Below, piece after piece: positions 1 to 64,000 of a stretch of 64,000 nt of DNA. The stretch comes from Dehalococcoidia bacterium (GTDB taxonomy: Bacteria > Chloroflexota > Dehalococcoidia > UBA3495), in the NCBI GenBank assembly GCA_030753265.1, contig JASMCQ010000047.1:1-64000 (forward strand), given 5' to 3'. How positions within the stretch are numbered: the stretch's first letter is position 1; every line of letters begins with the position of its first letter. A model generated the notes under the pieces. That model was given only the letters and a program-made list of their open reading frames with translations, ran no database searches and was not told the DNA's origin. Made by a program: the position numbers and the translations under genes.

Positions 1-262
1 CCGATGTTCGTGCATTGGTAGGCTAGTTTGACCGGATGACGTTGCCGAGCCCCATCGGCCAGGCATCCACGGCCTTGGCGCGATCGTATCGCTTGGGGTC
101 TGAAGCCGATTGGCGTTGGCGCCACGGGCTTGTCCAGCCCACCCGGCACGCTCCCACCCATCCCCAACACCCCACCCCGAAAGTGTGCCTGCGTCCAACG
201 AGGATGGTATAGTAGAAAGCGACGATGGGAAGAGCGGTGCAAGAGACTGAAGGAGGATAGCT

Positions 263-1549
263 ATGGCGAGGGTGGTAATTGCGGGGGCCGGCTGGGCTGG
301 TTGCGCCGCGGCCGTGGCAACGGTGCAGGCCGGGGGCGAGGCGGTCCTTATCGAGAAAGCGGATACCATTCTGGGCACCGGCCAGGTGGGGGGCATTTTC
401 CGGAACAACGGCCGGTTCACCGCCGCCGAGGAGATGATTGCCATGGGCGGGGGCGCCCTGTTCCACCTCATGGACGACTCCAGCCTCCATCAGAACATGG
501 AGTTTCCCGGGCACAAGCACTCCAGCCTCTACGACGTGGCGGTAATGGAGCCCACCGTCCGGCGCTACTTACTGGACAAAGGTGTCGATCTCTGGACCAT
601 GAGCCGGGTTACAAACGTCGTCATGGAAGACGGAGGCATCGCGGCGCTGAAGCTGGAAGGCGGCACGGAAATCGAGGGGGATGCCTTCATCGACACCACG
701 GGCACCGCCGGTTCCATCCCAAACTGCCGCAAGTACGGCCACGGGTGCGCCGAATGCGTCCTGCGTTGTATCACCTTCGGCAACCGGGTCAGCATCACCG
801 CCAAGGCGGGCGTTACCGAGATCGTGGGCCGGAAGATGGATGGGACCCCCGGCGCCATGAGCGGTTCGTGCAAGCTCCATTCCGGATCGGTGAGCCAGGG
901 TGTCAGAGACGAGATGAAACGCGCCGGAGTAGCCGTCCTGCCCATTCCCAAGGACATGATCGAAAGGAAGCGGGAGTTGCTGTCCATGAAGGTCTGCCAG
1001 CAGTACGCGCTCCCTGAGTTCGCCGAAAACGTGGTCCTCTTGGACACGGGCCACGTCAAGCTCATGACCTCTTACTTCCCCATCGACGAGCTTCGGGAGA
1101 TCAAGGGCCTGGAGAATGCCCGCTTCGAAGACCCCTACGCGGGCGGCATCGGCAATTCCGTGCGCTTCATGGCCATCGCTCCCCGGGACGATACCCTCAA
1201 GGTGAACGACGTTCCCAACCTGTTCTGCGCCGGGGAGAAGGCGGGCCTCTTCGTCGGTCACACCGAGGCCATCGCCACGGGGACCCTGGCCGGCCACAAC
1301 GCCGTTCGCTACTCGCTGGGGAAGGCGCTGTTGACCATCCCCCGCAGCACCGCGGTCGGCGAGTATAACTCCTACGGACGGGAGCGGATGGAGACGGAAG
1401 AGGGCCTGGCTGACAAGTTCACCTTCTCCGGTTCGGTCTACTTTGACCGGATGAACGAGCTTGGCACCTACACCACCGATGTGGAGGAGATTCAACGCCG
1501 GGTGGACCGGGCGGGGATGTCCAACGTCTTCATGCAGCCCGTGGCGTGA
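263..1549 (+). CDS. FAD-dependent oxidoreductase (GidA/TrmFO-like fold)
   Basis: A 428-residue flavoprotein. The N-terminus has a Rossmann dinucleotide motif, GAGWAG at residues 8-13, for the FAD ADP moiety, followed by an acidic strand end (LIEKAD). A GGIFRNNGRF segment lies near residue 45. The C-terminal part has PNLFCAGEKAG followed by GHTEAIATGTLAG, the second FAD-contacting region seen in GidA/TrmFO-type and related FAD oxidoreductases. Cysteines cluster at about residues 155, 162, 165 and 169. The ATG is set by an AGGAGG six bases upstream. The substrate cannot be deduced. Upstream bases 1-262 contain no convincing gene. The next gene, a SorC-type regulator, runs towards it on the minus strand, and CoA-transferase and transporter genes lie beyond, so a catabolic role is possible but inferred. 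Confidence 0.8.
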   Translation: MARVVIAGAGWAGCAAAVATVQAGGEAVLIEKADTILGTGQVGGIFRNNGRFTAAEEMIAMGGGALFHLMDDSSLHQNMEFPGHKHSSLYDVAVMEPTVRRYLLDKGVDLWTMSRVTNVVMEDGGIAALKLEGGTEIEGDAFIDTTGTAGSIPNCRKYGHGCAECVLRCITFGNRVSITAKAGVTEIVGRKMDGTPGAMSGSCKLHSGSVSQGVRDEMKRAGVAVLPIPKDMIERKRELLSMKVCQQYALPEFAENVVLLDTGHVKLMTSYFPIDELREIKGLENARFEDPYAGGIGNSVRFMAIAPRDDTLKVNDVPNLFCAGEKAGLFVGHTEAIATGTLAGHNAVRYSLGKALLTIPRSTAVGEYNSYGRERMETEEGLADKFTFSGSVYFDRMNELGTYTTDVEEIQRRVDRAGMSNVFMQPVA

Positions 1550-1825
1550 TTGCAGCCTGCTTCGGCTCTCGCCTCGGCGACTACCGGTGTAGATTCTGCC
1601 ACCCTGCGGCGCTGTGCCTGAGTGGCCGGCCTGAGTAGTTTGTCACGCCCGCGGTCCGGCCCGGCCCGGAGAATCGCCGCGAGAGCGAAAAGGTGAAAGT
1701 TGTGCTGCTTCGTCATCGGTGGGGCAGCACATCTTATCTCTTGGCTTAAGGTGGACTGGCCGGGCTATTGCCGAGCGCGGTTCACCGGGTGATGGGGCCT
1801 CCTCGAATCTGTTGTGCCGCCGTTC

Positions 1826-2830
1826 CTATGCCAGGGACAGCAGCAATTTCGCGGTGACGTCGTCGGTGATCAAGGTGTTGACGAGTTGGTGATCCAGCGC
1901 CACCCTGAGGGGGGCGATCCTTTCCCGGCTGGCGCCAACCACGGCGATCACCTTGGCCCTGCGTTTGACCATCCGGGATAGCCCATCAAGACCCAGCCCG
2001 ATGGCGTGCCTCGCTGGCTCCTCCACCGTCCGCCCTTCCCGGTCGAACCACCAGTGGGAGGCGATCTCACCCACCGCGCCCCGGCCCACCAGATTCCTCA
2101 CCGTATCGCTGCTGACCAAGTCCATGCGGACCACGGTGGAGCGCTCCGGGTCGGGCGCCGCCAGGGGGACGATGGCCACCGTCGCCTCTTCGTAAAGCTC
2201 CTTGACTCGCCGCACCAGGGGAATGGCCTCTATTACCTCGCCGAGGGCTCTCTCGACCAATGCCGGAGCGGGCAGCAAGAAGGAGCGCCCGCCAAACTTG
2301 GAAGCAAAGGCGGAGGCCAATAGGTTCGCGTCGAACGGGTTGTGCTCCAGCGCCAGAACCCCGACCATCGGTACCACGGTGACCCCGGGCAGAGACTGAG
2401 GCGGCCTAAGTTGCCGGGCAATGTAGTTTGCCATCCGTCCCCAGGGGACCACCAGGGTGTCCCGGTTGGTGAGATGTTCCTCCAGGTACCGGGCTGCCGC
2501 CTGCGCGATGCTGAGGACCAACGCCTCTTTCGCCGCGGTCTCGTCGGGCATGTCCATGATGTCTTCCCGGCCGGCGGTCAGCACCACGCTCTCCAGATCG
2601 AACCGGTAGCGGACATCCTGCTCCAGCTTCGTGAGTTCGGCGTAGTCCAGAGGGGGCACCACCAGGGTGCGCACCAAGCCGTCTTTCTTCGCCTGGCTCA
2701 GCCTCCTTCTGATGGTCGATTGATCGACGTTCATAGCTGCCGCCAATTCGTCCACCGACTGGCCCAGTTCGAAATGACGAACCGCCAGCTCCACGTTGGA
2801 TATTCGCCTTCGCGACCGATCGGACACCAT
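1826..2830 (-). CDS. SorC/DeoR-type sugar-binding transcriptional regulator
   Basis: A 334-residue regulator. The N-terminal winged-helix region (about residues 10-60) contains a helix-turn-helix reading SVDELAAAMNVDQSTIRRRL. The remainder matches the SorC effector-binding domain, which is NagB-like and normally binds phosphorylated sugars or related small ligands to control DNA binding. The phrases TLVVPWGRMA and VTVVPMVG are typical of the sugar-phosphate pocket. The ATG is preceded by GGAGGGGG on the minus strand. It is transcribed divergently from the CoA transferase at 3040, so it is likely to regulate that gene and possibly the downstream MFS transporter; this is inferred from arrangement. 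The ligand is unknown. Confidence 0.82.
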   Translation of the reverse strand: MVSDRSRRRISNVELAVRHFELGQSVDELAAAMNVDQSTIRRRLSQAKKDGLVRTLVVPPLDYAELTKLEQDVRYRFDLESVVLTAGREDIMDMPDETAAKEALVLSIAQAAARYLEEHLTNRDTLVVPWGRMANYIARQLRPPQSLPGVTVVPMVGVLALEHNPFDANLLASAFASKFGGRSFLLPAPALVERALGEVIEAIPLVRRVKELYEEATVAIVPLAAPDPERSTVVRMDLVSSDTVRNLVGRGAVGEIASHWWFDREGRTVEEPARHAIGLGLDGLSRMVKRRAKVIAVVGASRERIAPLRVALDHQLVNTLITDDVTAKLLLSLA

Positions 2831-3039
2831 TTTGCGCCCCCTCCAATGCTCCCGCCGGCCGGCACACTTTTGTGCAAGGCCGCCAGGACATGCAAGATTA
2901 TAACCCCCTTTGGGTGTTTATTGGTAGTCAGCCGGGCGCCTCGGCAACCGCATCACTCCTCCACGACGTGTTAGAATTGGAGCCGGAGCCTCCGGGTGTC
3001 GTTGCTGGGGGCCAGAGCGCGGCCATTAGGAGGTCCACG
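2831..3039. promoter_or_regulatory. Divergent promoter region between regulator and CoA transferase
   Basis: This 209-base gap separates the divergent SorC-type regulator and CoA transferase. A TATAAT hexamer reads on the minus strand at 2897-2902 and could be the -10 of the regulator gene. The repeated words TTGTGCAAG and CATGCAAG (about 2871-2896) could be half-sites for the regulator, but no clean palindrome was found. The CoA transferase ribosome binding site AGGAGG is at 3028-3033. Confidence 0.35.
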
Positions 3040-4257
3040 ATGGGTAAGGCATTGGATGGGATTCGGGTCATCGATATGACCCACGAACAGGCAGGTCCTT
3101 CCTGTACGCAAATGCTGGCCTGGCTGGGCGCAGATGTTATCAAGGTGGAGATGGCCGATGGCAGAGGGGACCGCTCCCGCTGGCTGCGCCGCGACGACCC
3201 CGACAAAGACAGCTATTTCTTCCTCTTGCTGAACAGCAACAAGAAGAGCGTTACCCTTGACCTCCGGCAGCAGAAAGGCAAGGAGGTGTTCAAGACTCTG
3301 ATTAACTCCGCCGATATTGTGGTGGAGAACCGTGGGCCCGGAGCCATGGAACGGCTGGGATTGGGCTACGAAGACCTCAGCAAGATCAACCCTCGCCTGA
3401 TCTACGGGTCGGTGAAGGGGTACGGCTCATACGGCCCGTACGCAGATTACAAGTGCTTCGAGCACGTGGCCCAGGCGACCAGCGGCGCCATGAGCGTTAC
3501 TGGCTGGGATGACCGGCCGCCTTCGGTCTCGGGTCCCGGCGTGGGTGATTCGGGCACGGGCATGCACATCGTCATCGGCCTTCTGGCGGCTCTGGTCCAG
3601 CGCAACGTGACCGGCAAGGGACAGGTGGTGGAGGTTGCCATGCAGGAGGCGGTGCTCAACCTGACTAGGGTCCGCTTTACCGGGACGTTGAAGGACGGGC
3701 AGCCGGAGCCGCGCCTGGAGTTCCCGGGCCGCGGCCACCCAATGGGGTTGGGCGGTCTCTTCCCGTGCGCTCCCGGTGGCCCCAACGACTACGTGTACAT
3801 GATAATTCCCGCCGAAAACAACGTCATGTTCAGCGCGGCGGTGGGGGTGATGGACCGGCAAGACTTGCTGGAGGACCCGAGGTTCGCCGGCCCGTCCGAC
3901 CGGCTGGATCACTCCGTGGACCTGTTCGGCATTATCAAAGCTTGGACCGAAGTCCGGGAGAAGCGCGTAGTCATGGAGGCCTTCGGCGAGGCGGGCGTTC
4001 CCTGCGGCGCGGTGTTCGATACCGCCGAGGTGCTTAAACAGCCCCACCTGATCGAGCGCGGGGTGGTTACCGAACTCGTGCACCCGGTCCGCGGAAAGTA
4101 CACCGCGATAGGCTCCCCGGTGAGGCTATCAGATTCTCAGGTGGAGTTGAGCCGTTCTCCTCTGTACGGGGAGCACTCCGACGAAGTGTTCACGACCCTC
4201 GGCGGGATGACCCAGGAAGAGGTGGACGAACTGCGCCGCCAAAAGGTGATCGTTTAG
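3040..4257 (+). CDS. CaiB/BaiF family III CoA transferase
   Basis: A 405-residue family III CoA transferase, which moves CoA between acyl donors and carboxylic acids. Family hallmarks include GIRVIDMTHEQAGPSCTQMLAWLGADVIKVE at the N-terminus (seen here in two overlapping pieces), a VTLDLRQQKGKEVF strand-helix, VVENRGPGAMERLGLGYE and GEHSDEV near the C-terminus. The open frame extends upstream to 2872, but ATG 3040 is chosen because AGGAGG lies six bases before it and homology starts there. At the position of the formyl-CoA transferase catalytic Asp the sequence reads KCFEHVAQA, apparently Glu for Asp, so activity or mechanism may differ. Gene pairing with the divergent SorC regulator suggests substrate-induced expression. 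Confidence 0.85.
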   Translation: MGKALDGIRVIDMTHEQAGPSCTQMLAWLGADVIKVEMADGRGDRSRWLRRDDPDKDSYFFLLLNSNKKSVTLDLRQQKGKEVFKTLINSADIVVENRGPGAMERLGLGYEDLSKINPRLIYGSVKGYGSYGPYADYKCFEHVAQATSGAMSVTGWDDRPPSVSGPGVGDSGTGMHIVIGLLAALVQRNVTGKGQVVEVAMQEAVLNLTRVRFTGTLKDGQPEPRLEFPGRGHPMGLGGLFPCAPGGPNDYVYMIIPAENNVMFSAAVGVMDRQDLLEDPRFAGPSDRLDHSVDLFGIIKAWTEVREKRVVMEAFGEAGVPCGAVFDTAEVLKQPHLIERGVVTELVHPVRGKYTAIGSPVRLSDSQVELSRSPLYGEHSDEVFTTLGGMTQEEVDELRRQKVIV

Positions 4258-4791
4258 GCGAGCCAACCTCGGCGCAGGCCGCGCCCTTTAGCCGGAATCA
4301 TTCATGCTGGCCGCCACCGGCACGACGGCCGACGAAAATAGACGCCGCTACGTCATCCCGAGTCCTTCGCGGGAAGGACGAGGGATCTGGGGAGGTGGAG
4401 GAGAATCCCCATCCCAGATGCCTCGCCGCTACGGCTGGCTCGGCATGACATTTTCGAAGCAATGACAACGCTCTCACCTCCACCCCAAGGCCCAGATACA
4501 AGAATGACAACCATCAGCATCAAGCTGACTGATTTCTAGCCTAGACGCGCCGGCCAAGTCATTCCAGTTCCATGACCGGTGGCGCTCCCTCTGCCCCGGC
4601 CGGGCAAGAGGTGGCTGCCGGGCAAATTCCCGCCCTTGTTTGCCTCCCCGCGAGTATCCGACACCGGATTAGGTCTGCCCCAGCGGCGGTGGCCGCTCGC
4701 GCTTGAGTGGTGGTAGAATCCAGGCGGCTCGATAGATCGAATCGTCACGAACGCCCCGGCAGGAGACTGCTCTGATAGGAGTCCCCACCCC
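4258..4791. other. Intergenic region, no gene recognised
   Basis: About 530 bases without a convincing coding frame. It holds a short repeat-like stretch around 4350-4450 (CATCCCGAGTCCTTCGCGGG and neighbouring words) resembling the dispersed palindromic debris found elsewhere in the window. AGGAG at 4777-4781 serves the next gene. Confidence 0.5.
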
Positions 4792-6132
4792 GTGAAATTG
4801 TTCAAGAGCAGGAGGCATTCCACCCCTGCTGCTGAGGCCGCCCGGACTCAGCAGCAGGGGTTTTTCTATGGTTGGTGGATCGTCATCGCGGGCGGATTGG
4901 CGATGTCCATCTCCGCCGGGATCAACTTCCACGGCTTTAGCAACTTCATCATCCCCCTCGGTAAAGAGTTCGGTTGGAGCCGGACCATCATCTCCCTGGT
5001 CTTCTCCCTCGCTCGCCTGGAAGTGGGGCTGCTCGGCCCCATCGAGGGCTTCTTTGTTGACCGGTTCGGTCCCCGGCGCCTGATGATGATCGGCCTGCCG
5101 ATCATGGCGTTGGGGTACGTGCTCATGAGCAAGATGGGCTGGCTGGCTGGCTTCTTCAACATCGACCCGCTGGTGGCCTTCTTCATCGTGTTCATCCTGT
5201 TCATAACCCTGGGCAACGGCATGGGGATGAGCACCCCGGTAACCACGGCGGTGGCCAACTGGTTCAACAAGAAGCGGGGATTGGCATTCGGTATCCTGTG
5301 GTCCGGAGTTGGGCTCGGCGGGTTTTTCGTGCCGGCTGTGGGCTGGTTGGTGGACCGGTTCGGCTGGAGCGACGCCACCCTGATTATCGGTGTCGCCCTC
5401 CTGTTCATTGCTCTCCCTATCGCCTCCGTGTTCCGGCACCGCCCCGAGGCCTACGGCCTATTGCCTGATGGCGAACCTCCCAGGTCCCGGGAGGGCGAGA
5501 CCGGCCCTGCTCCTCCGGGGCAGCCCGACCTTTCTCGAGACTTCAGCGCCCGGGAAGCGCTGCGAACCTCGAGCTTCTGGTTCTTGAGCCTCTCCATAAT
5601 GGCCCGCTCCCTGGTCAGCGGCGGCGTGGGCCTGCACCTGGTGCCGTTCTTCGTCGGCCTGGGAGCGTCGCCGGTCAGGGCTGCCTGGCTGGCCGGCATG
5701 GTGGGGGTCATGAGCATTCCGGGCCGGTTCGGGCTGAGCACGCTGGGGGACTACGTAAACCGCCGGTACGTAATGGCGGCATCGCTGGCCACGATGACCG
5801 TCGCCATCATTTTTATAGCCAGGGCCAGCAGCGTCTCCGGGGTCTTACCGGTCCTGCTGTTGTACTCGGCGTCTCAAGGGGGTATCTCGGTGATTCCCCA
5901 GGCGATAATCGCCGAGTATTTCGGGCGGAGGTCATACGCCACCATTCAGGGATTTCGCAGCTTCATTCAAACGGCTGGGATTGTCGTGGGCCCAATCATC
6001 TCCGGGTACGTTTTTGATACCACCGGCAGCTATGAGAAGGCGTTCCTGGGCTTCTCCGGCGCCACCATCGCCTCCATGGTGCTAGTGCTGCTGGCCAAGC
6101 CTCCGAAACGAAAGATCGAGCCGGCGCGGTAG
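4792..6132 (+). CDS. MFS transporter, oxalate/formate or monocarboxylate-like
   Basis: A 446-residue major facilitator superfamily protein with about twelve hydrophobic segments in two halves, separated by a charged linker around residues 225-250. The opening GFFYGWWIVIAGG is characteristic of the OFA/monocarboxylate transporter branch. DRFGPRRLM after TM2 matches the conserved MFS loop motif. The GTG start at 4792 has AGGAG ten bases upstream. It probably moves an organic anion across the cytoplasmic membrane; the substrate is not visible. Its position after a CoA transferase fits uptake of a carboxylic acid for CoA activation, an inference from context. Confidence 0.82.
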   Translation: MKLFKSRRHSTPAAEAARTQQQGFFYGWWIVIAGGLAMSISAGINFHGFSNFIIPLGKEFGWSRTIISLVFSLARLEVGLLGPIEGFFVDRFGPRRLMMIGLPIMALGYVLMSKMGWLAGFFNIDPLVAFFIVFILFITLGNGMGMSTPVTTAVANWFNKKRGLAFGILWSGVGLGGFFVPAVGWLVDRFGWSDATLIIGVALLFIALPIASVFRHRPEAYGLLPDGEPPRSREGETGPAPPGQPDLSRDFSAREALRTSSFWFLSLSIMARSLVSGGVGLHLVPFFVGLGASPVRAAWLAGMVGVMSIPGRFGLSTLGDYVNRRYVMAASLATMTVAIIFIARASSVSGVLPVLLLYSASQGGISVIPQAIIAEYFGRRSYATIQGFRSFIQTAGIVVGPIISGYVFDTTGSYEKAFLGFSGATIASMVLVLLAKPPKRKIEPAR

Positions 6133-6343
6133 GTCCTGAGAGTCTCCGGTGGGTGCCGGCCCTCGCGGCTGGGCCTTGGCTCATACCCACCGTCGGAGGT
6201 GAGGCACCCTGCTCGTTCCTCTTTCGAAAACTTTTGACTTGGCTGCAGCAACGATGTAGCATACGAACAGCAGGCTTGTGAATACAATCACTGACTTGTC
6301 GAGCCCCTACCAACCCCGGCTTTTTCCACGAGGTGGGACTCAT

Positions 6344-8650
6344 ATGGGAGACGATATTATGGACCCGCAAGACCGGCAACCCCCCAGCTCTCCGCTCTCC
6401 GGGCCTCCGGTCAACCCGGCGTTCGCGGAAGCTCTGGAGGAACTGGTTGCGGTGGCTAGGCGGGGCCATAAACCCGACAGTCCCTTTTTCAACCCATCGA
6501 ACGATTGGCTCACCGACCGCATGTCGATCTTTCAGGACCTGTCCCGTGAGAAACAAGAACAAATCTTGGAAGAGGCCCGGCAGATCGCTCAGGAGGCCGA
6601 GAAGGCCAATGCTGCCGGCAAGGCCGCCGGCCGGGCCTGGCCTGAGGTGGTGGTCCGGCTGGATAGTGGCGGCCTGGGCTTTTTCAGCCAGTTGGGTGTC
6701 GTGCGCCGGCCTGACCTGACCCAGTATTTCATCGACGGCTTCACCAGGAACCGGGATGCCCTGGCATTCAGCGAGCCCAATCAAGCCCTCTTCGCCAAAG
6801 TCTTCAGTCACATTGCCAAGAAGATGGAGGAGCACTTTGCCTCCGGTGAGACCATCGTTCAATCGGACCGGAAGATTTGCGATGTACCCGGCCGGTCCTT
6901 CCACGCCCGCCAGCTTTTGTTCGGCACCCGCTATCTCCAGATCCCCGTCATGTGGCGGCAGTTGACCTTCGATTGCCCCGATGCTGAGCGCGTTCGGACG
7001 CCCGACATTCTGGAGGTCTCCCTCCCCGAGTGGCTGACCAGCCTGGGCCTACCCGAAGACCTCAAAGCACGGATCAAAGAATCCGGCCTGACCCAACTCG
7101 TGTTCAAGGCGCCGACCAAAGGCCTGTCCCTGCACTTGGGGTTCGATTACGTGGGCGAACACAAGATGGGTCCACTGACGATCGCCATGTTCCTGGTAAA
7201 ACAGGTCAAGGGTCTGGCAGTCCAGGCGGCGCTCAGCCTGGCGCGAGCCAAGACCCTGGACGGAACCATGAAGAACACCGCCATGGTAACCGTCGGCCCG
7301 TCGCTACACGGTAAGAGCACCCTGACCATCATGCTCGATCTCGTCAACAGTGAACTCGGCAAGAGCCTCAAGTTGAAAGTAGATCCCGAGGAAGGGGTCT
7401 TCCCGATGAACGATGACATCGTGCTCGTGCAACCACTGCCGGCGCCCATCGAGACGGTGCGCGATGGGAAGCCCGTCCGCATCCCTTACTCGATTGACGG
7501 CACCGAGAACAACATGTACGCGATGCCCTTTGGGCTGAACCAGGAAGAAGACCCGATTACCTACGAGGCTGTCCGAGGGACCAAGGAGGCCCCCAACACC
7601 GAAGAGGCACTGGAGAACGTGCCGATCGACATCGACACCGGGGTCCCCAACTTCAGGCTGAACCCGGTCCGCAACATGCGGGTAACCCTCTCCCGCCCCC
7701 GCCTCGTCGCCAGGAAAGGGGCCCAGCACGTAATCGAGAGCGTTACCAGCGGGCAAGATAGCGATACCGTGCACGTGCCAATGGAGCGCACCGACCGGGT
7801 TTTCTGGCAGGCGGTAATGCGGCTGAACACGATCACCCCGCCGCTCAGGCGCCTAAACGCGAAACAGTTCGTGCGGGTACTGATGTACGGTGAAGCCGTT
7901 CAGATGGGGGCTGCGATCGGCACCATTGGCCGGCCCTACGTGGAGTATTTCTCCGACCCGTTCATCATCGGGTTGGAGGATGAGAACGCCAACTTGATGT
8001 ACCATATCCTGCAACAGTTTGAGCAGGGCGGGCTGCCCCAAGAGTACTACGCCTTCAACACCGGTGGCGTCGGCGCGGATACCAACGACGAGGCCAGCGG
8101 CGAAGGATACAAGAAGGTCACCAGGGACCTGACGTTGATGCTCACGGAAGCGCTGCTGCGGGGCGCGGTGAAGTTCGAGCATGACCCCGCGTTGCGATCG
8201 GACGTCGCCGTGGCCATTGTTGACGCCCAGGGAAAGGAAGTCCTGGACCTTCGCAAGGAGTGGCTGCCCGAGACGATCTACGGACGGGAAGAGTACATCA
8301 AGCGCATCGCGGAGTTGAGCAGAATACGGTACTACGGACGGGACGACCAGGACAAGGCCGGCATCCTCCGGTACACCAAGGTCGTCAACGAGATGTACGA
8401 TATCGAAGACATCCCCAATCCAGCCAACGAGCGGGAGCTGAGTTGGCTGCTGTCTTTTTACTGGAACGTGGACCAGGCGTACAGTTCGCTCCCCGACCTG
8501 GCGCTGCATCAAGGAGAGGGCCGGCGGCCACCGGCCGATACTCTGGAGGCCATTCAGAAGATGTACCAGGCGGGCCGGAACCAGGGCCTTGAAGTGCCCG
8601 TTGACAGCCAAGGCGCCTTGGCGGAGCTGGGGATCCGCGGGAACGGCTAG
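6344..8650 (+). CDS. PEP carboxykinase (ATP)-like protein, long form
   Basis: A 768-residue protein whose C-terminal two thirds resemble ATP-dependent PEP carboxykinase. GPSLHGKSTLTIML (about 345-358 of the longer frame) takes the place of the kinase-1a P-loop GLSGTGKTTL. PMNDDIVLV takes the place of the metal-binding segment. RLNTITPPLRRLNAKQF resembles the segment before the active site, and AFNTGGVGADTNDEASGEG resembles the NTGWTGG loop. The family is about 530 residues, so the 200-plus N-terminal residues are extra. ATG 6344 is chosen because GAGGTGGG lies just upstream; a GTG at 6278 and an ATG at 6359 are alternatives. Several canonical loop residues differ, so it may be a diverged kinase rather than a gluconeogenic enzyme. 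Not in an obvious operon. Confidence 0.6.
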   Translation: MGDDIMDPQDRQPPSSPLSGPPVNPAFAEALEELVAVARRGHKPDSPFFNPSNDWLTDRMSIFQDLSREKQEQILEEARQIAQEAEKANAAGKAAGRAWPEVVVRLDSGGLGFFSQLGVVRRPDLTQYFIDGFTRNRDALAFSEPNQALFAKVFSHIAKKMEEHFASGETIVQSDRKICDVPGRSFHARQLLFGTRYLQIPVMWRQLTFDCPDAERVRTPDILEVSLPEWLTSLGLPEDLKARIKESGLTQLVFKAPTKGLSLHLGFDYVGEHKMGPLTIAMFLVKQVKGLAVQAALSLARAKTLDGTMKNTAMVTVGPSLHGKSTLTIMLDLVNSELGKSLKLKVDPEEGVFPMNDDIVLVQPLPAPIETVRDGKPVRIPYSIDGTENNMYAMPFGLNQEEDPITYEAVRGTKEAPNTEEALENVPIDIDTGVPNFRLNPVRNMRVTLSRPRLVARKGAQHVIESVTSGQDSDTVHVPMERTDRVFWQAVMRLNTITPPLRRLNAKQFVRVLMYGEAVQMGAAIGTIGRPYVEYFSDPFIIGLEDENANLMYHILQQFEQGGLPQEYYAFNTGGVGADTNDEASGEGYKKVTRDLTLMLTEALLRGAVKFEHDPALRSDVAVAIVDAQGKEVLDLRKEWLPETIYGREEYIKRIAELSRIRYYGRDDQDKAGILRYTKVVNEMYDIEDIPNPANERELSWLLSFYWNVDQAYSSLPDLALHQGEGRRPPADTLEAIQKMYQAGRNQGLEVPVDSQGALAELGIRGNG

Positions 8651-8866
8651 GGAACTATCCCGAGGGACGGTTCGAGGAGCGTAACGCGAACGGCGGAGAA
8701 GCGCTCCGGCCATTCTTTCCGAGCTTGTCGAAGGACTGTCCTTGCCCAAGGGCGGCAGCTTTGGGTTGGTTGCCCGAAGGGCCCGCGAAGTTCGATCTCA
8801 CGACGTTGCAGCCGGCGGCGAACCCACACCGGTCCGGCGATGCGGTCACTGGCTGGAGGTGCCACC

Positions 8867-9094
8867 ATGGCGGCAAGCGCGTATATCTTGATTAACACGG
8901 AGCCCGCGAGCACCCGGGCGATCCTCGAGCAGGTGCAGGGGATTCCCGGGGCGGTGGTTCACGAGGTCCTGGGGCCGTACGATCTGGTCGTCGACCTGGA
9001 AGCGGACACCCAGGAGGACGTCACCGCGATCCTGCGCCACAAGATCCGCCCCATCCACGGCATCACCAACACCGTGACCTGCGTCTGCATTTAG
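8867..9094 (+). CDS. Stand-alone Lrp/AsnC-type ligand-binding (RAM) domain protein
   Basis: A 75-residue protein matching only the C-terminal ligand-binding domain of Lrp/AsnC regulators: AYILINTEPASTRAILEQV, then a VVHEVLGPYDLVVDLEA strand-turn-strand and a C-terminal ITNTVTCVCI strand. There is no helix-turn-helix. Such stand-alone domains form dimeric alpha-beta barrels and oligomerise, and may sense amino acids or other small molecules. ATG 8867 is preceded by GGAGGTG, which decides the start over ATG 8840. It is monocistronic. Confidence 0.75.
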   Translation: MAASAYILINTEPASTRAILEQVQGIPGAVVHEVLGPYDLVVDLEADTQEDVTAILRHKIRPIHGITNTVTCVCI

Positions 9095-9314
9095 GCCCGG
9101 CGGAGAGGGACGCTCCCGTCACCGGCAATTGGGGTCACCGGACCGGTAAGAAGTCCCGCCACGATGTGACCGGCGCCTCCACCGGCTTGCTGAGTGATAA
9201 CCGCAAGAATGCGCCGGGAGGGGGCCTCCAGGGCAGTCCATCCTCATCCGCCACGGCGCCCGGTTGGGGGCGCGGCCCCCATTTCCCTCGTTGGTGGCTT
9301 CTCGAAAGAAAACA

Positions 9315-9355
9315 GCCTCCCCAGTTCGAGGGAGTTCACCTCGAACTGGGGAGGC
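9315..9355 (-). terminator. Rho-independent terminator for the hemerythrin-like gene
   Basis: Perfect 17-base inverted repeat (9315-9331 and 9339-9355) with a seven-base loop. On the minus strand it is followed by a T-rich tail, TGTTTTCTTT. It lies about 90 bases downstream of the minus-strand gene ending at 9445. The rest of 9095-9444 contains no gene. Confidence 0.75.
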
Positions 9356-9444
9356 CGAGTGGCCAAGTGGCCAAGTGCTATCGGTGAACGCGGGTCAGGC
9401 AACCGGGAAAACGATGACCTTGGCCGCGCCGGGCATTGTTGGTT

Positions 9445-10224
9445 TTATTTTGACCCGAAGAGCTTCGAGAAGAACCCCGGCTTGCGCTCGCTCTCTCCGG
9501 AGCCGCCCGAGACTCCTCCGCCGGAGCCGTTGCTGAAACGGCCCTCGAGTGCGGTTAGCCACTCGCGCTCGGCGGGATCGATCTCATCTTGAACCCATTG
9601 GATTATCCAGCGGGGATCATCGGCCCCTTCTTCGGTCAGGATCTGCTTGACCATGTCAAGCTGTTCCTGCTCGCTCATCCGTTCCTTTACCACGGAGCAC
9701 ACAAACGCTTCTTCATTCTCGAAGTGATCGTACTCTAGGATTCGAAGCGCCATGATCCGCCGGTACAGGTGCCTCCTGGTCCGGCCGGTAACGGTGCTCT
9801 CCCCTAGCGCGGCCTTCAAGGCGGCCTCAACCTCTTGTGCCTTATCCGCCAGCTCCTGGTGCTGACCGTCCTCCATAGAGAGCATGGCAGCTTTCACGCT
9901 CTCTTCCAATCCGGCTCCATCGCCCTTTTCGATGAAACCCACCAGGCCTGTGCCCTGAGCCGCCAGCTCGGCGTGCTCGGACTCGTTGTCCCGGGCCGGC
10001 TGACAATCGGTCAAGGGGGCGGTCATGACCTTATCTTCGATGGTGGCGTGATAGAGCAGTTGCTTCATCCAGAACATGAAAGCTTCTTTAAGTGCTCCCA
10101 GGTCGCCGCCGCTCTGCGCCTCGGCCGCCAACGCCTCCGTCCGCTCCGACTGGGCCCGGAAGGCTTTGTGCATCAGGATCATCATGTCAATGGGGGCCTC
10201 AAGTTTGGTAGTCTCCAATGCCAT
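9445..10224 (-). CDS. Hemerythrin-like (HHE) protein, paralogue 1
   Basis: A 259-residue all-helical protein with histidine and acidic residues spaced as in HHE cation-binding domains: LMHKAFRAQ near residue 18, LLYHATIEDKVM near 60, SEHAEL near 83, DGQHQEL near 120 and YDHFENEEAFV near 170. These suggest two pseudo-repeats of a four-helix bundle able to hold a di-iron centre for oxygen, NO or peroxide sensing or storage. The C-terminal 30 residues are a Gly/Ser linker ending in KPGFFSKLFGSK, which may contact membrane or a partner. AGGAGG precedes the ATG. It shares DDPRWI and the overall plan with the next gene upstream, so the pair arose by duplication. Binding of iron is inferred. Confidence 0.6.
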   Translation of the reverse strand: MALETTKLEAPIDMMILMHKAFRAQSERTEALAAEAQSGGDLGALKEAFMFWMKQLLYHATIEDKVMTAPLTDCQPARDNESEHAELAAQGTGLVGFIEKGDGAGLEESVKAAMLSMEDGQHQELADKAQEVEAALKAALGESTVTGRTRRHLYRRIMALRILEYDHFENEEAFVCSVVKERMSEQEQLDMVKQILTEEGADDPRWIIQWVQDEIDPAEREWLTALEGRFSNGSGGGVSGGSGESERKPGFFSKLFGSK

Positions 10225-10474
10225 CGTCAGACCTCCTTGCTCTTTTCGTGGAATGTGTGGTCCGCCACACCCGATAGGCGCTGTCCGCCAGAAATCGAGA
10301 GCCGGAACGTTCGGTCAGTCTAGCTTTTCCGAGCCGTTGCCGTCAAGAGGGTGAAGAATCTCCGATTCTGCTCTCCCACTTTCTGCCGGGCCAAAGCCAT
10401 GGGGCGCGCTCGCCGGGCCGGCCTTTCAGCGGGTCTGTGTTGGCGGCGCCCGGCTCGGGGAGCCGCGGGTCCCG

Positions 10475-11116
10475 CTAGCCATCTGAGGGCACCGACCCAT
10501 TGAAACGGGCCTCCAGGTCCGCCAGCAGCTTCTGCTCGCCCGAACTCAAATCCCGGGTTACCCAGTCAACTATCCAGCGGGGGTCGTCGGCCTGATCGTC
10601 GATTAAGAGGGCCCTGGCCACCGTGAGCTGCTGCTCCTCGGTCAGCCGCTGGCGCACCATGGGCAGGACCAATGCCTCCTCGGATTCCAGGTGGTCTTCC
10701 TGAGTTATCCGCAGGGAGACTACCTGCCGGTAAAGGTGTTGCTTCGTGCGGGTGATGATGCTGGTCGCTCCAATATCCTCGTCCAGCACTGTCAGCACCT
10801 CTTGGACTTGTTCGACCAACTCCTCGTGTTCGGCATCCTCCTGGGCCAACAGGGCCATTTTCACCCTCACCGATAATTCCGCTTCCCCGTCTTCCGACTC
10901 TTCTCGCTTGCCCATATCGGCGCCCATCTCCGCTTCGGCGTGATACAAGAGGGCCGTTGCCCAAGAGTTGAAAGCCAGCTTGAAGGTTTGCAGGCTGCTG
11001 CCGTCCTCCAGGTCTACCACCGCCTTTTCCGTTCGGACGGCCTCGGCGCGCAGCGCCTTGTGGATCAGAAACATCACATCTAAAGGTTGCTCTAGGCTGG
11101 TGATTTCGGACGACAT
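10475..11116 (-). CDS. Hemerythrin-like (HHE) protein, paralogue 2
   Basis: A 213-residue paralogue of the gene at 9445-10224. The shared landmarks are an N-terminal LIHKALRAEAVRTE, LLYHAEAE, EDAEHEELVEQVQE, TKQHLYRQVVSLR, EDHLESEEALVLPM and DDPRWIVDWV. The glycine-rich C-terminal tail of paralogue 1 is missing. AGGAGG lies eight bases before the ATG. The two genes point the same way with 250 bases between them, so they may be co-regulated or separately promoted. An iron or oxygen-related role is inferred from the histidine pattern only. Confidence 0.6.
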   Translation of the reverse strand: MSSEITSLEQPLDVMFLIHKALRAEAVRTEKAVVDLEDGSSLQTFKLAFNSWATALLYHAEAEMGADMGKREESEDGEAELSVRVKMALLAQEDAEHEELVEQVQEVLTVLDEDIGATSIITRTKQHLYRQVVSLRITQEDHLESEEALVLPMVRQRLTEEQQLTVARALLIDDQADDPRWIVDWVTRDLSSGEQKLLADLEARFNGSVPSDG

Positions 11117-11927
11117 CCGAGACCTCCTCAGTGATGTTGCTCCAGTGATGTTGCTCCGTTTCCAACCGGCCGTACCCGCAGCCGAGACACCAAGAATCGT
11201 TTCGCCTCCTCTGGGGCCCGCGCCTCAGAGAATACTGGATGTTGATATGAATCCGGTTATTATATTGGTTATTTGAGGGATTGTCACATCATGTAAGAAT
11301 CAATTCTCCTTTGACTGGAAATCAGGGTTCGGAGCACGAAACCTTTGGTCATTTCGTTCACTCGGGCGGTCCTGCCTCCGGAGTCTCGTTTCGGGCCGAG
11401 TTTCGCTCGCCGACGACCGGGCCCCCGGAAATGAAAAAGGATTATCTTGGGCAACACCGCCGGGGACGAAGCGAGCCGCCGGAAGGCTGGATCGGGGAAT
11501 GCGCCGGGGGCCTTGACCCCACCCGGGAGCCGGACGATCCTTCCCAATCGCGTTGGCCAGGAGCGCGGCCTGCCAAGCCCGGAAGGCGGGCATCGCGTTC
11601 CCAGCGTGGGATTTCCCGGCGCACCGCGTCTCGTTCAGCATCTCACGAAAGACCTGCTTCGGTGGCAGGTCCAAAGAGTAGCTGAACCGAACTGACAACT
11701 TGAACTGATCGCCTTACTAAGGACCCCTCCACCGCATCGACCGACCGCTGCCGAAGGCCAACCCCTCGCCGGGCACAGGGTGCGGCCCGGAATCTTGGCG
11801 CAGACTACTTACCGTCTACCACCGGGGCGCTATTCATTCAACGCCCCGGTGGTAAAACCGGGCACCAGGGGACGCCAGACATTCAACGATGTTGGAAGCG
11901 GCTGGAGGAGTTCCGTCTATCCGCCAG
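11117..11927. other. Large intergenic region, no gene recognised
   Basis: About 810 bases. Open frames here have composition typical of antisense shadows and no recognisable motifs. A/T-rich bases at 11235-11310 probably contain the promoter for the hemerythrin-like gene at 11116. The only clear structure is the inverted repeat at 11817-11854. Confidence 0.5.
11817..11854. repeat. Perfect 13-bp inverted repeat downstream of aquaporin
   Basis: TACCACCGGGGCG at 11817-11829 is repeated as its exact reverse complement at 11842-11854, with a 12-base loop. It lies about 75 bases beyond the stop of the minus-strand aquaporin gene and may end or protect that transcript, although no T-tract follows. 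Confidence 0.5.
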
Positions 11928-12704
11928 TTATCTCTTGCCCCACAGTCTCCCCGTGAACACTCCATCGTAGATTATTCCGGCAATGGCGGCCCCGCCCAAC
12001 GGCCCAACCCAGTAGATCCAGTGGTCCGTCCACATCTCGGCAGCCAACGCCGGACCCAAAGCCCGGGCCGGATTCATGGCCGCTCCGGTCAATCCCCAGG
12101 CCAGGAGAGTCCCCACGACCACAATCAGGCCCACGGCTATCGGAGCGACGGGTGACGCCCCTTCACCGGGACCGATGACGGCCGCCAACATCACGAAGAC
12201 CAGGACGAAGCCGAGGATCAACTCGATGACCAGGGCCGACCCAAGGTTATCCACCGCGATCGGATTCCACGCCACGCCACCCAAATTCCCTTCGATGCCT
12301 ATCGCGACGTCAGTCAGCACCACCTTGAGAATATATGAGGCGACGATGGCGCCGGCTACTTGGCCAATCACATACACGACGCCTTTGGCCACGCCCATGC
12401 GTCCGGTGACCACGGCGCCAAAGGTTACCGCCGGATTGATGTGCCCACCGGAGATACCGACGGTCAGGGCCACCAATGCCATGTAGGTGAACCCCAAGGC
12501 CAAGGCGATTGCCACTAGTCTGGCACTGCCGGTCAAGACCGTGGCATCCGCCGCCACGTTGCCGGAAAGGACGTCCAGGGCACCCGTGGCGATGATGGCG
12601 CCCGTCCCGACGAGAACGAACACCAAGACGCCGATGGTCTCTGCCACCACCCCTCTCCACGTGTCGACTGACGTGAGGTCTCCAATGCCCAGTATTTTGT
12701 CCAT
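11928..12704 (-). CDS. Aquaporin / MIP family channel
   Basis: A 258-residue membrane protein of the major intrinsic protein family, with six hydrophobic segments and two pore half-helices. The first NPA box is in SGGHINPAVTF (N at about 90) and the second in GAAMNPARALGPAL (N at about 211), with the Arg after the second NPA that forms the selectivity filter. This fits an AqpZ-like water channel or close relative; glycerol or other small solutes cannot be excluded. The ATG follows TAAAGGAGGT on the minus strand. The gene lies downstream of the mer-type operon on the same strand but about 590 bases away, so it is probably separately transcribed. Confidence 0.88.
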   Translation of the reverse strand: MDKILGIGDLTSVDTWRGVVAETIGVLVFVLVGTGAIIATGALDVLSGNVAADATVLTGSARLVAIALALGFTYMALVALTVGISGGHINPAVTFGAVVTGRMGVAKGVVYVIGQVAGAIVASYILKVVLTDVAIGIEGNLGGVAWNPIAVDNLGSALVIELILGFVLVFVMLAAVIGPGEGASPVAPIAVGLIVVVGTLLAWGLTGAAMNPARALGPALAAEMWTDHWIYWVGPLGGAAIAGIIYDGVFTGRLWGKR

Positions 12705-13293
12705 CGGTCTACCTCCTTTAGACAGTTATCCAAGCCGATGCCGGACTGTGCCGGCACAACTCCCTCGGTGGTGCCGGCCCCGCGGGCCGGCGTTCTTGGC
12801 AGGCTCCCGGCGTACCCAGGGGCAAAAGAACAATTGGGGCAACGGCACTTCTGCGCCGGAGCCCCACTGCACCCATCCCGCCGGTCCCGACGAAAAGCGC
12901 GTATCGGATGGCTAGTTTACGTCGAGTGACAAGCTAAATATCGATAGAAGCTTCCCAATATCATTGAGTGCCCCGAGGCTACCATGGAAACCAAGATTTT
13001 GCAATGCAATCCTGCATCCTAATTCGGCCACACCTGAATAGGCGGGCCCCGGCTGACGCTCAGGCGATGCGGTTCTCCAATTTCATAGCCAACACGTCAT
13101 TGCTGAGACCGAGGGTTGTGGGCAGCTTGGTTCTGATCCCGGATAGAGGCGCGTCCGGGGCCGAGTCTCGCAAGCCGGCGACAGCCATCAGGAGGACCCC
13201 GGCGCCAATCGCGCTTACGGCCCGGCCCCGCGCCGGACTTCCAGTTGTCATCAGCAACCCTTCATGTGCATCAGACATTTGTAAACCCAGCCC
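12705..13293. other. Intergenic region between merB-like gene and aquaporin
   Basis: About 590 bases. It contains GC-rich short hairpins near 12760-12800 (CCGGCCCCGCGGGCCGG) and an A/T-rich stretch near 12930-12970 that could carry the aquaporin promoter. One short minus-strand frame at 13060-13278 is listed separately. Confidence 0.4.
13060..13278 (-). CDS. Possible small ORF after merB-like gene, unknown
   Basis: A 72-residue frame in the same reading frame as the merB-like gene, starting five codons after its stop. It has one hydrophobic stretch (AVSAIGAGVLLMAVAGL) and no recognisable family. No good ribosome binding site is visible. It could be a small membrane protein of the operon or non-coding. 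Confidence 0.2.
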   Translation of the reverse strand: MSDAHEGLLMTTGSPARGRAVSAIGAGVLLMAVAGLRDSAPDAPLSGIRTKLPTTLGLSNDVLAMKLENRIA

Positions 13294-14154
13294 TCATGCC
13301 AGCGACTCCAGGAACCGGTCGACCGGCATCCAGTCGCCATGGCTTGGCAACTCTCCTCCACCCCAGTCCCGCAGGTGCTCTTCCGACCGGAAGAGGTTAT
13401 TATTGCCTCAGGTGCCGCCCCGGTAGACGACGGTCTCATCCGGGGACACGCGAGCCAGCGCTCCGTCCGCAACGCCGATCTGAATCCGGTCCACACAATG
13501 GGCGCAGGCGTCGTCGAGGGTCAGCGACCGTCCCCGGTACTGGCTGCTGACCAGCAGCAAGAAGTCCACGGCTCAGGATATTCCGAACCGCTCTCCCGTA
13601 TCCAGAGTCACCGTATGGAAGGAAAACCCAAGCCCATCCAGCAGGCGCTCGTGACCTTCGTTAAGGGAGTAGTGAGCGGCGCGCCGGCCATCCTCGATGA
13701 AAAGGAAGTCGATCAGGCCCAGCATGCGGAGGGCACGGTGAACACCCTGAACCGTGAGACCGAGAACCGCCGCTGTCTCCTCGGGGCGGGGCAGTGGCAA
13801 ACCCTCGCGGTGGGCCATCAAAATATGCCGCGCCACCAGTTTCTCATCCTCGGAGAGCAGGATAGATGCCGGGTGCCAGGTATCCACCTGGTCAGCCCAT
13901 CGCTTGGAGAACCCCCCCTCCCCGGCCAGGGCCTCATCCGGCAGCCGTCCTAGGGACGCCAATATCTCGCGCTGCTTTTCGGGGCCGAGGAGCGTGCCGC
14001 GCCACTGCCCCTCCAGCCGGCCGGCCAGCCGCCAGCGCAGGCCCGGATCGTCGGGGAGGCCCAACCGCTCCATGGCCTGAGGGATGCTGGTGAGGCGCAA
14101 GCCGGTGGACCAGTCCGAGGTCAGAACATCTTCCAGCCGGTGTTCGGATTCCAA
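13294..14154 (-). CDS. merB-like: Organomercurial lyase (MerB)-like protein with two predicted selenocysteines
   Basis: Reading through two in-frame UGA codons (13573-13575 and 13408-13410) gives a 286-residue MerB-family protein. The N-terminal part has the winged-helix region (about 100-160) and GFSFHTVTLDTGERFG. The first UGA is residue 194 in S-U-A-V-D-F; MerB has Cys96-x-x-Asp99 there, and Asp197 is kept. A CAHC pair follows at 217-220. The second UGA is residue 249 in GGT-U-GNNNLFRSEEHL, where MerB has Cys159 before its FF(A/R)S segment. MerB breaks carbon-mercury bonds with exactly this Cys, Asp, Cys set, so both sulfurs would be replaced by selenium. Each UGA has a GGUC-loop hairpin downstream. 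The frame is open and family-like after both UGAs and ends at UGA 13294-13296, which lacks such a hairpin. TTG start with GGAG upstream. Third or fourth gene of the merR operon. Alternative: a decayed merB with two coincident nonsense mutations, much less likely. Confidence 0.87.
13378..13395 (-). promoter_or_regulatory. SECIS-like hairpin for merB UGA at 13408-13410
   Basis: In the minus-strand RNA, CUCUUCC pairs perfectly with GGAAGAG around a GGUC tetraloop. The loop starts 20 bases after the UGA. The E. coli fdhF SECIS has the same GGUC loop 19 bases after its UGA. The element is inside the coding sequence (LFRSEE), as bacterial SECIS elements are. Confidence 0.85.
13543..13558 (-). promoter_or_regulatory. 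SECIS-like hairpin for merB UGA at 13573-13575
   Basis: In the minus-strand RNA, GCUGCU pairs with AGCAGC around a GGUC tetraloop, six base pairs in all. The loop starts 21 bases after the UGA, nearly the same geometry as the second merB hairpin and the grdB hairpins. Confidence 0.8.
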
Positions 14155-14157
14155 AAC

Positions 14158-14565
14158 CTACTCCACGCAACAGGCCATCATCGATACATCGTGGGTGAAG
14201 GCCTGGGCCACCCGTTTGATGCCTTCACTAAAGGTCCGAAAAACGTGCAGAGTATCGATGAGGTCGTCAACGGTCAGGCCGAACTTCACGGCTAGGGTGG
14301 CCTCATGAATCAAGTCGGCCGCGTTGGGCGCGACGATGTGCACCCCCAGGACCTTGGAGCTTCGCGGGTGGATGGCCATCTTGAAGACTCCCCGTTCCTC
14401 TTTGAGGGCCTGGGCCTTGGGAACGGCATCCATGTAGATGGTGCGACAAGAGCAGGCGTTGAAGCGCTGCATCTCCTGGTCCTCGGTGAGGCCCACGGCG
14501 GCCACCTGGGGATTGGTGAACACGGCGTGGGGTACGTGCTCGTAGTTGATGCTGCGCACCGGCAC
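14158..14565 (-). CDS. merA-like (fragment): Mercuric reductase C-terminal dimerisation domain, truncated
   Basis: About 135 residues matching only the C-terminal pyridine-nucleotide-disulfide oxidoreductase dimerisation domain of Mer[21 protein letters not shown] at the start, [17 protein letters not shown] in the middle, and a C-terminal MMACCVE whose vicinal Cys pair is the MerA feature that hands Hg(II) to the active site. The FAD- and NADPH-binding domains (over 300 residues) are absent; the space upstream is filled by the glutaredoxin gene. The frame is intact and the CC pair is kept, so it may be a working separate domain, or the remnant of a deletion. GTG 14565 is a tentative start without a clear ribosome binding site. 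It lies between the glutaredoxin and merB-like genes, ending four bases before the merB start. Confidence 0.6.
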
Positions 14566-14608
14566 GGTCCCATTGGGCGGTTCTTCGTTGACTCGGGCGC
14601 CGGGCAGG

Positions 14609-14845
14609 TTATGCCGCCAGCAACCTCTCGAGCTTTTGGCGGTCGAAGCCGACGACCACCTCTCCATCTATCACGGTAACCGGCGTGGTCAGAACCCCGA
14701 TTCTGGTCAGTTCAGTCATGGCCGAGGCATCGTTGATGATGTCCCTCACCTGGAATGAGATACCGGTCTGGGAAAGAAACTCTTCCGTGCGGTCACAGAA
14801 GTGTCAACCATCGGGCTGAACGTAAAGGAGAACACGAGGGGCCAT
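14609..14845 (-). CDS. Glutaredoxin/thioredoxin-like selenoprotein (U-x-x-C)
   Basis: Reading UGA 14804-14806 as Sec gives a complete 78-residue glutaredoxin/NrdH-like protein: [23 protein letters not shown], with the active site U14-H-F-C17 where the family has C-x-x-C after the first beta strand. Downstream, [15 protein letters not shown] supplies the cis-proline loop and last strands, ending ERLLAA-stop. ATG 14845 is preceded by GGAGG seven bases upstream. No ordinary ORF covers this gene because the UGA is at codon 14. It sits between merR and the MerA domain and could recycle the selenols of the MerB-like enzyme or pass bound metal along. From memory, NCBI family models include thioredoxin-like (seleno)protein SaoT and MerB-like SaoL in a proposed selenocysteine-assisted organometal system, which this may match; not checked. 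Confidence 0.82.
14771..14786 (-). promoter_or_regulatory. Possible SECIS hairpin for glutaredoxin UGA
   Basis: In the minus-strand RNA GGAAG can pair with CUUUCC-type bases (five pairs, one G-U) around a six-base loop AGUUUC, whose second base is G, starting 23 bases after the UGA. A competing stronger stem (CUUCUGUG with CACGGAAG, loop ACCG) lies closer to the UGA. Weaker evidence than for the merB and grdB elements. Confidence 0.4.
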
Positions 14846-14935
14846 GTATTTGCCTCCGCTGGTATTGGTTCCGGGTTGCTCGAAGATCGGGCCGGCTCCG
14901 ACAGTAGCCGCCGTTTCCCGGCCGGATTGACCTGG

Positions 14936-15421
14936 TCAAAGGCCCCGGCCGCTTCCTCTGGCCCCCGCCTTTCCTACCCGGCGGTCGTCGAGCCAGCCCA
15001 CGGCTGCCTCCCCTTCGGCGGGTGCGCTTCCCTCGATGATCCCGCATATGTCTCCGCCTAACGGTCTGCAGTCCACCAGGCCGCCCGCCTGGTCTCGCAG
15101 CGTGGAAAGCTCGGCCCGGAACTCATGGAGTTCCGCGATGGCCTTCTCAACCTGGGACAGTTTTTCTTCGAGAAGCGTTCGAACGTGGACGCACGTGGGT
15201 TCCCGGCGGTCGTGTAGCTGCAGGACGCTCTTGATCTCACTCAGCGAGAGGCCAAGGCGTTTGGCTTTTAGAACGAAGTCCAGCCGTTTCGCATCGGCTT
15301 CGCCGTAGACCCTGTATCCGGACGTGGTGCGGACAGGCTCGGGCAGCAAGCCCTCCCCTTCGTAGAAGCGGATGGTTTTCGCCGTCAGGCCAGTTGCCGC
15401 CGCCAGCTCACCGATTCTCAC
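14936..15421 (-). CDS. merR-like: MerR family metal-responsive regulator
   Basis: A 161-residue MerR-family activator. The N-terminal winged helix reads MRIGELAAATGLTAKTIRFY, with the usual EGLLPEPVRTTSGYRVY wing. A long dimerisation helix follows. Cysteines at about 77, 118 and 126 match the spacing of the three Hg(II)-binding cysteines of Tn21 MerR (82, 117, 126), arguing for a thiophilic metal or organometal ligand. GTG start with GGAGG seven bases upstream. It is the first gene of the operon and is followed after 90 bases by the Sec-glutaredoxin. It presumably binds the dyad just upstream, repressing and, with metal, activating its own operon by untwisting the long spacer. Confidence 0.88.
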   Translation of the reverse strand: MRIGELAAATGLTAKTIRFYEGEGLLPEPVRTTSGYRVYGEADAKRLDFVLKAKRLGLSLSEIKSVLQLHDRREPTCVHVRTLLEEKLSQVEKAIAELHEFRAELSTLRDQAGGLVDCRPLGGDICGIIEGSAPAEGEAAVGWLDDRRVGKAGARGSGRGL

Positions 15422-15450
15422 AGGCCAACCTCCAGAGACCGCCTGAATCG

Positions 15451-15482
15451 ATTATAAACCTTCCATTTGAATGGAAGGTCAA
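15451..15482 (-). promoter_or_regulatory. MerR-type promoter and operator of the mer-like operon
   Basis: On the minus strand TTGACC (-35) and TATAAT (-10) are 20 bases apart. Between them, overlapping the -35, sits a perfect 10-bp inverted repeat ACCTTCCATT-CA-AATGGAAGGT (15458-15479). An over-long spacer with a central dyad is the hallmark of MerR-activated promoters. The -10 is about 30 bases upstream of the merR GTG, so merR heads the transcript. Confidence 0.88.
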
Positions 15483-15900
15483 GGGGGGTGATTCTGGTCC
15501 CGGAGTGAGGTTTGATGCGTGGCGGGGATAGGGGGTTAATTCGTACCCACCAGCTTTCCATTAATTAGGTGGAACCGGGGAGCGGCCGCCGGAGCCTTGC
15601 GCCTCCTTCTATTTGACAGCTAACAGATATGCAACTATCCTAACGTCGATCCGTGGTTTGGCTGGTGCGAGAAGGCTGGCTCTACCGTGGCTTGATCCGC
15701 AAACCCGTCCATCCAGCATCCATCCCGCCATGCTCTGGGGAAACCGGCGCGTGGCAGGTGAAAAGGCGGACGTCCGCGTTGGCGAAGCGCCGGCCAACCC
15801 TTGGCCAAGGTGCGGAGTCCCCGCCGCTTTCCGGCCCGCATCGGGCCGGCTTTTCGACCAAATTGCCCAATTCATTCTTTCTTTAAGTAAGGTGGAAATC
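15483..15900. other. Intergenic region upstream of binding-protein gene
   Basis: About 420 bases with no recognisable gene, although the frame of the downstream lipoprotein is open back to 15613. AT-rich DNA at 15530-15565 may contain the promoter for the downstream transporter. A terminator-like hairpin lies at 15831-15854. Confidence 0.45.
15831..15854 (+). terminator. Terminator-like hairpin in leader of binding-protein gene
   Basis: CCGGCCCG and CGGGCCGG pair around a three-base loop and are followed by CTTTT. It is upstream of the lipoprotein gene at 15901, so it may be an attenuator or the end of an unseen leader transcript. Confidence 0.3.
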
Positions 15901-17232
15901 ATGTCCCCATGGCGAAGCCGGATGCCGTTTCTGCTGGTGTTGCTGTTCTCCCTGGCGGCCTTGTCTTTGGCCGCGTGTGGCGGCGGGGAACCGACAGCGA
16001 TCGTGATTGAGGTGGAGAAGGTGGTGGAACGGACGGTCGAAGTCGAGAAGCAGGTAGTCGTCGTGGCGACCCCGACCCCGGCGGCTCCGGCTGGGCCGCC
16101 CATAAAAGTTGGAGTTCTCTACGGGCTGAGCAGCATAGCGGCCGTCTATACCCAGGGAGCGGTGAAGGGCCACAACCTGGCGGTAAGCGAAATCAACGCC
16201 GCGGGCGGCGTCTTGGGGCGCCCGATGGAACTGGCCGTGCGGGAGACGCACCTTAGCCCCACGGTGGCCCTTCGAGAGACCCAGTCCCTGGTCCTGGAGG
16301 AGGATGTCGACTTTCTCATGGGGACGATCAGCAGCGGAGTAGCCCAGGCTGTGTCCGAGTTTGCCAAAGAGAATGAGATCATCTTCATCGACTCTCTGGC
16401 CCAGTCTTCATCGACCACCGCCGATCTGGGCCACCGCTACGTCTTCCGCAGCTCCACGGATACCGTCATATCCGGCCGGGCCGTGGCGACGGTGATGGCG
16501 GAGCGGCCGGAAACCAGGTACGTGACCATCGGGCCCGACTACGCCTTCGGGCACGACGCGGTCAACGACTTTATGGGCAAATTGCAGGAGTTGAAGCCCG
16601 AGGTGGAGGTGGTTGCCGAGCTGTGGCCACCCATGTTGAATCCCGACTTCACCCCTTTCATCACCGCTATCCTGGAGGAGAAGCCCGACGCCGTCTACGC
16701 CTCCATGTGGGGCGGGGACCAGATCAACTTCATCAAGCAAGCCATCCCCTTCGGGTTCTTCGACGAGACGACGCTGGTGACCTACAACATGGACCTGGAT
16801 ATCCTCAAAGCCGTGGGCGCGGAGATGCCGGAGGGCATAGTCGCCGGCTCCGGCTTCCCTTGGTACAGCCTGGACACCCCGGCGGCCCAGAGGTTCACCA
16901 GGGATTACTTCAACGCCACGGGTGAGCAGCCGATGATCGGCGCCCTGCAGGGGTATAATGCCACCTACTTCCTGGCGGAGGCTATCGAGAAGGCGGGCAC
17001 CACCGAGACCGAGGCGGTGGCCGACGCTCTGGAAGACTTGACCATCGATACCCCAACCGGCCGGGCAACCATCCGAGCCTTCGATCATCAGGCCGACCCG
17101 ATGATCTGGGTGGGGAGCAGTACCCAAAGCGAGGAATACCCCTTCCCAATACTCACTGATCTCGTCCCGGTGTCGGGAAGCGATGTGATCCTCAGTATCG
17201 CCGAGGTTGAAGCGCGCCGAGCGGGGAAATAG
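15901..17232 (+). CDS. Branched-chain amino acid type ABC transporter, substrate-binding lipoprotein
   Basis: A 443-residue type I periplasmic binding protein of the LivK/amide family. The signal peptide has a basic start and hydrophobic core ending in a lipobox, LSLAAC (Cys about 23). A 40-residue linker rich in Val, Glu, Thr and Pro tethers the domain. The mature part begins PIKVGVLYGLSS and has INAAGGVLGRPMEL and VDFLMGTISSG, typical of the first lobe. ATG 15901 is preferred to the upstream extension because the signal peptide starts there and AAGGTGG precedes it. It leads the cluster binding protein-LivH-LivM-LivG-LivF to 21146, although about 410 bases of repeats separate it from the permease. 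The ligand is unknown; such proteins in these bacteria bind amino acids, amides or aromatic acids. Confidence 0.88.
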   Translation: MSPWRSRMPFLLVLLFSLAALSLAACGGGEPTAIVIEVEKVVERTVEVEKQVVVVATPTPAAPAGPPIKVGVLYGLSSIAAVYTQGAVKGHNLAVSEINAAGGVLGRPMELAVRETHLSPTVALRETQSLVLEEDVDFLMGTISSGVAQAVSEFAKENEIIFIDSLAQSSSTTADLGHRYVFRSSTDTVISGRAVATVMAERPETRYVTIGPDYAFGHDAVNDFMGKLQELKPEVEVVAELWPPMLNPDFTPFITAILEEKPDAVYASMWGGDQINFIKQAIPFGFFDETTLVTYNMDLDILKAVGAEMPEGIVAGSGFPWYSLDTPAAQRFTRDYFNATGEQPMIGALQGYNATYFLAEAIEKAGTTETEAVADALEDLTIDTPTGRATIRAFDHQADPMIWVGSSTQSEEYPFPILTDLVPVSGSDVILSIAEVEARRAGK

Positions 17233-17309
17233 CCTTGCAGCGGAAGGTTCCAAGTACCGGTGCGGAATTAGCCCGGTACCGGTTATCGAGAATTGCCTAA
17301 ATGATCGTC

Positions 17310-17370
17310 CGTTCACCTTGAGCTTGTCGAAGGCCGAGGGGCCGGCGGTTCGACAAGCTCACCACGAACG
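17310..17370. repeat. Palindromic dispersed repeat, type A
   Basis: CGTTCACCTTGAGCTTGTCG on the left is answered by a near-complementary right arm ending CTCACCACGAACG, with a GC-rich centre. The word GAGCTTGTCGAAGG also occurs alone near 8722. Repeats of this form are common in many bacterial intergenic regions. Confidence 0.6.
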
Positions 17371-17444
17371 GTATCTGGGACGCCGGGCATTGACCGGTCA
17401 TTGAGAGGGAGCCCGAGCGTCTGGTAATGGCTTCATCCTCAGAC

Positions 17445-17511
17445 CGTCATCCCGGCGAAGGCCGGGATCCAAGGAAGCACTGCTGGATTCCGGCCTTCGC
17501 CGGAAAGACGG
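17445..17511. repeat. Palindromic dispersed repeat, type B
   Basis: CGTCATCCCGGCGAAGGCC starts an arm that is repeated inverted as CCGGCCTTCGCCGGAAAGACG. The same unit recurs at 21402-21469, 21577-21644 and 38952-39092. Confidence 0.7.
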
Positions 17512-17644
17512 ATGTCGGGCGGGATTCCGGCAGGGGCCGGAGAGACGACCGTGGGGATGGAATGTGGCGCAATCTCAGAGATGTAAAACTGGTTACAGGA
17601 CAGTACGTTAGCCATCCGGGCCCGCCCGTTCCAGCCACCTGATT

Positions 17645-18568
17645 ATGCTGCTGAGCGTATCAAGTTTCACCTCCTGCCTCTCCGACCCGGGCTGCGCGGT
17701 CTTCCAGCTCCTGGGCGGCCTCTCGATGGCCATGGTACTCTTCCTCATCGCCTCCGGGCTCAGCCTGATCTTCGGGGTGTTGGGGATCGTCAACTTTGCC
17801 CACGGCTCCATGTACATGATGGGCGCCTTCACCGCTTACTGGCTCGTTTCCCGGTTCGCCGACACTCCGGGGCACTTCTGGATCGCCCTGGCCCTGGCGC
17901 CCCTGATCGTCGCCCTGATCGGCGGGGCCGTTGAGGTGGTGCTGCTGCGCCGCATCTACCGGCGCCCCCATTTCCACCAGTTCCTGCTGACATTTGGCCT
18001 CATTCTCATTATCGCCGACGTGATGCGGATGTCCTTCGGAGGGGAGTTCAAGTCCATCAGCCGCCCCGATCTCCTCTCGGGGTCCGTGTCCGTCATGGGG
18101 CGTCCCTTCCCCGAATACAATATCTTCCTCATCGTCGTGGCGCTGGCGGTGGCCCTGGGTATGTGGCTGCTGCTGCAGCGAACCGGTCTGGGCAGGACCA
18201 TCCGGGCGGCCGCTTCGGACCGGGAGATGACCAGCGCTCTTGGGGTCAACGTTCCCTTACTATTCACGATAGTCTTTGCCCTGGGGGCCGGACTCGGCGG
18301 ACTGGCGGGCGCCCTGGACGCCGGACGAGGGGTGGCCATCTCCCCCACCATGGACGTGCAGATCATATTGCTGGCATTCATCGTGGTGGTGGTCGGAGGG
18401 TTGGGCAGCTTCGGCGGCTCGCTGCTGGGGGCTCTCATCATCGCCGAGGTCACCACCTTTGGGGTCCTCCTGGTTCCTCAGTTTGCCCTGGCGTTCGTCT
18501 TCGTGATAATGGCCGTGGCCCTGCTGCTGCGGCCCTGGGGGCTTCTGGGCAAGCCCCTGGAGGAGTGA
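17645..18568 (+). CDS. Branched-chain amino acid ABC transporter permease, LivH type
   Basis: A 307-residue integral membrane permease with about eight hydrophobic segments. The family landmarks are GLSLIFGVLGIVNFAHGSMYMMGAF near the N-terminus, GLGRTIRAAASDREMTSALGVN for the cytoplasmic loop that contacts the ATPases, and VVVVGGLGSFGGSLLGALI near the C-terminus. It forms the channel with the LivM-type partner that starts four bases after its stop, so the two are translationally coupled. The ATG at 17645 lacks a strong Shine-Dalgarno. Confidence 0.88.
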   Translation: MLLSVSSFTSCLSDPGCAVFQLLGGLSMAMVLFLIASGLSLIFGVLGIVNFAHGSMYMMGAFTAYWLVSRFADTPGHFWIALALAPLIVALIGGAVEVVLLRRIYRRPHFHQFLLTFGLILIIADVMRMSFGGEFKSISRPDLLSGSVSVMGRPFPEYNIFLIVVALAVALGMWLLLQRTGLGRTIRAAASDREMTSALGVNVPLLFTIVFALGAGLGGLAGALDAGRGVAISPTMDVQIILLAFIVVVVGGLGSFGGSLLGALIIAEVTTFGVLLVPQFALAFVFVIMAVALLLRPWGLLGKPLEE

Positions 18569-18571
18569 GGG

Positions 18572-19687
18572 TTGAACATCTGCGGTCCGATGGGGAAGAG
18601 AATGGTTATCGGCCCTGAAACCTGGCGGTCCTGGCTGCCCTTGCTCGCCGGCGCCGGGCTGATGGCGGCGGCGCCCTTCGTTCTCTCCGACTTCAAGGTT
18701 ATCTTGCTCAGCGAGGTCGTTATCTTCGCCCTCTTCGCCGTGAGCTATAACCTTCTCCTGGGCTATTGCGGGTTGGTATCCTTCGGCCACGCCGCCCTGT
18801 TCGGTTTGGGCGGGTACACGCTGGCCCTCCTCCTCGCCAAGACCGGGGCCCCTTTCCTGGCCGCCCTGGTGGCGGCGCCGGTTTTGGGAGCCGCTGCTGC
18901 CCTGGTCATGGGCTTCCTCGCGTTGCGGCTGGCCCAAATCTACTTCGCCCTGTTCACCCTGGCGGTCGGTCAGATAGCCTGGAGCGTCGCCAACAAGTGG
19001 GTCAGCTTCACCAACGGCGACGACAGCCTGGCCGTCGCCGCCACGTCCATCCCGGACCCGATCTCTTCACCGGGGAGTGTGTCCCTTTACTTCTTCATTG
19101 TGGCCATCGTGGCGGCGGCCCTTCTGGTCCTCTACCTGGTGGTGAACTCGGCCTTCGGCTACACCCTTCAGGCAATCCGGGAGAACCCCACCCGAGCCGA
19201 GTTTGTCGGGGTACCCGTGCGGCACTACCGGTTGCTGGCCTTCGTCATATCGGGGTTCTTCGCGGGACTGGCCGGGGGGCTTTTCGCCGTTCACAACCAT
19301 TTTGTCCACCCCGAGATGCTGTTCTGGCTGCTGGGAGCCCAGGTGCTGCTCATGTCTCTTCTGGGAGGAGTCCACCTATTCTGGGGACCGGCGCTGGGGG
19401 CGGGCCTGGTGGTGTATCTCCGAGACTCGGTGCAAGGGGTGTTTCCCGAGTTGACCGAAAAGCATTTGGGGCAAATCCTGACTCTTGAGGGCCTGACTCT
19501 GGGGGCCGCGGCGCTGGTGGTGGCCATCTTCTTTCCCCTGGGCGTCGGCGGCATGTTGCAACGGGCGGCGCGGCTGGCGACGATGAGGCTTGGGTCGAGG
19601 GGCAATGCCCCTAGCGAAGGGCAAGCTTCCGGTTCCCCGGTGCTTCATGGGCCGGTGGCGGCGGAAGAGCCTCGGGACCGAAGCTGA
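18572..19687 (+). CDS. Branched-chain amino acid ABC transporter permease, LivM type
   Basis: A 371-residue permease subunit with about nine hydrophobic stretches. The typical motifs are SYNLLLGYCGLVSFGHAALFGLGGYT in the first third, YTLQAIRENPTRAEFVGVPV in the coupling loop and LLMSLLGGVHLFWGPALGAGL towards the end. TTG 18572 follows GGAGGAGTGAGGG; an ATG six codons later is possible. The last 35 residues are polar and unconserved. It overlaps the ATPase gene by one base, so the complex is made from one message. Confidence 0.87.
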   Translation: MNICGPMGKRMVIGPETWRSWLPLLAGAGLMAAAPFVLSDFKVILLSEVVIFALFAVSYNLLLGYCGLVSFGHAALFGLGGYTLALLLAKTGAPFLAALVAAPVLGAAAALVMGFLALRLAQIYFALFTLAVGQIAWSVANKWVSFTNGDDSLAVAATSIPDPISSPGSVSLYFFIVAIVAAALLVLYLVVNSAFGYTLQAIRENPTRAEFVGVPVRHYRLLAFVISGFFAGLAGGLFAVHNHFVHPEMLFWLLGAQVLLMSLLGGVHLFWGPALGAGLVVYLRDSVQGVFPELTEKHLGQILTLEGLTLGAAALVVAIFFPLGVGGMLQRAARLATMRLGSRGNAPSEGQASGSPVLHGPVAAEEPRDRS

Positions 19688-20445
19688 TGGACCCGGCGGG
19701 CGAAACCATCCTGAAGACTGAAGGGCTCAAGAAGCACTTCGGCGGTGTGCGCGCCGTGGACGGCGTGGACTTCAGCCTGCGGGAGGGGGAGATCGGCTCG
19801 ATCATCGGGCCCAACGGCGCGGGCAAGACCAGTTTCTTCAATTTGCTAACCGGACACGTTCCCCCCGATTCGGGCACGGTTTTCTTCAAGGGGGAACCGA
19901 TCACGAGGCTGTCCCCGCATCAAATATGCAAGCGGGGTATCGGCAGGTCGTTTCAGCGGATCAACATCTTCTCCAGTCTGACGGTGTTCGCGAACGTGCA
20001 GGTCGCGGTGCTGTCCCAGCAAGGTAAAAGCCTGAACCTCTTCTCCCCGGCTCGAAACCTGGTCCGGCGGGAAACCCTTCAAATCCTGGAGAGTGTCGGC
20101 CTGAACGAACTCGCTGGGCACACCGCCGCCTCGCTCTCCCACGGCGACCAGAAGCGGGTGGAGCTGGCCATAGCGCTGGCCAACAATCCTGACCTGTTGC
20201 TGCTTGATGAACCCACCGCGGGGATGTCTCCTCAAGAGACCGCTTCAAGCATCGACCTCATTGAGCGGGTCACCCGGGAGCGGGGGCTGACCCTGCTGTT
20301 TACCGAGCACGACATGGACATGGTCTTCTCCATCTCCCAGACGGTCACGGTGATGCATCAAGGCCGGATCATCGCTTCCGGGACCCCCCAAGGAGTCAGG
20401 GGCAACGAGAACGTCCAAAGGGTCTACCTGGGCGAGACGGTTTGA
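19687..20445 (+). CDS. Branched-chain amino acid ABC transporter ATPase, LivG type
   Basis: A 252-residue ABC ATPase. Walker A is GPNGAGKTSFFNLLTG (about residues 42-57), the signature is SLSHGDQKRVELA, which departs from LSGGQ as is usual in this family, Walker B is LLLLDEPTAGM, and the switch His lies in LLFTEHDMDMV. The LivG-specific insertion around residues 95-130 (VFANVQVAVLSQ) is present. It shares four bases with the next ATPase gene (ATP-hydrolysing partner), typical of coupled translation. Confidence 0.9.
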   Translation: MDPAGETILKTEGLKKHFGGVRAVDGVDFSLREGEIGSIIGPNGAGKTSFFNLLTGHVPPDSGTVFFKGEPITRLSPHQICKRGIGRSFQRINIFSSLTVFANVQVAVLSQQGKSLNLFSPARNLVRRETLQILESVGLNELAGHTAASLSHGDQKRVELAIALANNPDLLLLDEPTAGMSPQETASSIDLIERVTRERGLTLLFTEHDMDMVFSISQTVTVMHQGRIIASGTPQGVRGNENVQRVYLGETV

Positions 20446-21146
20446 TCCTGGAAGCAAATGAAATCCACACTTACTATGGGCTGAGCCACGTCCTTTTCGG
20501 TATCTCCCTGTCGATCGCCGAGGGAGAGGTGGTGGCCTTGCTTGGGAGAAACGGAGCGGGCAAAACCACCACCCTGCGCGGCATCATGGGCCTGACCCCT
20601 CCCTCCCGGGGAAGCATCACCTTCATGGGCGAGGAGATTCAGGGCAAGCCTCCCCACGCCATCGCCCGAAAGGGCGTCGCATTGGTCCCCGAGGACCGGA
20701 GGATATTCCCGGACCTGACCGTCCGGGAGAACCTGGCGGTGGCCAGAAGGAAACCCCGCGGCACGGCTGGAGGGTGGAGTGTGGAGCGGGTCTACGATCT
20801 CTTTTTGGACCTGGAAAAGCTGGACGGCCGCCTCGGCGTGCACTTGAGCGGAGGAGAGCAGCAGATGCTCGCCATCGCCAGAGCCTTGATGGGCAACCCC
20901 CGGCTGCTGCTTCTGGACGAGCCGTCGGAGGGCCTGGCGCCCCTGGTGGTGCGGCGCCTCGCCGAGCAGGTCCGGAAGCTGAAGGAAGAGGGCATGACCA
21001 TCCTGGTCACCGAGCAGAATCTGAAGTTCGCCCTGGAGCTTAGCGACCGGGTCTACGTGCTGGAAAAGGGCGAGGTCCGTTTCGAAAGCAGCTCCCAAGA
21101 CCTAGAGAGGAATGAAGAGGTCAGGAGGGCCTATCTGGCGCTGTAA
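20442..21146 (+). CDS. Branched-chain amino acid ABC transporter ATPase, LivF type
   Basis: A 234-residue ABC ATPase and last gene of the first transporter cluster. Walker A is GRNGAGKTTTLRGIMG, the signature is LSGGEQQMLAIARAL, Walker B is LLLLDEPSEGLAP, and the switch His is replaced by Gln in LVTEQNLKF, as is usual for LivF. Its opening EIHTYYGLSHVLFGI is standard. It starts with TTG inside the end of the LivG gene. After the stop comes about 670 bases of repeats. Confidence 0.9.
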   Translation: MILEANEIHTYYGLSHVLFGISLSIAEGEVVALLGRNGAGKTTTLRGIMGLTPPSRGSITFMGEEIQGKPPHAIARKGVALVPEDRRIFPDLTVRENLAVARRKPRGTAGGWSVERVYDLFLDLEKLDGRLGVHLSGGEQQMLAIARALMGNPRLLLLDEPSEGLAPLVVRRLAEQVRKLKEEGMTILVTEQNLKFALELSDRVYVLEKGEVRFESSSQDLERNEEVRRAYLAL

Positions 21147-21216
21147 CCTACCCTCCGGTGTACCGTTTTGTTTTTGTTACGAGCCTTGAACAAGCCGCCA
21201 AACCTGGCGACCAGGA

Positions 21217-21260
21217 AATCCCACTCAGTCCCCCTTTACAAAGGGGGACTGAGTGGGATT
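21217..21260. repeat. Perfect 21-bp-arm palindrome (MITE-like)
   Basis: The arm AATCCCACTCAGTCCCCCTTT is followed after two bases by its exact reverse complement. A degenerate relative with the same CCCCCTTT core is at 32721-32766. Such elements are common mobile-derived or terminator-like palindromes. Confidence 0.7.
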
Positions 21261-21401
21261 CAACAGATCAACCAAGATCTCGATCAAATCCAGCTGTCTA
21301 TACAGGGGCTGGTAACTGGCTTCCCCTCGGCGAAATTGTGCGGCATTTCCACCCCACCATCGTCCCCGATTGCATCGGGGCCGCCACCCCCGCCCCGCCA
21401 T

Positions 21402-21644
21402 CGTCTTTCCGGCGAAGGCCGGAATCTAGGGAAGCGCTGGCTGGATCCCGGCCTTCGCCGGGATGACGGACCCGGTGTCAAGCCATGCTGCGAGCAGATG
21501 GGCTGGACCGAGGGGCTATATGCGAGACGGCCCGCTATGTCTTGCTCCGTTCACCGCCCCATATTCGTCTTTCCATCGTCTTTCCGGCGAAGGCCGGAAT
21601 CCAGGGAAGCGCTGGCTTGATCCCGGCCTTCGCCGGGATAACGG
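21402..21644. repeat. Two type B palindromic repeat units
   Basis: Units at 21402-21469 and 21577-21644. Each has a CTTTCCGGCGAAGGCCGG left arm and a CCGGCCTTCGCCGGGAT right arm, with GGAAGCGCTGG in the centre. The two copies are nearly identical, indicating recent duplication. Confidence 0.7.
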
Positions 21645-21817
21645 ACCCGGTATCAAGCCATGCTACGAGCCGATGGGCCGGATCGTAAGGCCACATGGGA
21701 ACCAGGGCACCACGTCTTGCTCTGGCGACCGCCCCCTCTCAGCCCGCAGGAACTTTTTGCAGCCTCCCCTCGTTTTGATATCAACACCCGATCAAGACTG
21801 GATGAGGAGGAATCACC

Positions 21818-22781
21818 ATGCTCAAACCTGCTCTCTTTTGTGCTTTACTGCTAGCGAGGCTCCTGGTGGCCTGCGGCGGGGAAAGTTTCGCGATACCCGC
21901 CACTACGCCGGCCGAAACCCCCGCGGTTAGCCCGGGGCCGTCCGGGAATCCCATCCCGACGGCTCTACCAACGCCGAGGATGGGCTCAAACTGGGCTATC
22001 TCATGGCGCGCGGGAGGATCTGAGCCCGGAGCGCATCAACGGGTTGATCCTGCTTTCGGACGGCGTGGCCAACGTGGGAAACACCGCGGCGGAATCCATT
22101 CTGGAATCCGTCCGCGACAACTCAGCCGACGGTGTCACTCTCTCCACGGTGGGCTTCGGAATGGGGAACTTCAATGATGTCCTGATGGAGCGACTCGCCA
22201 ACGACGGCGACGGCACCTACGCCTACGTGGATACCTTAAACGAAGCCCGGCGTATCTTTGTGGAAAACCTTACCGGTACTCTGTATTTGATCGCCAGAGA
22301 CGCTAAGGTGCAGGTGGATTTCAACCCGGAAGTGGTGAGCCGCTTTCGCCTCTTGGGATACGAGAACCGCCGGGTGGCCGACCGGGACTTCCGCAACGAC
22401 GCGGTGGACGCCGGCGAAGTGGGGTCCGGCCACAACGTGACGGCCCTCTGCGAACTGAAGCTCCTCCCCGGGGCCGAAGGCCGCCTGGCCACCGTGAACG
22501 TGAGGTACGAGGACCCCGACACGGGTGAAGTGACTGAGATCGGCCGCGACTTCTATCGCAACCAGCTCAGCGCAACCTTTGCAGCGGCCTCTCCCCGCTT
22601 CCAACTCGACGCGGCGGTGGCGGAGTACGCCGAGATACTGCGCGAGAGCTTCTGGTCTCTGGAAAGCAGCATGGAGGGCGTGCGCGCCGTGGCCGGGCGG
22701 GTGAGCGGCTTCTTGCCGGACGGCCCCGACGTAACGGAGTTTCTGTACCTTGTTACTCAAGCGGCCCTCATCGCGGGCTAG
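21818..22781 (+). pseudogene. von Willebrand factor A domain lipoprotein, internally deleted and frameshifted
   Basis: A gene with a ribosome binding site (GAGGAGGAATCACC) and a lipoprotein signal peptide (LLVACGG) starts at 21818. After a Pro/Thr-rich linker it joins in another frame to DGSTNAEDGLKLGYLMAR (about 21955-22010), part of a YfbK-like VWA domain, which is then out of frame with LSPERINGLILLSDGVANVG onward (to 22781). The remaining C-terminal 245 residues (VGFGMGNFNDVLMERLA, EVVSRFRLLGYENR, DAGEVGSGHNVTALCEL) match VWA/DUF3520-type proteins. The MIDAS DxSxS half of the VWA fold and everything before it are missing. At least one deletion and one two-base shift (near 22008) are needed. 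Probably non-functional. Confidence 0.75.
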
Positions 22782-22840
22782 GTGTGAGTCGATGAGGAGT
22801 ATCGAAACGATCCACCCTAACTGCCTACCCTAGACAGCTT

Positions 22841-22886
22841 CCCCGTTGGGCCCCGAATGGCCCCCGCCGCTCGGTGCCCAACGGGG
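22841..22886. repeat. Inverted repeat after decayed VWA gene
   Basis: CCCCGTTGGGC (22841-22851) is exactly complementary to GCCCAACGGGG (22876-22886) with a 24-base loop. No T-tract. It may act as a weak transcript end upstream of the next operon. Confidence 0.35.
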
Positions 22887-23057
22887 CCGTCTCCGCCCTC
22901 CCTGGCCACTACACACCCCCATGCCCGGAGCATCTTGGCTACCTGCTCCCAAAGCCGAGCAGCGGCCCCCCTGTCGTGTGGCGGACGCTGCCGCCCTGTG
23001 CCATAATAGGCCTGACCTGGTCAACCAGTTACGTTAGAGGAACGGTGAGCCGGTAAG

Positions 23058-23837
23058 ATGGCCGACGGACGCTCCATTCTGGAAGTACAGGAAGTGGTGA
23101 AAGATTTCGACGGCCTCCGGGCGGTCAGCGGCTGCTCCTTTAATGTCAAGGAAGGGACGATCACGGGGCTGATCGGCCCCAACGGGGCCGGGAAGACCAC
23201 CCTATTCAACCTGATAACCGGGTTCTTGCGCTGCAGCGGTGGCCAGATTCTCTTCGACGGTGAACGTATCGATGGGCTGGCGCCTCACCAACTTTTCCGC
23301 AGGGGCATCGTACGGACCTTCCAGATACCCCGGGAACTCAAGCGTATGACCGTCCTGGAAAACCTGATGGTGGTGCCGTCTGGCCAAGCTGGGGAACAGG
23401 TCTGGAACTCCTGGTTCCTGCCCTGGCGGGTGAAACGCCAGGAACTCGAATTCGAGGCCCGGGCCGTGGACGTCCTGGAGTTCGTGAATCTGATACATCT
23501 CAAAGACGAATACGCGGGCAACCTCTCGACGGGCCAGAAGAAGCTGCTGGAGTTGGCCAGGACGCTGATGGCCGAGCCCAAATTGGTGTTGCTGGACGAG
23601 CCGGGAGCCGGGGTGAACCCGACCTTGATGAAGGACTTGGCCGAGAATATTCGGCTGTCCTGTGTCGAACGAGGGCTGAGCTTTCTGCTGATCGAGCACG
23701 ACATGAACCTGGTGATGCGCCTTTGCAACCCAGTGATCGTCATGGCCGAGGGTCGAAAGATCGCTGAAGGTACGCCAGAGGAAGTGCAGCGGGACCCGCA
23801 GGTGCTGCAGGCATATCTGGGCGGTTGGACAGAATGA
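23058..23837 (+). CDS. Branched-chain amino acid ABC transporter ATPase, LivG type (second system)
   Basis: A 259-residue ABC ATPase that opens the second transporter operon. Walker A is GPNGAGKTTLFNLITG, the signature region is NLSTGQKKLLELARTL, Walker B is LVLLDEPGAGVNP, and the switch His lies in FLLIEHDMNLVM. A LivG-type insertion lies at about residues 95-135 (FLPWRVKRQELEFE). It ends in an ATGA overlap with the next gene. It is only distantly similar to the LivG at 19687, so the two systems are separate acquisitions or old duplicates, not a recent copy. Confidence 0.9.
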   Translation: MADGRSILEVQEVVKDFDGLRAVSGCSFNVKEGTITGLIGPNGAGKTTLFNLITGFLRCSGGQILFDGERIDGLAPHQLFRRGIVRTFQIPRELKRMTVLENLMVVPSGQAGEQVWNSWFLPWRVKRQELEFEARAVDVLEFVNLIHLKDEYAGNLSTGQKKLLELARTLMAEPKLVLLDEPGAGVNPTLMKDLAENIRLSCVERGLSFLLIEHDMNLVMRLCNPVIVMAEGRKIAEGTPEEVQRDPQVLQAYLGGWTE

Positions 23838-24538
23838 GCCTCCTGGAGGTCTCGGAGGTGGTTGCCGGGTATGGGGATTCCGAGATCCTCCACGGTGTCT
23901 CAATAAATGTCGGGCAGGGAGAGATAGTCACCATCATCGGCCCCAACGGGTCGGGCAAGTCAACCCTGCTCAAGACGGTGCTGGGCCTGGTGCATCCCAA
24001 AAGGGGCAGCGTGAGTTTCCGGGGCCGGAATGTCACCGGCATGGCCCCGGAATCCATCGTGCGCCGGGGCCTGTGTTACGTCCCCCAGTCCAACAACGTC
24101 TTCCCTTCCCTCTCCATCCAGGAGAACCTGGAGATGGGCGCCTTCGTTCGCACCGACGACTACCGGGGGCGGCTGGAAGAAGTGTACGCTCTTTTTCCCG
24201 ACCTGGCGGGGCGACGCAAGGCCCGGGGCGGCACCCTCTCCGGAGGGCAGCGGCAGATGCTGGCGGTAGCCCGGGCCCTCATGTTGGACCCGGTGTTGCT
24301 GATGCTAGACGAGCCATCGGCCGGCCTGGCGCCCAACATGGTGGATCTGATCTTCCAGAGGATTATCGAGATCAACGCCACCGGCGTGGCCCTGCTGCTG
24401 GTCGAGCAGAATGCCCGGCAAGCCCTCAAGCATTCCCACAAGGGGTACGCGATGGCCGCCGGCCGGAAGGTGTTGGAGGACCGGGGCGAGTGCTTGCTGG
24501 AGAATCCAGAAGTGGCGCGGCTTTACCTGGGAGGCTGA
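23834..24538 (+). CDS. Branched-chain amino acid ABC transporter ATPase, LivF type (second system)
   Basis: About 234 residues. Walker A is GPNGSGKSTLLKTVLG, the signature is LSGGQRQMLAVARAL, Walker B is LLMLDEPSAGLAP, and Gln replaces the switch His in LLVEQNARQAL. ATG 23834, overlapping the previous stop as ATGA, is preferred to the TTG at 23825. A permease gene follows after 24 bases. Note the order here is G-F-H-M, unlike H-M-G-F in the first system. Confidence 0.9.
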   Translation: MSLLEVSEVVAGYGDSEILHGVSINVGQGEIVTIIGPNGSGKSTLLKTVLGLVHPKRGSVSFRGRNVTGMAPESIVRRGLCYVPQSNNVFPSLSIQENLEMGAFVRTDDYRGRLEEVYALFPDLAGRRKARGGTLSGGQRQMLAVARALMLDPVLLMLDEPSAGLAPNMVDLIFQRIIEINATGVALLLVEQNARQALKHSHKGYAMAAGRKVLEDRGECLLENPEVARLYLGG

Positions 24539-24562
24539 TGCATTGATAGCGAGACCGGCAAG

Positions 24563-25576
24563 GTGACCGAGAGATATAATCGCCCGCCCCGGCGCTGGGG
24601 CGCCGGCCATGGGGTGCTTGCGGCATTCCTGGTGGTTCTCGTCCTCGCCTTCTCCTCCGTTATCAAGATGGAACTCGTGGTGAACGGCCTGTTCCTCGGG
24701 ATGATCATCGCCCTGGGGGCCATCGGCCTCTCGCTGCTGTACGGCATCCTCAAGTTCGCCCACATCGCCCACGGCGACTTCATGACCCTCGGCGCCTACA
24801 CGGGCTTCTTCCTGTTGGGCAACCTCTTCCCGCGCCTGGGGTTGGAGGCAGAGGGATTCGGACCCTTCACATTCGGCTATCCCTTACTCTTGGCTATCCC
24901 TCTGGTTGGGGCAACCATGGCCGGCCTGGCGATTGCCCTGGACGTGGGTGTCTACCGGCGGCTGAGGTCCCGGCGGGTCAGCCCGGTGGTCTTGGCCATG
25001 GCCTCCCTGGGCTTGGCGATCGCCCTTCGAGGCCTGGTCCAGATAATCTGGGGTGGCGGCACCGAACAGTACCCGCGTCTTTCCAAACCTTTCTACCAAC
25101 TCCCCATGGGGGTCCGCATTCCGCCGGACCACGTCTTCATAGGGGCGTTGGTGCTGGTGCTGGTCCTTGGCCTCTACCTGTATCTGACCCGCACCAAGAT
25201 GGGCAAGGCGATGCGCGCCACCTCGGACAACATGGATTTAGCTAGAGTCAGCGGCATCAGCACGGAACGGGTAATCTGGTGGACGTGGGCCGTCGGGGCT
25301 ATTCTGGCCGCCACCGCGGGGGTGTTGCTCGCGGTGTTTCAGGCGCAACTGTTCCCTATCATGGGTTGGCGATTCCTGCTCTCCCTCTTCGCGGCGGTGA
25401 TCCTCGGCGGGATCGGCAATCCCTACGGCGCCCTGGTCGGGGCCCTGATGATCGGCGTTACCGCCGAAGTCTCCACCGAGTGGATCAACCCCACCTACAA
25501 GCCCGCCATCGCCTTTCTGATCTTGATCTTCATGCTCTTGGTGCGCCCCCAGGGGATCTTTGGGGAGAAGGCCTGA
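24563..25576 (+). CDS. Branched-chain amino acid ABC transporter permease, LivH type (second system)
   Basis: A 337-residue membrane permease. After a basic N-terminus (RYNRPPRRWG) come about eight membrane segments. Motifs are AIGLSLLYGILKFAHIAHGDFMTLGAY, the coupling loop TKMGKAMRATSDNMDLARVSGI, and FAAVILGGIGNPYGALVGALM. GTG 24563 is the start. Its TGA overlaps the ATG of the LivM partner (TGATG), indicating translational coupling. Confidence 0.88.
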   Translation: MTERYNRPPRRWGAGHGVLAAFLVVLVLAFSSVIKMELVVNGLFLGMIIALGAIGLSLLYGILKFAHIAHGDFMTLGAYTGFFLLGNLFPRLGLEAEGFGPFTFGYPLLLAIPLVGATMAGLAIALDVGVYRRLRSRRVSPVVLAMASLGLAIALRGLVQIIWGGGTEQYPRLSKPFYQLPMGVRIPPDHVFIGALVLVLVLGLYLYLTRTKMGKAMRATSDNMDLARVSGISTERVIWWTWAVGAILAATAGVLLAVFQAQLFPIMGWRFLLSLFAAVILGGIGNPYGALVGALMIGVTAEVSTEWINPTYKPAIAFLILIFMLLVRPQGIFGEKA

Positions 25577-26589
25577 TGGATTTCGCCGGTACCGCGAGCT
25601 ACCTCAGCGGGTTTGCCATCCTGGCGGGGATCTACGCGGTCTTCGCCCTGGGGCTCAACGTCCATTGGGGCTACACCGGGTTGTTCAACATCGGGATCGC
25701 CGGGTTCTTCGCCCTGGGAGCCTACACCACGGCGCTGCTGACGACGGCGTCGCCCGACCCGGCGCTGTTCGAGGACTTCAAGTTTGGCGGGAACCTCGTG
25801 GAGAACCTGGGGCCGGCGAACCTGGGCGTCGACCTTTGGTTCCTGGTAGCGTTGCTGGCGGCGGGAGCCGTGTGCGGCCTGGTGGCCCTGGCCATCGGGT
25901 TCATTACCCTGAGGCTCCGGGACGACTATCTGGCCATCGCCACCCTAGGCATCGCCGAAGGAGTCCGCCTGGTCTTCCTGAACGAGAAGTGGCTGGCCAA
26001 CGGCTCCAAGGGCCTCTACCGGATTCCCAAGTTCCTCGGGGACGTGATTTCACCCAAGAATTACGACTACCTGTACCTGGTGGTGGTTCTGGTCGTTCTG
26101 GCTATCCTGTATGTCTCCGTCGAGCGGGTGCTCCGGTCGCCCTGGGGAAGGGCGCTGAAGGCCATCCGTGAAGACGAGATGTCCGCCGCCGCCAGCGGGA
26201 AGAACGTGTTCGCCTTCAAGCTCCAGTCCTTCGTGATGGGGGCGGTAATCATGGGCTTCGGCGGCGCCCTCTACGCCCACAACATCCGGTTCGTCGACCC
26301 TCGCACCTTCGATCCCCTTCTGGCCACCTTTGTAATATGGGCCATGCTGATGGTAGGCGGCAGCGGCAACAACCTCGGTGCGATACTGGGGGCCTTTGTC
26401 GTGTGGGGCATCTGGACCGGGACCCAGTTTCTCCCCGGCTTCCTCTCCGATCCCAACTTCCGGTTCTTCATGGTTGGCTTCCTGGTTGTGGCGGCGATCC
26501 TGTTGCGACCGGAAGGCATCCTGGGCGAGCGGAGAGTGACCTCCCGGCCCGTACCGGCGGATGCGGAGGCCGCGGCAGCGGAGCCGTAG
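25576..26589 (+). CDS. Branched-chain amino acid ABC transporter permease, LivM type (second system)
   Basis: A 337-residue permease. ATG 25576 is chosen over a longer frame from 25279 because that extension is a shadow of the LivH gene and homology begins at MDFAGTASYL. Motifs include FALGLNVHWGYTGLFNIGIAGFFALGAY, ALKAIREDEMSAAASGKN in the coupling loop, and MLMVGGSGNNLGAILGAFVVWGIW. It ends with a polar Ala/Glu-rich tail. It is followed by a strong bidirectional terminator and then the convergent binding-protein gene. Confidence 0.88.
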   Translation: MDFAGTASYLSGFAILAGIYAVFALGLNVHWGYTGLFNIGIAGFFALGAYTTALLTTASPDPALFEDFKFGGNLVENLGPANLGVDLWFLVALLAAGAVCGLVALAIGFITLRLRDDYLAIATLGIAEGVRLVFLNEKWLANGSKGLYRIPKFLGDVISPKNYDYLYLVVVLVVLAILYVSVERVLRSPWGRALKAIREDEMSAAASGKNVFAFKLQSFVMGAVIMGFGGALYAHNIRFVDPRTFDPLLATFVIWAMLMVGGSGNNLGAILGAFVVWGIWTGTQFLPGFLSDPNFRFFMVGFLVVAAILLRPEGILGERRVTSRPVPADAEAAAAEP

Positions 26590-26778
26590 CTCAGGCGGCC
26601 TCTACCGCTGGCCGCCTCTTCGGATCGTGCCTCCGCATGACCTGAGGCTCCCCGTTGTTTCGCTCGGCGGGATGACGGTCTTGAGGTAAAGTCCCCGTCC
26701 GGTCTCTCGGGATCGTGGCTCAACGGTTTCACCGGGCGAGCCGTATTGCTGGCTGCCGGACCGGGACAGCACGAGGAA

Positions 26779-26816
26779 GCCCCCAGGCTCCGCATATTCA
26801 AAGGGAGCCTGGGGGC
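26779..26816. terminator. Bidirectional terminator between convergent transporter genes
   Basis: GCCCCCAGGCTCC (26779-26791) and its exact reverse complement (26804-26816) flank a 12-base loop. It lies between the plus-strand LivM gene end (26589) and the minus-strand binding-protein gene end (26890). ATTT follows on the plus strand. The rest of 26590-26889 has no gene. Confidence 0.7.
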
Positions 26817-26889
26817 CATTTAGCTGCCGGTGTCGCCCAGCCGAGGCATCAGCCCCGGACCGGGCGTTGTAGACCGGTCCTGAGTCCCG

Positions 26890-28155
26890 CTACGGGAGTT
26901 CGAACCTGTCGGTGGAGACGATCTCTCCGCCCTCGATCTTCCAGATCTCGATGGTGGATATGACGTCGCCATTCTCGTCGAAGTCCTGGGACCCCCCAGC
27001 TCCTTCGTAGTTGACGTCCTGGCCGGCCTGGATCAGCTCCAAGGCGCGTTTGATGCTATCGACGCCGGGCCCCACCTTCTCGCCGGGGGCGTTGGCGACG
27101 CTGCGGAGCGCGTCCCGGATCTTGGCGGAGTCGGTGGTCGTGCCGGCCTTTTCGGCGGCCAAAGCGATGAGCACCACGGCATCATAGGTCTCGGCCATGA
27201 AGGGAAGCGGCGGCACGCTGGCGAAAGACGCGGCATAGGCATCGTTGAAGGCGGTGCGGGCGCCGGTCAATGACGAGCCCGGGGCCGTACCGAAGGTCCC
27301 CTCCAGGTTGTCCGCCCCGATGGCCGCGTTGAGGTCGTCGGACTTGGTCCCGTCCACGAAGAGGAAGGTGGAGATGTAGTCGCCTTCCAGGGCCTCGCGG
27401 AGGTATACTTCGGCGCTTTCAGGGTAGCTGATGGCTACCAGGACATCCGGGCCGCCGCCGGTCGCCTTGCTCAGCTCCGAGGCGTAGCTGGGTTGGGTCC
27501 CTTCATGGGCCACCAACTCCTGGACGGTGCCGCCCTCAGCCTCGAAGGTCTCTTTGAACTGTTCGGCCAGACCCTCGCCGTAGGCGTTATTGATGTAGAG
27601 GGCCGAGGCGGAGGTGAAGCCCTGTTCTTTGGCCAGCCGGGCCAGAACGACGCCCTGAGCGGCGTCCGAGACGGTAGTCCGGAACATGAAATCGTTGTCT
27701 TCCAGCACGGTTATTGCCGGTGAGGTGGAGGCAGCGGAGATCTGGAGAATCCCGCTGGGCCCGGTTACCGATTGGACCACGGGGATGGTGACGCCGCTGG
27801 CCAATGCGCCGACGATCGCCACGACGCCCTCAATGTCGACCAGGGCCCGGGCGGCGTCCACGCCTACCTGCGCGTTGGTCTGGGTGTCTCGGGCCGATAT
27901 GGTCACCACGGTGCCAAGAACACCGCCGGCTTGGTTGACGTGGTCGCCGGCTAGGGCCCCGGAGTTCCGGTGGGCCGTGCCGAAGTCGGAAAGGTCGCCG
28001 GTGAAGCTGTTCAGTTGCCCAACTTTGAGGGGCGGGGGAGGCGTGGCCGTGGGCGCGGGCGTAGCCGTTGCACTGCTTCCGCAGGCAACCGCCAGGAGGG
28101 CTAGGCTCATCGCTAGCACCAACAGGGCGATAAAGGGTTTCTTGAGCGCAGACAT
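26890..28155 (-). CDS. Branched-chain amino acid type ABC transporter, substrate-binding lipoprotein (second system)
   Basis: A 421-residue type I binding protein. The signal peptide MSALKKPFIALLVLAM leads to a lipobox ending AVAC (Cys about 25), followed by a short Thr/Pro linker. Motifs are LKVGQLNSFTGDLSDFG, VNQAGGVLG, AIVGALASGVTIPV, and ISAASTSPAITVL for the ligand-facing first lobe, then AALYINNAYGEGLAEQ-like residues for the second lobe (seen as SALYINNAYGEGL). It is convergent with the G-F-H-M operon, whose binding protein it most likely is. It has its own strong promoter, allowing the usual excess of binding protein. The ligand is unknown. Confidence 0.88.
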   Translation of the reverse strand: MSALKKPFIALLVLAMSLALLAVACGSSATATPAPTATPPPPLKVGQLNSFTGDLSDFGTAHRNSGALAGDHVNQAGGVLGTVVTISARDTQTNAQVGVDAARALVDIEGVVAIVGALASGVTIPVVQSVTGPSGILQISAASTSPAITVLEDNDFMFRTTVSDAAQGVVLARLAKEQGFTSASALYINNAYGEGLAEQFKETFEAEGGTVQELVAHEGTQPSYASELSKATGGGPDVLVAISYPESAEVYLREALEGDYISTFLFVDGTKSDDLNAAIGADNLEGTFGTAPGSSLTGARTAFNDAYAASFASVPPLPFMAETYDAVVLIALAAEKAGTTTDSAKIRDALRSVANAPGEKVGPGVDSIKRALELIQAGQDVNYEGAGGSQDFDENGDVISTIEIWKIEGGEIVSTDRFELP

Positions 28156-28214
28156 TGCGACCCCCTCAACATAATCTTGCAGTTATTACGTGAAACCCTC
28201 CTAGATCGGATGCT

Positions 28215-28243
28215 ATTATAGTAGAATTTCCCAATAAGCGCAA
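28215..28243 (-). promoter_or_regulatory. Sigma-70 promoter for second binding protein
   Basis: On the minus strand TTGCGC and TATAAT are separated by exactly 17 bases. The site is 60 bases upstream of the start codon at 28155. Confidence 0.75.
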
Positions 28244-28305
28244 TCCAGTCTTACGGGATTCTTGAATTAAGTCCGCCTCGGCAATTTCGCGCCGCTCCAC
28301 GCCGG

Positions 28306-28334
28306 TTGACTTTGGCCTGCTTCGGGTCTACTTT
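28306..28334 (+). promoter_or_regulatory. Possible sigma-70 promoter for grd cluster 1
   Basis: TTGACT and TACTTT are 17 bases apart on the plus strand, about 235 bases before grdB. The -35 is good and the -10 only fair. Confidence 0.4.
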
Positions 28335-28569
28335 GAAAGTGCACTCAGGGAGAGTGAAACTCGGGAGCAACTGCCCCAGGAGCTTCGCCCCCACGGACGG
28401 CTGCTTTTCCCGGCCACCTCGATAATGAGGGGACGGGGGATGATCCTGCTGGCGGGGTCAAAGGCGTCCCAAGGATGAAGCAGCGGGGCGAAGCGGTTTG
28501 CAGGTAGTCAACCGGAGAGCAAGCCGTCGCCGAGGGCAAGAGAATGCTGGGCGAGGAAAGAGGTACGAC

Positions 28570-29913
28570 ATGGCAGATCCGAATACGGTTGTTCACTTCT
28601 TGAACCAGTTCTTCGGCGGTATCGGCGCCGAGGAGCAGGCCTATGCCCCGGTCCAGGAGAAAGAGGGGCCGGTCGGTCCGGGGAGGGCCCTTCAGGCGGC
28701 CCTGGGCGACCAGGCGGCCGTGGTGAGCACAATTGTGGCCGGAGACAACTACTTCACCGAGGAAGTTGAATCCGCGAAAGCCGCCGTGGCTGAAATTCTG
28801 GACCGGATCAAGCCAGATATGGTAATAGCCGGGCCCGCGTTCGATGCGGGGCGTTACGGCCTGGCCTGTGCGGAGGTGTGCCGGCTGGCCCAAGGCATGG
28901 GTATCCCCGCCGTTACGGGAATGTTCCCGGACAACGCGGGAGTGTTGACCTATCGCAAGGAAATCCTGGCAGTGTCCTCGGGGATCGACATCTCGGAGAT
29001 GGCCTCGGTGGTGGGGAGAATGGCCCGACTGGCGATGAAGCTGGCGCGTGGAGAGGAGTTGGGCCCCGCCTCGGAGGAAGGCTACGTCCCTAGGGGCATC
29101 CGCCGGGAGGTGATGCACGACCGCCCGGGCTACGAGCGGGCCGTGGACATGCTGAACGCTCGGCTCGCGGGAAAGCCGTGGGTCTCTGAAATGCTTATCA
29201 CCGGCTACGATGTGGTTCCGCCAGCGACGCCGCTGAAGAATTTGAAGGAATCGACCATAGCCCTGGTATCGACCGGCGGCCTGGTGCCCCGGGGAAACGA
29301 GGACCGGCTGGTGGGCAGCAGGGCGGAGCAGTTCTTCCGGTACAGCCTGGAAGGGGTGAGTTCCCTGAGCGTCGAGGATTGGGAATCGGTGCATGGCGGC
29401 TTCGGCACCCTGATTCTCAACACCAAGAACCCCAACTATGCGATGCCCTTGCAAACCGTGAGGTATCTGGAGGACACCGGCGCCATTAAAGCCGTGTACC
29501 CCTGGTTTTTCTCCACGACCGGCAATGCGGCCGCCGTGAGTGCCGGCCGGCGCATGGGGGCCGAGATCGCGGCGGAACTCAACGAACATCACATTGACGG
29601 CGTGCTGCTGGTGGCCACTTGAGGGAGTTGCAATCGTTGCGGCGCAACGATCGGCAAAGAGATCGAGCGGGCGGGAATTCCAGTGGGTATCATGACCGCT
29701 ATGCCGGCAATACCCCTGGCGGTGGGCGCGAACCGAGTGGTCAGGGGAGTCCGGGTATCCCACGTCTGCGGAGACCCCGCGCTCTCGGCGCAGAAAGACT
29801 GGGAGCTGGGGGTCCGCATCGTAGAGACGGCCCTGAATTCCCTGGTGACGGCCGTCTCCGGCCCGACCCTGTTCGAACCATCCGAGCCCGAGCCTCAGGA
29901 GGCCGCCCTATGA
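28570..29913 (+). CDS. grdB-like: Glycine/betaine/sarcosine reductase component B selenoprotein-like (GrdB), copy 1
   Basis: With UGA 29620-29622 read as Sec this is a 447-residue GrdB-family protein, the usual family length, with Sec at 351. Before the UGA: VVHFLNQFFGGIG, GPAFDAGRYGLACAEVC, GMFPDNAGV, VHGGFGTLILNTKNPNYAMPL. After it: U-G-S-C-N-R-C-G-A-T-I-G-K-E-I-E, then AIPLAVGANRVVRGV. The U-x-x-C-x-x-C site is the redox centre of GrdB, which attacks the Schiff-base-bound substrate and yields a Se-carboxymethyl intermediate. Calling the UGA a stop loses the active site and about 97 residues. The ATG follows GAAAGAGGTACGAC. The gene overlaps grdE by four bases (ATGA). No grdA, grdC or grdD is nearby, so the true reaction in this organism is uncertain; other C-N, C-O or C-S bond reductions are possible. 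Confidence 0.88.
29633..29651 (+). promoter_or_regulatory. SECIS hairpin in grdB copy 1
   Basis: AUCGUUGC pairs perfectly with GCAACGAU around GGC. The loop begins 19 bases after the UGA. The same 19-base element is conserved exactly in copy 2. Confidence 0.85.
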
Positions 29914-31205
29914 GGTTGGAAATAGGCACATTTCCGGTTAAAGATATCGTGTTAGGGACGACTACACGCTGGGCCGACGGCGTCCTGGAGATCAACGAGG
30001 ACGAGTTGGTGGCCATGATAATGGAGGAGCCTTCCGTGAGTTGGGCCGGCCTCGAGGTGGCCCGGCCGGGAGACCGGACGCGTATCATGGAGATGCGAGA
30101 CACGATCGAGCCCAAGGTCAAGGTCCAGGGGCCCGGCACGGTCTACCCCGGCATCTCCGGCCGGCCGGTGGACACGGTGGGCAGGGGCAGGACCCACCGC
30201 CTGAACGGCATGACCATCATCCCCTGCTCGGAAATGCCCAGGGTGAATCCGGACGGCTCCCATTGGTGGGGCGCCCGCCTCGAGGGGACTCCCGGTGAGG
30301 TCAACTATGTCGACATGTCCGGGCCGGGGGCGGTGACTCCATTTTCTTCGACCATCAACCTGTGCGTGCCCATGGAGTGGCAAGAGGGCTCGTACACGGA
30401 CGACTGGAACCGGGTGGTCCAGGCCGCCATGTTGAAGGTAAACGACTACCTGGCCCAGACCACCGTGGGCCTGGAGCCGCCTGAGGTCCAAACCTACGAT
30501 CTGAACCAGCGCGACAGCTCGCTACCCAACGTCGTATTCGTGCCGGTGCTGGCCTCTGGGGAGTATCGCTACGGTCCCCGGACCAGCCTCAGCACCTGCG
30601 TATACGGCATCGGACGCCTAACCCAGCCATGGCTGCTGCAACCCACTGAGGTGCTGGACGGCGCCATATGCGGGGCCTACCAATACAACCCTACCTGGCC
30701 CATCATTGAAACCATCGTGCCCCACATGTGTGCCCGCCACGGGACCGACTTCAATTTTGTGGGGTGCATCGTCGTTCGCAGCAACTGGGAAGCCCAGGCC
30801 GAGAAGCAACTCATGGCCAACCGGGCGGCCCAGCTCGCCATCGACGTGGGGGCCCAGGGGGCCATCGTCACGACCAACGTCCGGGGACAGCGCTTTCTCG
30901 AGACCGTCCTCACGGTGCAGGCCCTGGAAAGGGCCGGGATCAACACGATACTGATGACCGAGGAAGAGGACAACGAGAACGGGTCGGCGCCGCCGCTGCT
31001 GGTCTCGAACCCGGAGTTGGTGGCCGCGGTCAGCAACGGGACCGGCGGTGTGGAGGTGACCTTCCCCAAGGTAGAACGGGTCATCGGGGTCCGAAAACCG
31101 GAGCCCCACTGGGCCGAGGAGATGGGGCCAATCCATGGCAGGTACGGCGTCAGCCACCTCCACGACTTCTACGGCTTCGGCAAGCAAGGCTATTTAGACT
31201 TCTAG
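29910..31205 (+). CDS. grdE-like: Glycine/betaine/sarcosine reductase component B subunit alpha-like (GrdE), copy 1
   Basis: A 431-residue GrdE-type partner of the preceding selenoprotein. Landmarks are MRLEIGTFPVKDI at the start, ARPGDRTRIMEMRDTIEPKV, GPGTVYPGISGRPVDTVGRGRTH in two parts, VDMSGPGAVTPFS, TEVLDGAICGAYQYNP and NFVGCIVV, MTEEEDNENGSAP. In clostridial enzymes this proprotein is cleaved at a Cys in the DGA-containing segment to give a pyruvoyl cofactor that binds the substrate amine. The Cys in DGAIC may be the equivalent, but the surrounding residues differ (the GNCVSACDKNP segment of GrdE is shortened), so processing is uncertain. ATG 29910 overlaps the grdB stop. Gene order grdB-grdE is reversed relative to clostridial operons. 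Confidence 0.85.
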   Translation: MRLEIGTFPVKDIVLGTTTRWADGVLEINEDELVAMIMEEPSVSWAGLEVARPGDRTRIMEMRDTIEPKVKVQGPGTVYPGISGRPVDTVGRGRTHRLNGMTIIPCSEMPRVNPDGSHWWGARLEGTPGEVNYVDMSGPGAVTPFSSTINLCVPMEWQEGSYTDDWNRVVQAAMLKVNDYLAQTTVGLEPPEVQTYDLNQRDSSLPNVVFVPVLASGEYRYGPRTSLSTCVYGIGRLTQPWLLQPTEVLDGAICGAYQYNPTWPIIETIVPHMCARHGTDFNFVGCIVVRSNWEAQAEKQLMANRAAQLAIDVGAQGAIVTTNVRGQRFLETVLTVQALERAGINTILMTEEEDNENGSAPPLLVSNPELVAAVSNGTGGVEVTFPKVERVIGVRKPEPHWAEEMGPIHGRYGVSHLHDFYGFGKQGYLDF

Positions 31206-31275
31206 GAGCCGGGCGCCACGATACCCGCCGAAAGGGCGCCCGGAAGCAGGTGATCCAGGTATTGAGGAGGAGAGG

Positions 31276-32529
31276 ATGACGCTACCCTACCAAGGCATTC
31301 GCATGGTCGATTTCACGCAGGTGCAGCAGGGGCCTTCGGCCACCCAGGTCCTGGCTGACTATGGGATGGACGTCATCAAAGTGGAGCGCATCAACGACGG
31401 TGAGATCGGCCGCAGAAACCCGCCCCGGGTCAACGGCATCAGCGCCTACTTCTTGGCCAACAACCGCAACAAGCGCACCATAAGCCTCGACCTTCGGAGG
31501 CCGGAGGCCAAGGAGATCATCTACAAGATGGTCAAGGTGTCCGACATAGTCGCCAGCAACTTCCGCCCCGGCGTCATGGACCGCATGGGGTTCGGATACG
31601 AGGAACTGGACAAAATCAACCCTCGGATCATCTGGGCCGTGGCTACCGGTTTCGGTTCCAGCGGGCCGTACGAGAAGCGCATCGGGCAGGATCTGCTGGC
31701 CCAGGCCCTGGGCGGGATGATCTCGCTGACCGGCGACCGGGAAAGTCCCCCCCGGCCGGCCGGCACGTTCATCGCCGACTTTCTGGGCGGCATGCTGTTC
31801 GCCCAGGGAATGATGGCGGCCCTCGCGGCCCGGGAGCAGACCGGGCGCGGGCAAATCGTCGACTCCTGCCTCCTGAACGGCATGATCGTGAGCCACATCC
31901 AGGAGAACGCCGCGGTCTTGAATCTCGGCAAGGAGTACCCGAGGCCCCATCCTGCCGGCGGTCACTCCGCAAACGGCGCTCTGTACGCCATATACGAGTG
32001 CAAGGACGGCAAGTACTTCGCCATGATGGGGTCCTTCGCGGAAAATGTCTTGGGCCGCGTTTGCCAGGCCCTGGAGATCGAACCTTCGCTCGCTGATGAC
32101 CCGCGTTGGAAGGATGTCGATCTGCGGAGTGAGGAGACCTGGGGGTTCTACCCGGTGCTCAAAGCCGGGTTCAAGAAGTTCGACCGGGACGAGGTTGAGC
32201 GAAGGTTCCTGGAGTACGACCTGCCTCCCGGCCCGGTACACAATCTGCAAGAGGTCTTCGAGGACCCGCAGGTGATCCACAACGAAATGATCGTGGATAT
32301 GGAGCATTCGATCTACGGCCCCATCAAGCTGACCGGATTCCCCGTCAAACTGTCCGACACCCCGGCCACGCTTCGCTTGCCGCCGCCGACCGTGGGGGAG
32401 CACAACGAGGAGGTCCTCAGGGAGTTGAACTACACCGATGACGAGATTCGCGCCCTGCAGAGGGAGGGCGTGGTCGGCTCTGAGAACGCGAGACGCGCGG
32501 CCCTGGACCTGATAGGAGAGGGGATTTAG
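31276..32529 (+). CDS. CaiB/BaiF family III CoA transferase, with grd cluster 1
   Basis: A 417-residue family III CoA transferase starting 70 bases after grdE. Motifs: GIRMVDFTQVQQGPSATQVL, DYGMDVIKVE, NKRTISLDLRRPEAKEI, VASNFRPGVMDRMGFGYEEL, and GQDLLAQALGGMISLTG, whose Asp matches the catalytic Asp of formyl-CoA transferase. VGEHNEEVL near the C-terminus is also typical. The ATG follows GAGGAGAGG. Being probably cotranscribed with grdB-grdE, it may activate the reduction product or the carboxylic acid substrate as a CoA ester; this is inferred. Confidence 0.88.
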   Translation: MTLPYQGIRMVDFTQVQQGPSATQVLADYGMDVIKVERINDGEIGRRNPPRVNGISAYFLANNRNKRTISLDLRRPEAKEIIYKMVKVSDIVASNFRPGVMDRMGFGYEELDKINPRIIWAVATGFGSSGPYEKRIGQDLLAQALGGMISLTGDRESPPRPAGTFIADFLGGMLFAQGMMAALAAREQTGRGQIVDSCLLNGMIVSHIQENAAVLNLGKEYPRPHPAGGHSANGALYAIYECKDGKYFAMMGSFAENVLGRVCQALEIEPSLADDPRWKDVDLRSEETWGFYPVLKAGFKKFDRDEVERRFLEYDLPPGPVHNLQEVFEDPQVIHNEMIVDMEHSIYGPIKLTGFPVKLSDTPATLRLPPPTVGEHNEEVLRELNYTDDEIRALQREGVVGSENARRAALDLIGEGI

Positions 32530-32969
32530 CGGCTATCCGGGGCTATGCCCCTCCCAAACATAGACGCGCTCCAACGGCTGGCCGGAGACAGTTGCCAAAG
32601 TTGGGCTTGCCGCCGGGTCTCGGCCTGGCGGTGCTGCGAGATCGTGTCTTGCATATCCCGGTAACCCCCGACCGGCCCTCGAACAGACTGCCGAATCGAT
32701 CGAAGGCTCGAATGACTGGCAAATCCCTCCACCTCCCCCTTTGTAAAGGGGGATCGAGGAGGATTTCCCCCGTAAATCCAACAAAAAGCGAGACCCATTC
32801 GCTAACCCCGCAGGCCGAGGGGCGTCAAACCTTTGACCCCCGAAAACGTCGCCGGCGCCAGCCTTGTTTTCCGGATGCGGCCTTTGCCCAGGTGACCCCG
32901 GAGCGGGCCACCCGGCCGCCGGTGGAACGCTCTGCCCGCACATAGCGGAACCGGAAAGGAGCTTGGAAA
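32530..32969. other. Intergenic region with a palindromic repeat
   Basis: About 440 bases without a gene. The only structure is the MITE-like palindrome at 32721-32766. A GGAAAGGAGC ribosome binding site at about 32952 serves the next gene. Confidence 0.5.
32721..32766. repeat. Degenerate MITE-like palindrome
   Basis: Two 22-base arms around GT, identical at the ends (AAATCC and CCCCCTTT when aligned) and diverged in the middle. Related to the perfect palindrome at 21217-21260. Confidence 0.55.
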
Positions 32970-34068
32970 ATGAAGATCACGGGACTCACGGGGCACATCT
33001 TCGAACCCAGGACCAACCATCATCAGGAGACCCCGGAGTTCGTCAGCGCCTCGGTCCGGCGGAACGGCCTCGCCATCATCTCAACCGACGAAGGGATTGA
33101 CGGAGTTGTGTCCTCCCGGTCGGACAACCTGCTGCTGGCCCAACTGTGGCCTGAAGCCAGGGAGCACATCGAGGGGCAGGACCCTTTCGACCGGGGCCGG
33201 ATGGAGAACATGCTCAGGCACCGGTTTCGCTGGTCCAACAAGGCCATCGGCATCCTCGACTACGGCCTGTGGGACATCGCGGGCAAGAGCCTGCGTCAAC
33301 CCATATACAAGCTGCTGGGCAGCACCAGGGAGAAGGTGCTGGCCTACGGGTCGACGGTCCATTTTGCCAGGGATGAGCAGTTCGTGGAGTCAACCCTGGG
33401 CCCAGGCCAAGGGCTTGACGGCGGTGAAGCTGCATCCCTACTGCGTCGCCGCCGACGACATCCGCATGTGCCGCGCGGTGCGCAAGGCCGTGGGCGACGA
33501 TTTCACCCTCATGTTGGACACCCTGGTCTACCCTGGCCCCTACGACCGTCAGGATGCGCTGCGGGTGGGCCGCGTGCTGGACGAACTCAACTTCTGGTGG
33601 TTCGAGGACCCGCTGCCCAAGACGGACCTGGACGGACTGACTGAACTGACTCAGGCTTGTCAGGTGGTGCAGGTACGGATGGGAGACCAGGTGGACGACA
33701 TCCACGAATACGCCGAGATGGTGCGCCGCCGGTGCATGGACATCATGGCCGGACCGGCTTCCTTCGGCATCACCGCCCTGATGAAGATGGCCCACATGGC
33801 GGAGATCAACCATATGAATTTCGAGCCCCATGACTTTGGCCGAGGGACCGCCAGCCTCCACGTGCTCCTGGCAATCAACAATGCCGACTATTACGAGATT
33901 GCCGTGCCCCAGGGGTGTTTCGACGAGGCGATCTATCCCGGGGTTTACCTCGACTCGGTGAAAGCAGACGCTGAAGGCTGGGTCCATGCGCCTACCAAGC
34001 CAGGGTTGGGCTTTGAAATCGATCTCCGGGAGGCCAAGAAAGTCACTGAACAGACCATCCAGCCTTAG
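32970..34068 (+). pseudogene. Mandelate racemase/muconate lactonising enzyme family protein, frameshifted
   Basis: An enolase-superfamily sugar-acid or hydroxy-acid dehydratase/racemase split by a single-base shift. The first frame (32970 to about 33394) encodes the capping domain and reads MKITGLTGHIFEPRT through LLGSTREKVLAYGSTVHFARDEQFVES. The second frame begins QAKGLTAVKLHPY and carries the barrel domain with DDFTLMLDTLVY, WWFEDPLPKTDLDGL, FEPHDFGRG and a C-terminal AKKVTEQTIQP to 34068. Removing one G from the GGG at 33388-33390 restores FVESTLAQAKGLTAVKLH. The intact remainder suggests either a base-calling error or a very recent mutation. It sits between a CoA transferase and a hydroxyacid dehydrogenase, consistent with catabolism of hydroxy acids. 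Confidence 0.8.
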
Positions 34069-34213
34069 CAGTCCACCGGCGGCCAGGGTGCTGCTATCTG
34101 CTTGCCGGTCTGTATCTCCGAGGTGTTACAATGGGGCGTCGTTTGGCTTGGGAAGGCCCCTGGCTACGCACTTGCGAGAGATTCCACCCATCTTGAGAAA
34201 ACGAGGTGAACCC

Positions 34214-35203
34214 ATGGCTCAACAGAAGCTGGTAAAGAAGTCGGTCATACCCGACGACAACCCGCCCGCGATATCGAGGACCCCCGCGGAGGACCTATTA
34301 CGCGCCATCTCCGAGGAGGTGGATATTTACACTGAAGACCGGCCCGAACCCGATGAGTTGGTGAGGCGCTGCAAGGATGCGGACGCGGTTATCAACATCC
34401 GGTCCGTCGTCCAGTTCCCCCGGTCGGTCCTGGAGCAGCTACCGAAGTTGAAGATCCTGTCCATCTGGGCCGTCGGCGTGGACAACGTGGACCTGGAGGC
34501 CTGCAAAGAACTGGGAATAACCGCCACCAGGATGGCGCCCCTTTCAGCGCCATCGGTGGCGGAGCACTCCCTGGCTATGGCGATGGCAGTGTCGCGGAAG
34601 CTCGTGGAGAATGACCAGATGGTCCGGCGGGGTGAGTGGGGAAGGCCCTACGTCACCGATCTTCTGGGCAAGACAATGGGAATCATCGGAACGGGGCCCA
34701 TCGGCCAGCGGGTCGCGCAGCTGGCCAAGGGAATAGGGATGAATGTCGTTGCCTATACAATTAACCCTTCGCCGGAGCGGGCCCGGGAGTACGGCGTGGA
34801 GTTCGTGGAGTTGGACGACCTGCTACGGCAGTCCGACGTGGTGGTCACCGTTATTGCCGTGTCCAGCCTGACGGAGAATATAATCGGCGCGCGGGAACTC
34901 GGGCTCATGAAGCCGACCGCCATCCTGGTGAACACCGGCAGGGGCCTTCTGGTCGACGAGGCCGCTTTGGCGGATGCTTTGAGTTCAGGGGGCATCGCCG
35001 GCGCGGGTGTGGACGTGTTCGTGAACGAGCCCATCGAGCCTGAAAGCCCGCTGCTCAAGGTGGGCAACATTATCCTGTCTCCCCACATGGCGGCAAACAC
35101 CCCTGACGGGGCCCTGAAGCGGCTCTTGCTTGCGGTGGAAAACATCCAGTGGGCCATGGAGGGCAATCCGCAAAACGTGCTGGTGCAGGGCAACAGAATC
35201 TAG
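34214..35203 (+). CDS. D-2-hydroxyacid dehydrogenase (NAD), SerA-like
   Basis: A 329-residue member of the D-isomer-specific 2-hydroxyacid dehydrogenase family, which interconverts 2-hydroxy and 2-keto acids. Landmarks are LKILSIWAVGVDNVDLEAC, APSVAEHSLAMAMA, the NAD motif GIIGTGPIGQRVAQLAK (about residues 156-172), ILVNTGRGLLVDEAAL with the catalytic Arg region, and SPHMAANTPDGAL with the catalytic His. GVDVFVNEP supplies the catalytic Glu region. ATG 34214 follows ACGAGGTGAACCC; the longer open frame is discarded. Probably part of the grd-CoA transferase-enolase superfamily catabolic cluster. Confidence 0.88.
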   Translation: MAQQKLVKKSVIPDDNPPAISRTPAEDLLRAISEEVDIYTEDRPEPDELVRRCKDADAVINIRSVVQFPRSVLEQLPKLKILSIWAVGVDNVDLEACKELGITATRMAPLSAPSVAEHSLAMAMAVSRKLVENDQMVRRGEWGRPYVTDLLGKTMGIIGTGPIGQRVAQLAKGIGMNVVAYTINPSPERAREYGVEFVELDDLLRQSDVVVTVIAVSSLTENIIGARELGLMKPTAILVNTGRGLLVDEAALADALSSGGIAGAGVDVFVNEPIEPESPLLKVGNIILSPHMAANTPDGALKRLLLAVENIQWAMEGNPQNVLVQGNRI

Positions 35204-35321
35204 AAGTTGGCTGGGGGCCCCGTGCCCGTTCCGCCGGATACCCATCCATGGCGGGAGGGCGCGCCGGGCCCCTGGCTATTCCAATTTATCCTGGACCTGC
35301 CGACCGGACCCACCGGTCAGT

Positions 35322-36563
35322 CTACCCCGGTAGCACGCTGACCCCGCGCTCCGGGTATTGGAAGCCCAGAAGCAGGCCCAGCCAATTGCGGAGATAATGG
35401 GGTGGGAGGAAGGTGCCCTTCACCCGAAGCCTGGCCTCCTGTCCCATGAGTTCGGCCAACGGTGGGTTCGACAGTAGTTGGCGCATCCGGTAGGCGGCGC
35501 CTTCCGCGGTCTGCACGAGGAAGCCGGTCACTCCGTCGATGACCTGATAGGAAATTCCCCCCGTGTCTCCTCCCACGACCGGTTTGGCTTTCCACATGGG
35601 CTCGGTAATCGAGAGGCCAAAGCCTTCGCGAAGGGATTTCTGAATCACCAGGGCGGCTGCCCGTTGGAGGGCGTTCACGGTGATATCGTTGTCCTCGGGG
35701 TTTACAATGACGGTGGTGTCGGGCAACGCTTCCGCCGCCTTCACAACCTCTTCACAGACCACTCGTCCTTCCGGATCGTCGGGGGCAAAATTGCCCACGA
35801 ACACAAACGCTACATCGGTAGAGCGCTTCACCATCTCGTAGGCGCGCAGGGTCCCCATCGGGTCCTTCAACCAGTCGAACCGGCTCGCCTGAAGAATAAA
35901 CGGCTTGTCGGATGAGATGTTATATCGGTCCAGCACCGTCTGGATCTCCTCCGGCCGGAGGTCCCGGTTCTTGTCGCTAAGCGGATCGATAAACGGGGGG
36001 ATGAGGTACTGGGGGATGAACAGGTCCCGGCGCAGAAACTGGGGAATGTGAAAGACGGCCGCGTCGAAAAGATCCAAGTACGGCTTGAGGAACGCCCAGA
36101 CCCGGAGATCCGCCTGGGCCACGTCGATGTGACATCGCCAGGTCCACTTGGCGCGATCGTTGGGCCGGTCCTCGATCAAGCCCATGGGCTGAGGGTCGTG
36201 GATGATGATGTAGTCGGCATCCTTGTTGATCTTTGAGGCGTTTTCCTTCATCACTTCCCGGTAGATCCGGAACATATCCGGGGTGATGTCTTCCGCCACC
36301 CCATGCAAGGCGTTGTGGAAGCTCTTGGTGGCGTCGAAGAAGGCATCCGGCGCATCGATGACGGTCCACTCAGTCTTCAGGCCCATGTCGTTCATCAAAG
36401 GCACGACGCGAGATAGGATTTCAGCTACCCCGCCGCCGGTACGGGTGGAGCTAACGTGCTGCAGATGGGCGCCGCGGAGGCTGCGAACCATCAGCCGGAT
36501 CTGGTCGATAACCTCTTCTCCGACGAAGGGGATGTAGTCATCGAGGCGGGTCGGAGCACTCAT
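35322..36563 (-). CDS. treT-like: GT4 glycosyltransferase, trehalose synthase TreT-like
   Basis: A 413-residue GT-B glycosyltransferase. The N-terminal part LQHVSSTRTGGGVAEILSRV and DYIIIHDPQPMGLIED match TreT, which joins NDP-glucose and glucose to form trehalose. The C-terminal Rossmann domain has FILQASRFDWLKDPMGTLRAYE, ITVNALQRAAALVIQKSLREGFGLSITEPMWKAKPVVGG (seen as successive blocks) with the E-x7-E signature of GT4 enzymes, and GGISYQVIDGVTGFLV. The family is typically about 400-415 residues. It is the second gene after the DUF5752-like gene, nine bases apart. A role in compatible solute synthesis is likely; the exact donor and acceptor are inferred. Confidence 0.8.
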   Translation of the reverse strand: MSAPTRLDDYIPFVGEEVIDQIRLMVRSLRGAHLQHVSSTRTGGGVAEILSRVVPLMNDMGLKTEWTVIDAPDAFFDATKSFHNALHGVAEDITPDMFRIYREVMKENASKINKDADYIIIHDPQPMGLIEDRPNDRAKWTWRCHIDVAQADLRVWAFLKPYLDLFDAAVFHIPQFLRRDLFIPQYLIPPFIDPLSDKNRDLRPEEIQTVLDRYNISSDKPFILQASRFDWLKDPMGTLRAYEMVKRSTDVAFVFVGNFAPDDPEGRVVCEEVVKAAEALPDTTVIVNPEDNDITVNALQRAAALVIQKSLREGFGLSITEPMWKAKPVVGGDTGGISYQVIDGVTGFLVQTAEGAAYRMRQLLSNPPLAELMGQEARLRVKGTFLPPHYLRNWLGLLLGFQYPERGVSVLPG

Positions 36564-36572
36564 CGAACTCGC

Positions 36573-37271
36573 CTAACCCCTGAGTACCGCGCCGATCTGG
36601 GCTTTCAGCGCGCTCAGGTCGTGGAAATAGGGGTTGAGACGGTCCAGCGCCTCTGCTTTCTCATTCTCCCGCGAAAGCCTGAGCCACCGGGAGAAATCGT
36701 TCGTGCCGCCACCATCGCGGAACCGGGCCTCGATAAAATGGTGGAGAACACACGCCAGCCCAAGTTTTTCCACCCCTTCGGCCAGTTGCGCAACGCTGGT
36801 GGCTTCAACCCCCGCCGGGAAGACAAAACTCCTGGCCTCCAGGAAGTAGAACTCCCACCCCAACGGCACCCGAGGGAAGTCCTCTCCTTCGACCACGTAC
36901 TCCTGGACATACGACACGAGGCGCTCGCGAGATTCGCGGACGGTGGAGCATTCGAGAGGGTCCACACTGGCGAGTTTTTCGGCCAACCCCTTCTGCCCAA
37001 ACCTGGTGAAGACCCAGCGGGCAAAGTCATTGGTGTGCTCGGCCAGGCGGTGCTTACGCCGACGGAAGAGGGCGTGATGGACGTGGTAGTAGATGGAGGA
37101 GCCGGGAACCTGCTGGAGCCCCCGAGCGAGCGAGGGCAGGCTGTCGGCGCGGTGACCGGTCCACAGCACCACCCCGGCTTCGGTCATAAAACGAAAAGGT
37201 TCGACCGGTGACGTCTCAGCTTCCACAAGCTCATCCTCTCGGTAGTGGGATAGATGCTTGATCATCTTCAT
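36573..37271 (-). CDS. DUF5752-like protein paired with TreT
   Basis: A 232-residue soluble protein. It has two similar halves: PFRFMTEAGVVLWTGHRADSL, YYHVHHALFRRRKHRLAEHTNDFARWV in the first, and GWEFYFLEARSFVFPAGVEA, VLHHFIEARFRDGGGTNDFSRWL in the second, so it is an internal duplication with repeated H-H-x(n)-NDF(A/S)RW signature. The start is taken as ATG 37271, with GGGAG upstream, or ATG 37265; the frame runs open to 37493 but without homology. Its function is unknown; the family commonly sits beside TreT-like glycosyltransferases, as here, and may help trehalose or glucosyl-transfer metabolism (inferred). Confidence 0.65.
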   Translation of the reverse strand: MKMIKHLSHYREDELVEAETSPVEPFRFMTEAGVVLWTGHRADSLPSLARGLQQVPGSSIYYHVHHALFRRRKHRLAEHTNDFARWVFTRFGQKGLAEKLASVDPLECSTVRESRERLVSYVQEYVVEGEDFPRVPLGWEFYFLEARSFVFPAGVEATSVAQLAEGVEKLGLACVLHHFIEARFRDGGGTNDFSRWLRLSRENEKAEALDRLNPYFHDLSALKAQIGAVLRG

Positions 37272-37701
37272 CCGTCTCCCGGTCCATTCTACTGTTAGAA
37301 GCCCTGCAGCGGCAATGACACCAAGCTTCCCGGCCGGCGCCGATCCCGAGGCCCCCAACGCTGAGGTTTTGGGAGGCCCCCGTCTACATTCGGTGTGGCC
37401 GCCCGGCGGACGGTTCCGCCTATCCTTATTATGGATGGGCAGGCACGTGAGGGCATAGAGTGTTGGCACCCTTCGCGCATAGAGAACTCTCACCTGTATG
37501 GCCGCTTGGGGAGATGCGATGCCGCGCCCCCATTTGAGTTTCCAGGTGCGATTTCAGGCACGGATTCAAGCCGAAGGCGATCCTGCCTTCGCGCTGCCGG
37601 ACACCCTGGAGCGTGGATGCTATACTGTGCCGTGGTGGATTGGGGAGGGCATCGCTCCCGCGACGGCCGGGGATGCGATGCTGCCGGCAGGAGATTGAAC
37701 T
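37272..37701. other. Intergenic region, nothing recognised
   Basis: About 430 bases between the divergent DUF5752 and serine hydrolase genes. No gene, repeat or strong promoter could be supported; GGAG before 37702 is the ribosome binding site of the hydrolase. Confidence 0.4.
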
Positions 37702-38802
37702 ATGATCGTAGCGGCGGATACGGTCCAGATGGACCCCAAAGCCCTGCAAGGGGTGGAGGAACTCTTTCGAGAGCAGATCCGAAGCGGGGTGCATCCGGGC
37801 GCGGTGTTGGCGGTGTACCGGCGGGGGAAACTGGTCCTGGACATCCACGGCGGACTGGCCGATGGTGAACTGGGCAAACCGGTCACTCGCGACACCATGT
37901 TTGTCCTGTACTCCTCCACCAAGCCCCTGGCCGCGGCCTGCATCTACCTGCTCTGGGAGCGCGGAAAGCTGGGGTGGGACGACCGGGTGGCCGATCATTG
38001 GCCCGGTTTCGCCCAGAACGGTAAGGCCGACGTCACCGTGCGCCACATCCTGACCCACCGAGGCGGTTTTCCGGATACGCCCGCCGAGCTGACCTGGGAC
38101 GTGTGGCGGGACTGGGACGCCGTGGTCCGGGCGATGGAGAGGGTCTCGCCGGTGTACGAGCCGGGCAAGGTCCTCGCCTATCATCCCCGTAATTTTGGCT
38201 GGGTGATCGGTGAGTTGGTCCGGCGGGTCGACGGGCGGCCCTTCAGCCAGTTCCTCCAGGAGGAGGTGACCGGGCCGCTGGGGATGCTAGACACCTACGT
38301 GGGCCTGCCCCCGTCTCTGGAAGAGAGGGTGTCGAAGGAACATGCAATGGAGGACTGTGACCGCCCGGTCATGGTTTCGACCTACAACCGGGCGGAGGTG
38401 CACCAGGCGGTGCACCCGGCGGGAGGGGGGATTGCCACCGCCCGGGACCTGGCCAGGTTCTACGCGATGTTGGCCGGAGGCGGCATTCTTGATGGGACGC
38501 GGGTCCTGGCGGCGGAAACCGTCGCCGAGGTCACCCGTTTTCAAGTCGAGGGGATGGATTATACCCTGGAGCGGCCGGTCCGCCGGTGCCTGGGGATGGC
38601 GCTGGATGACAATCGCATGGGGTCTTCGGAGACGGACGGCTCCCAGTCCTTTGGCCACGGCGGGGCCGGCACGTCGGTGGGCTGGACAGACCCCGACTCC
38701 GGGCTGGCCATGGCTTTCATCACCAACGGCTTTCGGGCCGGGCCGTCGAACACCCGGCGCTTGGCGGCCATCTCCCGGGCCGTGCGCGATGCTTGCCTTT
38801 AA
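37702..38802 (+). CDS. Beta-lactamase family serine hydrolase (EstB-like)
   Basis: A 366-residue penicillin-binding-protein-fold hydrolase (class C beta-lactamase-like esterase family). The nucleophile motif S-x-x-K is in VLYSSTKP (Ser71, Lys74). The second motif is Y-x-N-like in LAYHPRNFGW. A late HGG element is in QSFGHGGAGTSVGW. No signal peptide is visible, so it is probably cytoplasmic and more likely an esterase or amidase than a drug-resistance lactamase. The ATG follows GGAGATTGAACT. It stands alone. Confidence 0.82.
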   Translation: MIVAADTVQMDPKALQGVEELFREQIRSGVHPGAVLAVYRRGKLVLDIHGGLADGELGKPVTRDTMFVLYSSTKPLAAACIYLLWERGKLGWDDRVADHWPGFAQNGKADVTVRHILTHRGGFPDTPAELTWDVWRDWDAVVRAMERVSPVYEPGKVLAYHPRNFGWVIGELVRRVDGRPFSQFLQEEVTGPLGMLDTYVGLPPSLEERVSKEHAMEDCDRPVMVSTYNRAEVHQAVHPAGGGIATARDLARFYAMLAGGGILDGTRVLAAETVAEVTRFQVEGMDYTLERPVRRCLGMALDDNRMGSSETDGSQSFGHGGAGTSVGWTDPDSGLAMAFITNGFRAGPSNTRRLAAISRAVRDACL

Positions 38803-38951
38803 TCACGCAGGCGCAACAATTTCGACGAGGGCAATCAATCCGAGAACAGCGCTCAACAGAGTCCCCGCCGCTTCCGGCGAGAATCGAAGCTTGAGTACTT
38901 TCTGGCAAGCTGCATAACACCGGCGAAATTGGCGGACATCCCTCCTCGCAC

Positions 38952-39092
38952 CGTCATTCCGGCGAAGGCCGGAATCCCGCGCCACCACCGTCTTTCCGGC
39001 GAAGGCCGGAATCCAGCCCCATCACCGTCTTTCCGGCGAAGGCCGGAATCCAGCAGTGCTTCCCTGGATCCCGGCCTTCGCCGGGATGACGG
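38952..39092. repeat. Cluster of type B palindromic repeats
   Basis: Three successive copies of the TTCCGGCGAAGGCCGGAATC arm (from 38956, 38993 and 39029) followed by one inverted arm CCCGGCCTTCGCCGGGATGA. It is the densest array of this repeat in the window and could fold into long hairpins. Confidence 0.7.
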
Positions 39093-39112
39093 GCTGAGGA
39101 TGAAGCCATTTG

Positions 39113-39212
39113 CCAGACCCCGGGCCAACCTTGTTTACGAGACATCGGTCATACCTCGTTTACCAGACACCGGGCCAACTTCGTTTACAAGATGTCGGTC
39201 ATACTTCGTTGC
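39113..39212. repeat. 50-bp tandem direct repeat, two copies
   Basis: CCAGACCCCGGGCCAACC opens copy 1 at 39113 and CCAGACACCGGGCCAACT opens copy 2 at 39163. The period is 50 bases with about seven mismatches. Each copy contains TCGGTCATAC. Function unknown. Confidence 0.65.
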
Positions 39213-39325
39213 CCTTCTTCGCCGGCCCGGGCGGCAGGTCGCCGGAACATCGAATCAAGGCGTGCCCGGCCCGGCATTCTCCGCTCACATCGTGCGGTGA
39301 GCTTCGGCTAGCCCCCTCAGGGAGT

Positions 39326-39763
39326 CTATCCGGCTGCCTGCACCATCTGTTTGACCGCCTCCAGGGCCAGCCGGTACCCGTAGTAGCCGAAGCCATAGAC
39401 CGCGCCCTTGCACACCGGCAGTATGTTGGAGACGGTGCCCCGGGCCGTCGGGTTGGACGCGTGCACTTCGATGACGGGAAACTTCACGTGGGTGATTGCC
39501 CCGCGCAGCGGCCCCGTGCCCGTGGTGTAGCCGGCAGGGTTGATCAGGGCGGCGTCGAAGTTCCGGTCGTCGGCGTCGTAGAGGGCGTTGATCACCTCGC
39601 CCTCGATGTTGGAGTGGAACATTTCCACCTCCAGCCCCAGACTCGCGGCATCGGCCCGAATCTGATCGTTGATCTGGTCCAGTGTCGTGGTGCCGAAGAT
39701 GTCAACCTGAACCTTGCCCCGCATGTTCATGCCAGCGCCCTGGATCACGAGTACCTTGGTCAT
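39326..39763 (-). CDS. Type II 3-dehydroquinate dehydratase-like protein, altered active site
   Basis: A 145-residue protein of the length and fold of type II dehydroquinase (AroQ): VLVIQGAGMNMRGKVQVDIFG at the start corresponds to the NGPNLNLLGxREPxxYG segment, INPAGYTTGTGPLRGA to the INPGAYTHTS segment, and VIEVHASNPTARG to the VEVHxSN segment. The substrate Asn and the second His are present, but the catalytic Tyr appears as Phe and the His of the AYTHTS box as Thr; the Arg loop also differs. It therefore probably does not dehydrate 3-dehydroquinate. AAGGAGGCG precedes the ATG. It is followed on the same strand side by protoglobin. Confidence 0.68.
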   Translation of the reverse strand: MTKVLVIQGAGMNMRGKVQVDIFGTTTLDQINDQIRADAASLGLEVEMFHSNIEGEVINALYDADDRNFDAALINPAGYTTGTGPLRGAITHVKFPVIEVHASNPTARGTVSNILPVCKGAVYGFGYYGYRLALEAVKQMVQAAG

Positions 39764-39808
39764 GGATAAGCGCCTCCTTAAGTCTTGGCTTGTGGTGGTG
39801 AAGGATGC

Positions 39809-40366
39809 CTAAGGGTTGGGTTTCGTCTCGGGCTCGGTTGGCGTGTCGGTCATGTACCCCGCCAGCAAGATGTCCATCTGGACCATCAGCAGCTTGTTCC
39901 AGGCGATGGATGCCCTTAGGGCAAGGTCCGGGTTCTTCATCTCCCTGCCGAGCAACTCGCCGAGGGCCGTCTGTACGAACGACATGGAGCCCACCATGAA
40001 CCGGCCGGGTATGGAGCCCAGGTGCGCCCGGTGGGACGGGGGATGGCTGTGAACGACGCCGGTGGCCAGCACCTGTATCGGGATGTCCGCGTCAATCTTG
40101 AAGTCGATGGACCCGCGCAGCCAGCGGCCGAGGCTGGCCTTGCGCCGTACCAAGCGCTCCTCATCGATCTCTCCACGCTCGTCCTCGAAGAATTTTCGGG
40201 CTTCGGGGAAGCGCAAGAAGTTGTCGTAGACCGCTGCGGTAATCTCCTCCACATGGTCCAGGACCACCGGTTTGGTAGACTGCACCAGCTCCAATTCGGC
40301 ACGGCCAAGGCCGACGAACTGGGCCACTTCCTTCATCCGCGCGGGCCAATCGACGATATTTGGCAT
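39809..40366 (-). CDS. Protoglobin-domain protein
   Basis: A 185-residue helical protein resembling the protoglobin/globin-coupled sensor globin domain: LGRAELELVQSTKPVVLDHVEEITAAVYDNFLRFPEARKFFED (successive segments) at the N-terminal helices and RAHLGSIPGRFMVGSMSFVQTAL near the expected haem-contact helices. There is no transducer domain. ATG 40366 follows CAGGAGGACAT, fixing the start inside a longer open frame. It may bind haem and O2, CO or NO. Sits just upstream of the dehydroquinase-like gene on the same strand, with 45 bases between, so the two are probably cotranscribed. Confidence 0.65.
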   Translation of the reverse strand: MPNIVDWPARMKEVAQFVGLGRAELELVQSTKPVVLDHVEEITAAVYDNFLRFPEARKFFEDERGEIDEERLVRRKASLGRWLRGSIDFKIDADIPIQVLATGVVHSHPPSHRAHLGSIPGRFMVGSMSFVQTALGELLGREMKNPDLALRASIAWNKLLMVQMDILLAGYMTDTPTEPETKPNP

Positions 40367-40797
40367 ATGTCCTCCTGCTGCGGTTGCGGCGGCGCCTCCG
40401 GCCCCGGCCACCGGCAAATAGCCCCTTCTTATGGTGAAGGGTTTACTGGTTTCACAAAATAGCACAAGTTGGGGCTTTTTTGAACCGGGCCTGAATCTCA
40501 GCCTGGACCTGGCCATTTTTCGAGATGGCACCGGCGCTTGGAGACAGGGTGAACCTCTGCCTGGCTCCATAAGTCGACGGTCACAGCATCCGGCTCCCGT
40601 TCGCCGCCGCGGCTTTACCGCTCGCCCAATAGCCCGGCACTGGACTGGCAACGACCGCGTGACGCGTATCGATAGAAAGGGCTGGGTGTCCTTGACACCC
40701 GTCGGCAGAGGATAGTTAACTGGAACTTGCCCGGTCCTTCGAACCAGTCCCCTGCGAAACAATTGGCGCAGGGCAATCCCTACAAGTAGAGGCCGCC
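40367..40797. other. Divergent intergenic region, nothing recognised
   Basis: About 430 bases between protoglobin (minus) and the phosphodiesterase (plus). A/T-rich bases at 40430-40480 are the best location for promoters. No gene supported. Confidence 0.4.
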
Positions 40798-41607
40798 GTG
40801 GCCCATGGCAAACCAAATGACAGAGTGACCACCTGGGACATCGACCCTGGGTCGCTCCCGGTGCCGCTGATAATTGCCCACCGGGGTGATGTCAAAGAGG
40901 CGCCGGAAAACACCATACCCGCCTTTCATCGGGCCCTGGCCGCCGGGGCCGATGGGATTGAGCTGGATGTCCGGCTGACCCGCGACGGCCGATTGGTGGT
41001 GTTCCACGACCGGTACCTTGACCGGACCAGCGACGGGCACGGCCCACTGAATCACCGCACGTTTAGCGAGATTCGCGCCCTGGATGTCGGCGCCTGGTTC
41101 AGCCCGGCCTTCCGGGGCGAGACGGCGCCGACCCTGGACGAGGTGTTCGAAGCCCTGCCCCATGACTACCTGCTCAATGTTGAGATGAAGGTGGTCATCA
41201 AAGGCATGCGCTCGATTGCCCACCGGGTGGCTGAGACGGTACGCCGGCACCGGCGCTGGGACAGCACCCTGGTGGCCAGCTTCAACCCCGTGGCCCTATA
41301 CCACCTGCGGCGGATGGAACCGCGGATTGCCCGAGGCTACATCTGGTCGAAGAAACATCCCTATCCCATCCGGTCGCGGTGGCTCAGCCCCTTGGTGCAG
41401 GCCCACTGGTACGACCCGGCTGACGAAACCTACAGCCTACAGGCTCAGCGCAGATTTCAGCGCCGGGGCGGACGCGTGCTGGCCTGGGACGTGGATTTTG
41501 GCCGCGACCTGGAAAAGATGGCGGCGGTGCACCTGGATGCCGTGGTCACCGATGACCTGGCGAACATGGTCGGGCGGAAGCGGGACCTGGCCCGCCGGCT
41601 GGCCTAG
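40798..41607 (+). CDS. Glycerophosphodiester phosphodiesterase
   Basis: A 269-residue GDPD-family TIM barrel that hydrolyses glycerophosphodiesters to glycerol 3-phosphate and an alcohol. Catalytic landmarks are LIIAHRGDVKEAPENTIPAF (His and Arg), GIELDVRLTRDG (Glu and Asp for metal) and VVFHDRYLDRTSDG (second His). LLNVEMKV supplies another metal-binding Glu. No signal peptide is visible, so it is probably cytoplasmic, UgpQ-like. GTG 40798 is the start. Confidence 0.88.
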   Translation: MAHGKPNDRVTTWDIDPGSLPVPLIIAHRGDVKEAPENTIPAFHRALAAGADGIELDVRLTRDGRLVVFHDRYLDRTSDGHGPLNHRTFSEIRALDVGAWFSPAFRGETAPTLDEVFEALPHDYLLNVEMKVVIKGMRSIAHRVAETVRRHRRWDSTLVASFNPVALYHLRRMEPRIARGYIWSKKHPYPIRSRWLSPLVQAHWYDPADETYSLQAQRRFQRRGGRVLAWDVDFGRDLEKMAAVHLDAVVTDDLANMVGRKRDLARRLA

Positions 41608-41679
41608 TTCCGCCGGTCCCCATTTGCATTTCGAAGACCGGCGGACTATCCGGACGACGGGCGTCTAGGGTGGGTTAGT

Positions 41680-41922
41680 CTAGCTGGAGGCGACCACATC
41701 GCGTTCCGAGGGAGTCTGGACCACCTCGGGGTGGCGGCCGTTCGCCTTGGCCCGGCGCCAGGCCGCGAAGCGGTCCCCGGCCTTTCCACGGACAGTGTCC
41801 AGACGGCCGGCGATGACGTGCCGGGTTTCCTTTCCGGGCTTCGGAGCCAGCAACATCCCGGCCACGGCCCCGGCCAATGCTCCGGCGAACAAACCTGCGG
41901 CGACCTTGTTTCCTGTAGTCAT
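41680..41922 (-). CDS. YtxH-like small membrane protein
   Basis: An 80-residue protein. The N-terminal part is a glycine/alanine-rich hydrophobic segment, GLFAGALAGAVAGMLLAPKPGKETR, which is the YtxH/GvpP-like signature; a basic, partly helical tail follows. ATG 41922 is preferred to ATG 41928, because GAGGAGGG is six bases before the former and touches the latter. Members are stress-associated in other bacteria; function unknown here. Confidence 0.65.
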   Translation of the reverse strand: MTTGNKVAAGLFAGALAGAVAGMLLAPKPGKETRHVIAGRLDTVRGKAGDRFAAWRRAKANGRHPEVVQTPSERDVVASS

Positions 41923-42414
41923 ATCCATCCCTCCTCTATGTTCTGCGGCCGGGTTGCGGCCCTTTCTAATCCCTATGACGTTCCCGCGGCCAAAAAGGTT
42001 CCGGCGTCTTCCCGACGACCCGTCTGAGATTTGAAGCACCTGATTGGCATACCATTCACTGTATAAAGCATCGCGCCCTGCGTCATCGGCAGGACTGATG
42101 AACTCTGCCTCGGCGAAAAGGGCCAGGGATTAGTAGGCCGTTTTACCGGGCCGGCCTGGTACTTTTGGGCTCGAAGCATCCTCCGCCGGGCCAAACCCGT
42201 GTGCGAGCACCTGTGACGGCATCTGTTCTGGCGGCGTTGAATTTGGTAAAATATAACTTGGATTAATCTGTCTTCCGAGTTTTCCAAAACCAGACCGGGA
42301 CCGTCATCCCGACCCCGGAGATGCTGGAACGCCCATTCTCAAAGCCGTTGGGTGGTGACATATGCCGGGTCCACGGAGACCTGTCGACCGACTTCTGGGC
42401 CGCCGCGGCCTTAG
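41923..42414. other. Intergenic region upstream of dnaG
   Basis: About 490 bases. AT-rich DNA near 42240-42275 (including AAAATATAACTTGG) is the likeliest promoter region for the dnaG-rpoD operon, but no good -35 was found. No gene supported. Confidence 0.4.
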
Positions 42415-44256
42415 ATGACCGTCGTCGACGACATCAAAGGACGGCTGGATATTCTGGAAGTGGTCTCCCAGCACGTTCCCCTGAACCGTGCGGGCCGCAG
42501 CTATCGGGCGAACTGTCCTTTTCACCAGGAAAAGACCCCCTCCTTCTACGTTTTCCCCGACCGTCAGACCTGGCGGTGCTTCGGGGCTTGCGCGGACGGC
42601 GGCGATCTGTTTTCTTTCGTCATGCGGGCGGGGAACCTGGAGTTCGCTGAAGCCCTGAAGCGGCTGGCCCAGCAGGCCGGGATTGCCTTGCCCAACCGGG
42701 AGCGCCGATCCCAGCAGCAAGGTGCGTTTCAGATTAACGAAGCTGCCCGTAAGTATTACCAGGAGGTTTTGGCCTCCAACCAGGGCGCCGAGGCCCGAGC
42801 CTACCTGGACCGAAGGAAACTGTCCGCCCAGTCTATCGACGCCTTCGAGTTGGGCCTCAGCCCCCGAGACGGGGAGTCGCTGAAAAACTACCTGGGCAAG
42901 CTGGGGTACTCCCCGGAGCAGTTGGCCCAGGCCGGAGTGGTTCGCGTTTCGGACAATGGGTGGCCCCGAGACCTGTTCCGAGGCCGGCTGATGATACCCA
43001 TCAGGAACGGCCAGGGGGAGTTGTGCGGCTTTGGGGGACGGACGCTGGACCAGACGAACCCCAAGTACCTAAACTCGCCTAGGAGCCCGGTTTTCGATAA
43101 GAGCCGGCTCCTGTACGCTCTCTATTTGGCCAAGGAAGAGGCTGGTTCCAAGGGACTGGTGGTAGTTGAAGGGTACATGGATGCCATAGCCGCCCACGAA
43201 CATGGGTTCCGCAATGTGGTGGCCTCGATGGGGACGGCCCTCACCGAGCACCAGGTGGCCGCTATTCACCGTCTCACCAACAGCGTCACCATGGCCCTGG
43301 ATGCCGATACTGCCGGCCAACAAGCTACTCTGCGCAGCCTGGAAACCTCCTGGAAGGCCATCCAGACCAGGGAAGCGGGCACCGCCCGCGGCATCACCAT
43401 GTACCGGCGGGAGGAAATGCCGGAGATCAAGATCGCAGTGTTGCCCCAGGGCCAGGACCCGGACGAGGTCATCCGGCGGTCCCCCGAAGAGTGGGTCCGG
43501 CTGGTGGACGGCGGCATGCCCCTGATGGCTTATGTGTTTGACGCCCTATCGGCCCAGGTGGACCCAACGACCCCCCAGGGCAAGGCGCGGATGGTGGAAC
43601 TGCTGTTTCCGTTGATCGCCGCGGTGCCGGAACCTACCCAGCAGGACCATTACTTCCAGGAGTTGGCCGACCGTCTGGGCGTCACCCAGGAGACCCTGCG
43701 GGCCACCATCGGAAGGCCCACGGCGGCCCGGCGGCGTCACGGCGCGGCTTCCCAGACTCGGGCGGCGACGCCGTCGCCCTTCGCCAAACTGGACCGGGAT
43801 CCGGTGGAAGACTATTGCCTGGCTCTGTTGCTGGGACACGAGGAGATAGAAGAAGTAGCGGGCGACCTGCGGCCCGAGTACTTTCGCCGGCTGGAGAACC
43901 GGGAGATATTCAACCAGTGGGTGCGGGTGGGCCAAGGCCACCGAGGCGAGGATTCGCTGGCGCCCCTCCGGGCCATCCTCGATGAGGAATTGACTGAGCA
44001 CTTGGAGTCCCTGGCCCAAAAAGTGTTCCCGCCGCTGGACCAGTCTCACCGCGTGGCGGCCTTCCAGGACGCGGTCCGTCGCCTGGAGGAACGGCACCTC
44101 CGGGAGTTGAAGGTGGAGGAGCAGATGAAGTTTACCGAAGCCCCTCCGGACCTGCTGGAAGAGTCTCACCAGGAAGTTCTTGAGGTAAACCAACGATTGA
44201 AGAGAAATCAGGATATGCGCGGCTCGCTGGCGCATGACATTTTACGAGGTGGGTGA
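42415..44256 (+). CDS. dnaG: DNA primase
   Basis: A 613-residue DnaG primase, which makes RNA primers at the replication fork. The N-terminal CHC2 zinc domain reads [14 protein letters not shown] and [12 protein letters not shown] (C-x2-H and C-x3-C). The RNA polymerase domain includes [16 protein letters not shown], then the TOPRIM core [17 protein letters not shown] and [12 protein letters not shown] with its acidic metal-binding residues. The C-terminal 170 residues are the helicase-binding region. ATG 42415 begins [16 protein letters not shown], the normal start. It overlaps the region before rpoD, forming the dnaG-rpoD macromolecular synthesis operon without rpsU. Confidence 0.95.
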
Positions 44257-44263
44257 CTATTTC

Positions 44264-45838
44264 ATGGCACGACGCAGTAACGGCCGGGAACTCAGTTCGG
44301 AGGATCTTGTGGAAAAGGGAGAGGAGCCCGAGGAGGGCACCAATCTCCGGGAGATCATCCAAGGAGTGAAGGGGACCGACGACGAAGGCTTGGGCGAGGC
44401 GGGCGGCGCCCCCCGGCAAACGTCGGATCTGGCCGTGGAGGCGGTCGACGAACCGTGGGAGGAACCGACCGTTCGAAGCGCCGTGGCCGGCGCAACCCCA
44501 GACGGGCTGGGAGGGGTGGAGAACGAGGAGCCGGACTGGGAACCCGAAGCGGAGACGCTGGAGGTGTTGGACGACCCCGTCCGGATGTACTTGCGGGAGA
44601 TAGGGCGGGTCCGCCTGCTAACGTCCACCGACGAGCGGGTCCTGGCCCGCAAGATAGAGGGCGGTAAGCACCTGCAGGGCCTGCAAACGGAACTCGTTGC
44701 CCTGGAAGGGCGCCCGCCCCGGTCCTGGGAAATCACCCGGGCGCTGTTGCGCCGGTTGGTGGCGGCTTCACCACTGGTCGTGGCCCTCAGCGAGCAGGTG
44801 GGTCTGCCCCATAACCTGACCCTTTCCCAGGTAACCGACCATCCCAAGCTTCGGGCCGCCATCGACGCCGGGTTGAACGTGGACATGATCGCCGCCGTCG
44901 GCGAGTCCCTGGGCGAGTACCCGGAAAGCATCTACGGGCGGGTTATCAACCTCTCCTTGAGCAGCTGGCTGCTTCCCCCCGACGCCATCGACGTGTTGGA
45001 GGACTGTACCCTCGACCAGTTGGGTACTGCCTTGAGTCTGCCGGAATGCTCCGCCGAGCTACAGCAACTGGATACCCTGTTCCGGGCCTACTTCAAGCGT
45101 ATCGATGCCGAAAGCGACCGGGCCCAGGCCCATCTGACCGAAGCCAACCTGCGGCTGGTGGTGAGCGTGGCCAAGAAATACATCGGCCGGGGCATGGCGC
45201 TGTTGGACATGATCCAGGAGGGCAACATCGGCTTGATCCGGGCGGTTGAAAAGTTCGACTACCGCAAGGGCTACAAGTTCAGCACCTATGCTACCTGGTG
45301 GATCCGGCAGGCCATCACCCGGGCCATCGCCGACCAGGCCAGGACCATCCGCATCCCGGTCCACATGGTGGAAACCATCAACAAACTGATGCGGCAACAT
45401 CGTAGGCTGCTCCAGGAGTACGGCCGGGAACCCACGCCGGAGGAGATCGGCCTGGCCATGGAGATCGGCCCGGAAAAGGTGGAGGAGATCCTGAAAATCT
45501 CCCAGGAGCCCGTTTCCCTGGAAACACCCATAGGGGAAGAAGAAGACTCCCATCTGGGGGACTTTATCGAAGACCGGAACGCGCCGGCGCCGGCCGATGC
45601 CGCCTCTTTCCAGCTTCTGAAAGAGCAAGTGGACGAGGTGCTCCACACCCTGACCGAACGGGAAGCCCGGGTCTTGCAGCTGCGGTTCGGCCTTGAAGAC
45701 GGCCGCAGCCGCACCTTGGAAGAGGTCGGCCGGGAATTTGGGGTGACTCGGGAGCGGATCCGCCAAATCGAAGCCAAGGCGCTACGAAAGTTGCGCCATC
45801 CCACCCGCTCGCGCAAACTCAGAGACTTCCTGGAGTAG
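44264..45838 (+). CDS. rpoD: RNA polymerase primary sigma factor
   Basis: A 524-residue sigma-70 factor. An acidic, unconserved N-terminus (about 1-95) is followed by region 1.2 ([17 protein letters not shown]), a short non-conserved insertion, region 2 ([54 protein letters not shown] for -10 recognition), region 3 ([14 protein letters not shown]) and region 4.2 ([26 protein letters not shown] for -35 recognition). ATG 44264 is chosen since GAGGTGGG is ten bases upstream; ATG 44234 lies within dnaG. The presence of TTGACA/TATAAT-like promoters elsewhere in the window is consistent. Confidence 0.95.
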
Positions 45839-45995
45839 GCGAAGCCGGGCCTTCGGCCGGTGAGGGGGCCGGGGAGACGGCAAGGGGTACCGTAAGACCC
45901 TCAACAAAGTGGCTAATGGCCGCATTGGTTTTGCTTGTAACTCGGAAATCGTGGGTGCTATACTCGTCCCGAATACGATTTGGGAGGAGGATCAC

Positions 45996-46208
45996 GTGGA
46001 AGAGTGGGGGATACCCAAATGTCTCAAGTGCGACGTTGGCTCATTGGTTCCGCTGTCCGATTACGGCGGTCAGGGCGCGTCAGTTCATTACAAAGCATGG
46101 GTCTGCATCAATCCGGGTTGTGGCTTCAACCTCAAGATTCGTAACGGTGACATCTACCTGAACGAGCCAATTTCCCCCGGCGGCATGTCCCCTTCGCGGG
46201 TCCGGTAG
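45996..46208 (+). CDS. Small zinc-ribbon protein, unknown
   Basis: A 70-residue protein with two Cys pairs, KCLKC near residue 8 and VCINPGC near residue 42, spaced as in a zinc ribbon. GTG 45996 has GGAGGAGG five bases upstream and is preferred to ATG 45909. It follows rpoD after about 160 bases. No specific family is recognised; nucleic-acid or protein binding is possible. Confidence 0.6.
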   Translation: MEEWGIPKCLKCDVGSLVPLSDYGGQGASVHYKAWVCINPGCGFNLKIRNGDIYLNEPISPGGMSPSRVR

Positions 46209-46355
46209 CACTCATCGGGCCTGGCCCGTCGGTGCCGGGCTCCCCAAACACCCCCGGGTCTCTTCGGTTGTGGGAAGTGCGGGGCTCCACAAAGACCAAG
46301 TGCGAAAGCTGATCTTCACCGATTCGTTTTCTCATTTCAGGGTGAAGGAGGCGCC

Positions 46356-47336
46356 ATGGAAGCTGGTTACGACTACCTGTTATTGCGCGGGCGCCTACAG
46401 CGGCGGTTCTTCAAATACTCAGGAATATTCGTTCTTCTTTTGGGTGTGGCGCTGCTGGCGACCGGTGGGGCATATTACGGCTATGCGGCCCGGGCCGGGG
46501 CCGATCTGGACAACCTGAACGTCAGCGTGCCTGGCGTGCTCGCGGACCGGCCATCGGCCGCCCTGGAAGACGCGGGCCAAGGCTCTCTTACCGCTCCGGG
46601 CTCCGGCGCGGGAGCAGAGCTGGGCGGGCCGGAAACCGCCGGCGCGGCGTTGCTGGCGGCTTCCAAGGATGGCCGGGCCCCGGCGTTGGAGGGGTCAGCC
46701 ATGCTGCTGCCCGCGATCTCCGCCGCCGCCATCCGCAGCCAGCGGCTGTATCCGGGCGAATCGTTGGAGGCTGCCTCCTGGAGCAACCCCCTGGGATACG
46801 AGCCGCCATCCTATCGGGAGCAACTCCTGCTTCAGGGATTCACCCCGGTCGAATTCGGCCTGGCCGTGCCCGGAGACCGGTTGTCGGCCGCCGGCCGGAT
46901 CATCGTGCCCTCCATCGGCGTCGACTCGGCTGTTTCCGAGTTGGCGATACTGGACCCGAGCGGAAGCCGGGCCTACGAGACCCCGAGCAACGTCGTGGGG
47001 CATATCCCGGAGACCGCCAACGCGGGGGAAGCCGGAAGCTCCTGGTTTTTCGGCCATACGGAAAGCCCCACGTTGGGAGAGGGCTCGGTCTTCTTCGACC
47101 TGCGCAAGATTCCCGGCAAGCTTCGTGACGGGGAAGAGGTCTTCATTGTCACGGACAACGGCCAGGAGCAATACCTGTACCGGGCCACGTCGACTCAGGT
47201 GATGCCGCAGGACGACATGAAGCTGTACGACACGGGCCGGGCCACCATCCACCTGGTTTCCTGCGTGCCTCGCCTGGTCTACGACCACCGGCTGGTGGTT
47301 ACCGGCGAACTGATCGCCTGGAAAAGCACGACCTGA
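46356..47336 (+). CDS. Sortase family transpeptidase
   Basis: A 326-residue membrane-anchored sortase. One N-terminal transmembrane helix (about 23-45) is followed by a long Ala/Gly/Pro-rich spacer (45-165). The catalytic domain begins SAAGRIIVPSIGVDSAV. The three active residues are visible: His234 in WFFGHTES, Cys303 in IHLVSCVPR and Arg312 in YDHRLVVTGEL. Sortases cleave a sorting motif of secreted proteins and attach them to the envelope. No substrate gene is seen in the window. GAAGGAGGCGCC precedes the ATG. Confidence 0.85.
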   Translation: MEAGYDYLLLRGRLQRRFFKYSGIFVLLLGVALLATGGAYYGYAARAGADLDNLNVSVPGVLADRPSAALEDAGQGSLTAPGSGAGAELGGPETAGAALLAASKDGRAPALEGSAMLLPAISAAAIRSQRLYPGESLEAASWSNPLGYEPPSYREQLLLQGFTPVEFGLAVPGDRLSAAGRIIVPSIGVDSAVSELAILDPSGSRAYETPSNVVGHIPETANAGEAGSSWFFGHTESPTLGEGSVFFDLRKIPGKLRDGEEVFIVTDNGQEQYLYRATSTQVMPQDDMKLYDTGRATIHLVSCVPRLVYDHRLVVTGELIAWKSTT

Positions 47337-47650
47337 CCCCGTGCCGCCGCTTCGGCGCTCGATAGGGTTGAGGCCTGGTTGAGGCCCTCCTAACCGAGGG
47401 GGCGCACCCTTCGGCAAGCTCCGGAGGACGAGTCCGCAAACTACCAAGGCCCGCCGGTATGACGGCCTGGATGCGGGCGCGCCCATTCTCCACGGCCAAC
47501 CGCCCCGCCACTCGCCGCGCTAGCTGCCGCCTGTAATACTCTCGGGCCCAACATTCGGCGGCTGGAAAGCCCTTGTGCTGCCAACCCAACAAGTGGTAAA
47601 AAGACCGGGTGCAGAGCAATCGCAAGTTGGACCAGGCATGAGGAGGCGTT
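47337..47650. other. Intergenic region upstream of grdB 2
   Basis: About 310 bases with no gene. It ends with the ribosome binding site GAGGAGG just before GTG 47651. No confident promoter found. Confidence 0.4.
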
Positions 47651-49015
47651 GTGACAAACGGCGCGACAGCCAAAGTAAGGGTGGTGCACTACATCAACCA
47701 GTTCTTCGCGGGACTGGGCTCCGAAGAAGCCAACGACACACCTTTGCAGGTGAAGGAAGGCCCGATCGGACCCGGCCGGGCGCTGCAGCAGGCCTTGGGA
47801 GAGCGGGGCAGCGTGGTATCCACCATCTTCGCCGGAGATGACTTCTTTGTTTCCAACCAGGAAGAAGCTGTCGCCCAAGTTGCTGCTTCGCTGCGGGAGA
47901 TAAAACCTGACCTGCTTCTCGCCGGACCGGCCTTCGACGCCGGCCGCTACGGTCTGGCCTGTGCGTTGGTGTGTAAGACGGCCTGGGATATGGGCATACC
48001 CGCGGTAACGGGGATGCACCCAGACAACGCGGGCCTCTCTGCCTACCGGCAGGCCGTTCTAGCCATGCCCACCGGCGAAACTCCCGTGGAGATGGCCGCC
48101 AACTTGAAGAGCATGTTTGGGCTGGGACTGAAGCTGGTGCGACAGGAGCCTCTGGGGCCGGCCGATGTCGAGGGGTTTCTGCCCACTGGAATGCGGCGCC
48201 TGCACCAGCGAGAAAAGCCCGGCGGCCAACGTGCCGTTGACATGGTGCTCGACAGGGTGCTGGGCCGGCCCTTCGTGTCGGAGATCCCGGCCCGGCCTTA
48301 CGAGGCGGTGGACCCGCCGGAGCCGATCTTGGACCTGCGAGGCGTCGCCCTTGGGCTGGTCACCTCGGCGGGGATTGTGCCCAAGGGCAACCCGGACCAA
48401 CAGTCCAGCGCTATTCCCCGCAAGTTGGTGTCGTATAACATCACGGGCCTGAACGCCCTGATCGTGGACGATTGGGAGTCGGTCCACGGAGGATTCAAAG
48501 GCTACATCTACAACACCGTCAACCCCAACTACGCCATGCCGCTACCCGCCCTGCGAGCGGCCGAGGCCAAGGGGTTGATCAAGGCCATCTATCCCAAGGT
48601 CTTCTCGGTGGTGGGCGCCGGCTGCCCGGTATCGGACGCCAAACGCATCGGCGGAGAGATAGCCCGGCAGTTCAAGAACGACGGGGTGCGGGCGGCGATC
48701 ATCGCCTCCACTTGAGGGAGCTGCAATCGTTGCGGCGCAACGATGACCAAAGAACTGGAACGGGAAGGCATAGTGGTGGCGATTATCAGCGCCCTCCCGG
48801 CCGTACCGTTATCCCTCGGCGCGCACCGCATAGTCCGTGGAGTCCGGGTCGAACACCTTTGCGGTGATCCGAACCTCTCGCGGGATCGCGACCGAGAGTT
48901 GATGTACAGCATAGTGGAAACCGCGCTGGAGGCGATCCAAACTCCGGTGACCAAGCCCACGGTCTTCGACCCATCCTCCGACAGGTCCTCCAGGGAAGTG
49001 GCCCATGCGGCTTGA
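47651..49015 (+). CDS. grdB-like: Glycine/betaine/sarcosine reductase component B selenoprotein-like (GrdB), copy 2
   Basis: With UGA 48713-48715 read as Sec this is a 454-residue GrdB-family protein with Sec at 355. It parallels copy 1 throughout: VVHYINQFFAGLGSEE, GPAFDAGRYGLACALVC, GMHPDNAGL, VHGGFKGYIYNTVNPNYAMPL, then U-G-S-C-N-R-C-G-A-T-M-T-K-E-L-E and VPLSLGAHRIVRGV. It is clearly a paralogue rather than a recent duplicate; many positions differ. GTG start with GAGGAGG upstream. The gene overlaps its grdE partner by 11 bases. Unlike copy 1 it has no catabolic genes immediately downstream, so the two pairs probably serve different substrates. Confidence 0.88.
48726..48744 (+). promoter_or_regulatory. 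SECIS hairpin in grdB copy 2
   Basis: AUCGUUGC-GGC-GCAACGAU, identical to the copy 1 element, with the loop starting 19 bases after the UGA. The base following UGA and most of the 10-base spacer are also the same. Confidence 0.85.
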
Positions 49016-50342
49016 GGTTGGCACCTTCCCGATTAGCGACGTGACCTTCGGCTCCAGCACGCAGTTAAGTGGCGGCCGGCTGGTGCTGAACAAGCAGGAA
49101 ATGCTGGATATCGTGCTCCTGGACCCGTTCGTCGCCCAGGCGGATGTCCACATCGCCAGGCCGGGTGAGTCGGTCCGGATTATCGAGTACGAAAACGTCA
49201 TCGAGCCCAAACTAAAGGTCGACGGCGAGGGCACCGCTTATCCTGGCGTATGCGGCAGGCCCACGGAGATGGTGGGCACCGGGCGCACCCACCGGCTGGC
49301 CGGGGTGGCGGTCGTGGAATGCCTAGACTTGACCGGTATGATCGAGTCGGCGCCAGGGGAAACCAGGCAATGGAGCAGGGAGCGCGTACTCGACATCCGG
49401 TTCATCGACATGAGCGGCCCGGGAGCGGTTCACCATTATGCGTCGCAAATAAGCATCTGCCTCGTGGTGAGACCCATCGCCAACCTGCCGGCCCAAGAAC
49501 AGCATTACGCGTCATTCTCCAATGCGTTGAAAATTCCGGACTACCTGGCGGAGGTGACCAGGGACCTGGAACCACCCGAGGTTGAGATATTCGATACGGC
49601 CCCGTCCCCCGGCTTGCCGGGCGTAGTGTACATCCCTCACCTGGCTTCCTCGGAGCCGGTGGCGGGCGCCCAAGGGAGTTACGGGAGCGCCGTTTACGGC
49701 CAGATCAGGCTGTCGGCGCCCTGGCTCCTGTCCGGTACGGAGATGGTTGATGGAGCGGTCTGCGGTGGTGGCCCCGGCGGAAACTCTGGGGGCGGCTCCA
49801 CCTGGGTGATGGCCAACAACCCCGTCGTGCTGGATCTGTGGCGGCGCCATGGCAAGGATCTAAACTTCCGGGGGTGCATCATCCAGCGGACGAATTGGAC
49901 GGACCAAAGAGAGTACCGGGTGGCGGCTGACCGGGCGTCACTGCTTGCCGTTGAGCTGGGCGCCGAAGGGGCCATCTTGACCACGGATGTCCGGGGACAG
50001 CGCTTTGTTGGAACCATGCTGACTCTGGAGTCTTGCGAGCGCGCCGGCATCAAGACCGTTCTGCTGACCGAGGAGGAAGACAACGAGAACGGAGCCGCTC
50101 CTCCGTTCCTGTTCGTGCCCCCGGAGTTTGCGGCCGGGGTCTCCACCGGCACCGGCGACATGCCGCACCCCTTCCCTCCGGTCTCGGACGTCATCGGCAC
50201 CATCGACCCCGCGCCGGAGCATTGGTTCCAAGAGCAGCCACCGGTTCACGGGCGTTACGGGCTCAGACATCTGTCGGACTACTGCGGGTTCGGAAAGCAG
50301 AGCTACGCCGATTTTTTCGCCGTCCCCGGCGTCTCGCCGTAG
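49005..50342 (+). CDS. grdE-like: Glycine/betaine/sarcosine reductase component B subunit alpha-like (GrdE), copy 2
   Basis: A 445-residue GrdE-type protein beginning MRLEVGTFPISDVTFG, with ARPGESVRIIEYENVIEPKL, GEGTAYPGVCGRPTEMVGTGRTH (in adjoining parts), IDMSGPGAVHHYAS, GTEMVDGAVCGGGPGGNSGGG and LTEEEDNENGAAP. The possible pyruvoyl-forming Cys is in DGAVC, here followed by a glycine-rich loop absent from copy 1. It overlaps grdB by 11 bases. Convergent with the CorC-like gene that ends at 50375. Confidence 0.84.
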   Translation: MRLEVGTFPISDVTFGSSTQLSGGRLVLNKQEMLDIVLLDPFVAQADVHIARPGESVRIIEYENVIEPKLKVDGEGTAYPGVCGRPTEMVGTGRTHRLAGVAVVECLDLTGMIESAPGETRQWSRERVLDIRFIDMSGPGAVHHYASQISICLVVRPIANLPAQEQHYASFSNALKIPDYLAEVTRDLEPPEVEIFDTAPSPGLPGVVYIPHLASSEPVAGAQGSYGSAVYGQIRLSAPWLLSGTEMVDGAVCGGGPGGNSGGGSTWVMANNPVVLDLWRRHGKDLNFRGCIIQRTNWTDQREYRVAADRASLLAVELGAEGAILTTDVRGQRFVGTMLTLESCERAGIKTVLLTEEEDNENGAAPPFLFVPPEFAAGVSTGTGDMPHPFPPVSDVIGTIDPAPEHWFQEQPPVHGRYGLRHLSDYCGFGKQSYADFFAVPGVSP

Positions 50343-50374
50343 CACAAACTGAGCGAGACCAGGGTTCGGAAGCT

Positions 50375-51583
50375 TCAGGCGGACGAGTTACCGGAGACTC
50401 GCTCGATGCGAAGCTTGCGGAGGCGGCGGCCCAGTATTGAAATGACCTCAATACGGAGGTGGTCGGTGACTATTACGTCGCCAACCTGGGGGATCTTGCC
50501 CAGGGCCTGGTAAACGTACCCGCCCAACGTATCCACGTCCGTGCTGCCAAGCTGGGTGGCCAGCAGTTCTTCAACGTCGTCGGTGGTCACTCCGGCATCG
50601 ACGAGCACCGCGCCGTCCGGCAAGTAGACCACCCGGGACTCCCGGGTGCGCGTATACTCGTCCTCGATCTCGCCGACGATCTCCTCCAGCACGTCTTCCA
50701 TGGTGACCAGCCCCTCGGTGCCCCCATACTCATCCACCACGATGGCCATTTGAACGCCCTTGTCCTGCAGCTCCTCCAGCAGATCGTCCAGGCGCTTGCT
50801 TTCAGGAATGATGAACGCCGGGCGGACGAGATCGCGAAGGCTGGTGCCCGGCTTCCCCCGAGCCAGGACCTCCAGCACCTCCAGGGAGTGGACGATTCCC
50901 AGGATGCGGTCGATGGTGTCCTCGTAGACCGGAAGGCGGCTATGCCCGCCCTGGGTCATCAGCTCGGCCACCTGGGCCAGAGTAGCGTCGGCCTCCACCG
51001 AGACCATGTCCAAACGGGGCATCATGATTTCCCGGGCGGTGGTAACGTCTAGGCGCAGGATGGACCGAAGCATCTCCCGGTCCCGTTGGTCCAGGCTGAC
51101 CAGGTCGGCTTCCGTGATTACCGGTTCGTCCCTCTCCGGGAAAAGGTCGCCGGCGAAGTCCTCTCGGCCCCCGTTGCCGGGGCCGCCGTTGCCTCCTGCT
51201 CCGGCTCTGCCGTCCGCACCTCCGTTGATCGCCCGGGGCCGGGCGCGGCGCCAGGGAACGGCCAAGGCCGGCCGGCGAGACGCGAGATAGGCGGCTACCC
51301 GGTCGGCGACTATCACTGAAACGAGCAGGCCCAGGGCCATGAAAGAGGCGGGGAACCAACCGGTGGTTCCGGTACTACGCAGCAGCGCCAGGCCTGACAG
51401 GGCGGCGGCAATGACGGATCCGTAGGTGAGCCAGGAGAGGATGTGGCCGGCCAGTTGAGAAGGACGGCCGTTTCTTGGGGAGCCGTTGGTCGAGGTTCTT
51501 GAGTGGCGGGCCAGGCACAGGTAGGCGTACAGCAAAAGCGCCGCGACGAAAACTGGAGCCGATGGTAAATAGTCTATATCCAA
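50375..51583 (-). CDS. CorC/HlyC-like CBS-domain protein
   Basis: A 402-residue hemolysin C/CorC family protein. The N-terminus has two or three hydrophobic segments (about 8-25, 48-65, 75-98), fewer than a full CNNM domain. A Gly/Ala-rich linker leads to LDVTTAREIMMPRLDMVSVEADATL and a CBS pair (about 185-310; GHSRLPVYEDTIDRILGIVHSL, MAIVVDEYGGTEGLVTMEDVLEEIVGEI in blocks), then a transporter-associated CorC_HlyC domain to the end. Such proteins are linked to Mg2+/Co2+ efflux or membrane integrity. TTG 51583 follows GGGGAG. Confidence 0.82.
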   Translation of the reverse strand: MDIDYLPSAPVFVAALLLYAYLCLARHSRTSTNGSPRNGRPSQLAGHILSWLTYGSVIAAALSGLALLRSTGTTGWFPASFMALGLLVSVIVADRVAAYLASRRPALAVPWRRARPRAINGGADGRAGAGGNGGPGNGGREDFAGDLFPERDEPVITEADLVSLDQRDREMLRSILRLDVTTAREIMMPRLDMVSVEADATLAQVAELMTQGGHSRLPVYEDTIDRILGIVHSLEVLEVLARGKPGTSLRDLVRPAFIIPESKRLDDLLEELQDKGVQMAIVVDEYGGTEGLVTMEDVLEEIVGEIEDEYTRTRESRVVYLPDGAVLVDAGVTTDDVEELLATQLGSTDVDTLGGYVYQALGKIPQVGDVIVTDHLRIEVISILGRRLRKLRIERVSGNSSA

Positions 51584-51646
51584 TACTCCCCCTACCGGAT
51601 GCCTGCGGCCCGGGAGGGAGGTCCCACGGGGTTTACCCCTATTAAG

Positions 51647-53005
51647 TCAGTCGGGTCTATCATTCTTGACTTTTATTTTAGCAGGAACTCCGACCGCCAG
51701 TCTACCTGCCGGGACATCGCGGGTCACCACCGAGCCCGCGCCGGTAATAGCGCCCTCGCCTACCGTGACCGGCGCCACCAGCATCGTGTCGCAGCCGATG
51801 AAGGCGCCCGCCTCGACGACCGTTCGGTGTTTGTCTTTGCCGTCGTAGTTGCAGGTGACCATGCCTGCTCCCAGGTTCACCCCGGCGCCGATGGACGCGT
51901 CACCCACATAGCCAAAATGTCCCATGGCCGCCCCCGACCCGACCCGGCTCTGCTTGACCTCGGCGAAGTTGCCCACGTGGACCCCGGACTCCAGGTACGC
52001 TCCGGGCCGCAGGTGGCTGAAGGGGCCGATGTCCACATCGTCTTCCATGGCCGCCTCTTCCAGCGCGGAGGAGGTCACCCGGCACCGGTTGCCGACCTTC
52101 GAGTCACGGATGGTGGAACCCGGCCCGATTTCGCACCCTTCCCCGATGCTGGTCCGGCCCAACAGCATTGTGTTAGGCAGGATCACCGTATCCTGGCCGA
52201 TGGCCACGTCGGGGTCGATGAACACGGAAGCCGGGTCGACCATTGTCACCCCGGCCAGCAGCCAGTGCTCCCGGATACGCTGGCGATGCACCGCCTCCAC
52301 CTCGGCCAGCTGGAGACGGTCGTTGACACCTTGAAGCTCACTCGAGTCCGCCGCGGCCACCCCGTGGATTCTTGCGCCGTGCGCCGCACCGATGCCGGCC
52401 AGCGAGGTGAGGTACCGCTCGCCGTTGGGACTCGGCGCCACGCGTTCCAGGTTCTCCCACAACCAGGGGGCGGTGAAGCAGTAAACGCCGGCGTTGAACA
52501 CCCCCGGCAGCTCGGAGGTTTCCGGGTCGTCCGCAGCCTCAACGATGCTGACCACCTTGCCGGATTCATCCTGATGGACCCGGCCTAGGTCGCCGACCGA
52601 GAGAGTGTCGCCCGTAAGCAGGGTCATATCGTCAGAGGCCGCAGTGTGGGACTCCACCAGGGCCTTGACGGTGTCCGCCCGGAGCAGAGGGCAGTCGGCC
52701 CCCAGCACCAGGAGGTGGTCCGCCTTCCCTTCAATCAGCCCGGCGGCGCGGCCCAACGCGTCACCGGTTCCCAACGCCGACGGCTGATCGATGTATTCCA
52801 CGTCTGCTCCCAACAACTCCCGGACCGCGGCGGCGCTGCTGGGAGATACCACGACCACGAGCCGCCCGATTCCCAACTGGCGCATCAGTTCCACCGGGTA
52901 GCGAATCAACTCCTTCCCACAGACGCGATGCAGTACCTTGGGAAGCCGGGACTTCATTCTTATGCCCATTCCAGCGGCTAGCACAACTCCGGCCCACCGG
53001 TCCAT
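51647..53005 (-). CDS. glmU: Bifunctional UDP-N-acetylglucosamine pyrophosphorylase / glucosamine-1-phosphate N-acetyltransferase
   Basis: A 452-residue GlmU, which acetylates glucosamine 1-phosphate and joins it to UTP, giving UDP-GlcNAc for the cell envelope. The uridyltransferase domain opens with VVLAAGMGIRMKSRLPKVLH, and has QPSALGTGDALGRA and VLGADCPLL. The C-terminal left-handed beta helix shows hexapeptide repeats (IGEGCEIGPGSTIRDSKVGN) and the acetyltransferase landmarks SRVGSGAAMGHFGYVGDA and NYDGKDKHRT. ATG 53005 with GAGAGGTG is chosen over the upstream extension. Length fits the family. Confidence 0.93.
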   Translation of the reverse strand: MDRWAGVVLAAGMGIRMKSRLPKVLHRVCGKELIRYPVELMRQLGIGRLVVVVSPSSAAAVRELLGADVEYIDQPSALGTGDALGRAAGLIEGKADHLLVLGADCPLLRADTVKALVESHTAASDDMTLLTGDTLSVGDLGRVHQDESGKVVSIVEAADDPETSELPGVFNAGVYCFTAPWLWENLERVAPSPNGERYLTSLAGIGAAHGARIHGVAAADSSELQGVNDRLQLAEVEAVHRQRIREHWLLAGVTMVDPASVFIDPDVAIGQDTVILPNTMLLGRTSIGEGCEIGPGSTIRDSKVGNRCRVTSSALEEAAMEDDVDIGPFSHLRPGAYLESGVHVGNFAEVKQSRVGSGAAMGHFGYVGDASIGAGVNLGAGMVTCNYDGKDKHRTVVEAGAFIGCDTMLVAPVTVGEGAITGAGSVVTRDVPAGRLAVGVPAKIKVKNDRPD

Positions 53006-53488
53006 CGCGGCACCTCTCGAAGAAACTCTCAAGGCGGGCATCACGCCGGTAAATCCACCCCAACGTGCTGTCCGGCCCATCGGACGGGTTCTCAGGGACA
53101 AGGGCGTACCTCGGGAACCCGGCGCCTAATTATACCAGCGAGTGCCGCGGTGTTGCCTGAGTTCATTCCTCCTTTCATCAGGCCGGCGGGTCCGGAAAGA
53201 CCGGCGTCGGGAGCAGCGTGACATCCTCGGTCGCTTCCGCGGTGCGCTTCGATGGACAGGGCAAGGGCTATCTACGGATATCTCGGTCCGCCCGGCGGGG
53301 AAGACAGGGATCGTCGATGCTACGGGACCTCTCGGCACCCTCCGGGGCGGAAGCCTGGCAAGACGGGAAAGACCTCGGGGGGTTAAAATCGAAACTGCGA
53401 ACCAAAGCTCAAACATTGGTCCGCAGTTAGTGATCGGGTGGAACCGGATACCGGGCCTGAGAAACGCCGTTGCCGGCAGCGACGGCTG
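53006..53488. other. Intergenic region, nothing recognised
   Basis: About 480 bases upstream of glmU. Open frames here show no family resemblance. No repeats or clear promoter were found. Confidence 0.4.
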
Positions 53489-54549
53489 CTACTTGGCGGC
53501 CTTCGCCCTTCGGGCCGGCCTCTTTGCGTTGCCGGAATTCTTGGGCTGGTCCTGTTTTGAGGGCATTTCAGAAGGCGCCGTCTCGACGATCGCGGCTTGA
53601 GCCAGGACCGCGGATTTTGCGCCGTTGGCCGGCTTCTTCGCATTGCCGGAGCTTCTTGGCTTCGCTTGCTTCGAGGGCGATCCGGAACGTGCCGTCTCGA
53701 CGCGCGCGGCTTGGGCCGGGACCGCGGATTTTGCACCGTTGGCTGGCTCGGGGGAAGCGGTGTTTCCGTTGGTGCTCGGCTTTGAGGACACAGGAGCCTC
53801 GGCCGGTTGCTCCTCAACCTGCATCAGGATGTCCTGTGACCATGCCTTGAGCCGGGCTGCGTCGGCGTATATTCTTTGGGCTTCGAGTTCCTCTCGAGTT
53901 GTGCGGGCTTGGGCGAGAATCCCTTGAGCCTCGACCGACGCCTGGCGTTTGAGGTCCAAGCATACCCGTTCCGACTCCAAACGTTCCCGTTCCGACTCCA
54001 TGCGATCTCGATCCGACTCCATGCGGGCCTCATCCAGAACAGCGCGGGCCGCCCGATGGGAGTCTGCGAGAATTCGTTCTCGGTCGGCTTCCGCTTGGAC
54101 TCTGTTGGATTCGGCCCGCTTCAACTCGGCCTCGGCTTCGGCGTACTTCGCTTCCGCTTCAGTTTCCAGGCGCATGGCGCTTTGTTGGGCGCTATTCCGG
54201 TTGGCTTCGGCCTCGGCTCTAAGGGTCTCGGCCTGCTTTAGCTCGGCCTGGGCTTCGGAGTGCCAAGTATCCGCCTCACTCTCCAAGTGCTTGGCATGTT
54301 GTAGGGCGTTGTTTCCGCTGATGATGAGCTTCTGGCATTTTCCCGGGTAGCCTCCAGGATTTCCTCCGCTATCTTTTGACGTGCCGATTCTGCCTGGTCA
54401 CGAGTGGCTTTGGCCAGCGTAAGCCTGCTTTCGGCATTGGGATCATACTCTTCGCCGTGCTCCCAAGCGCCCGGCGCCTCCTGGAGCGTTTCCAGAGATA
54501 GAGAAACTGGCTCGGCTGGCATGGTGGTTTGGTTATTGTTGGAGACCAT
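53489..54549 (-). pseudogene. Coiled-coil, Ala/Glu-rich protein gene with one frameshift
   Basis: Two overlapping frames make one protein. The first starts at ATG 54549 (AAAGGGGGA upstream) and encodes PAEPVSLSLETLQEAPGAW, then AKATRDQAESARQKIAEEI. Loss of one base near 54328-54335 switches to a frame reading KLIISGNNALQHAKHLESEA, then long heptad-like helices (LKQAETLRAEAEANRNSAQQ, then RMESERERLESERVCLDLKR) and a C-terminal repetitive tail. The tail has at least two copies of a unit with NGAKSAV(P/L)AQAA(R/I)VETA and basic SSGNAKKPA-like ends. No family recognised; resembles DivIVA/cell-envelope coiled-coil proteins only in composition. Real mutation or base error cannot be told apart. Confidence 0.6.
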
Positions 54550-55160
54550 CAGGTATTCCCCCTTTCCGCCATTATCAGAAGATTTTGGCCGGCGGGTCAC
54601 TTACCGGCGCCACGCTCCGGTGCGCCGAGGAACCCCCGGGTGACGATGCCATGACTCTTGGCTGCGGATTCGCAGCGGTCCCCTTGGCTGGAACACATCC
54701 GAGGGCTTCGTCACGGCGGCGGCCCCGCCCTTTGACCGCAACAGGTTTGCCGCTGGGTTTGCCCGTGCGGCGAGCGGCTATTCACTACAGGTGACGAAGT
54801 CCGTTTTCATCGAGCGCCGCTGTTGTCGAGCTTCATTGATCACCTCAGGGATCACCTCAGGGAATCTTGATGAAGCCGTGGATGCCGGAACGCCTTAATG
54901 GGCGGTCGAAACGGTCCAGGCAGACCTCGCTACGCCGTGCTCGGCGCGGCTCCCCGGCGTTGGCCTTGCCAGAGGGCCAACGGTTAGCGTCTCCCAAATC
55001 GTATGACAACCGGGCATTTCAGGCACAGGGTGCTGCCACCCATCCCTTTGGTAGATACCCCATGATTGACCGCAAAAGCGCCGGCGCGTTGACATCTCCC
55101 GCGTCCACCAGCACAATGAGCCTGCGCCTGACAGACCCTGCGCCGAGGAGCCGGTTGGAT
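54550..55160. other. Intergenic region between coiled-coil gene and amidase
   Basis: About 610 bases without a supported gene, although the amidase frame is open back to 54867. A short direct repeat CACCTCAGGGA(A/T)CACCTCAGGGA occurs at about 54841-54862. Confidence 0.45.
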
Positions 55161-56576
55161 ATGGAAAAAGCACAAATTCCCTTCTTATCAGCCACTGAAC
55201 TGGCCGCACTGATCAAGGCACGGGAGGTTTCACCGGTTGAAGTGGTGGAAGCCTACCTGGACCGAATTAACCAGGTGGATGGTCAGCTCAACTCCTACAT
55301 CACCGTGTGCCGCGAAGAGGCGTTGGCCGACGCCCGCCGGCGGGAAACGGAGATATCCGCCGGCGGCTATCTGGGGCCGATGCACGGCTTGCCGGTGGCG
55401 GTGAAGGACCAATTCAACACCAAAGGAATTCGGACCACCGGCGGTTCATCCATCCTCAAGGACTTCGTTCCCGATGAAGATGCCACGGTGATCGCAAACC
55501 TCCGCGGCGCGGGCGCGGTTATTCTGGGCAAGCTAAACATGAGCGAGTACGCCATGGGAGACGCCTTCCACCACCCGTACGGCCAGCCCCACAACCCTTG
55601 GGACTTGACCCGTAACCCGGGCACATCCAGCAGCGGCTCCGGGGCCGCCACCGCGGCTTCATTGTGCGCCACGTCCCTCGGCGAGGATACCGGTGGCTCC
55701 ATTCGCGGCCCGGCGGCCTTCTGCGGGCTGGCGGGGATCCGCCCCAGCTGGGGCCGGGTCAGCCGCTACGGCGTACTGGGGGCTTCCTGGTCCATGGACA
55801 CCGTTGGACCTATCTCCCGCACCGTGGCCGACTGCGCCATGACCCTCGGCGCCATCGCCGGGTATGACCCGAGAGACCCCTACACCTGGGACGCCCCGGT
55901 GCCCGACTACTTAGCCAAGCTCGATGGCGAAATCCGGGGGATCAAAGTGGGGGTGGTCCGGGAGCGGATGCAACCCGACGGCGTTGAATCCGAGGTGCTT
56001 CAAAGCGTGGAGAAGGCCATCGCGGCCCTGGGGGAACTGGGCGCAATGGCCGAAGAGGTGTCCATACCCCTTATCGCAGCCTCGGCGGCAATTTCCGCCA
56101 CCCTCATCATGGTGGACGCCGCGGTGGTGCACCGAAAAGGCATCGAAGAGTACCTGGACCAATACGACCACAACAATCAGATTCGCCTGTTGTGCGGGAG
56201 CATCCTGCCCGCCCAGGCCCATCAGAAGGCGACCCGGCTCCGAGAGGTGATGCGCCGGCAGATACTGGATGCCCTGGAGCGCGTTGACGTGCTGGTCATG
56301 CCCACTTCATCGATTCCGGCCTCTCCCATCCCCGCCCAATCCGGTATGGGCACCAAGCAAGAGGTGCTGCGCGGCTTCGCCGGAAGGCGCAGCTTCACCA
56401 ACCCGTTCAACCTGGCCAACGTGCCGGCGCTGTCGGTCAACTGTGGCTTCACCTCCCAGGACCTGCCGGTGGGCCTCCAGGTGATCGGCAAGCCCTTCCA
56501 GGAAGAGCTGCTGTTTCGGGTAGCCCACGCCTACGAGCAAGCCACGGATTGGCACACCCGCCGGCCGCCGATCTAG
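55161..56576 (+). CDS. Amidase signature family enzyme (GatA-like), 1
   Basis: A 471-residue amidase signature hydrolase. The Ser-cisSer-Lys triad is visible: Lys82 in LPVAVKDQFN, the cis-Ser in NPGTSSSGSGAATAAS and the nucleophile Ser in GEDTGGSIRGPAAF. The N-terminus (LSATELAALIKAREVSPVEVV) and C-terminus (FNLANVPALSVNCGF, LPVGLQVIGKPFQEELLF) match GatA and related amidases. No gatB or gatC is adjacent, so it is more likely a catabolic amidase than the tRNA amidotransferase subunit. ATG 55161 lies ten bases after GAGGAG. Confidence 0.83.
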   Translation: MEKAQIPFLSATELAALIKAREVSPVEVVEAYLDRINQVDGQLNSYITVCREEALADARRRETEISAGGYLGPMHGLPVAVKDQFNTKGIRTTGGSSILKDFVPDEDATVIANLRGAGAVILGKLNMSEYAMGDAFHHPYGQPHNPWDLTRNPGTSSSGSGAATAASLCATSLGEDTGGSIRGPAAFCGLAGIRPSWGRVSRYGVLGASWSMDTVGPISRTVADCAMTLGAIAGYDPRDPYTWDAPVPDYLAKLDGEIRGIKVGVVRERMQPDGVESEVLQSVEKAIAALGELGAMAEEVSIPLIAASAAISATLIMVDAAVVHRKGIEEYLDQYDHNNQIRLLCGSILPAQAHQKATRLREVMRRQILDALERVDVLVMPTSSIPASPIPAQSGMGTKQEVLRGFAGRRSFTNPFNLANVPALSVNCGFTSQDLPVGLQVIGKPFQEELLFRVAHAYEQATDWHTRRPPI

Positions 56577-56872
56577 AGCGGTCAGCGTTCAGCTGTCAGC
56601 CCCAGCCTGAAACCAAGCGTTGATTGACCATTGCCGGGCGGAACCAGGGGTCCGGTCGTCCCAGAAGTGGAGAGACTTGGCCTTCTGATGGAACTGCAGA
56701 GACCCGAGCCCCTGAGACCCCTCGCTTCACTCGGGGTGACATTGTGAGGCGGCACTTGGCTGCAATTCTGAAAAGCGCAACACACCCCCAGTGTCATTGC
56801 GAGGGGCATCCCATCTGTCATTCCGAGGAGCGGAGCGACGAGGAACCTCAGGTCTTGCAGAGGTAATGTCCG
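56577..56872. other. Intergenic region leading into GIY-YIG repeat units
   Basis: About 300 bases. From 56701 it is the leader part of the first tandem repeat unit and contains CATTCCGAGGAGCGGAGCGA, a dispersed-type palindromic word. Confidence 0.5.
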
Positions 56873-57175
56873 GTGCACCAGTACTACGTTTACATAATGG
56901 CCAGCCGGGCCAAGACCCTTTACATCGGCGTGACCAATGACTTGGAACGCCGGGTGTTCGAGCATAAACAGGGACACCACGGGAGCTTCACCAGCAAGTA
57001 CAATATCACCAAGCTCGTGTACCACGATTCGACCTCCGATGTTGGTAGTGCCATCGCGCGGGAAAAAGAGCTTAAGGGCTGGCGGAGGAGCAAGAAAGTG
57101 GCACTGGTCGAATCGGTGAACCCCGAGTGGAAAGACCTGGCCCTCCGGTGGTATGGCAGTGATCCGAGTCCCTGA
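56873..57175 (+). CDS. GIY-YIG nuclease family protein, copy A
   Basis: A 100-residue single-domain GIY-YIG protein of the YhbQ/UPF0213-like group. The signature begins YYVYIMASRAKTLYIGVTNDLERRVFEH in two parts, giving the YVYIM and YIG strands and the catalytic Arg. A Glu in ALVESVNPEWKDL is the likely metal ligand. GTG 56873 is used. Such small proteins resemble the nuclease domain of homing enzymes and repair nucleases; natural function in bacteria is poorly known. It occupies most of repeat copy A. Confidence 0.8.
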   Translation: MHQYYVYIMASRAKTLYIGVTNDLERRVFEHKQGHHGSFTSKYNITKLVYHDSTSDVGSAIAREKELKGWRRSKKVALVESVNPEWKDLALRWYGSDPSP

Positions 57176-57358
57176 GACCCCTCGCTTCACTCGGGGTGAC
57201 ATTGTGAGGTGGCACTTGGCTGCAATTCTGAAAAATGCAACACACCCCCAGCGTCATTGCGAGGGGCAAAGCCGCCCTGTCATTGCGAGGGGCGTCCCCC
57301 CTGTCATTCCGAGGAGCGCAGCGACGAGGAACCTCGGGTCTTACAGAGGCAATGTCCG

Positions 57359-57661
57359 GTGCGCCAATACTACGTTTCCATAATGGCCAACCCGGCCCGG
57401 ACCCTTTACATCGGGGTGAACAACGACCTTGAGCGCCAGGTGTTCGAGCATAAACAAGGACTGACAGGCGGCTTCACTAGCAAATACAGCGTTTCCAAGC
57501 TGGTCTACCACGAGCCGACCTCTGATGTTGGTAGCGCCGTCATCCGGGAGAAAGAACTCAAGGGTTGGCGGAGGAATAAGAAAGTGGCACTGGCCGAATC
57601 GGTGAACCCCGAGTGGAAAGACCTGGCCCTCCGGTGGTATGGCAGTGACCCGAGTTTCTGA
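57359..57661 (+). CDS. GIY-YIG nuclease family protein, copy B
   Basis: A 100-residue paralogue of the gene at 56873, in repeat copy B. It keeps YYVSIMANPARTLYIGVNND, LERQVFEHKQG, STSDVGSA-like EPTSDVGSAVIREKELKGW and VNPEWKDLALRWYGSDPS. The first strand has YVSIM rather than YVYIM. The GTG 57359 start is set by the paralogue; the frame is open to 57209. Substitutions are mostly conservative, so both copies appear maintained. Confidence 0.78.
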   Translation: MRQYYVSIMANPARTLYIGVNNDLERQVFEHKQGLTGGFTSKYSVSKLVYHEPTSDVGSAVIREKELKGWRRNKKVALAESVNPEWKDLALRWYGSDPSF

Positions 57662-57890
57662 GACCCCTCGCTTCACTCGGGGTGACATTGTGAGGCGGAC
57701 CGTATCGCGTGGGAACAGCTGAACGCCGGGGGGCCTGGAGGCGGGAATGGATCGAGAGCCTTCATTTTAGAGTTACGACAGGTGGCGTCCGATGATAGAT
57801 GGACCTGGATCGCAGATGCCAGGGCAATGAGGCAACAGGTCAACGCGCCCCAACCGTCGCCATCCACGTAGATTCAGGAGAGCTACAACC

Positions 57891-59255
57891 ATGCCAGAAC
57901 TCCACGAACTTTCAGCGGCCGAGGCGGCGCGCCTCATTCGCGGGCGGGAGCTATCTCCCGTCGACCTGGTGGAATCCTTGCTCCACCGCATCGACGCGCT
58001 GGAGCCTCGGCTCAAGGCCTGGGTTTATTTGGACGGCGATGCGGCCCTTGCCGACGCGGCACAAAAGGCGGCACAGCTGGACGGCGGCGCCGTGGGGCCC
58101 CTCCATGGAGTACCGCTCGGGCTCAAGGACATCTACTACACCGCGGGAATCCCCACCACCGCCTGCTCCAAGGTGTACGCCGGATTCGTTCCGGATTATG
58201 ACGGCACCACCGTGGCCCTGTTGAAGCGGGCCGGGGCCATCGTGCTGGGCAAGACGGTGACCACCGAATTCGCCTGCTTGGATCCATCTCCCACGGTGAA
58301 CCCCTGGAATCCCGCCCATACCCCCGGCGGGTCCAGCAGCGGCTCCGCCGTGGCGGTGGCGGCCCGCATGTGTCCCGCCGCTCTGGGGTCTCAGACTGTC
58401 GGGTCGGTGCTGCGGCCGGCCTCGTACAACGGAGTGGTCGGATTCAAGCCCACCTACGGGCGCGTGAGCTGCCACGGAGTGATACCGGTCAGCTGGAACC
58501 TGGACACCATAGGCTGGATGGCCCGCACCGTGGAGGACGCGGCTCTCCTGTTGCAGGTCATGGCCGGCCCCGATCCGCAGGACCCGGGCACCTCGCGACA
58601 GCCCGTGCCCGACTACCTGGCTACGCTACAGTCGCCCGAACTCCCGCGGGTCGGCTTCCTTCGCCGGTTCTTCTACGAGCAGGCCGACGCCGAGACCCGC
58701 CGGAACGTGGATGACGTCTTGGAGCGCCTGAGCCGCGCCGGAGCCAGGGTTGAAGAGGTGACGTTGCCGGACAGCATCGATTCGGCCTTCGAGGACCAGC
58801 GGGTAATCATGGCGGTGGAGGCCGCAAGCTTCCATCAGGCAACGTTCGAACGGCAGCCCGAGGACTACCAGCCCCTATTGCGTGAGATGCTGCGGCGGGG
58901 ACTGGGCACCGGCGCCGTCAGCTACTCCCGCGCCCTGGAGCGGCGGCGGCGGTTCACTGCCGAGATGGAGCAGGTGGCGGAAAAGACGGACATTCTGCTA
59001 ACCCCGTCGACCCCAACACCGGCCCTTCCCGACCTGACCAACACCGGCAACACCATCTTCCAGGGGCCCTGGACCTCTTGCGGTCTACCGGCCATAACGA
59101 TTCCCTCAGGCTTGGCGGCCTCCGGGCTGCCCCTCGGCATTCAGCTGGTAGCAGCGCCGTTCCGGGAAGCCCGGCTCCTGGCGGCTGCCCGCTGGTGCGA
59201 GGCGGCCCTGGACGTGCACCTGTTTCCGCCGGTGGATGCCCCCGTTGATGCATAA
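57891..59255 (+). CDS. Amidase signature family enzyme, 2
   Basis: A 454-residue amidase signature enzyme, only distantly related to the one at 55161. The triad Lys is in LGLKDIYYTAG, the cis-Ser in TPGGSSSGSAVAVAA. At the nucleophile region it reads LGSQTVGSVLRPASYNG, the T-x-G-S form seen in many catabolic amidases. C-terminal GLPLGIQLVAAPFRE is standard. The ATG follows CAGGAGAGCTACAACC. It lies just after the GIY-YIG repeats, in the same direction as the first amidase. Confidence 0.85.
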   Translation: MPELHELSAAEAARLIRGRELSPVDLVESLLHRIDALEPRLKAWVYLDGDAALADAAQKAAQLDGGAVGPLHGVPLGLKDIYYTAGIPTTACSKVYAGFVPDYDGTTVALLKRAGAIVLGKTVTTEFACLDPSPTVNPWNPAHTPGGSSSGSAVAVAARMCPAALGSQTVGSVLRPASYNGVVGFKPTYGRVSCHGVIPVSWNLDTIGWMARTVEDAALLLQVMAGPDPQDPGTSRQPVPDYLATLQSPELPRVGFLRRFFYEQADAETRRNVDDVLERLSRAGARVEEVTLPDSIDSAFEDQRVIMAVEAASFHQATFERQPEDYQPLLREMLRRGLGTGAVSYSRALERRRRFTAEMEQVAEKTDILLTPSTPTPALPDLTNTGNTIFQGPWTSCGLPAITIPSGLAASGLPLGIQLVAAPFREARLLAAARWCEAALDVHLFPPVDAPVDA

Positions 59256-59372
59256 GGAGGTGTTTAACAAGCGCGCCAGGCGATGATTAGAAGAATACAC
59301 ATGAAGCGATCAAGGCCCTACGCCGAAGCAGCCGAGCGAAGCGGCCGCTGGGTCCCCTGCTCCGGACCCCTG

Positions 59373-60794
59373 TCACCGGGCCAGCCGGGCTAGACCCCGG
59401 ATGACCCGGCCGTAGGTGCCGGCGAGTAATTGCTCCACCCGGATGTGGGCGGCGGACTGCATGTTGGATGTGGAGTAGGTGGGATAAACGTGGATGGAGT
59501 TGGCCACGTCGCCCAGTTTCAGGTCTCGGTCGATCGCCAGGCTCCACTCGTGTATCATCTCTCCGGCCCTTGGGGCGACGATGGTCGCGCCTAGGACGGT
59601 CCCATCAGGCCGGTGGACCAGCTTGACGAACCCCGAGGTGTTCCCTTCCGCGATGGCCCGGTCTACCCGGTCCATGGTCCAGCGGCAAATCATGACCCCT
59701 TCGCCGAACTTTTCCCGGGCCTGTTCCTCGGTATAACCCACGTGGGCCACCTCCGGGTCGGTAAAGGTCGTCCAGGGGACCCGGTCCAGGACCGCACGGG
59801 TAGCGCCGGGCAGGAACGCGTTGCGCACCGCCATGAACCCTTGCCAGGCTGCGTAGTGGGTGAATTGGTAACCACCCACGCAATCTCCGGCGGCGTAGAT
59901 GTGGCGCCGGCTGGTGTGAAGGTAGCGGTCCACCTGGATGCCTTTTGCGGAGTAGGCCACCCCAGCATTTTCCAGATCAAGTTCCGCCACGTTGGGCTGC
60001 CGCCCGACGGATAGCAGAAGAGCGTCGCCCACTACCTCCTCATCACCCAGGCCAACGTGGATTCCATCGGGGTTTCGCCACACGCGCTGCATGGTGGCGC
60101 CCAGGCGCAGGCCCACACCCTCTTCGATCAGTTGCCGCTCCACCAGGTCCGCGGCTTCGGGGTCGTCCCGGAGCAGGAGCCGAGGCGCGGCTTCCAGAAG
60201 GGTAACGCGAGACCCCAGCCGGCAGAACGCCTGGGCCAACTCGCAGCCGATGGGGCCTCCTCCTACCACGATGAGGCGTTCCGGCAATTCCTCCAGATCC
60301 CACACCGTTTCGTAGGTAAGGTAACCGACCTCTTCCAAACCGGGCACGGGCGGGATGAACGGCCGGGCGCCGGTGACAATGAGAAAACGGCGCGCTTCCA
60401 GCTTGTCGCCGCCGTCACCGATTTCGAGGGTGTTGGCGTCCCGGAACCTAGCCCGGCCCACCAGGACTTCGATCCCGTCAGCCCGGAGCGTCTCCGGAGA
60501 CTCGGACCGGTATACTTCGTCCACCGCCGTCCGCACGTGGGCCATTACGGCTTTCAGTTTCACGGCGGGCTCGGCTGAGCCGAGGCCGTAGCGAGCGGCG
60601 TCGCGCATCTGGTGGGCGACCTGGGCCACCTTGAGAAGGGCCTTGCTGGGAACACAACCGGTCCAGGTGCAATCGCCGCCGATCCGCTGCCGTTCCACCA
60701 GAGCCACCTTCCGGCCCAATTGAACGGCGAAGCTCGCCGCCGTCAATCCAGCGGACCCTCCGCCGATGATGACGAGGTCGTGTGTTTGGTCCAA
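59373..60794 (-). CDS. Flavin disulfide reductase (mercuric reductase / lipoamide dehydrogenase-like)
   Basis: A 473-residue class I pyridine nucleotide-disulfide oxidoreductase. The FAD motif is IIGGGSAGLTAASFA, the redox disulfide is in GGDCTWTGCVPSKALL, the NADPH motif is VVGGGPIGCELAQAF, and AAGDCVGGYQFTHYA is the second FAD contact. The C-terminal dimerisation domain ends around HVYPTYSTSN, with its His. It lacks an N-terminal HMA domain and the C-terminal Cys pair of MerA, so it is a MerA relative rather than a proven mercuric reductase. TTG 60794 follows AAGGAGTCAACG; the longer frame is rejected. Whether it supplies the catalytic core missing from the MerA fragment at 14158 is an open question. 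Confidence 0.83.
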   Translation of the reverse strand: MDQTHDLVIIGGGSAGLTAASFAVQLGRKVALVERQRIGGDCTWTGCVPSKALLKVAQVAHQMRDAARYGLGSAEPAVKLKAVMAHVRTAVDEVYRSESPETLRADGIEVLVGRARFRDANTLEIGDGGDKLEARRFLIVTGARPFIPPVPGLEEVGYLTYETVWDLEELPERLIVVGGGPIGCELAQAFCRLGSRVTLLEAAPRLLLRDDPEAADLVERQLIEEGVGLRLGATMQRVWRNPDGIHVGLGDEEVVGDALLLSVGRQPNVAELDLENAGVAYSAKGIQVDRYLHTSRRHIYAAGDCVGGYQFTHYAAWQGFMAVRNAFLPGATRAVLDRVPWTTFTDPEVAHVGYTEEQAREKFGEGVMICRWTMDRVDRAIAEGNTSGFVKLVHRPDGTVLGATIVAPRAGEMIHEWSLAIDRDLKLGDVANSIHVYPTYSTSNMQSAAHIRVEQLLAGTYGRVIRGLARLAR

Positions 60795-61430
60795 CGTTGA
60801 CTCCTTGGTTAATAGCCGGGTAGGGGCTTGAGGCGGAGGGACCGTTTTCCGGGCGTGAGGTCCCCATTGAATCGGATGCCGGGCCGGCCGGAAAGGTTCG
60901 CCGGGAGCACCGGACCCTGGGTCCACCCTTCTATGCCCCTGAGCTTCAAGGCCTTAGCCCCGCTTAGGCCACGCATCCACTCCCCAAAACGTCCAGGCGG
61001 GACCGACCCTGGAGAGCCGCATGTTACTCACGGCTCCCCACCGTGTCAATTCTGTCAGAGTCGTTCCGGGCGCGGGGCCAGATGCACCCGCCAGTGCGGA
61101 TGGGGTGTCGGAAAGTAGTACTTTTGAGTATACTCTGCCAGGAAGCCATTCGAAAAAGACTTCGTCGCCCCGCCTGAAGGCGGGGCAGGGACCTCCGCCC
61201 TTTCGAGCGGCGCACTGCTCGAGGGCTCCCCCTGGATCATTGCCAACCGGCCGCGTCGGGCGTCATCCTTGCCGTCTTGCCGGGCAACCGCCTCAGGGGC
61301 CCCTGGGTGGCTGCAAAATGCTTCTGGTTGAGGCGTCGCCGCCGGAACGGGCGTCCGTCGCTCCCAAGGTTGGGGCGCTTCTCTAGCCGGGCCGTACACC
61401 CGCTGATCTCTGGTTTCCGCGAGGATAGCT
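60795..61430. other. Intergenic region, nothing recognised
   Basis: About 640 bases between the divergent reductase and CoA transferase genes. A short GCGGGGC-type hairpin lies near 61171-61190 (CGCCCCGCCTGAAGGCGGGG). No gene supported. Confidence 0.45.
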
Positions 61431-62645
61431 ATGCCGGACACCGCTCTCAGTGACATCAAGGTTCTCGATCTTACTCACCACGTCGCCGGGCCATACTGCA
61501 CGAAACTCCTGGCTGATTACGGCGCGGAGGTTATCAAAGTGGAGCCGCCGGGCCGCGGAGACCCCGCTCGCAATGTCGGGCCCTTTTACCGGGACGAGCC
61601 GCATCCGGACAAGAGCGGGCTCTTCCTCCACCTCAACACCAACAAGCTAGGTATCACCCTCAACCTGAAAACCCCAGAGGGAGTCCGTATCTTCAAAGAG
61701 CTGCTGAAGAATGTGGATGTGGTGGTCGAGAACTTCGCGCCCCAGGTCATGCCCGGTTTTGGCCTGTCCTATGAAGAGCTGGCTAAGGTCAACCCCTGGG
61801 TAATCATGACGTCGATCTCGAATTTCGGACAGACCGGGCCCTACCGGGACTTCGTGGCCACGGAGATTACCCTGTACGCCATGGAATGCCATATGGCCCA
61901 GACAGGTTTGCTCGACCGGGAGCCCATATACCTGGGCGGCGCTATATCCCAATACCTCGCGGGGAATACGGCCGCTCTGGCTACCATGGCGGGTATCATG
62001 GGGGCCCGGCTCCAGGGAGAAGGGCAGCAGATAGATGTCTCTATAGTGGAGTCCTGGCTGGGCACGGGCGCCGGCATTGCTTCACTCACAAAATACATCT
62101 ACAGCGGGCTTTTGGAGAAGCGGGCTAGCGGGACTGGACGGATATTACCGGCGCTGGATGGTTTCGTACATTTTGTCGCGGCCGGCGCCGGCGCCGGGCC
62201 TCCTCCCCAGCGTGAATGGAGCCGGCTGGTGAAGCTGCTGGACATGCCGGAGTTGCTGGATGACGAGCGCTTTGCCACCTTCGCCGCTCGGTCGGAGAAT
62301 GTGGGCGAGCTTCTGAATTTGGTTCGCCCCTGGCTCACGGAGCGCACCAAGTTCGAGATCACCCGCCTGTCCCAAGCGGAACGGGTGTTCGCCGCACCGC
62401 TTCTGACGGTGGATGAGGTGGTGAACGATCCGCACAATGTGGCGAGAGGGTTCTTCGAAGAGGTAGACCACCCCGCCACGGGCCCGCTGCGGTACCCCGG
62501 GGCGCCGGCTAAGATGACGGAGACCCCCCGCCCGCCCGCCCGGCCCGCACCCATGCTGGGGCAGCACAATGATGAGATGTACTCCGGCCGCCTCGGGTAC
62601 TCCAAGATCGACCTGGTGCGGCTGCGGGAAGCGGGAATAATCTGA
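61431..62645 (+). CDS. CaiB/BaiF family III CoA transferase
   Basis: A 404-residue family III CoA transferase. Motifs include IKVLDLTHHVAGPYCTKLLA, DYGAEVIKVEPPGRGDPAR, LGITLNLKTPEGVRIFKEL, VVVENFAPQVM and GQHNDEMY. At the catalytic Asp position it reads FVATEITLYAM, apparently Glu, as in the transferase at 3040. It is followed after 56 bases by another, quite different, family III gene, forming a likely two-gene operon that may encode a heteromeric enzyme (inferred). The ATG lies near GAGGATAGCT. Confidence 0.85.
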   Translation: MPDTALSDIKVLDLTHHVAGPYCTKLLADYGAEVIKVEPPGRGDPARNVGPFYRDEPHPDKSGLFLHLNTNKLGITLNLKTPEGVRIFKELLKNVDVVVENFAPQVMPGFGLSYEELAKVNPWVIMTSISNFGQTGPYRDFVATEITLYAMECHMAQTGLLDREPIYLGGAISQYLAGNTAALATMAGIMGARLQGEGQQIDVSIVESWLGTGAGIASLTKYIYSGLLEKRASGTGRILPALDGFVHFVAAGAGAGPPPQREWSRLVKLLDMPELLDDERFATFAARSENVGELLNLVRPWLTERTKFEITRLSQAERVFAAPLLTVDEVVNDPHNVARGFFEEVDHPATGPLRYPGAPAKMTETPRPPARPAPMLGQHNDEMYSGRLGYSKIDLVRLREAGII

Positions 62646-62701
62646 GCCCAGCGAACCCTGCCCTTGGGCATCGCAACCGGGGGCACGGTAAGGAGATGCT
62701 G

Positions 62702-64000
62702 ATGTCGAGACTTCCTCTCGAGGGATTCCGGGTTATTGATGGAGGAGACGTACTGGCCGGTCCCTACGGCTGTACGCTCCTGGGCGATCTGGGCGCGGAG
62801 GTCATCCGCGTGGAGAGTATCCAGCGCGGGGCAAGATGGAGAGGCCAGCTCAGGACCCCTGCCACCAGACCCGCGTCGATCAGCCCGGCCAACTGGACCT
62901 ATCCCGACGGCATCCCGGGAGAGCGGCCGTACAACCGGGAGCCGAAATACAACGGCTCGAACCGGAATAAGATGGGCATCACGCTGAACCTCGCCCACCC
63001 CAGAGGTATCGACCTTTTCAAACAGTTGGTAGCTGTGAGCGACGTGATTATTGAAAACTTCGCCGCGGGAGTATACGAAAAGCTCGGTCTGGGATATGAA
63101 GTGCTATCCGGCATCAACCCCGGTATCGTGGTAGTTTCCATGCCGCTGTTGGGCAACACCGGGCCCTACCGGGCGCATCGGGGCATGGGCACCGACCTCG
63201 ATGCCTTGTCAGGGCATATCAGCTTGAGAGGCTACTCCGATGGAGATCCAACCAAAGTCCAGCCTCATTACCACTCCGACAGCGTGTCCGGCATGACCGC
63301 TGCCTTTGCCGCCCTTGCTGCCCTCAACTACCGCCGGCGCACCGGCAAAGGTCAATTCATCGATATCAGCGAGGGTGAGACGTTCTTGCCCCATCTGGGG
63401 GAAGCCTTCATGGACTACACCATGAACGGTCGAGTCGGGCGTCCCATGGGGAATGCGCACCCTACCATGGCGCCCCACGGCTGCTACCGCTGCCAGGGCG
63501 AGGACTCATGGGTAACCATTGCCGTGCCCAACGACCAGGCCTGGGCCCGCTTCCGTCACGCCATTGGGGACCCCGGCTGGGCCGCGGAGGACCGGTTCGC
63601 CGACGCCGTGAGCCGCCGGAACAACCAAGCCGAGTTGAACCCACTCATCGAGGAGTGGACCATCCAGCGCAGTCCCTGGGAGGTCATGCGACTCCTCCAG
63701 GCCGCGAAGGTCCCGGCGGGTCCAGTCCAAAACGCCGAGGAAATCCTCGTCGATCCTCACCTGAAGGCTCGGGGCTTCTTCGATCTGGCGACACACAAAG
63801 AGGCGGGGACCCACCTCTACCCCAGGCCGTCCTGGAAGTTCAATAAGACCCCGCTGAGCATACGGATGCTGGGGCCCGTGCTCGGCGAGCACAACTCTCA
63901 AATACTGGGCGGCCTTTTGGGGCTTTCGGAAGCGGAGATTGGGGAGTTGGAGCACCAGCAGATCATCGGAACAGAATACCTGGCGGCGGCAGACCAATAG
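62702..64000 (+). CDS. CaiB/BaiF family III CoA transferase, window end
   Basis: A 432-residue family III CoA transferase that is complete; its TAG is the last codon of the window. Motifs include FRVIDGGDVLAGPYGCTLLG, DLGAEVIRVESIQ, MGITLNLAHPRGIDLFKQL, VIIENFAAGVYEKLGLGYEV, and GMGTDLDALSGHISLRG, with the catalytic Asp kept. ATG 62702 is preferred to ATG 62696, because AGGAG is six bases before the former and touches the latter. It probably pairs with the preceding gene, which has Glu at the catalytic position. Confidence 0.85.
   Translation: MSRLPLEGFRVIDGGDVLAGPYGCTLLGDLGAEVIRVESIQRGARWRGQLRTPATRPASISPANWTYPDGIPGERPYNREPKYNGSNRNKMGITLNLAHPRGIDLFKQLVAVSDVIIENFAAGVYEKLGLGYEVLSGINPGIVVVSMPLLGNTGPYRAHRGMGTDLDALSGHISLRGYSDGDPTKVQPHYHSDSVSGMTAAFAALAALNYRRRTGKGQFIDISEGETFLPHLGEAFMDYTMNGRVGRPMGNAHPTMAPHGCYRCQGEDSWVTIAVPNDQAWARFRHAIGDPGWAAEDRFADAVSRRNNQAELNPLIEEWTIQRSPWEVMRLLQAAKVPAGPVQNAEEILVDPHLKARGFFDLATHKEAGTHLYPRPSWKFNKTPLSIRMLGPVLGEHNSQILGGLLGLSEAEIGELEHQQIIGTEYLAAADQ

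Follow-up and report, generated by a model that had tools for sequence, protein, structure and literature searches.

A MerB-like gene of a Dehalococcoidia bacterium with UGA codons, likely encoding selenocysteine, at both catalytic cysteine positions

Introduction

The organomercurial lyase MerB depends on the catalytic residues Cys96, Asp99, and Cys159 (PMC8261052; PMC4525700). In one account of its chemistry, the metal is held between Cys96 and Cys159, Asp99 moves the proton, and release of Hg(II) requires thiols (PMC4525700). Selones are described as mimicking organomercurial lyase and reacting faster than their sulfur analogues (PMC11639659). SaoL is presented in passages of reviews as a MerB-like selenoprotein with one selenocysteine (Sec) in a CU motif (PMC13188914; PMC9312934); it is the lyase of a proposed Sec-assisted organometal system, and its NCBIfam name specifies an organometal lyase only. 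In the accessible text of a MerB survey, the string "selen" appears solely in the reference list (PMC8261052). The literature on selenocysteine and organomercurial lyases or on SAR202, represented mostly by titles and passages, yielded no MerB with two Sec residues, and a Sec/Sec MerB would therefore be a new variant beside the known single-Sec SaoL.

Here we describe such a candidate in a 64,000-nucleotide stretch of Dehalococcoidia DNA (hereafter, the window). If the assignment is right, both of the strictly conserved catalytic cysteines of a family have been swapped for Sec, providing a natural experiment on the role of selenium in carbon–metal bond cleavage. Surveys that require both cysteines, as well as gene callers that stop at UGA, would overlook such genes.

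Reading frame and fold

The MerB-like gene occupies 13294..14154 on the minus strand, with a TTG start at 14154 and a last TGA at 13296-13294. Apart from two internal UGA codons the frame from 14154 to 13294 is open, and 286 residues result if both are read through. UGA codon 1 (13573..13575, minus strand) is residue 194 in the context S-U-A, and UGA codon 2 (13408..13410, minus strand) is residue 249 in the context T-U-G. The GAC codon of Asp197 (13564..13566, minus strand) lies at +3 from UGA 1 (U194-A-V-D197), the position of MerB Asp99.

Residues 180-266 match Pfam MerB (PF03243) narrowly and weakly (28.9 bits; cut-off, 27). A structure model of the read-through protein has a pLDDT of 90 and adopts the MerB fold, and every one of the 11 PDB chains that Foldseek matched to it at E ≤ 0.001 is MerB or MerB2. 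The solved MerB2 structure 5c17 aligns to residues 165-280, and its cysteines (FAWCAIS and GGTC) fall on the two UGAs: UGA 1 aligns with MerB Cys96 and the C of CAIS, UGA 2 with MerB Cys159 and the C of GGTC. MerB2 carries Ser where the window protein has Asp197. Because established MerB work places Cys96, Asp99, and Cys159 at these positions, the two UGAs correspond to the catalytic pair; the whole trio aligns, with the acid present and both cysteine codons replaced by UGA. The sequence-only reading of this DNA had proposed one continuous MerB-family protein, UGAs at both catalytic-cysteine positions, and the catalytic Asp at +3, and had suggested alignment with MerB structures as a check. 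The coordinates, the Pfam match, the modeled fold, and the 5c17 alignment bear out each of these points for the catalytic part.

Compared with MerB (PF03243; 3f0o, 5c17), the gene product thus shares the fold of the catalytic part, the positions of the catalytic pair, and the acid at +3, but differs in having UGA rather than a Cys codon at both catalytic positions and, in clade 1 (see below), about 95 extra N-terminal residues. The NCBIfam MerB equivalog NF009710 gives 10.6 bits for the catalytic part against a cut-off of 193 and no match for the whole protein.

Membership in SaoL (NF040728), which had also been raised, did not hold up. Both proteins are MerB-like and Sec-containing (predicted here), but the profile match is weak (19.7 bits for the whole protein and 20.9 for the catalytic part; cut-off, 140), and SaoL is described with a single Sec in a CU motif whereas the window protein has two UGAs, each preceded by a non-Cys residue. 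This separation is based on profile scores and the published description of SaoL. The 10 family members with a recorded SaoL match all score 19.7-56.8 bits against 140, six other clade-2 members in the scan being represented by their best E only. No sao genes were found among the seven window proteins scanned. L135 is a MerB-family gene that encodes Cys at the first catalytic site and has UGA at the second. There, the match to the SaoL model stops at the residue of site 2, with model position 159 on residue 170, so that the Sec of SaoL probably lies one residue after the catalytic Cys.

Residues 99-176 of the model resemble winged-helix regulators. This would suit a protein in which both UGAs encode Sec but which serves as a selenium-based metal sponge, a redox protein, or a sensor rather than as an organometal lyase. 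Two close selenols could also form a diselenide. Such a function seems unlikely: an N-terminal domain of winged-helix type is found in MerB as well, and Pfam HTH_15, the model of that domain in alkylmercury lyase, is matched, weakly, in one of seven clade-2 members. A sponge would moreover not need the acid at +3, which is Asp or Glu in all compared UGA/UGA genes except L037 and its copy L056 (Ala). Lyase activity remains the preferred reading; gene context is considered below.

Relatives and codon states

Among 61 homologous proteins, 54 end exactly at site 1 (the position of UGA 1), seven carry Cys there and run on to stop exactly at site 2, and none continues past site 2. Sixty of these were aligned (53 + 7); the 61st, P0002, is 98% identical, 193 residues long, and ends at the same point. 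The proteins come mostly from short metagenome contigs, and for these the type of stop codon is deduced.

Across 84,980 species genomes, DNA matches were found at seven loci (L001-L007), each in a Chloroflexota record and each with UGA at both sites. L004 additionally contains TAA and TAG stops, which may reflect damage or poor sequencing. No match was found among 72,556 plasmid records. A 400-genome sample of the phylum contained two clade-1 carriers (G001 and G080), each with two TGAs, and G005 was the sole match among 298 genomes of its class. In the order of G001, 17 of 250 genomes matched; five (G001-G004 and G006) carry clade 1. Through the remaining matches a second, divergent clade was recognised (clade 2). 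Profile–profile comparison relates the two clades with 98.9% probability. Clade 2 reaches 74.8 bits with Pfam MerB (first member) and 2.4e-15 with MerB2, again with both UGAs on the MerB2 cysteines. Searching 247 genomes of the order with clade 2 gave matches in 27, three of which were only or also weak hits to clade-1 genes; UGA occupies both sites in 26/26 full-length matches. Partial or broken copies occur in G518, G553, and G466 (G466:C61). G552:C138, which matched clade 2 weakly and has one TGA, was set aside, as a pattern search revealed no MerB motif.

In total, 43 UGA/UGA genes were read: nine of clade 1 including the window gene, 31 of clade 2, and three of a third clade. The third clade (L138, L142, and L143; AAUAIDA ... 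FURxSxFFWSEEH) sits on a long branch apart from the other two.

Pfam MerB matched 69 times in 56 of the 400 phylum genomes. Sixty-five of these genes were read, the remaining four matches being partial (G397, G372, G214:C82, and G176). At sites 1 and 2, 41 genes have Cys/Cys, 17 Cys/UGA, seven UGA/UGA, and none UGA/Cys. If UGA is Sec, a series from Cys/Cys through Cys/Sec to Sec/Sec is visible, with Sec/Cys absent in the 65 genes. That site 2 changed first is deduced from the missing UGA/Cys class. In a tree of 84 domains, from which L113, L144, and L146 (partial or frame-broken) were left out, UGA/UGA genes form three separate groups, corresponding to three changes, at least two of which are required by branches with good support. 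The window gene belongs to a nine-row clade with 100/100 support; the deep forks of the tree are weak because only 136 columns were usable.

The 17 Cys/UGA genes (L097, L102, L104, L107-L109, L112, L114-L117, L120, L122, L127, L130, L132, and L135) look like an unnamed single-Sec MerB group, since the seven that were scanned, among them or like them, fall far below the SaoL cut-off.

Coding constraint and hairpins

Coding constraint mostly carries on past both UGAs. For the stretch between the UGAs, 13 of 14 pairs have a Nei–Gojobori dN/dS of 0.08-0.33; the remaining pair, L045/L046, gives 0.93 on eight changes only. After UGA 2, the ratio is 0.085-0.577 in the 13 computable pairs. These values bear on whether the UGAs are true stops, leaving a pseudogene or a truncated protein of 193 residues. 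Annotation pipelines do end the protein there, and a few broken copies exist elsewhere. Low dN/dS beyond the codons, the same two codons in 43 genes, Cys as the alternative at site 1 in 7/61 homologues, and hairpins that track UGA and not Cys (see below) all oppose true stops, which we regard as extremely improbable.

A SECIS-like hairpin lies behind each UGA on the minus strand, at 13543..13558 (loop GGUC at 13552-13549) behind UGA 1 and at 13378..13395 (loop GGUC at 13388-13385) behind UGA 2. Earlier, stems with a GGUC tetraloop had been said to start at +21 or +20; the spacing is right, but it applies to the loops, which begin 21 and 20 nt behind the UGAs, and not to the stems. Relative to synonymous recodings of the same residues, the window hairpins have z-scores of -2.51 at site 1 (0.010 of recodings as stable) and -2.40 at site 2 (0.003), against a mean z of -0.15 at 309 control positions taken from six genes, where 20/309 reach ≤0.05. 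The supposition that hairpins occur beyond chance at both UGAs is thereby supported.

Across 22 genes compared with synonymous recodings, site 2 has a mean z of -2.28 (17/22 at ≤0.05) and site 1 of -1.70 (10/22 at ≤0.05, so that 12/22 are non-significant). Site-1 z is above -0.7 in L038, L039, L041, L045, and L046, and L138 and L143 show no hairpin excess at either site. The site-2 stem, CUCUUCC/GGAAGAG with loop GGUC, stands at a fixed position behind UGA 2. Its inner five pairs are standard in 45/45 genes, GGUC is kept in 39, and four of the 45 have UA in place of CG as the closing pair, a compensatory change; L130, which has another spacing, was left out of this count. At site 1, all nine clade-1 genes keep the GGUC loop and five inner pairs, with one pair being CG in five and UA in four. 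The structure alignment held 44 of 61 possible rows, including the window and six loci, L004 being left out for its extra stops.

Codon identity, UGA versus Cys, provides the best control for the hairpin signal. Among the 65 MerB genes, mean z at UGA is -1.58 (n = 17) and -1.34 (n = 7) for site 2 and -0.98 (n = 7) for site 1; at Cys codons it is 0.05 (n = 41) for site 2 and -0.28 (n = 17) and 0.01 (n = 41) for site 1. At either site, the hairpin signal goes with UGA and is missing where the codon is for Cys. The MerB-like gene itself gave no match to an Rfam SECIS family even at E 10, below which only two chance eukaryotic RNAs appeared. Two features expected of a selenoprotein gene are thus present: a SECIS-like hairpin downstream of UGA, though without any Rfam SECIS match, and alignment of UGA with Cys of homologues (7/61 at site 1, 41/65 at both sites, and MerB2).

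Selenocysteine machinery and genetic code

SelA exceeds its cut-off in 18 of 20 carrier genomes tested among relatives of the window gene (6/7 and 12/13), SelB in 13 of 16 distinct carrier genomes (5/7 and 8/10, with G005 in both sets), and tRNA-Sec is found in 6/7 relatives' genomes; these are draft genomes given without completeness. In G005, which carries the gene, none of SelA, SelB, and tRNA-Sec is over the cut-off; G605 has SelB and no SelA, and neither is over the cut-off in G553. As SelA is present in 199/247 genomes of the order, its co-occurrence adds little and is permissive only. In G450, a UGA/UGA gene on a 3.4-Mb contig occurs together with SelA and SelB.

No SelA or SelB gene lies within the 64-kb window. 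The window does hold a GrdB-family selenoprotein gene (47651..49015, plus strand; TIGR01918, 376 bits; cut-off, 65.45) with an in-frame UGA at 48713-48715 and, directly behind it, an Rfam SECIS_4 match at 48716-48753 (39.8 bits; gathering, 38). A recognised Sec gene is therefore located on the same contig as the MerB-like gene.

TGA terminates 18 of the 48 long non-overlapping open reading frames in the window, indicating no wholesale reassignment. Insertion of another amino acid through a code change or suppressor tRNA would open the frame equally well, as any residue at UGA does so. The use of TGA as a terminator, the confinement of UGA to the Cys sites, the hairpins, and tRNA-Sec in 6/7 genomes count against this, and we give it hardly any credence.

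Relatives, hairpins, coding constraint, Sec genes of the relatives, and fold agree with the original proposal of a MerB-like protein with Sec codons at both catalytic positions. Accordingly, we consider it probable that the gene product has the MerB fold and that the UGAs at its two catalytic-cysteine positions are likely read as Sec, making a predicted di-selenol carbon–metal lyase, most likely for carbon–mercury bonds.

Predicted mechanism

We infer that Sec-194 and Sec-249 are inserted through the action of SelB and tRNA-Sec at the two hairpins. By analogy with MerB, one selenolate and then the other would bind the metal, Asp197 would protonate the carbon so that the alkane leaves, and Hg(II) would be held between Sec-194 and Sec-249 until removed by thiols. 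Selenium would allow quicker binding and protonolysis at trace substrate levels. Tighter Se–Hg bonds would speed up capture and cleavage and slow down release.

Genetic neighborhood and substrate

On the minus strand, a MerR-family regulator, a glutaredoxin-like gene with U-H-F-C, a C-terminal piece of MerA, and the UGA/UGA gene follow one another in this order. As in a classical mer operon, a MerR-family gene and a MerA piece lie upstream in the same direction; in contrast to it, the MerA piece lacks the FAD/NAD domains and the regulator is below the mercury MerR cut-off. No MerT or MerP was found among the scanned neighbors of the window gene.

The regulator (14936..15421) gives 95.2 bits with mercury MerR (TIGR02051; cut-off, 150.85). 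Its best models are of the Zn/Cd type, headed by PRK09514 (Zn; 114.5 bits against 143), and none is above the cut-off. The neighboring regulator is of the MerR family, as had been suggested, but these scores do not show control by a MerR of the mercury type.

The glutaredoxin-like gene (14609..14845; UGA at 14804-14806) matches Pfam Glutaredoxin at 45.7 bits (cut-off, 22.9). Like Sec glutaredoxins and UXX-star proteins it has U-x-x-C at the glutaredoxin site, but its scores with Uxx_star (41 bits; cut-off, 66) and YruB (59 bits; cut-off, 88.55) are too low for either model. All of the 120 homologues listed, out of 147, start after the UGA position, suggesting that the Sec form is widespread and mis-annotated. 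The hairpin loop follows its UGA by about 11 nt, which is too near by the usual SECIS spacing. A role as a general partner of the enzyme was rejected: tblastn with the window glutaredoxin gave no match in L001-L007, so that only the window shows the pairing.

The MerA piece (14158..14562) consists of the C-terminal dimerisation part (Pyr_redox_dim, 95.9 bits) and ends in ...MMACCVE. It covers MerA model positions 334-465 only, lacks the N-terminal two thirds, and has an uncertain start position; it may be a deletion, a misassembly, or a genuine short gene. A stand-alone family was considered and dropped, as the 120 hits resemble fragments of MerA, many of which are cut or come from short contigs.

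Freeing Hg(II) from two selenium atoms is expected to be the difficult step, and speculatively the UHFC glutaredoxin and the Cys-Cys end of the MerA piece might assist in it, in the window only. A broader scenario, possible but doubtful as a whole, is that Chloroflexota MerB turned into a di-selenol enzyme stepwise and repeatedly, with Sec of the Cys159 type arising before that of the Cys96 type; the product would be the first known enzyme with a Se–metal–Se catalytic center, a scavenger of trace organomercury from which the Sec-glutaredoxin and the MerA Cys-Cys tail strip Hg(II).

Mercury genes adjoin some clade-1 copies only. A full MerA lies upstream in L161, and a full MerA together with an HMA plus zf_CopZ protein lies nearby in L005; in L001 and L002, a Cys/Cys MerB is directly upstream. 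Neither inspection by eye nor tblastn with genes of the window revealed a mer gene in L003, L006, and L007, and clade-2 loci showed none by eye; a mercury substrate is therefore not established family-wide. Cleavage of another carbon–metal(loid) bond by a Sec/Sec lyase (organotin, organolead, organo-arsenic, or an unknown substrate) would fit the patchy mer context, the strong divergence of the clades, the description of the SaoL branch simply as organometal lyase, and the preference of the neighboring regulator for Zn and Cd/Pb models. Because L005 and L161 have MerA next to their clade-1 genes, and the window has a piece of it, we rate this as rather unlikely. The absence of mer neighbors in clade 2 by eye, and the location of the L149 gene between an HTH/PBP-like gene and a solute-binding-protein gene, would likewise suit the sponge or sensor function discussed above, whereas MerA or Cys/Cys MerB adjoining four clade-1 genes speaks against it. 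A carbon–mercury lyase remains the favored assignment.

Other features of the loci were also seen. A clade-2 gene adjoins an HTH plus PBP-like regulator and an ABC transporter with SBP_bac_11 in L149 (by Pfam) and in L156 (by eye). In L005 (7391-8806), MerA ends in LSCCI followed by TGA, Gly, and TAG, the TGA being either an ordinary stop or Sec two residues from the end. In L001 (4876-6850) and L002 (4988-6825), the Cys/Cys MerB is followed by a short Cys-rich open reading frame with DCCVFCSY, which we take to be the protein named GDCCVxC, and then by the UGA/UGA gene.
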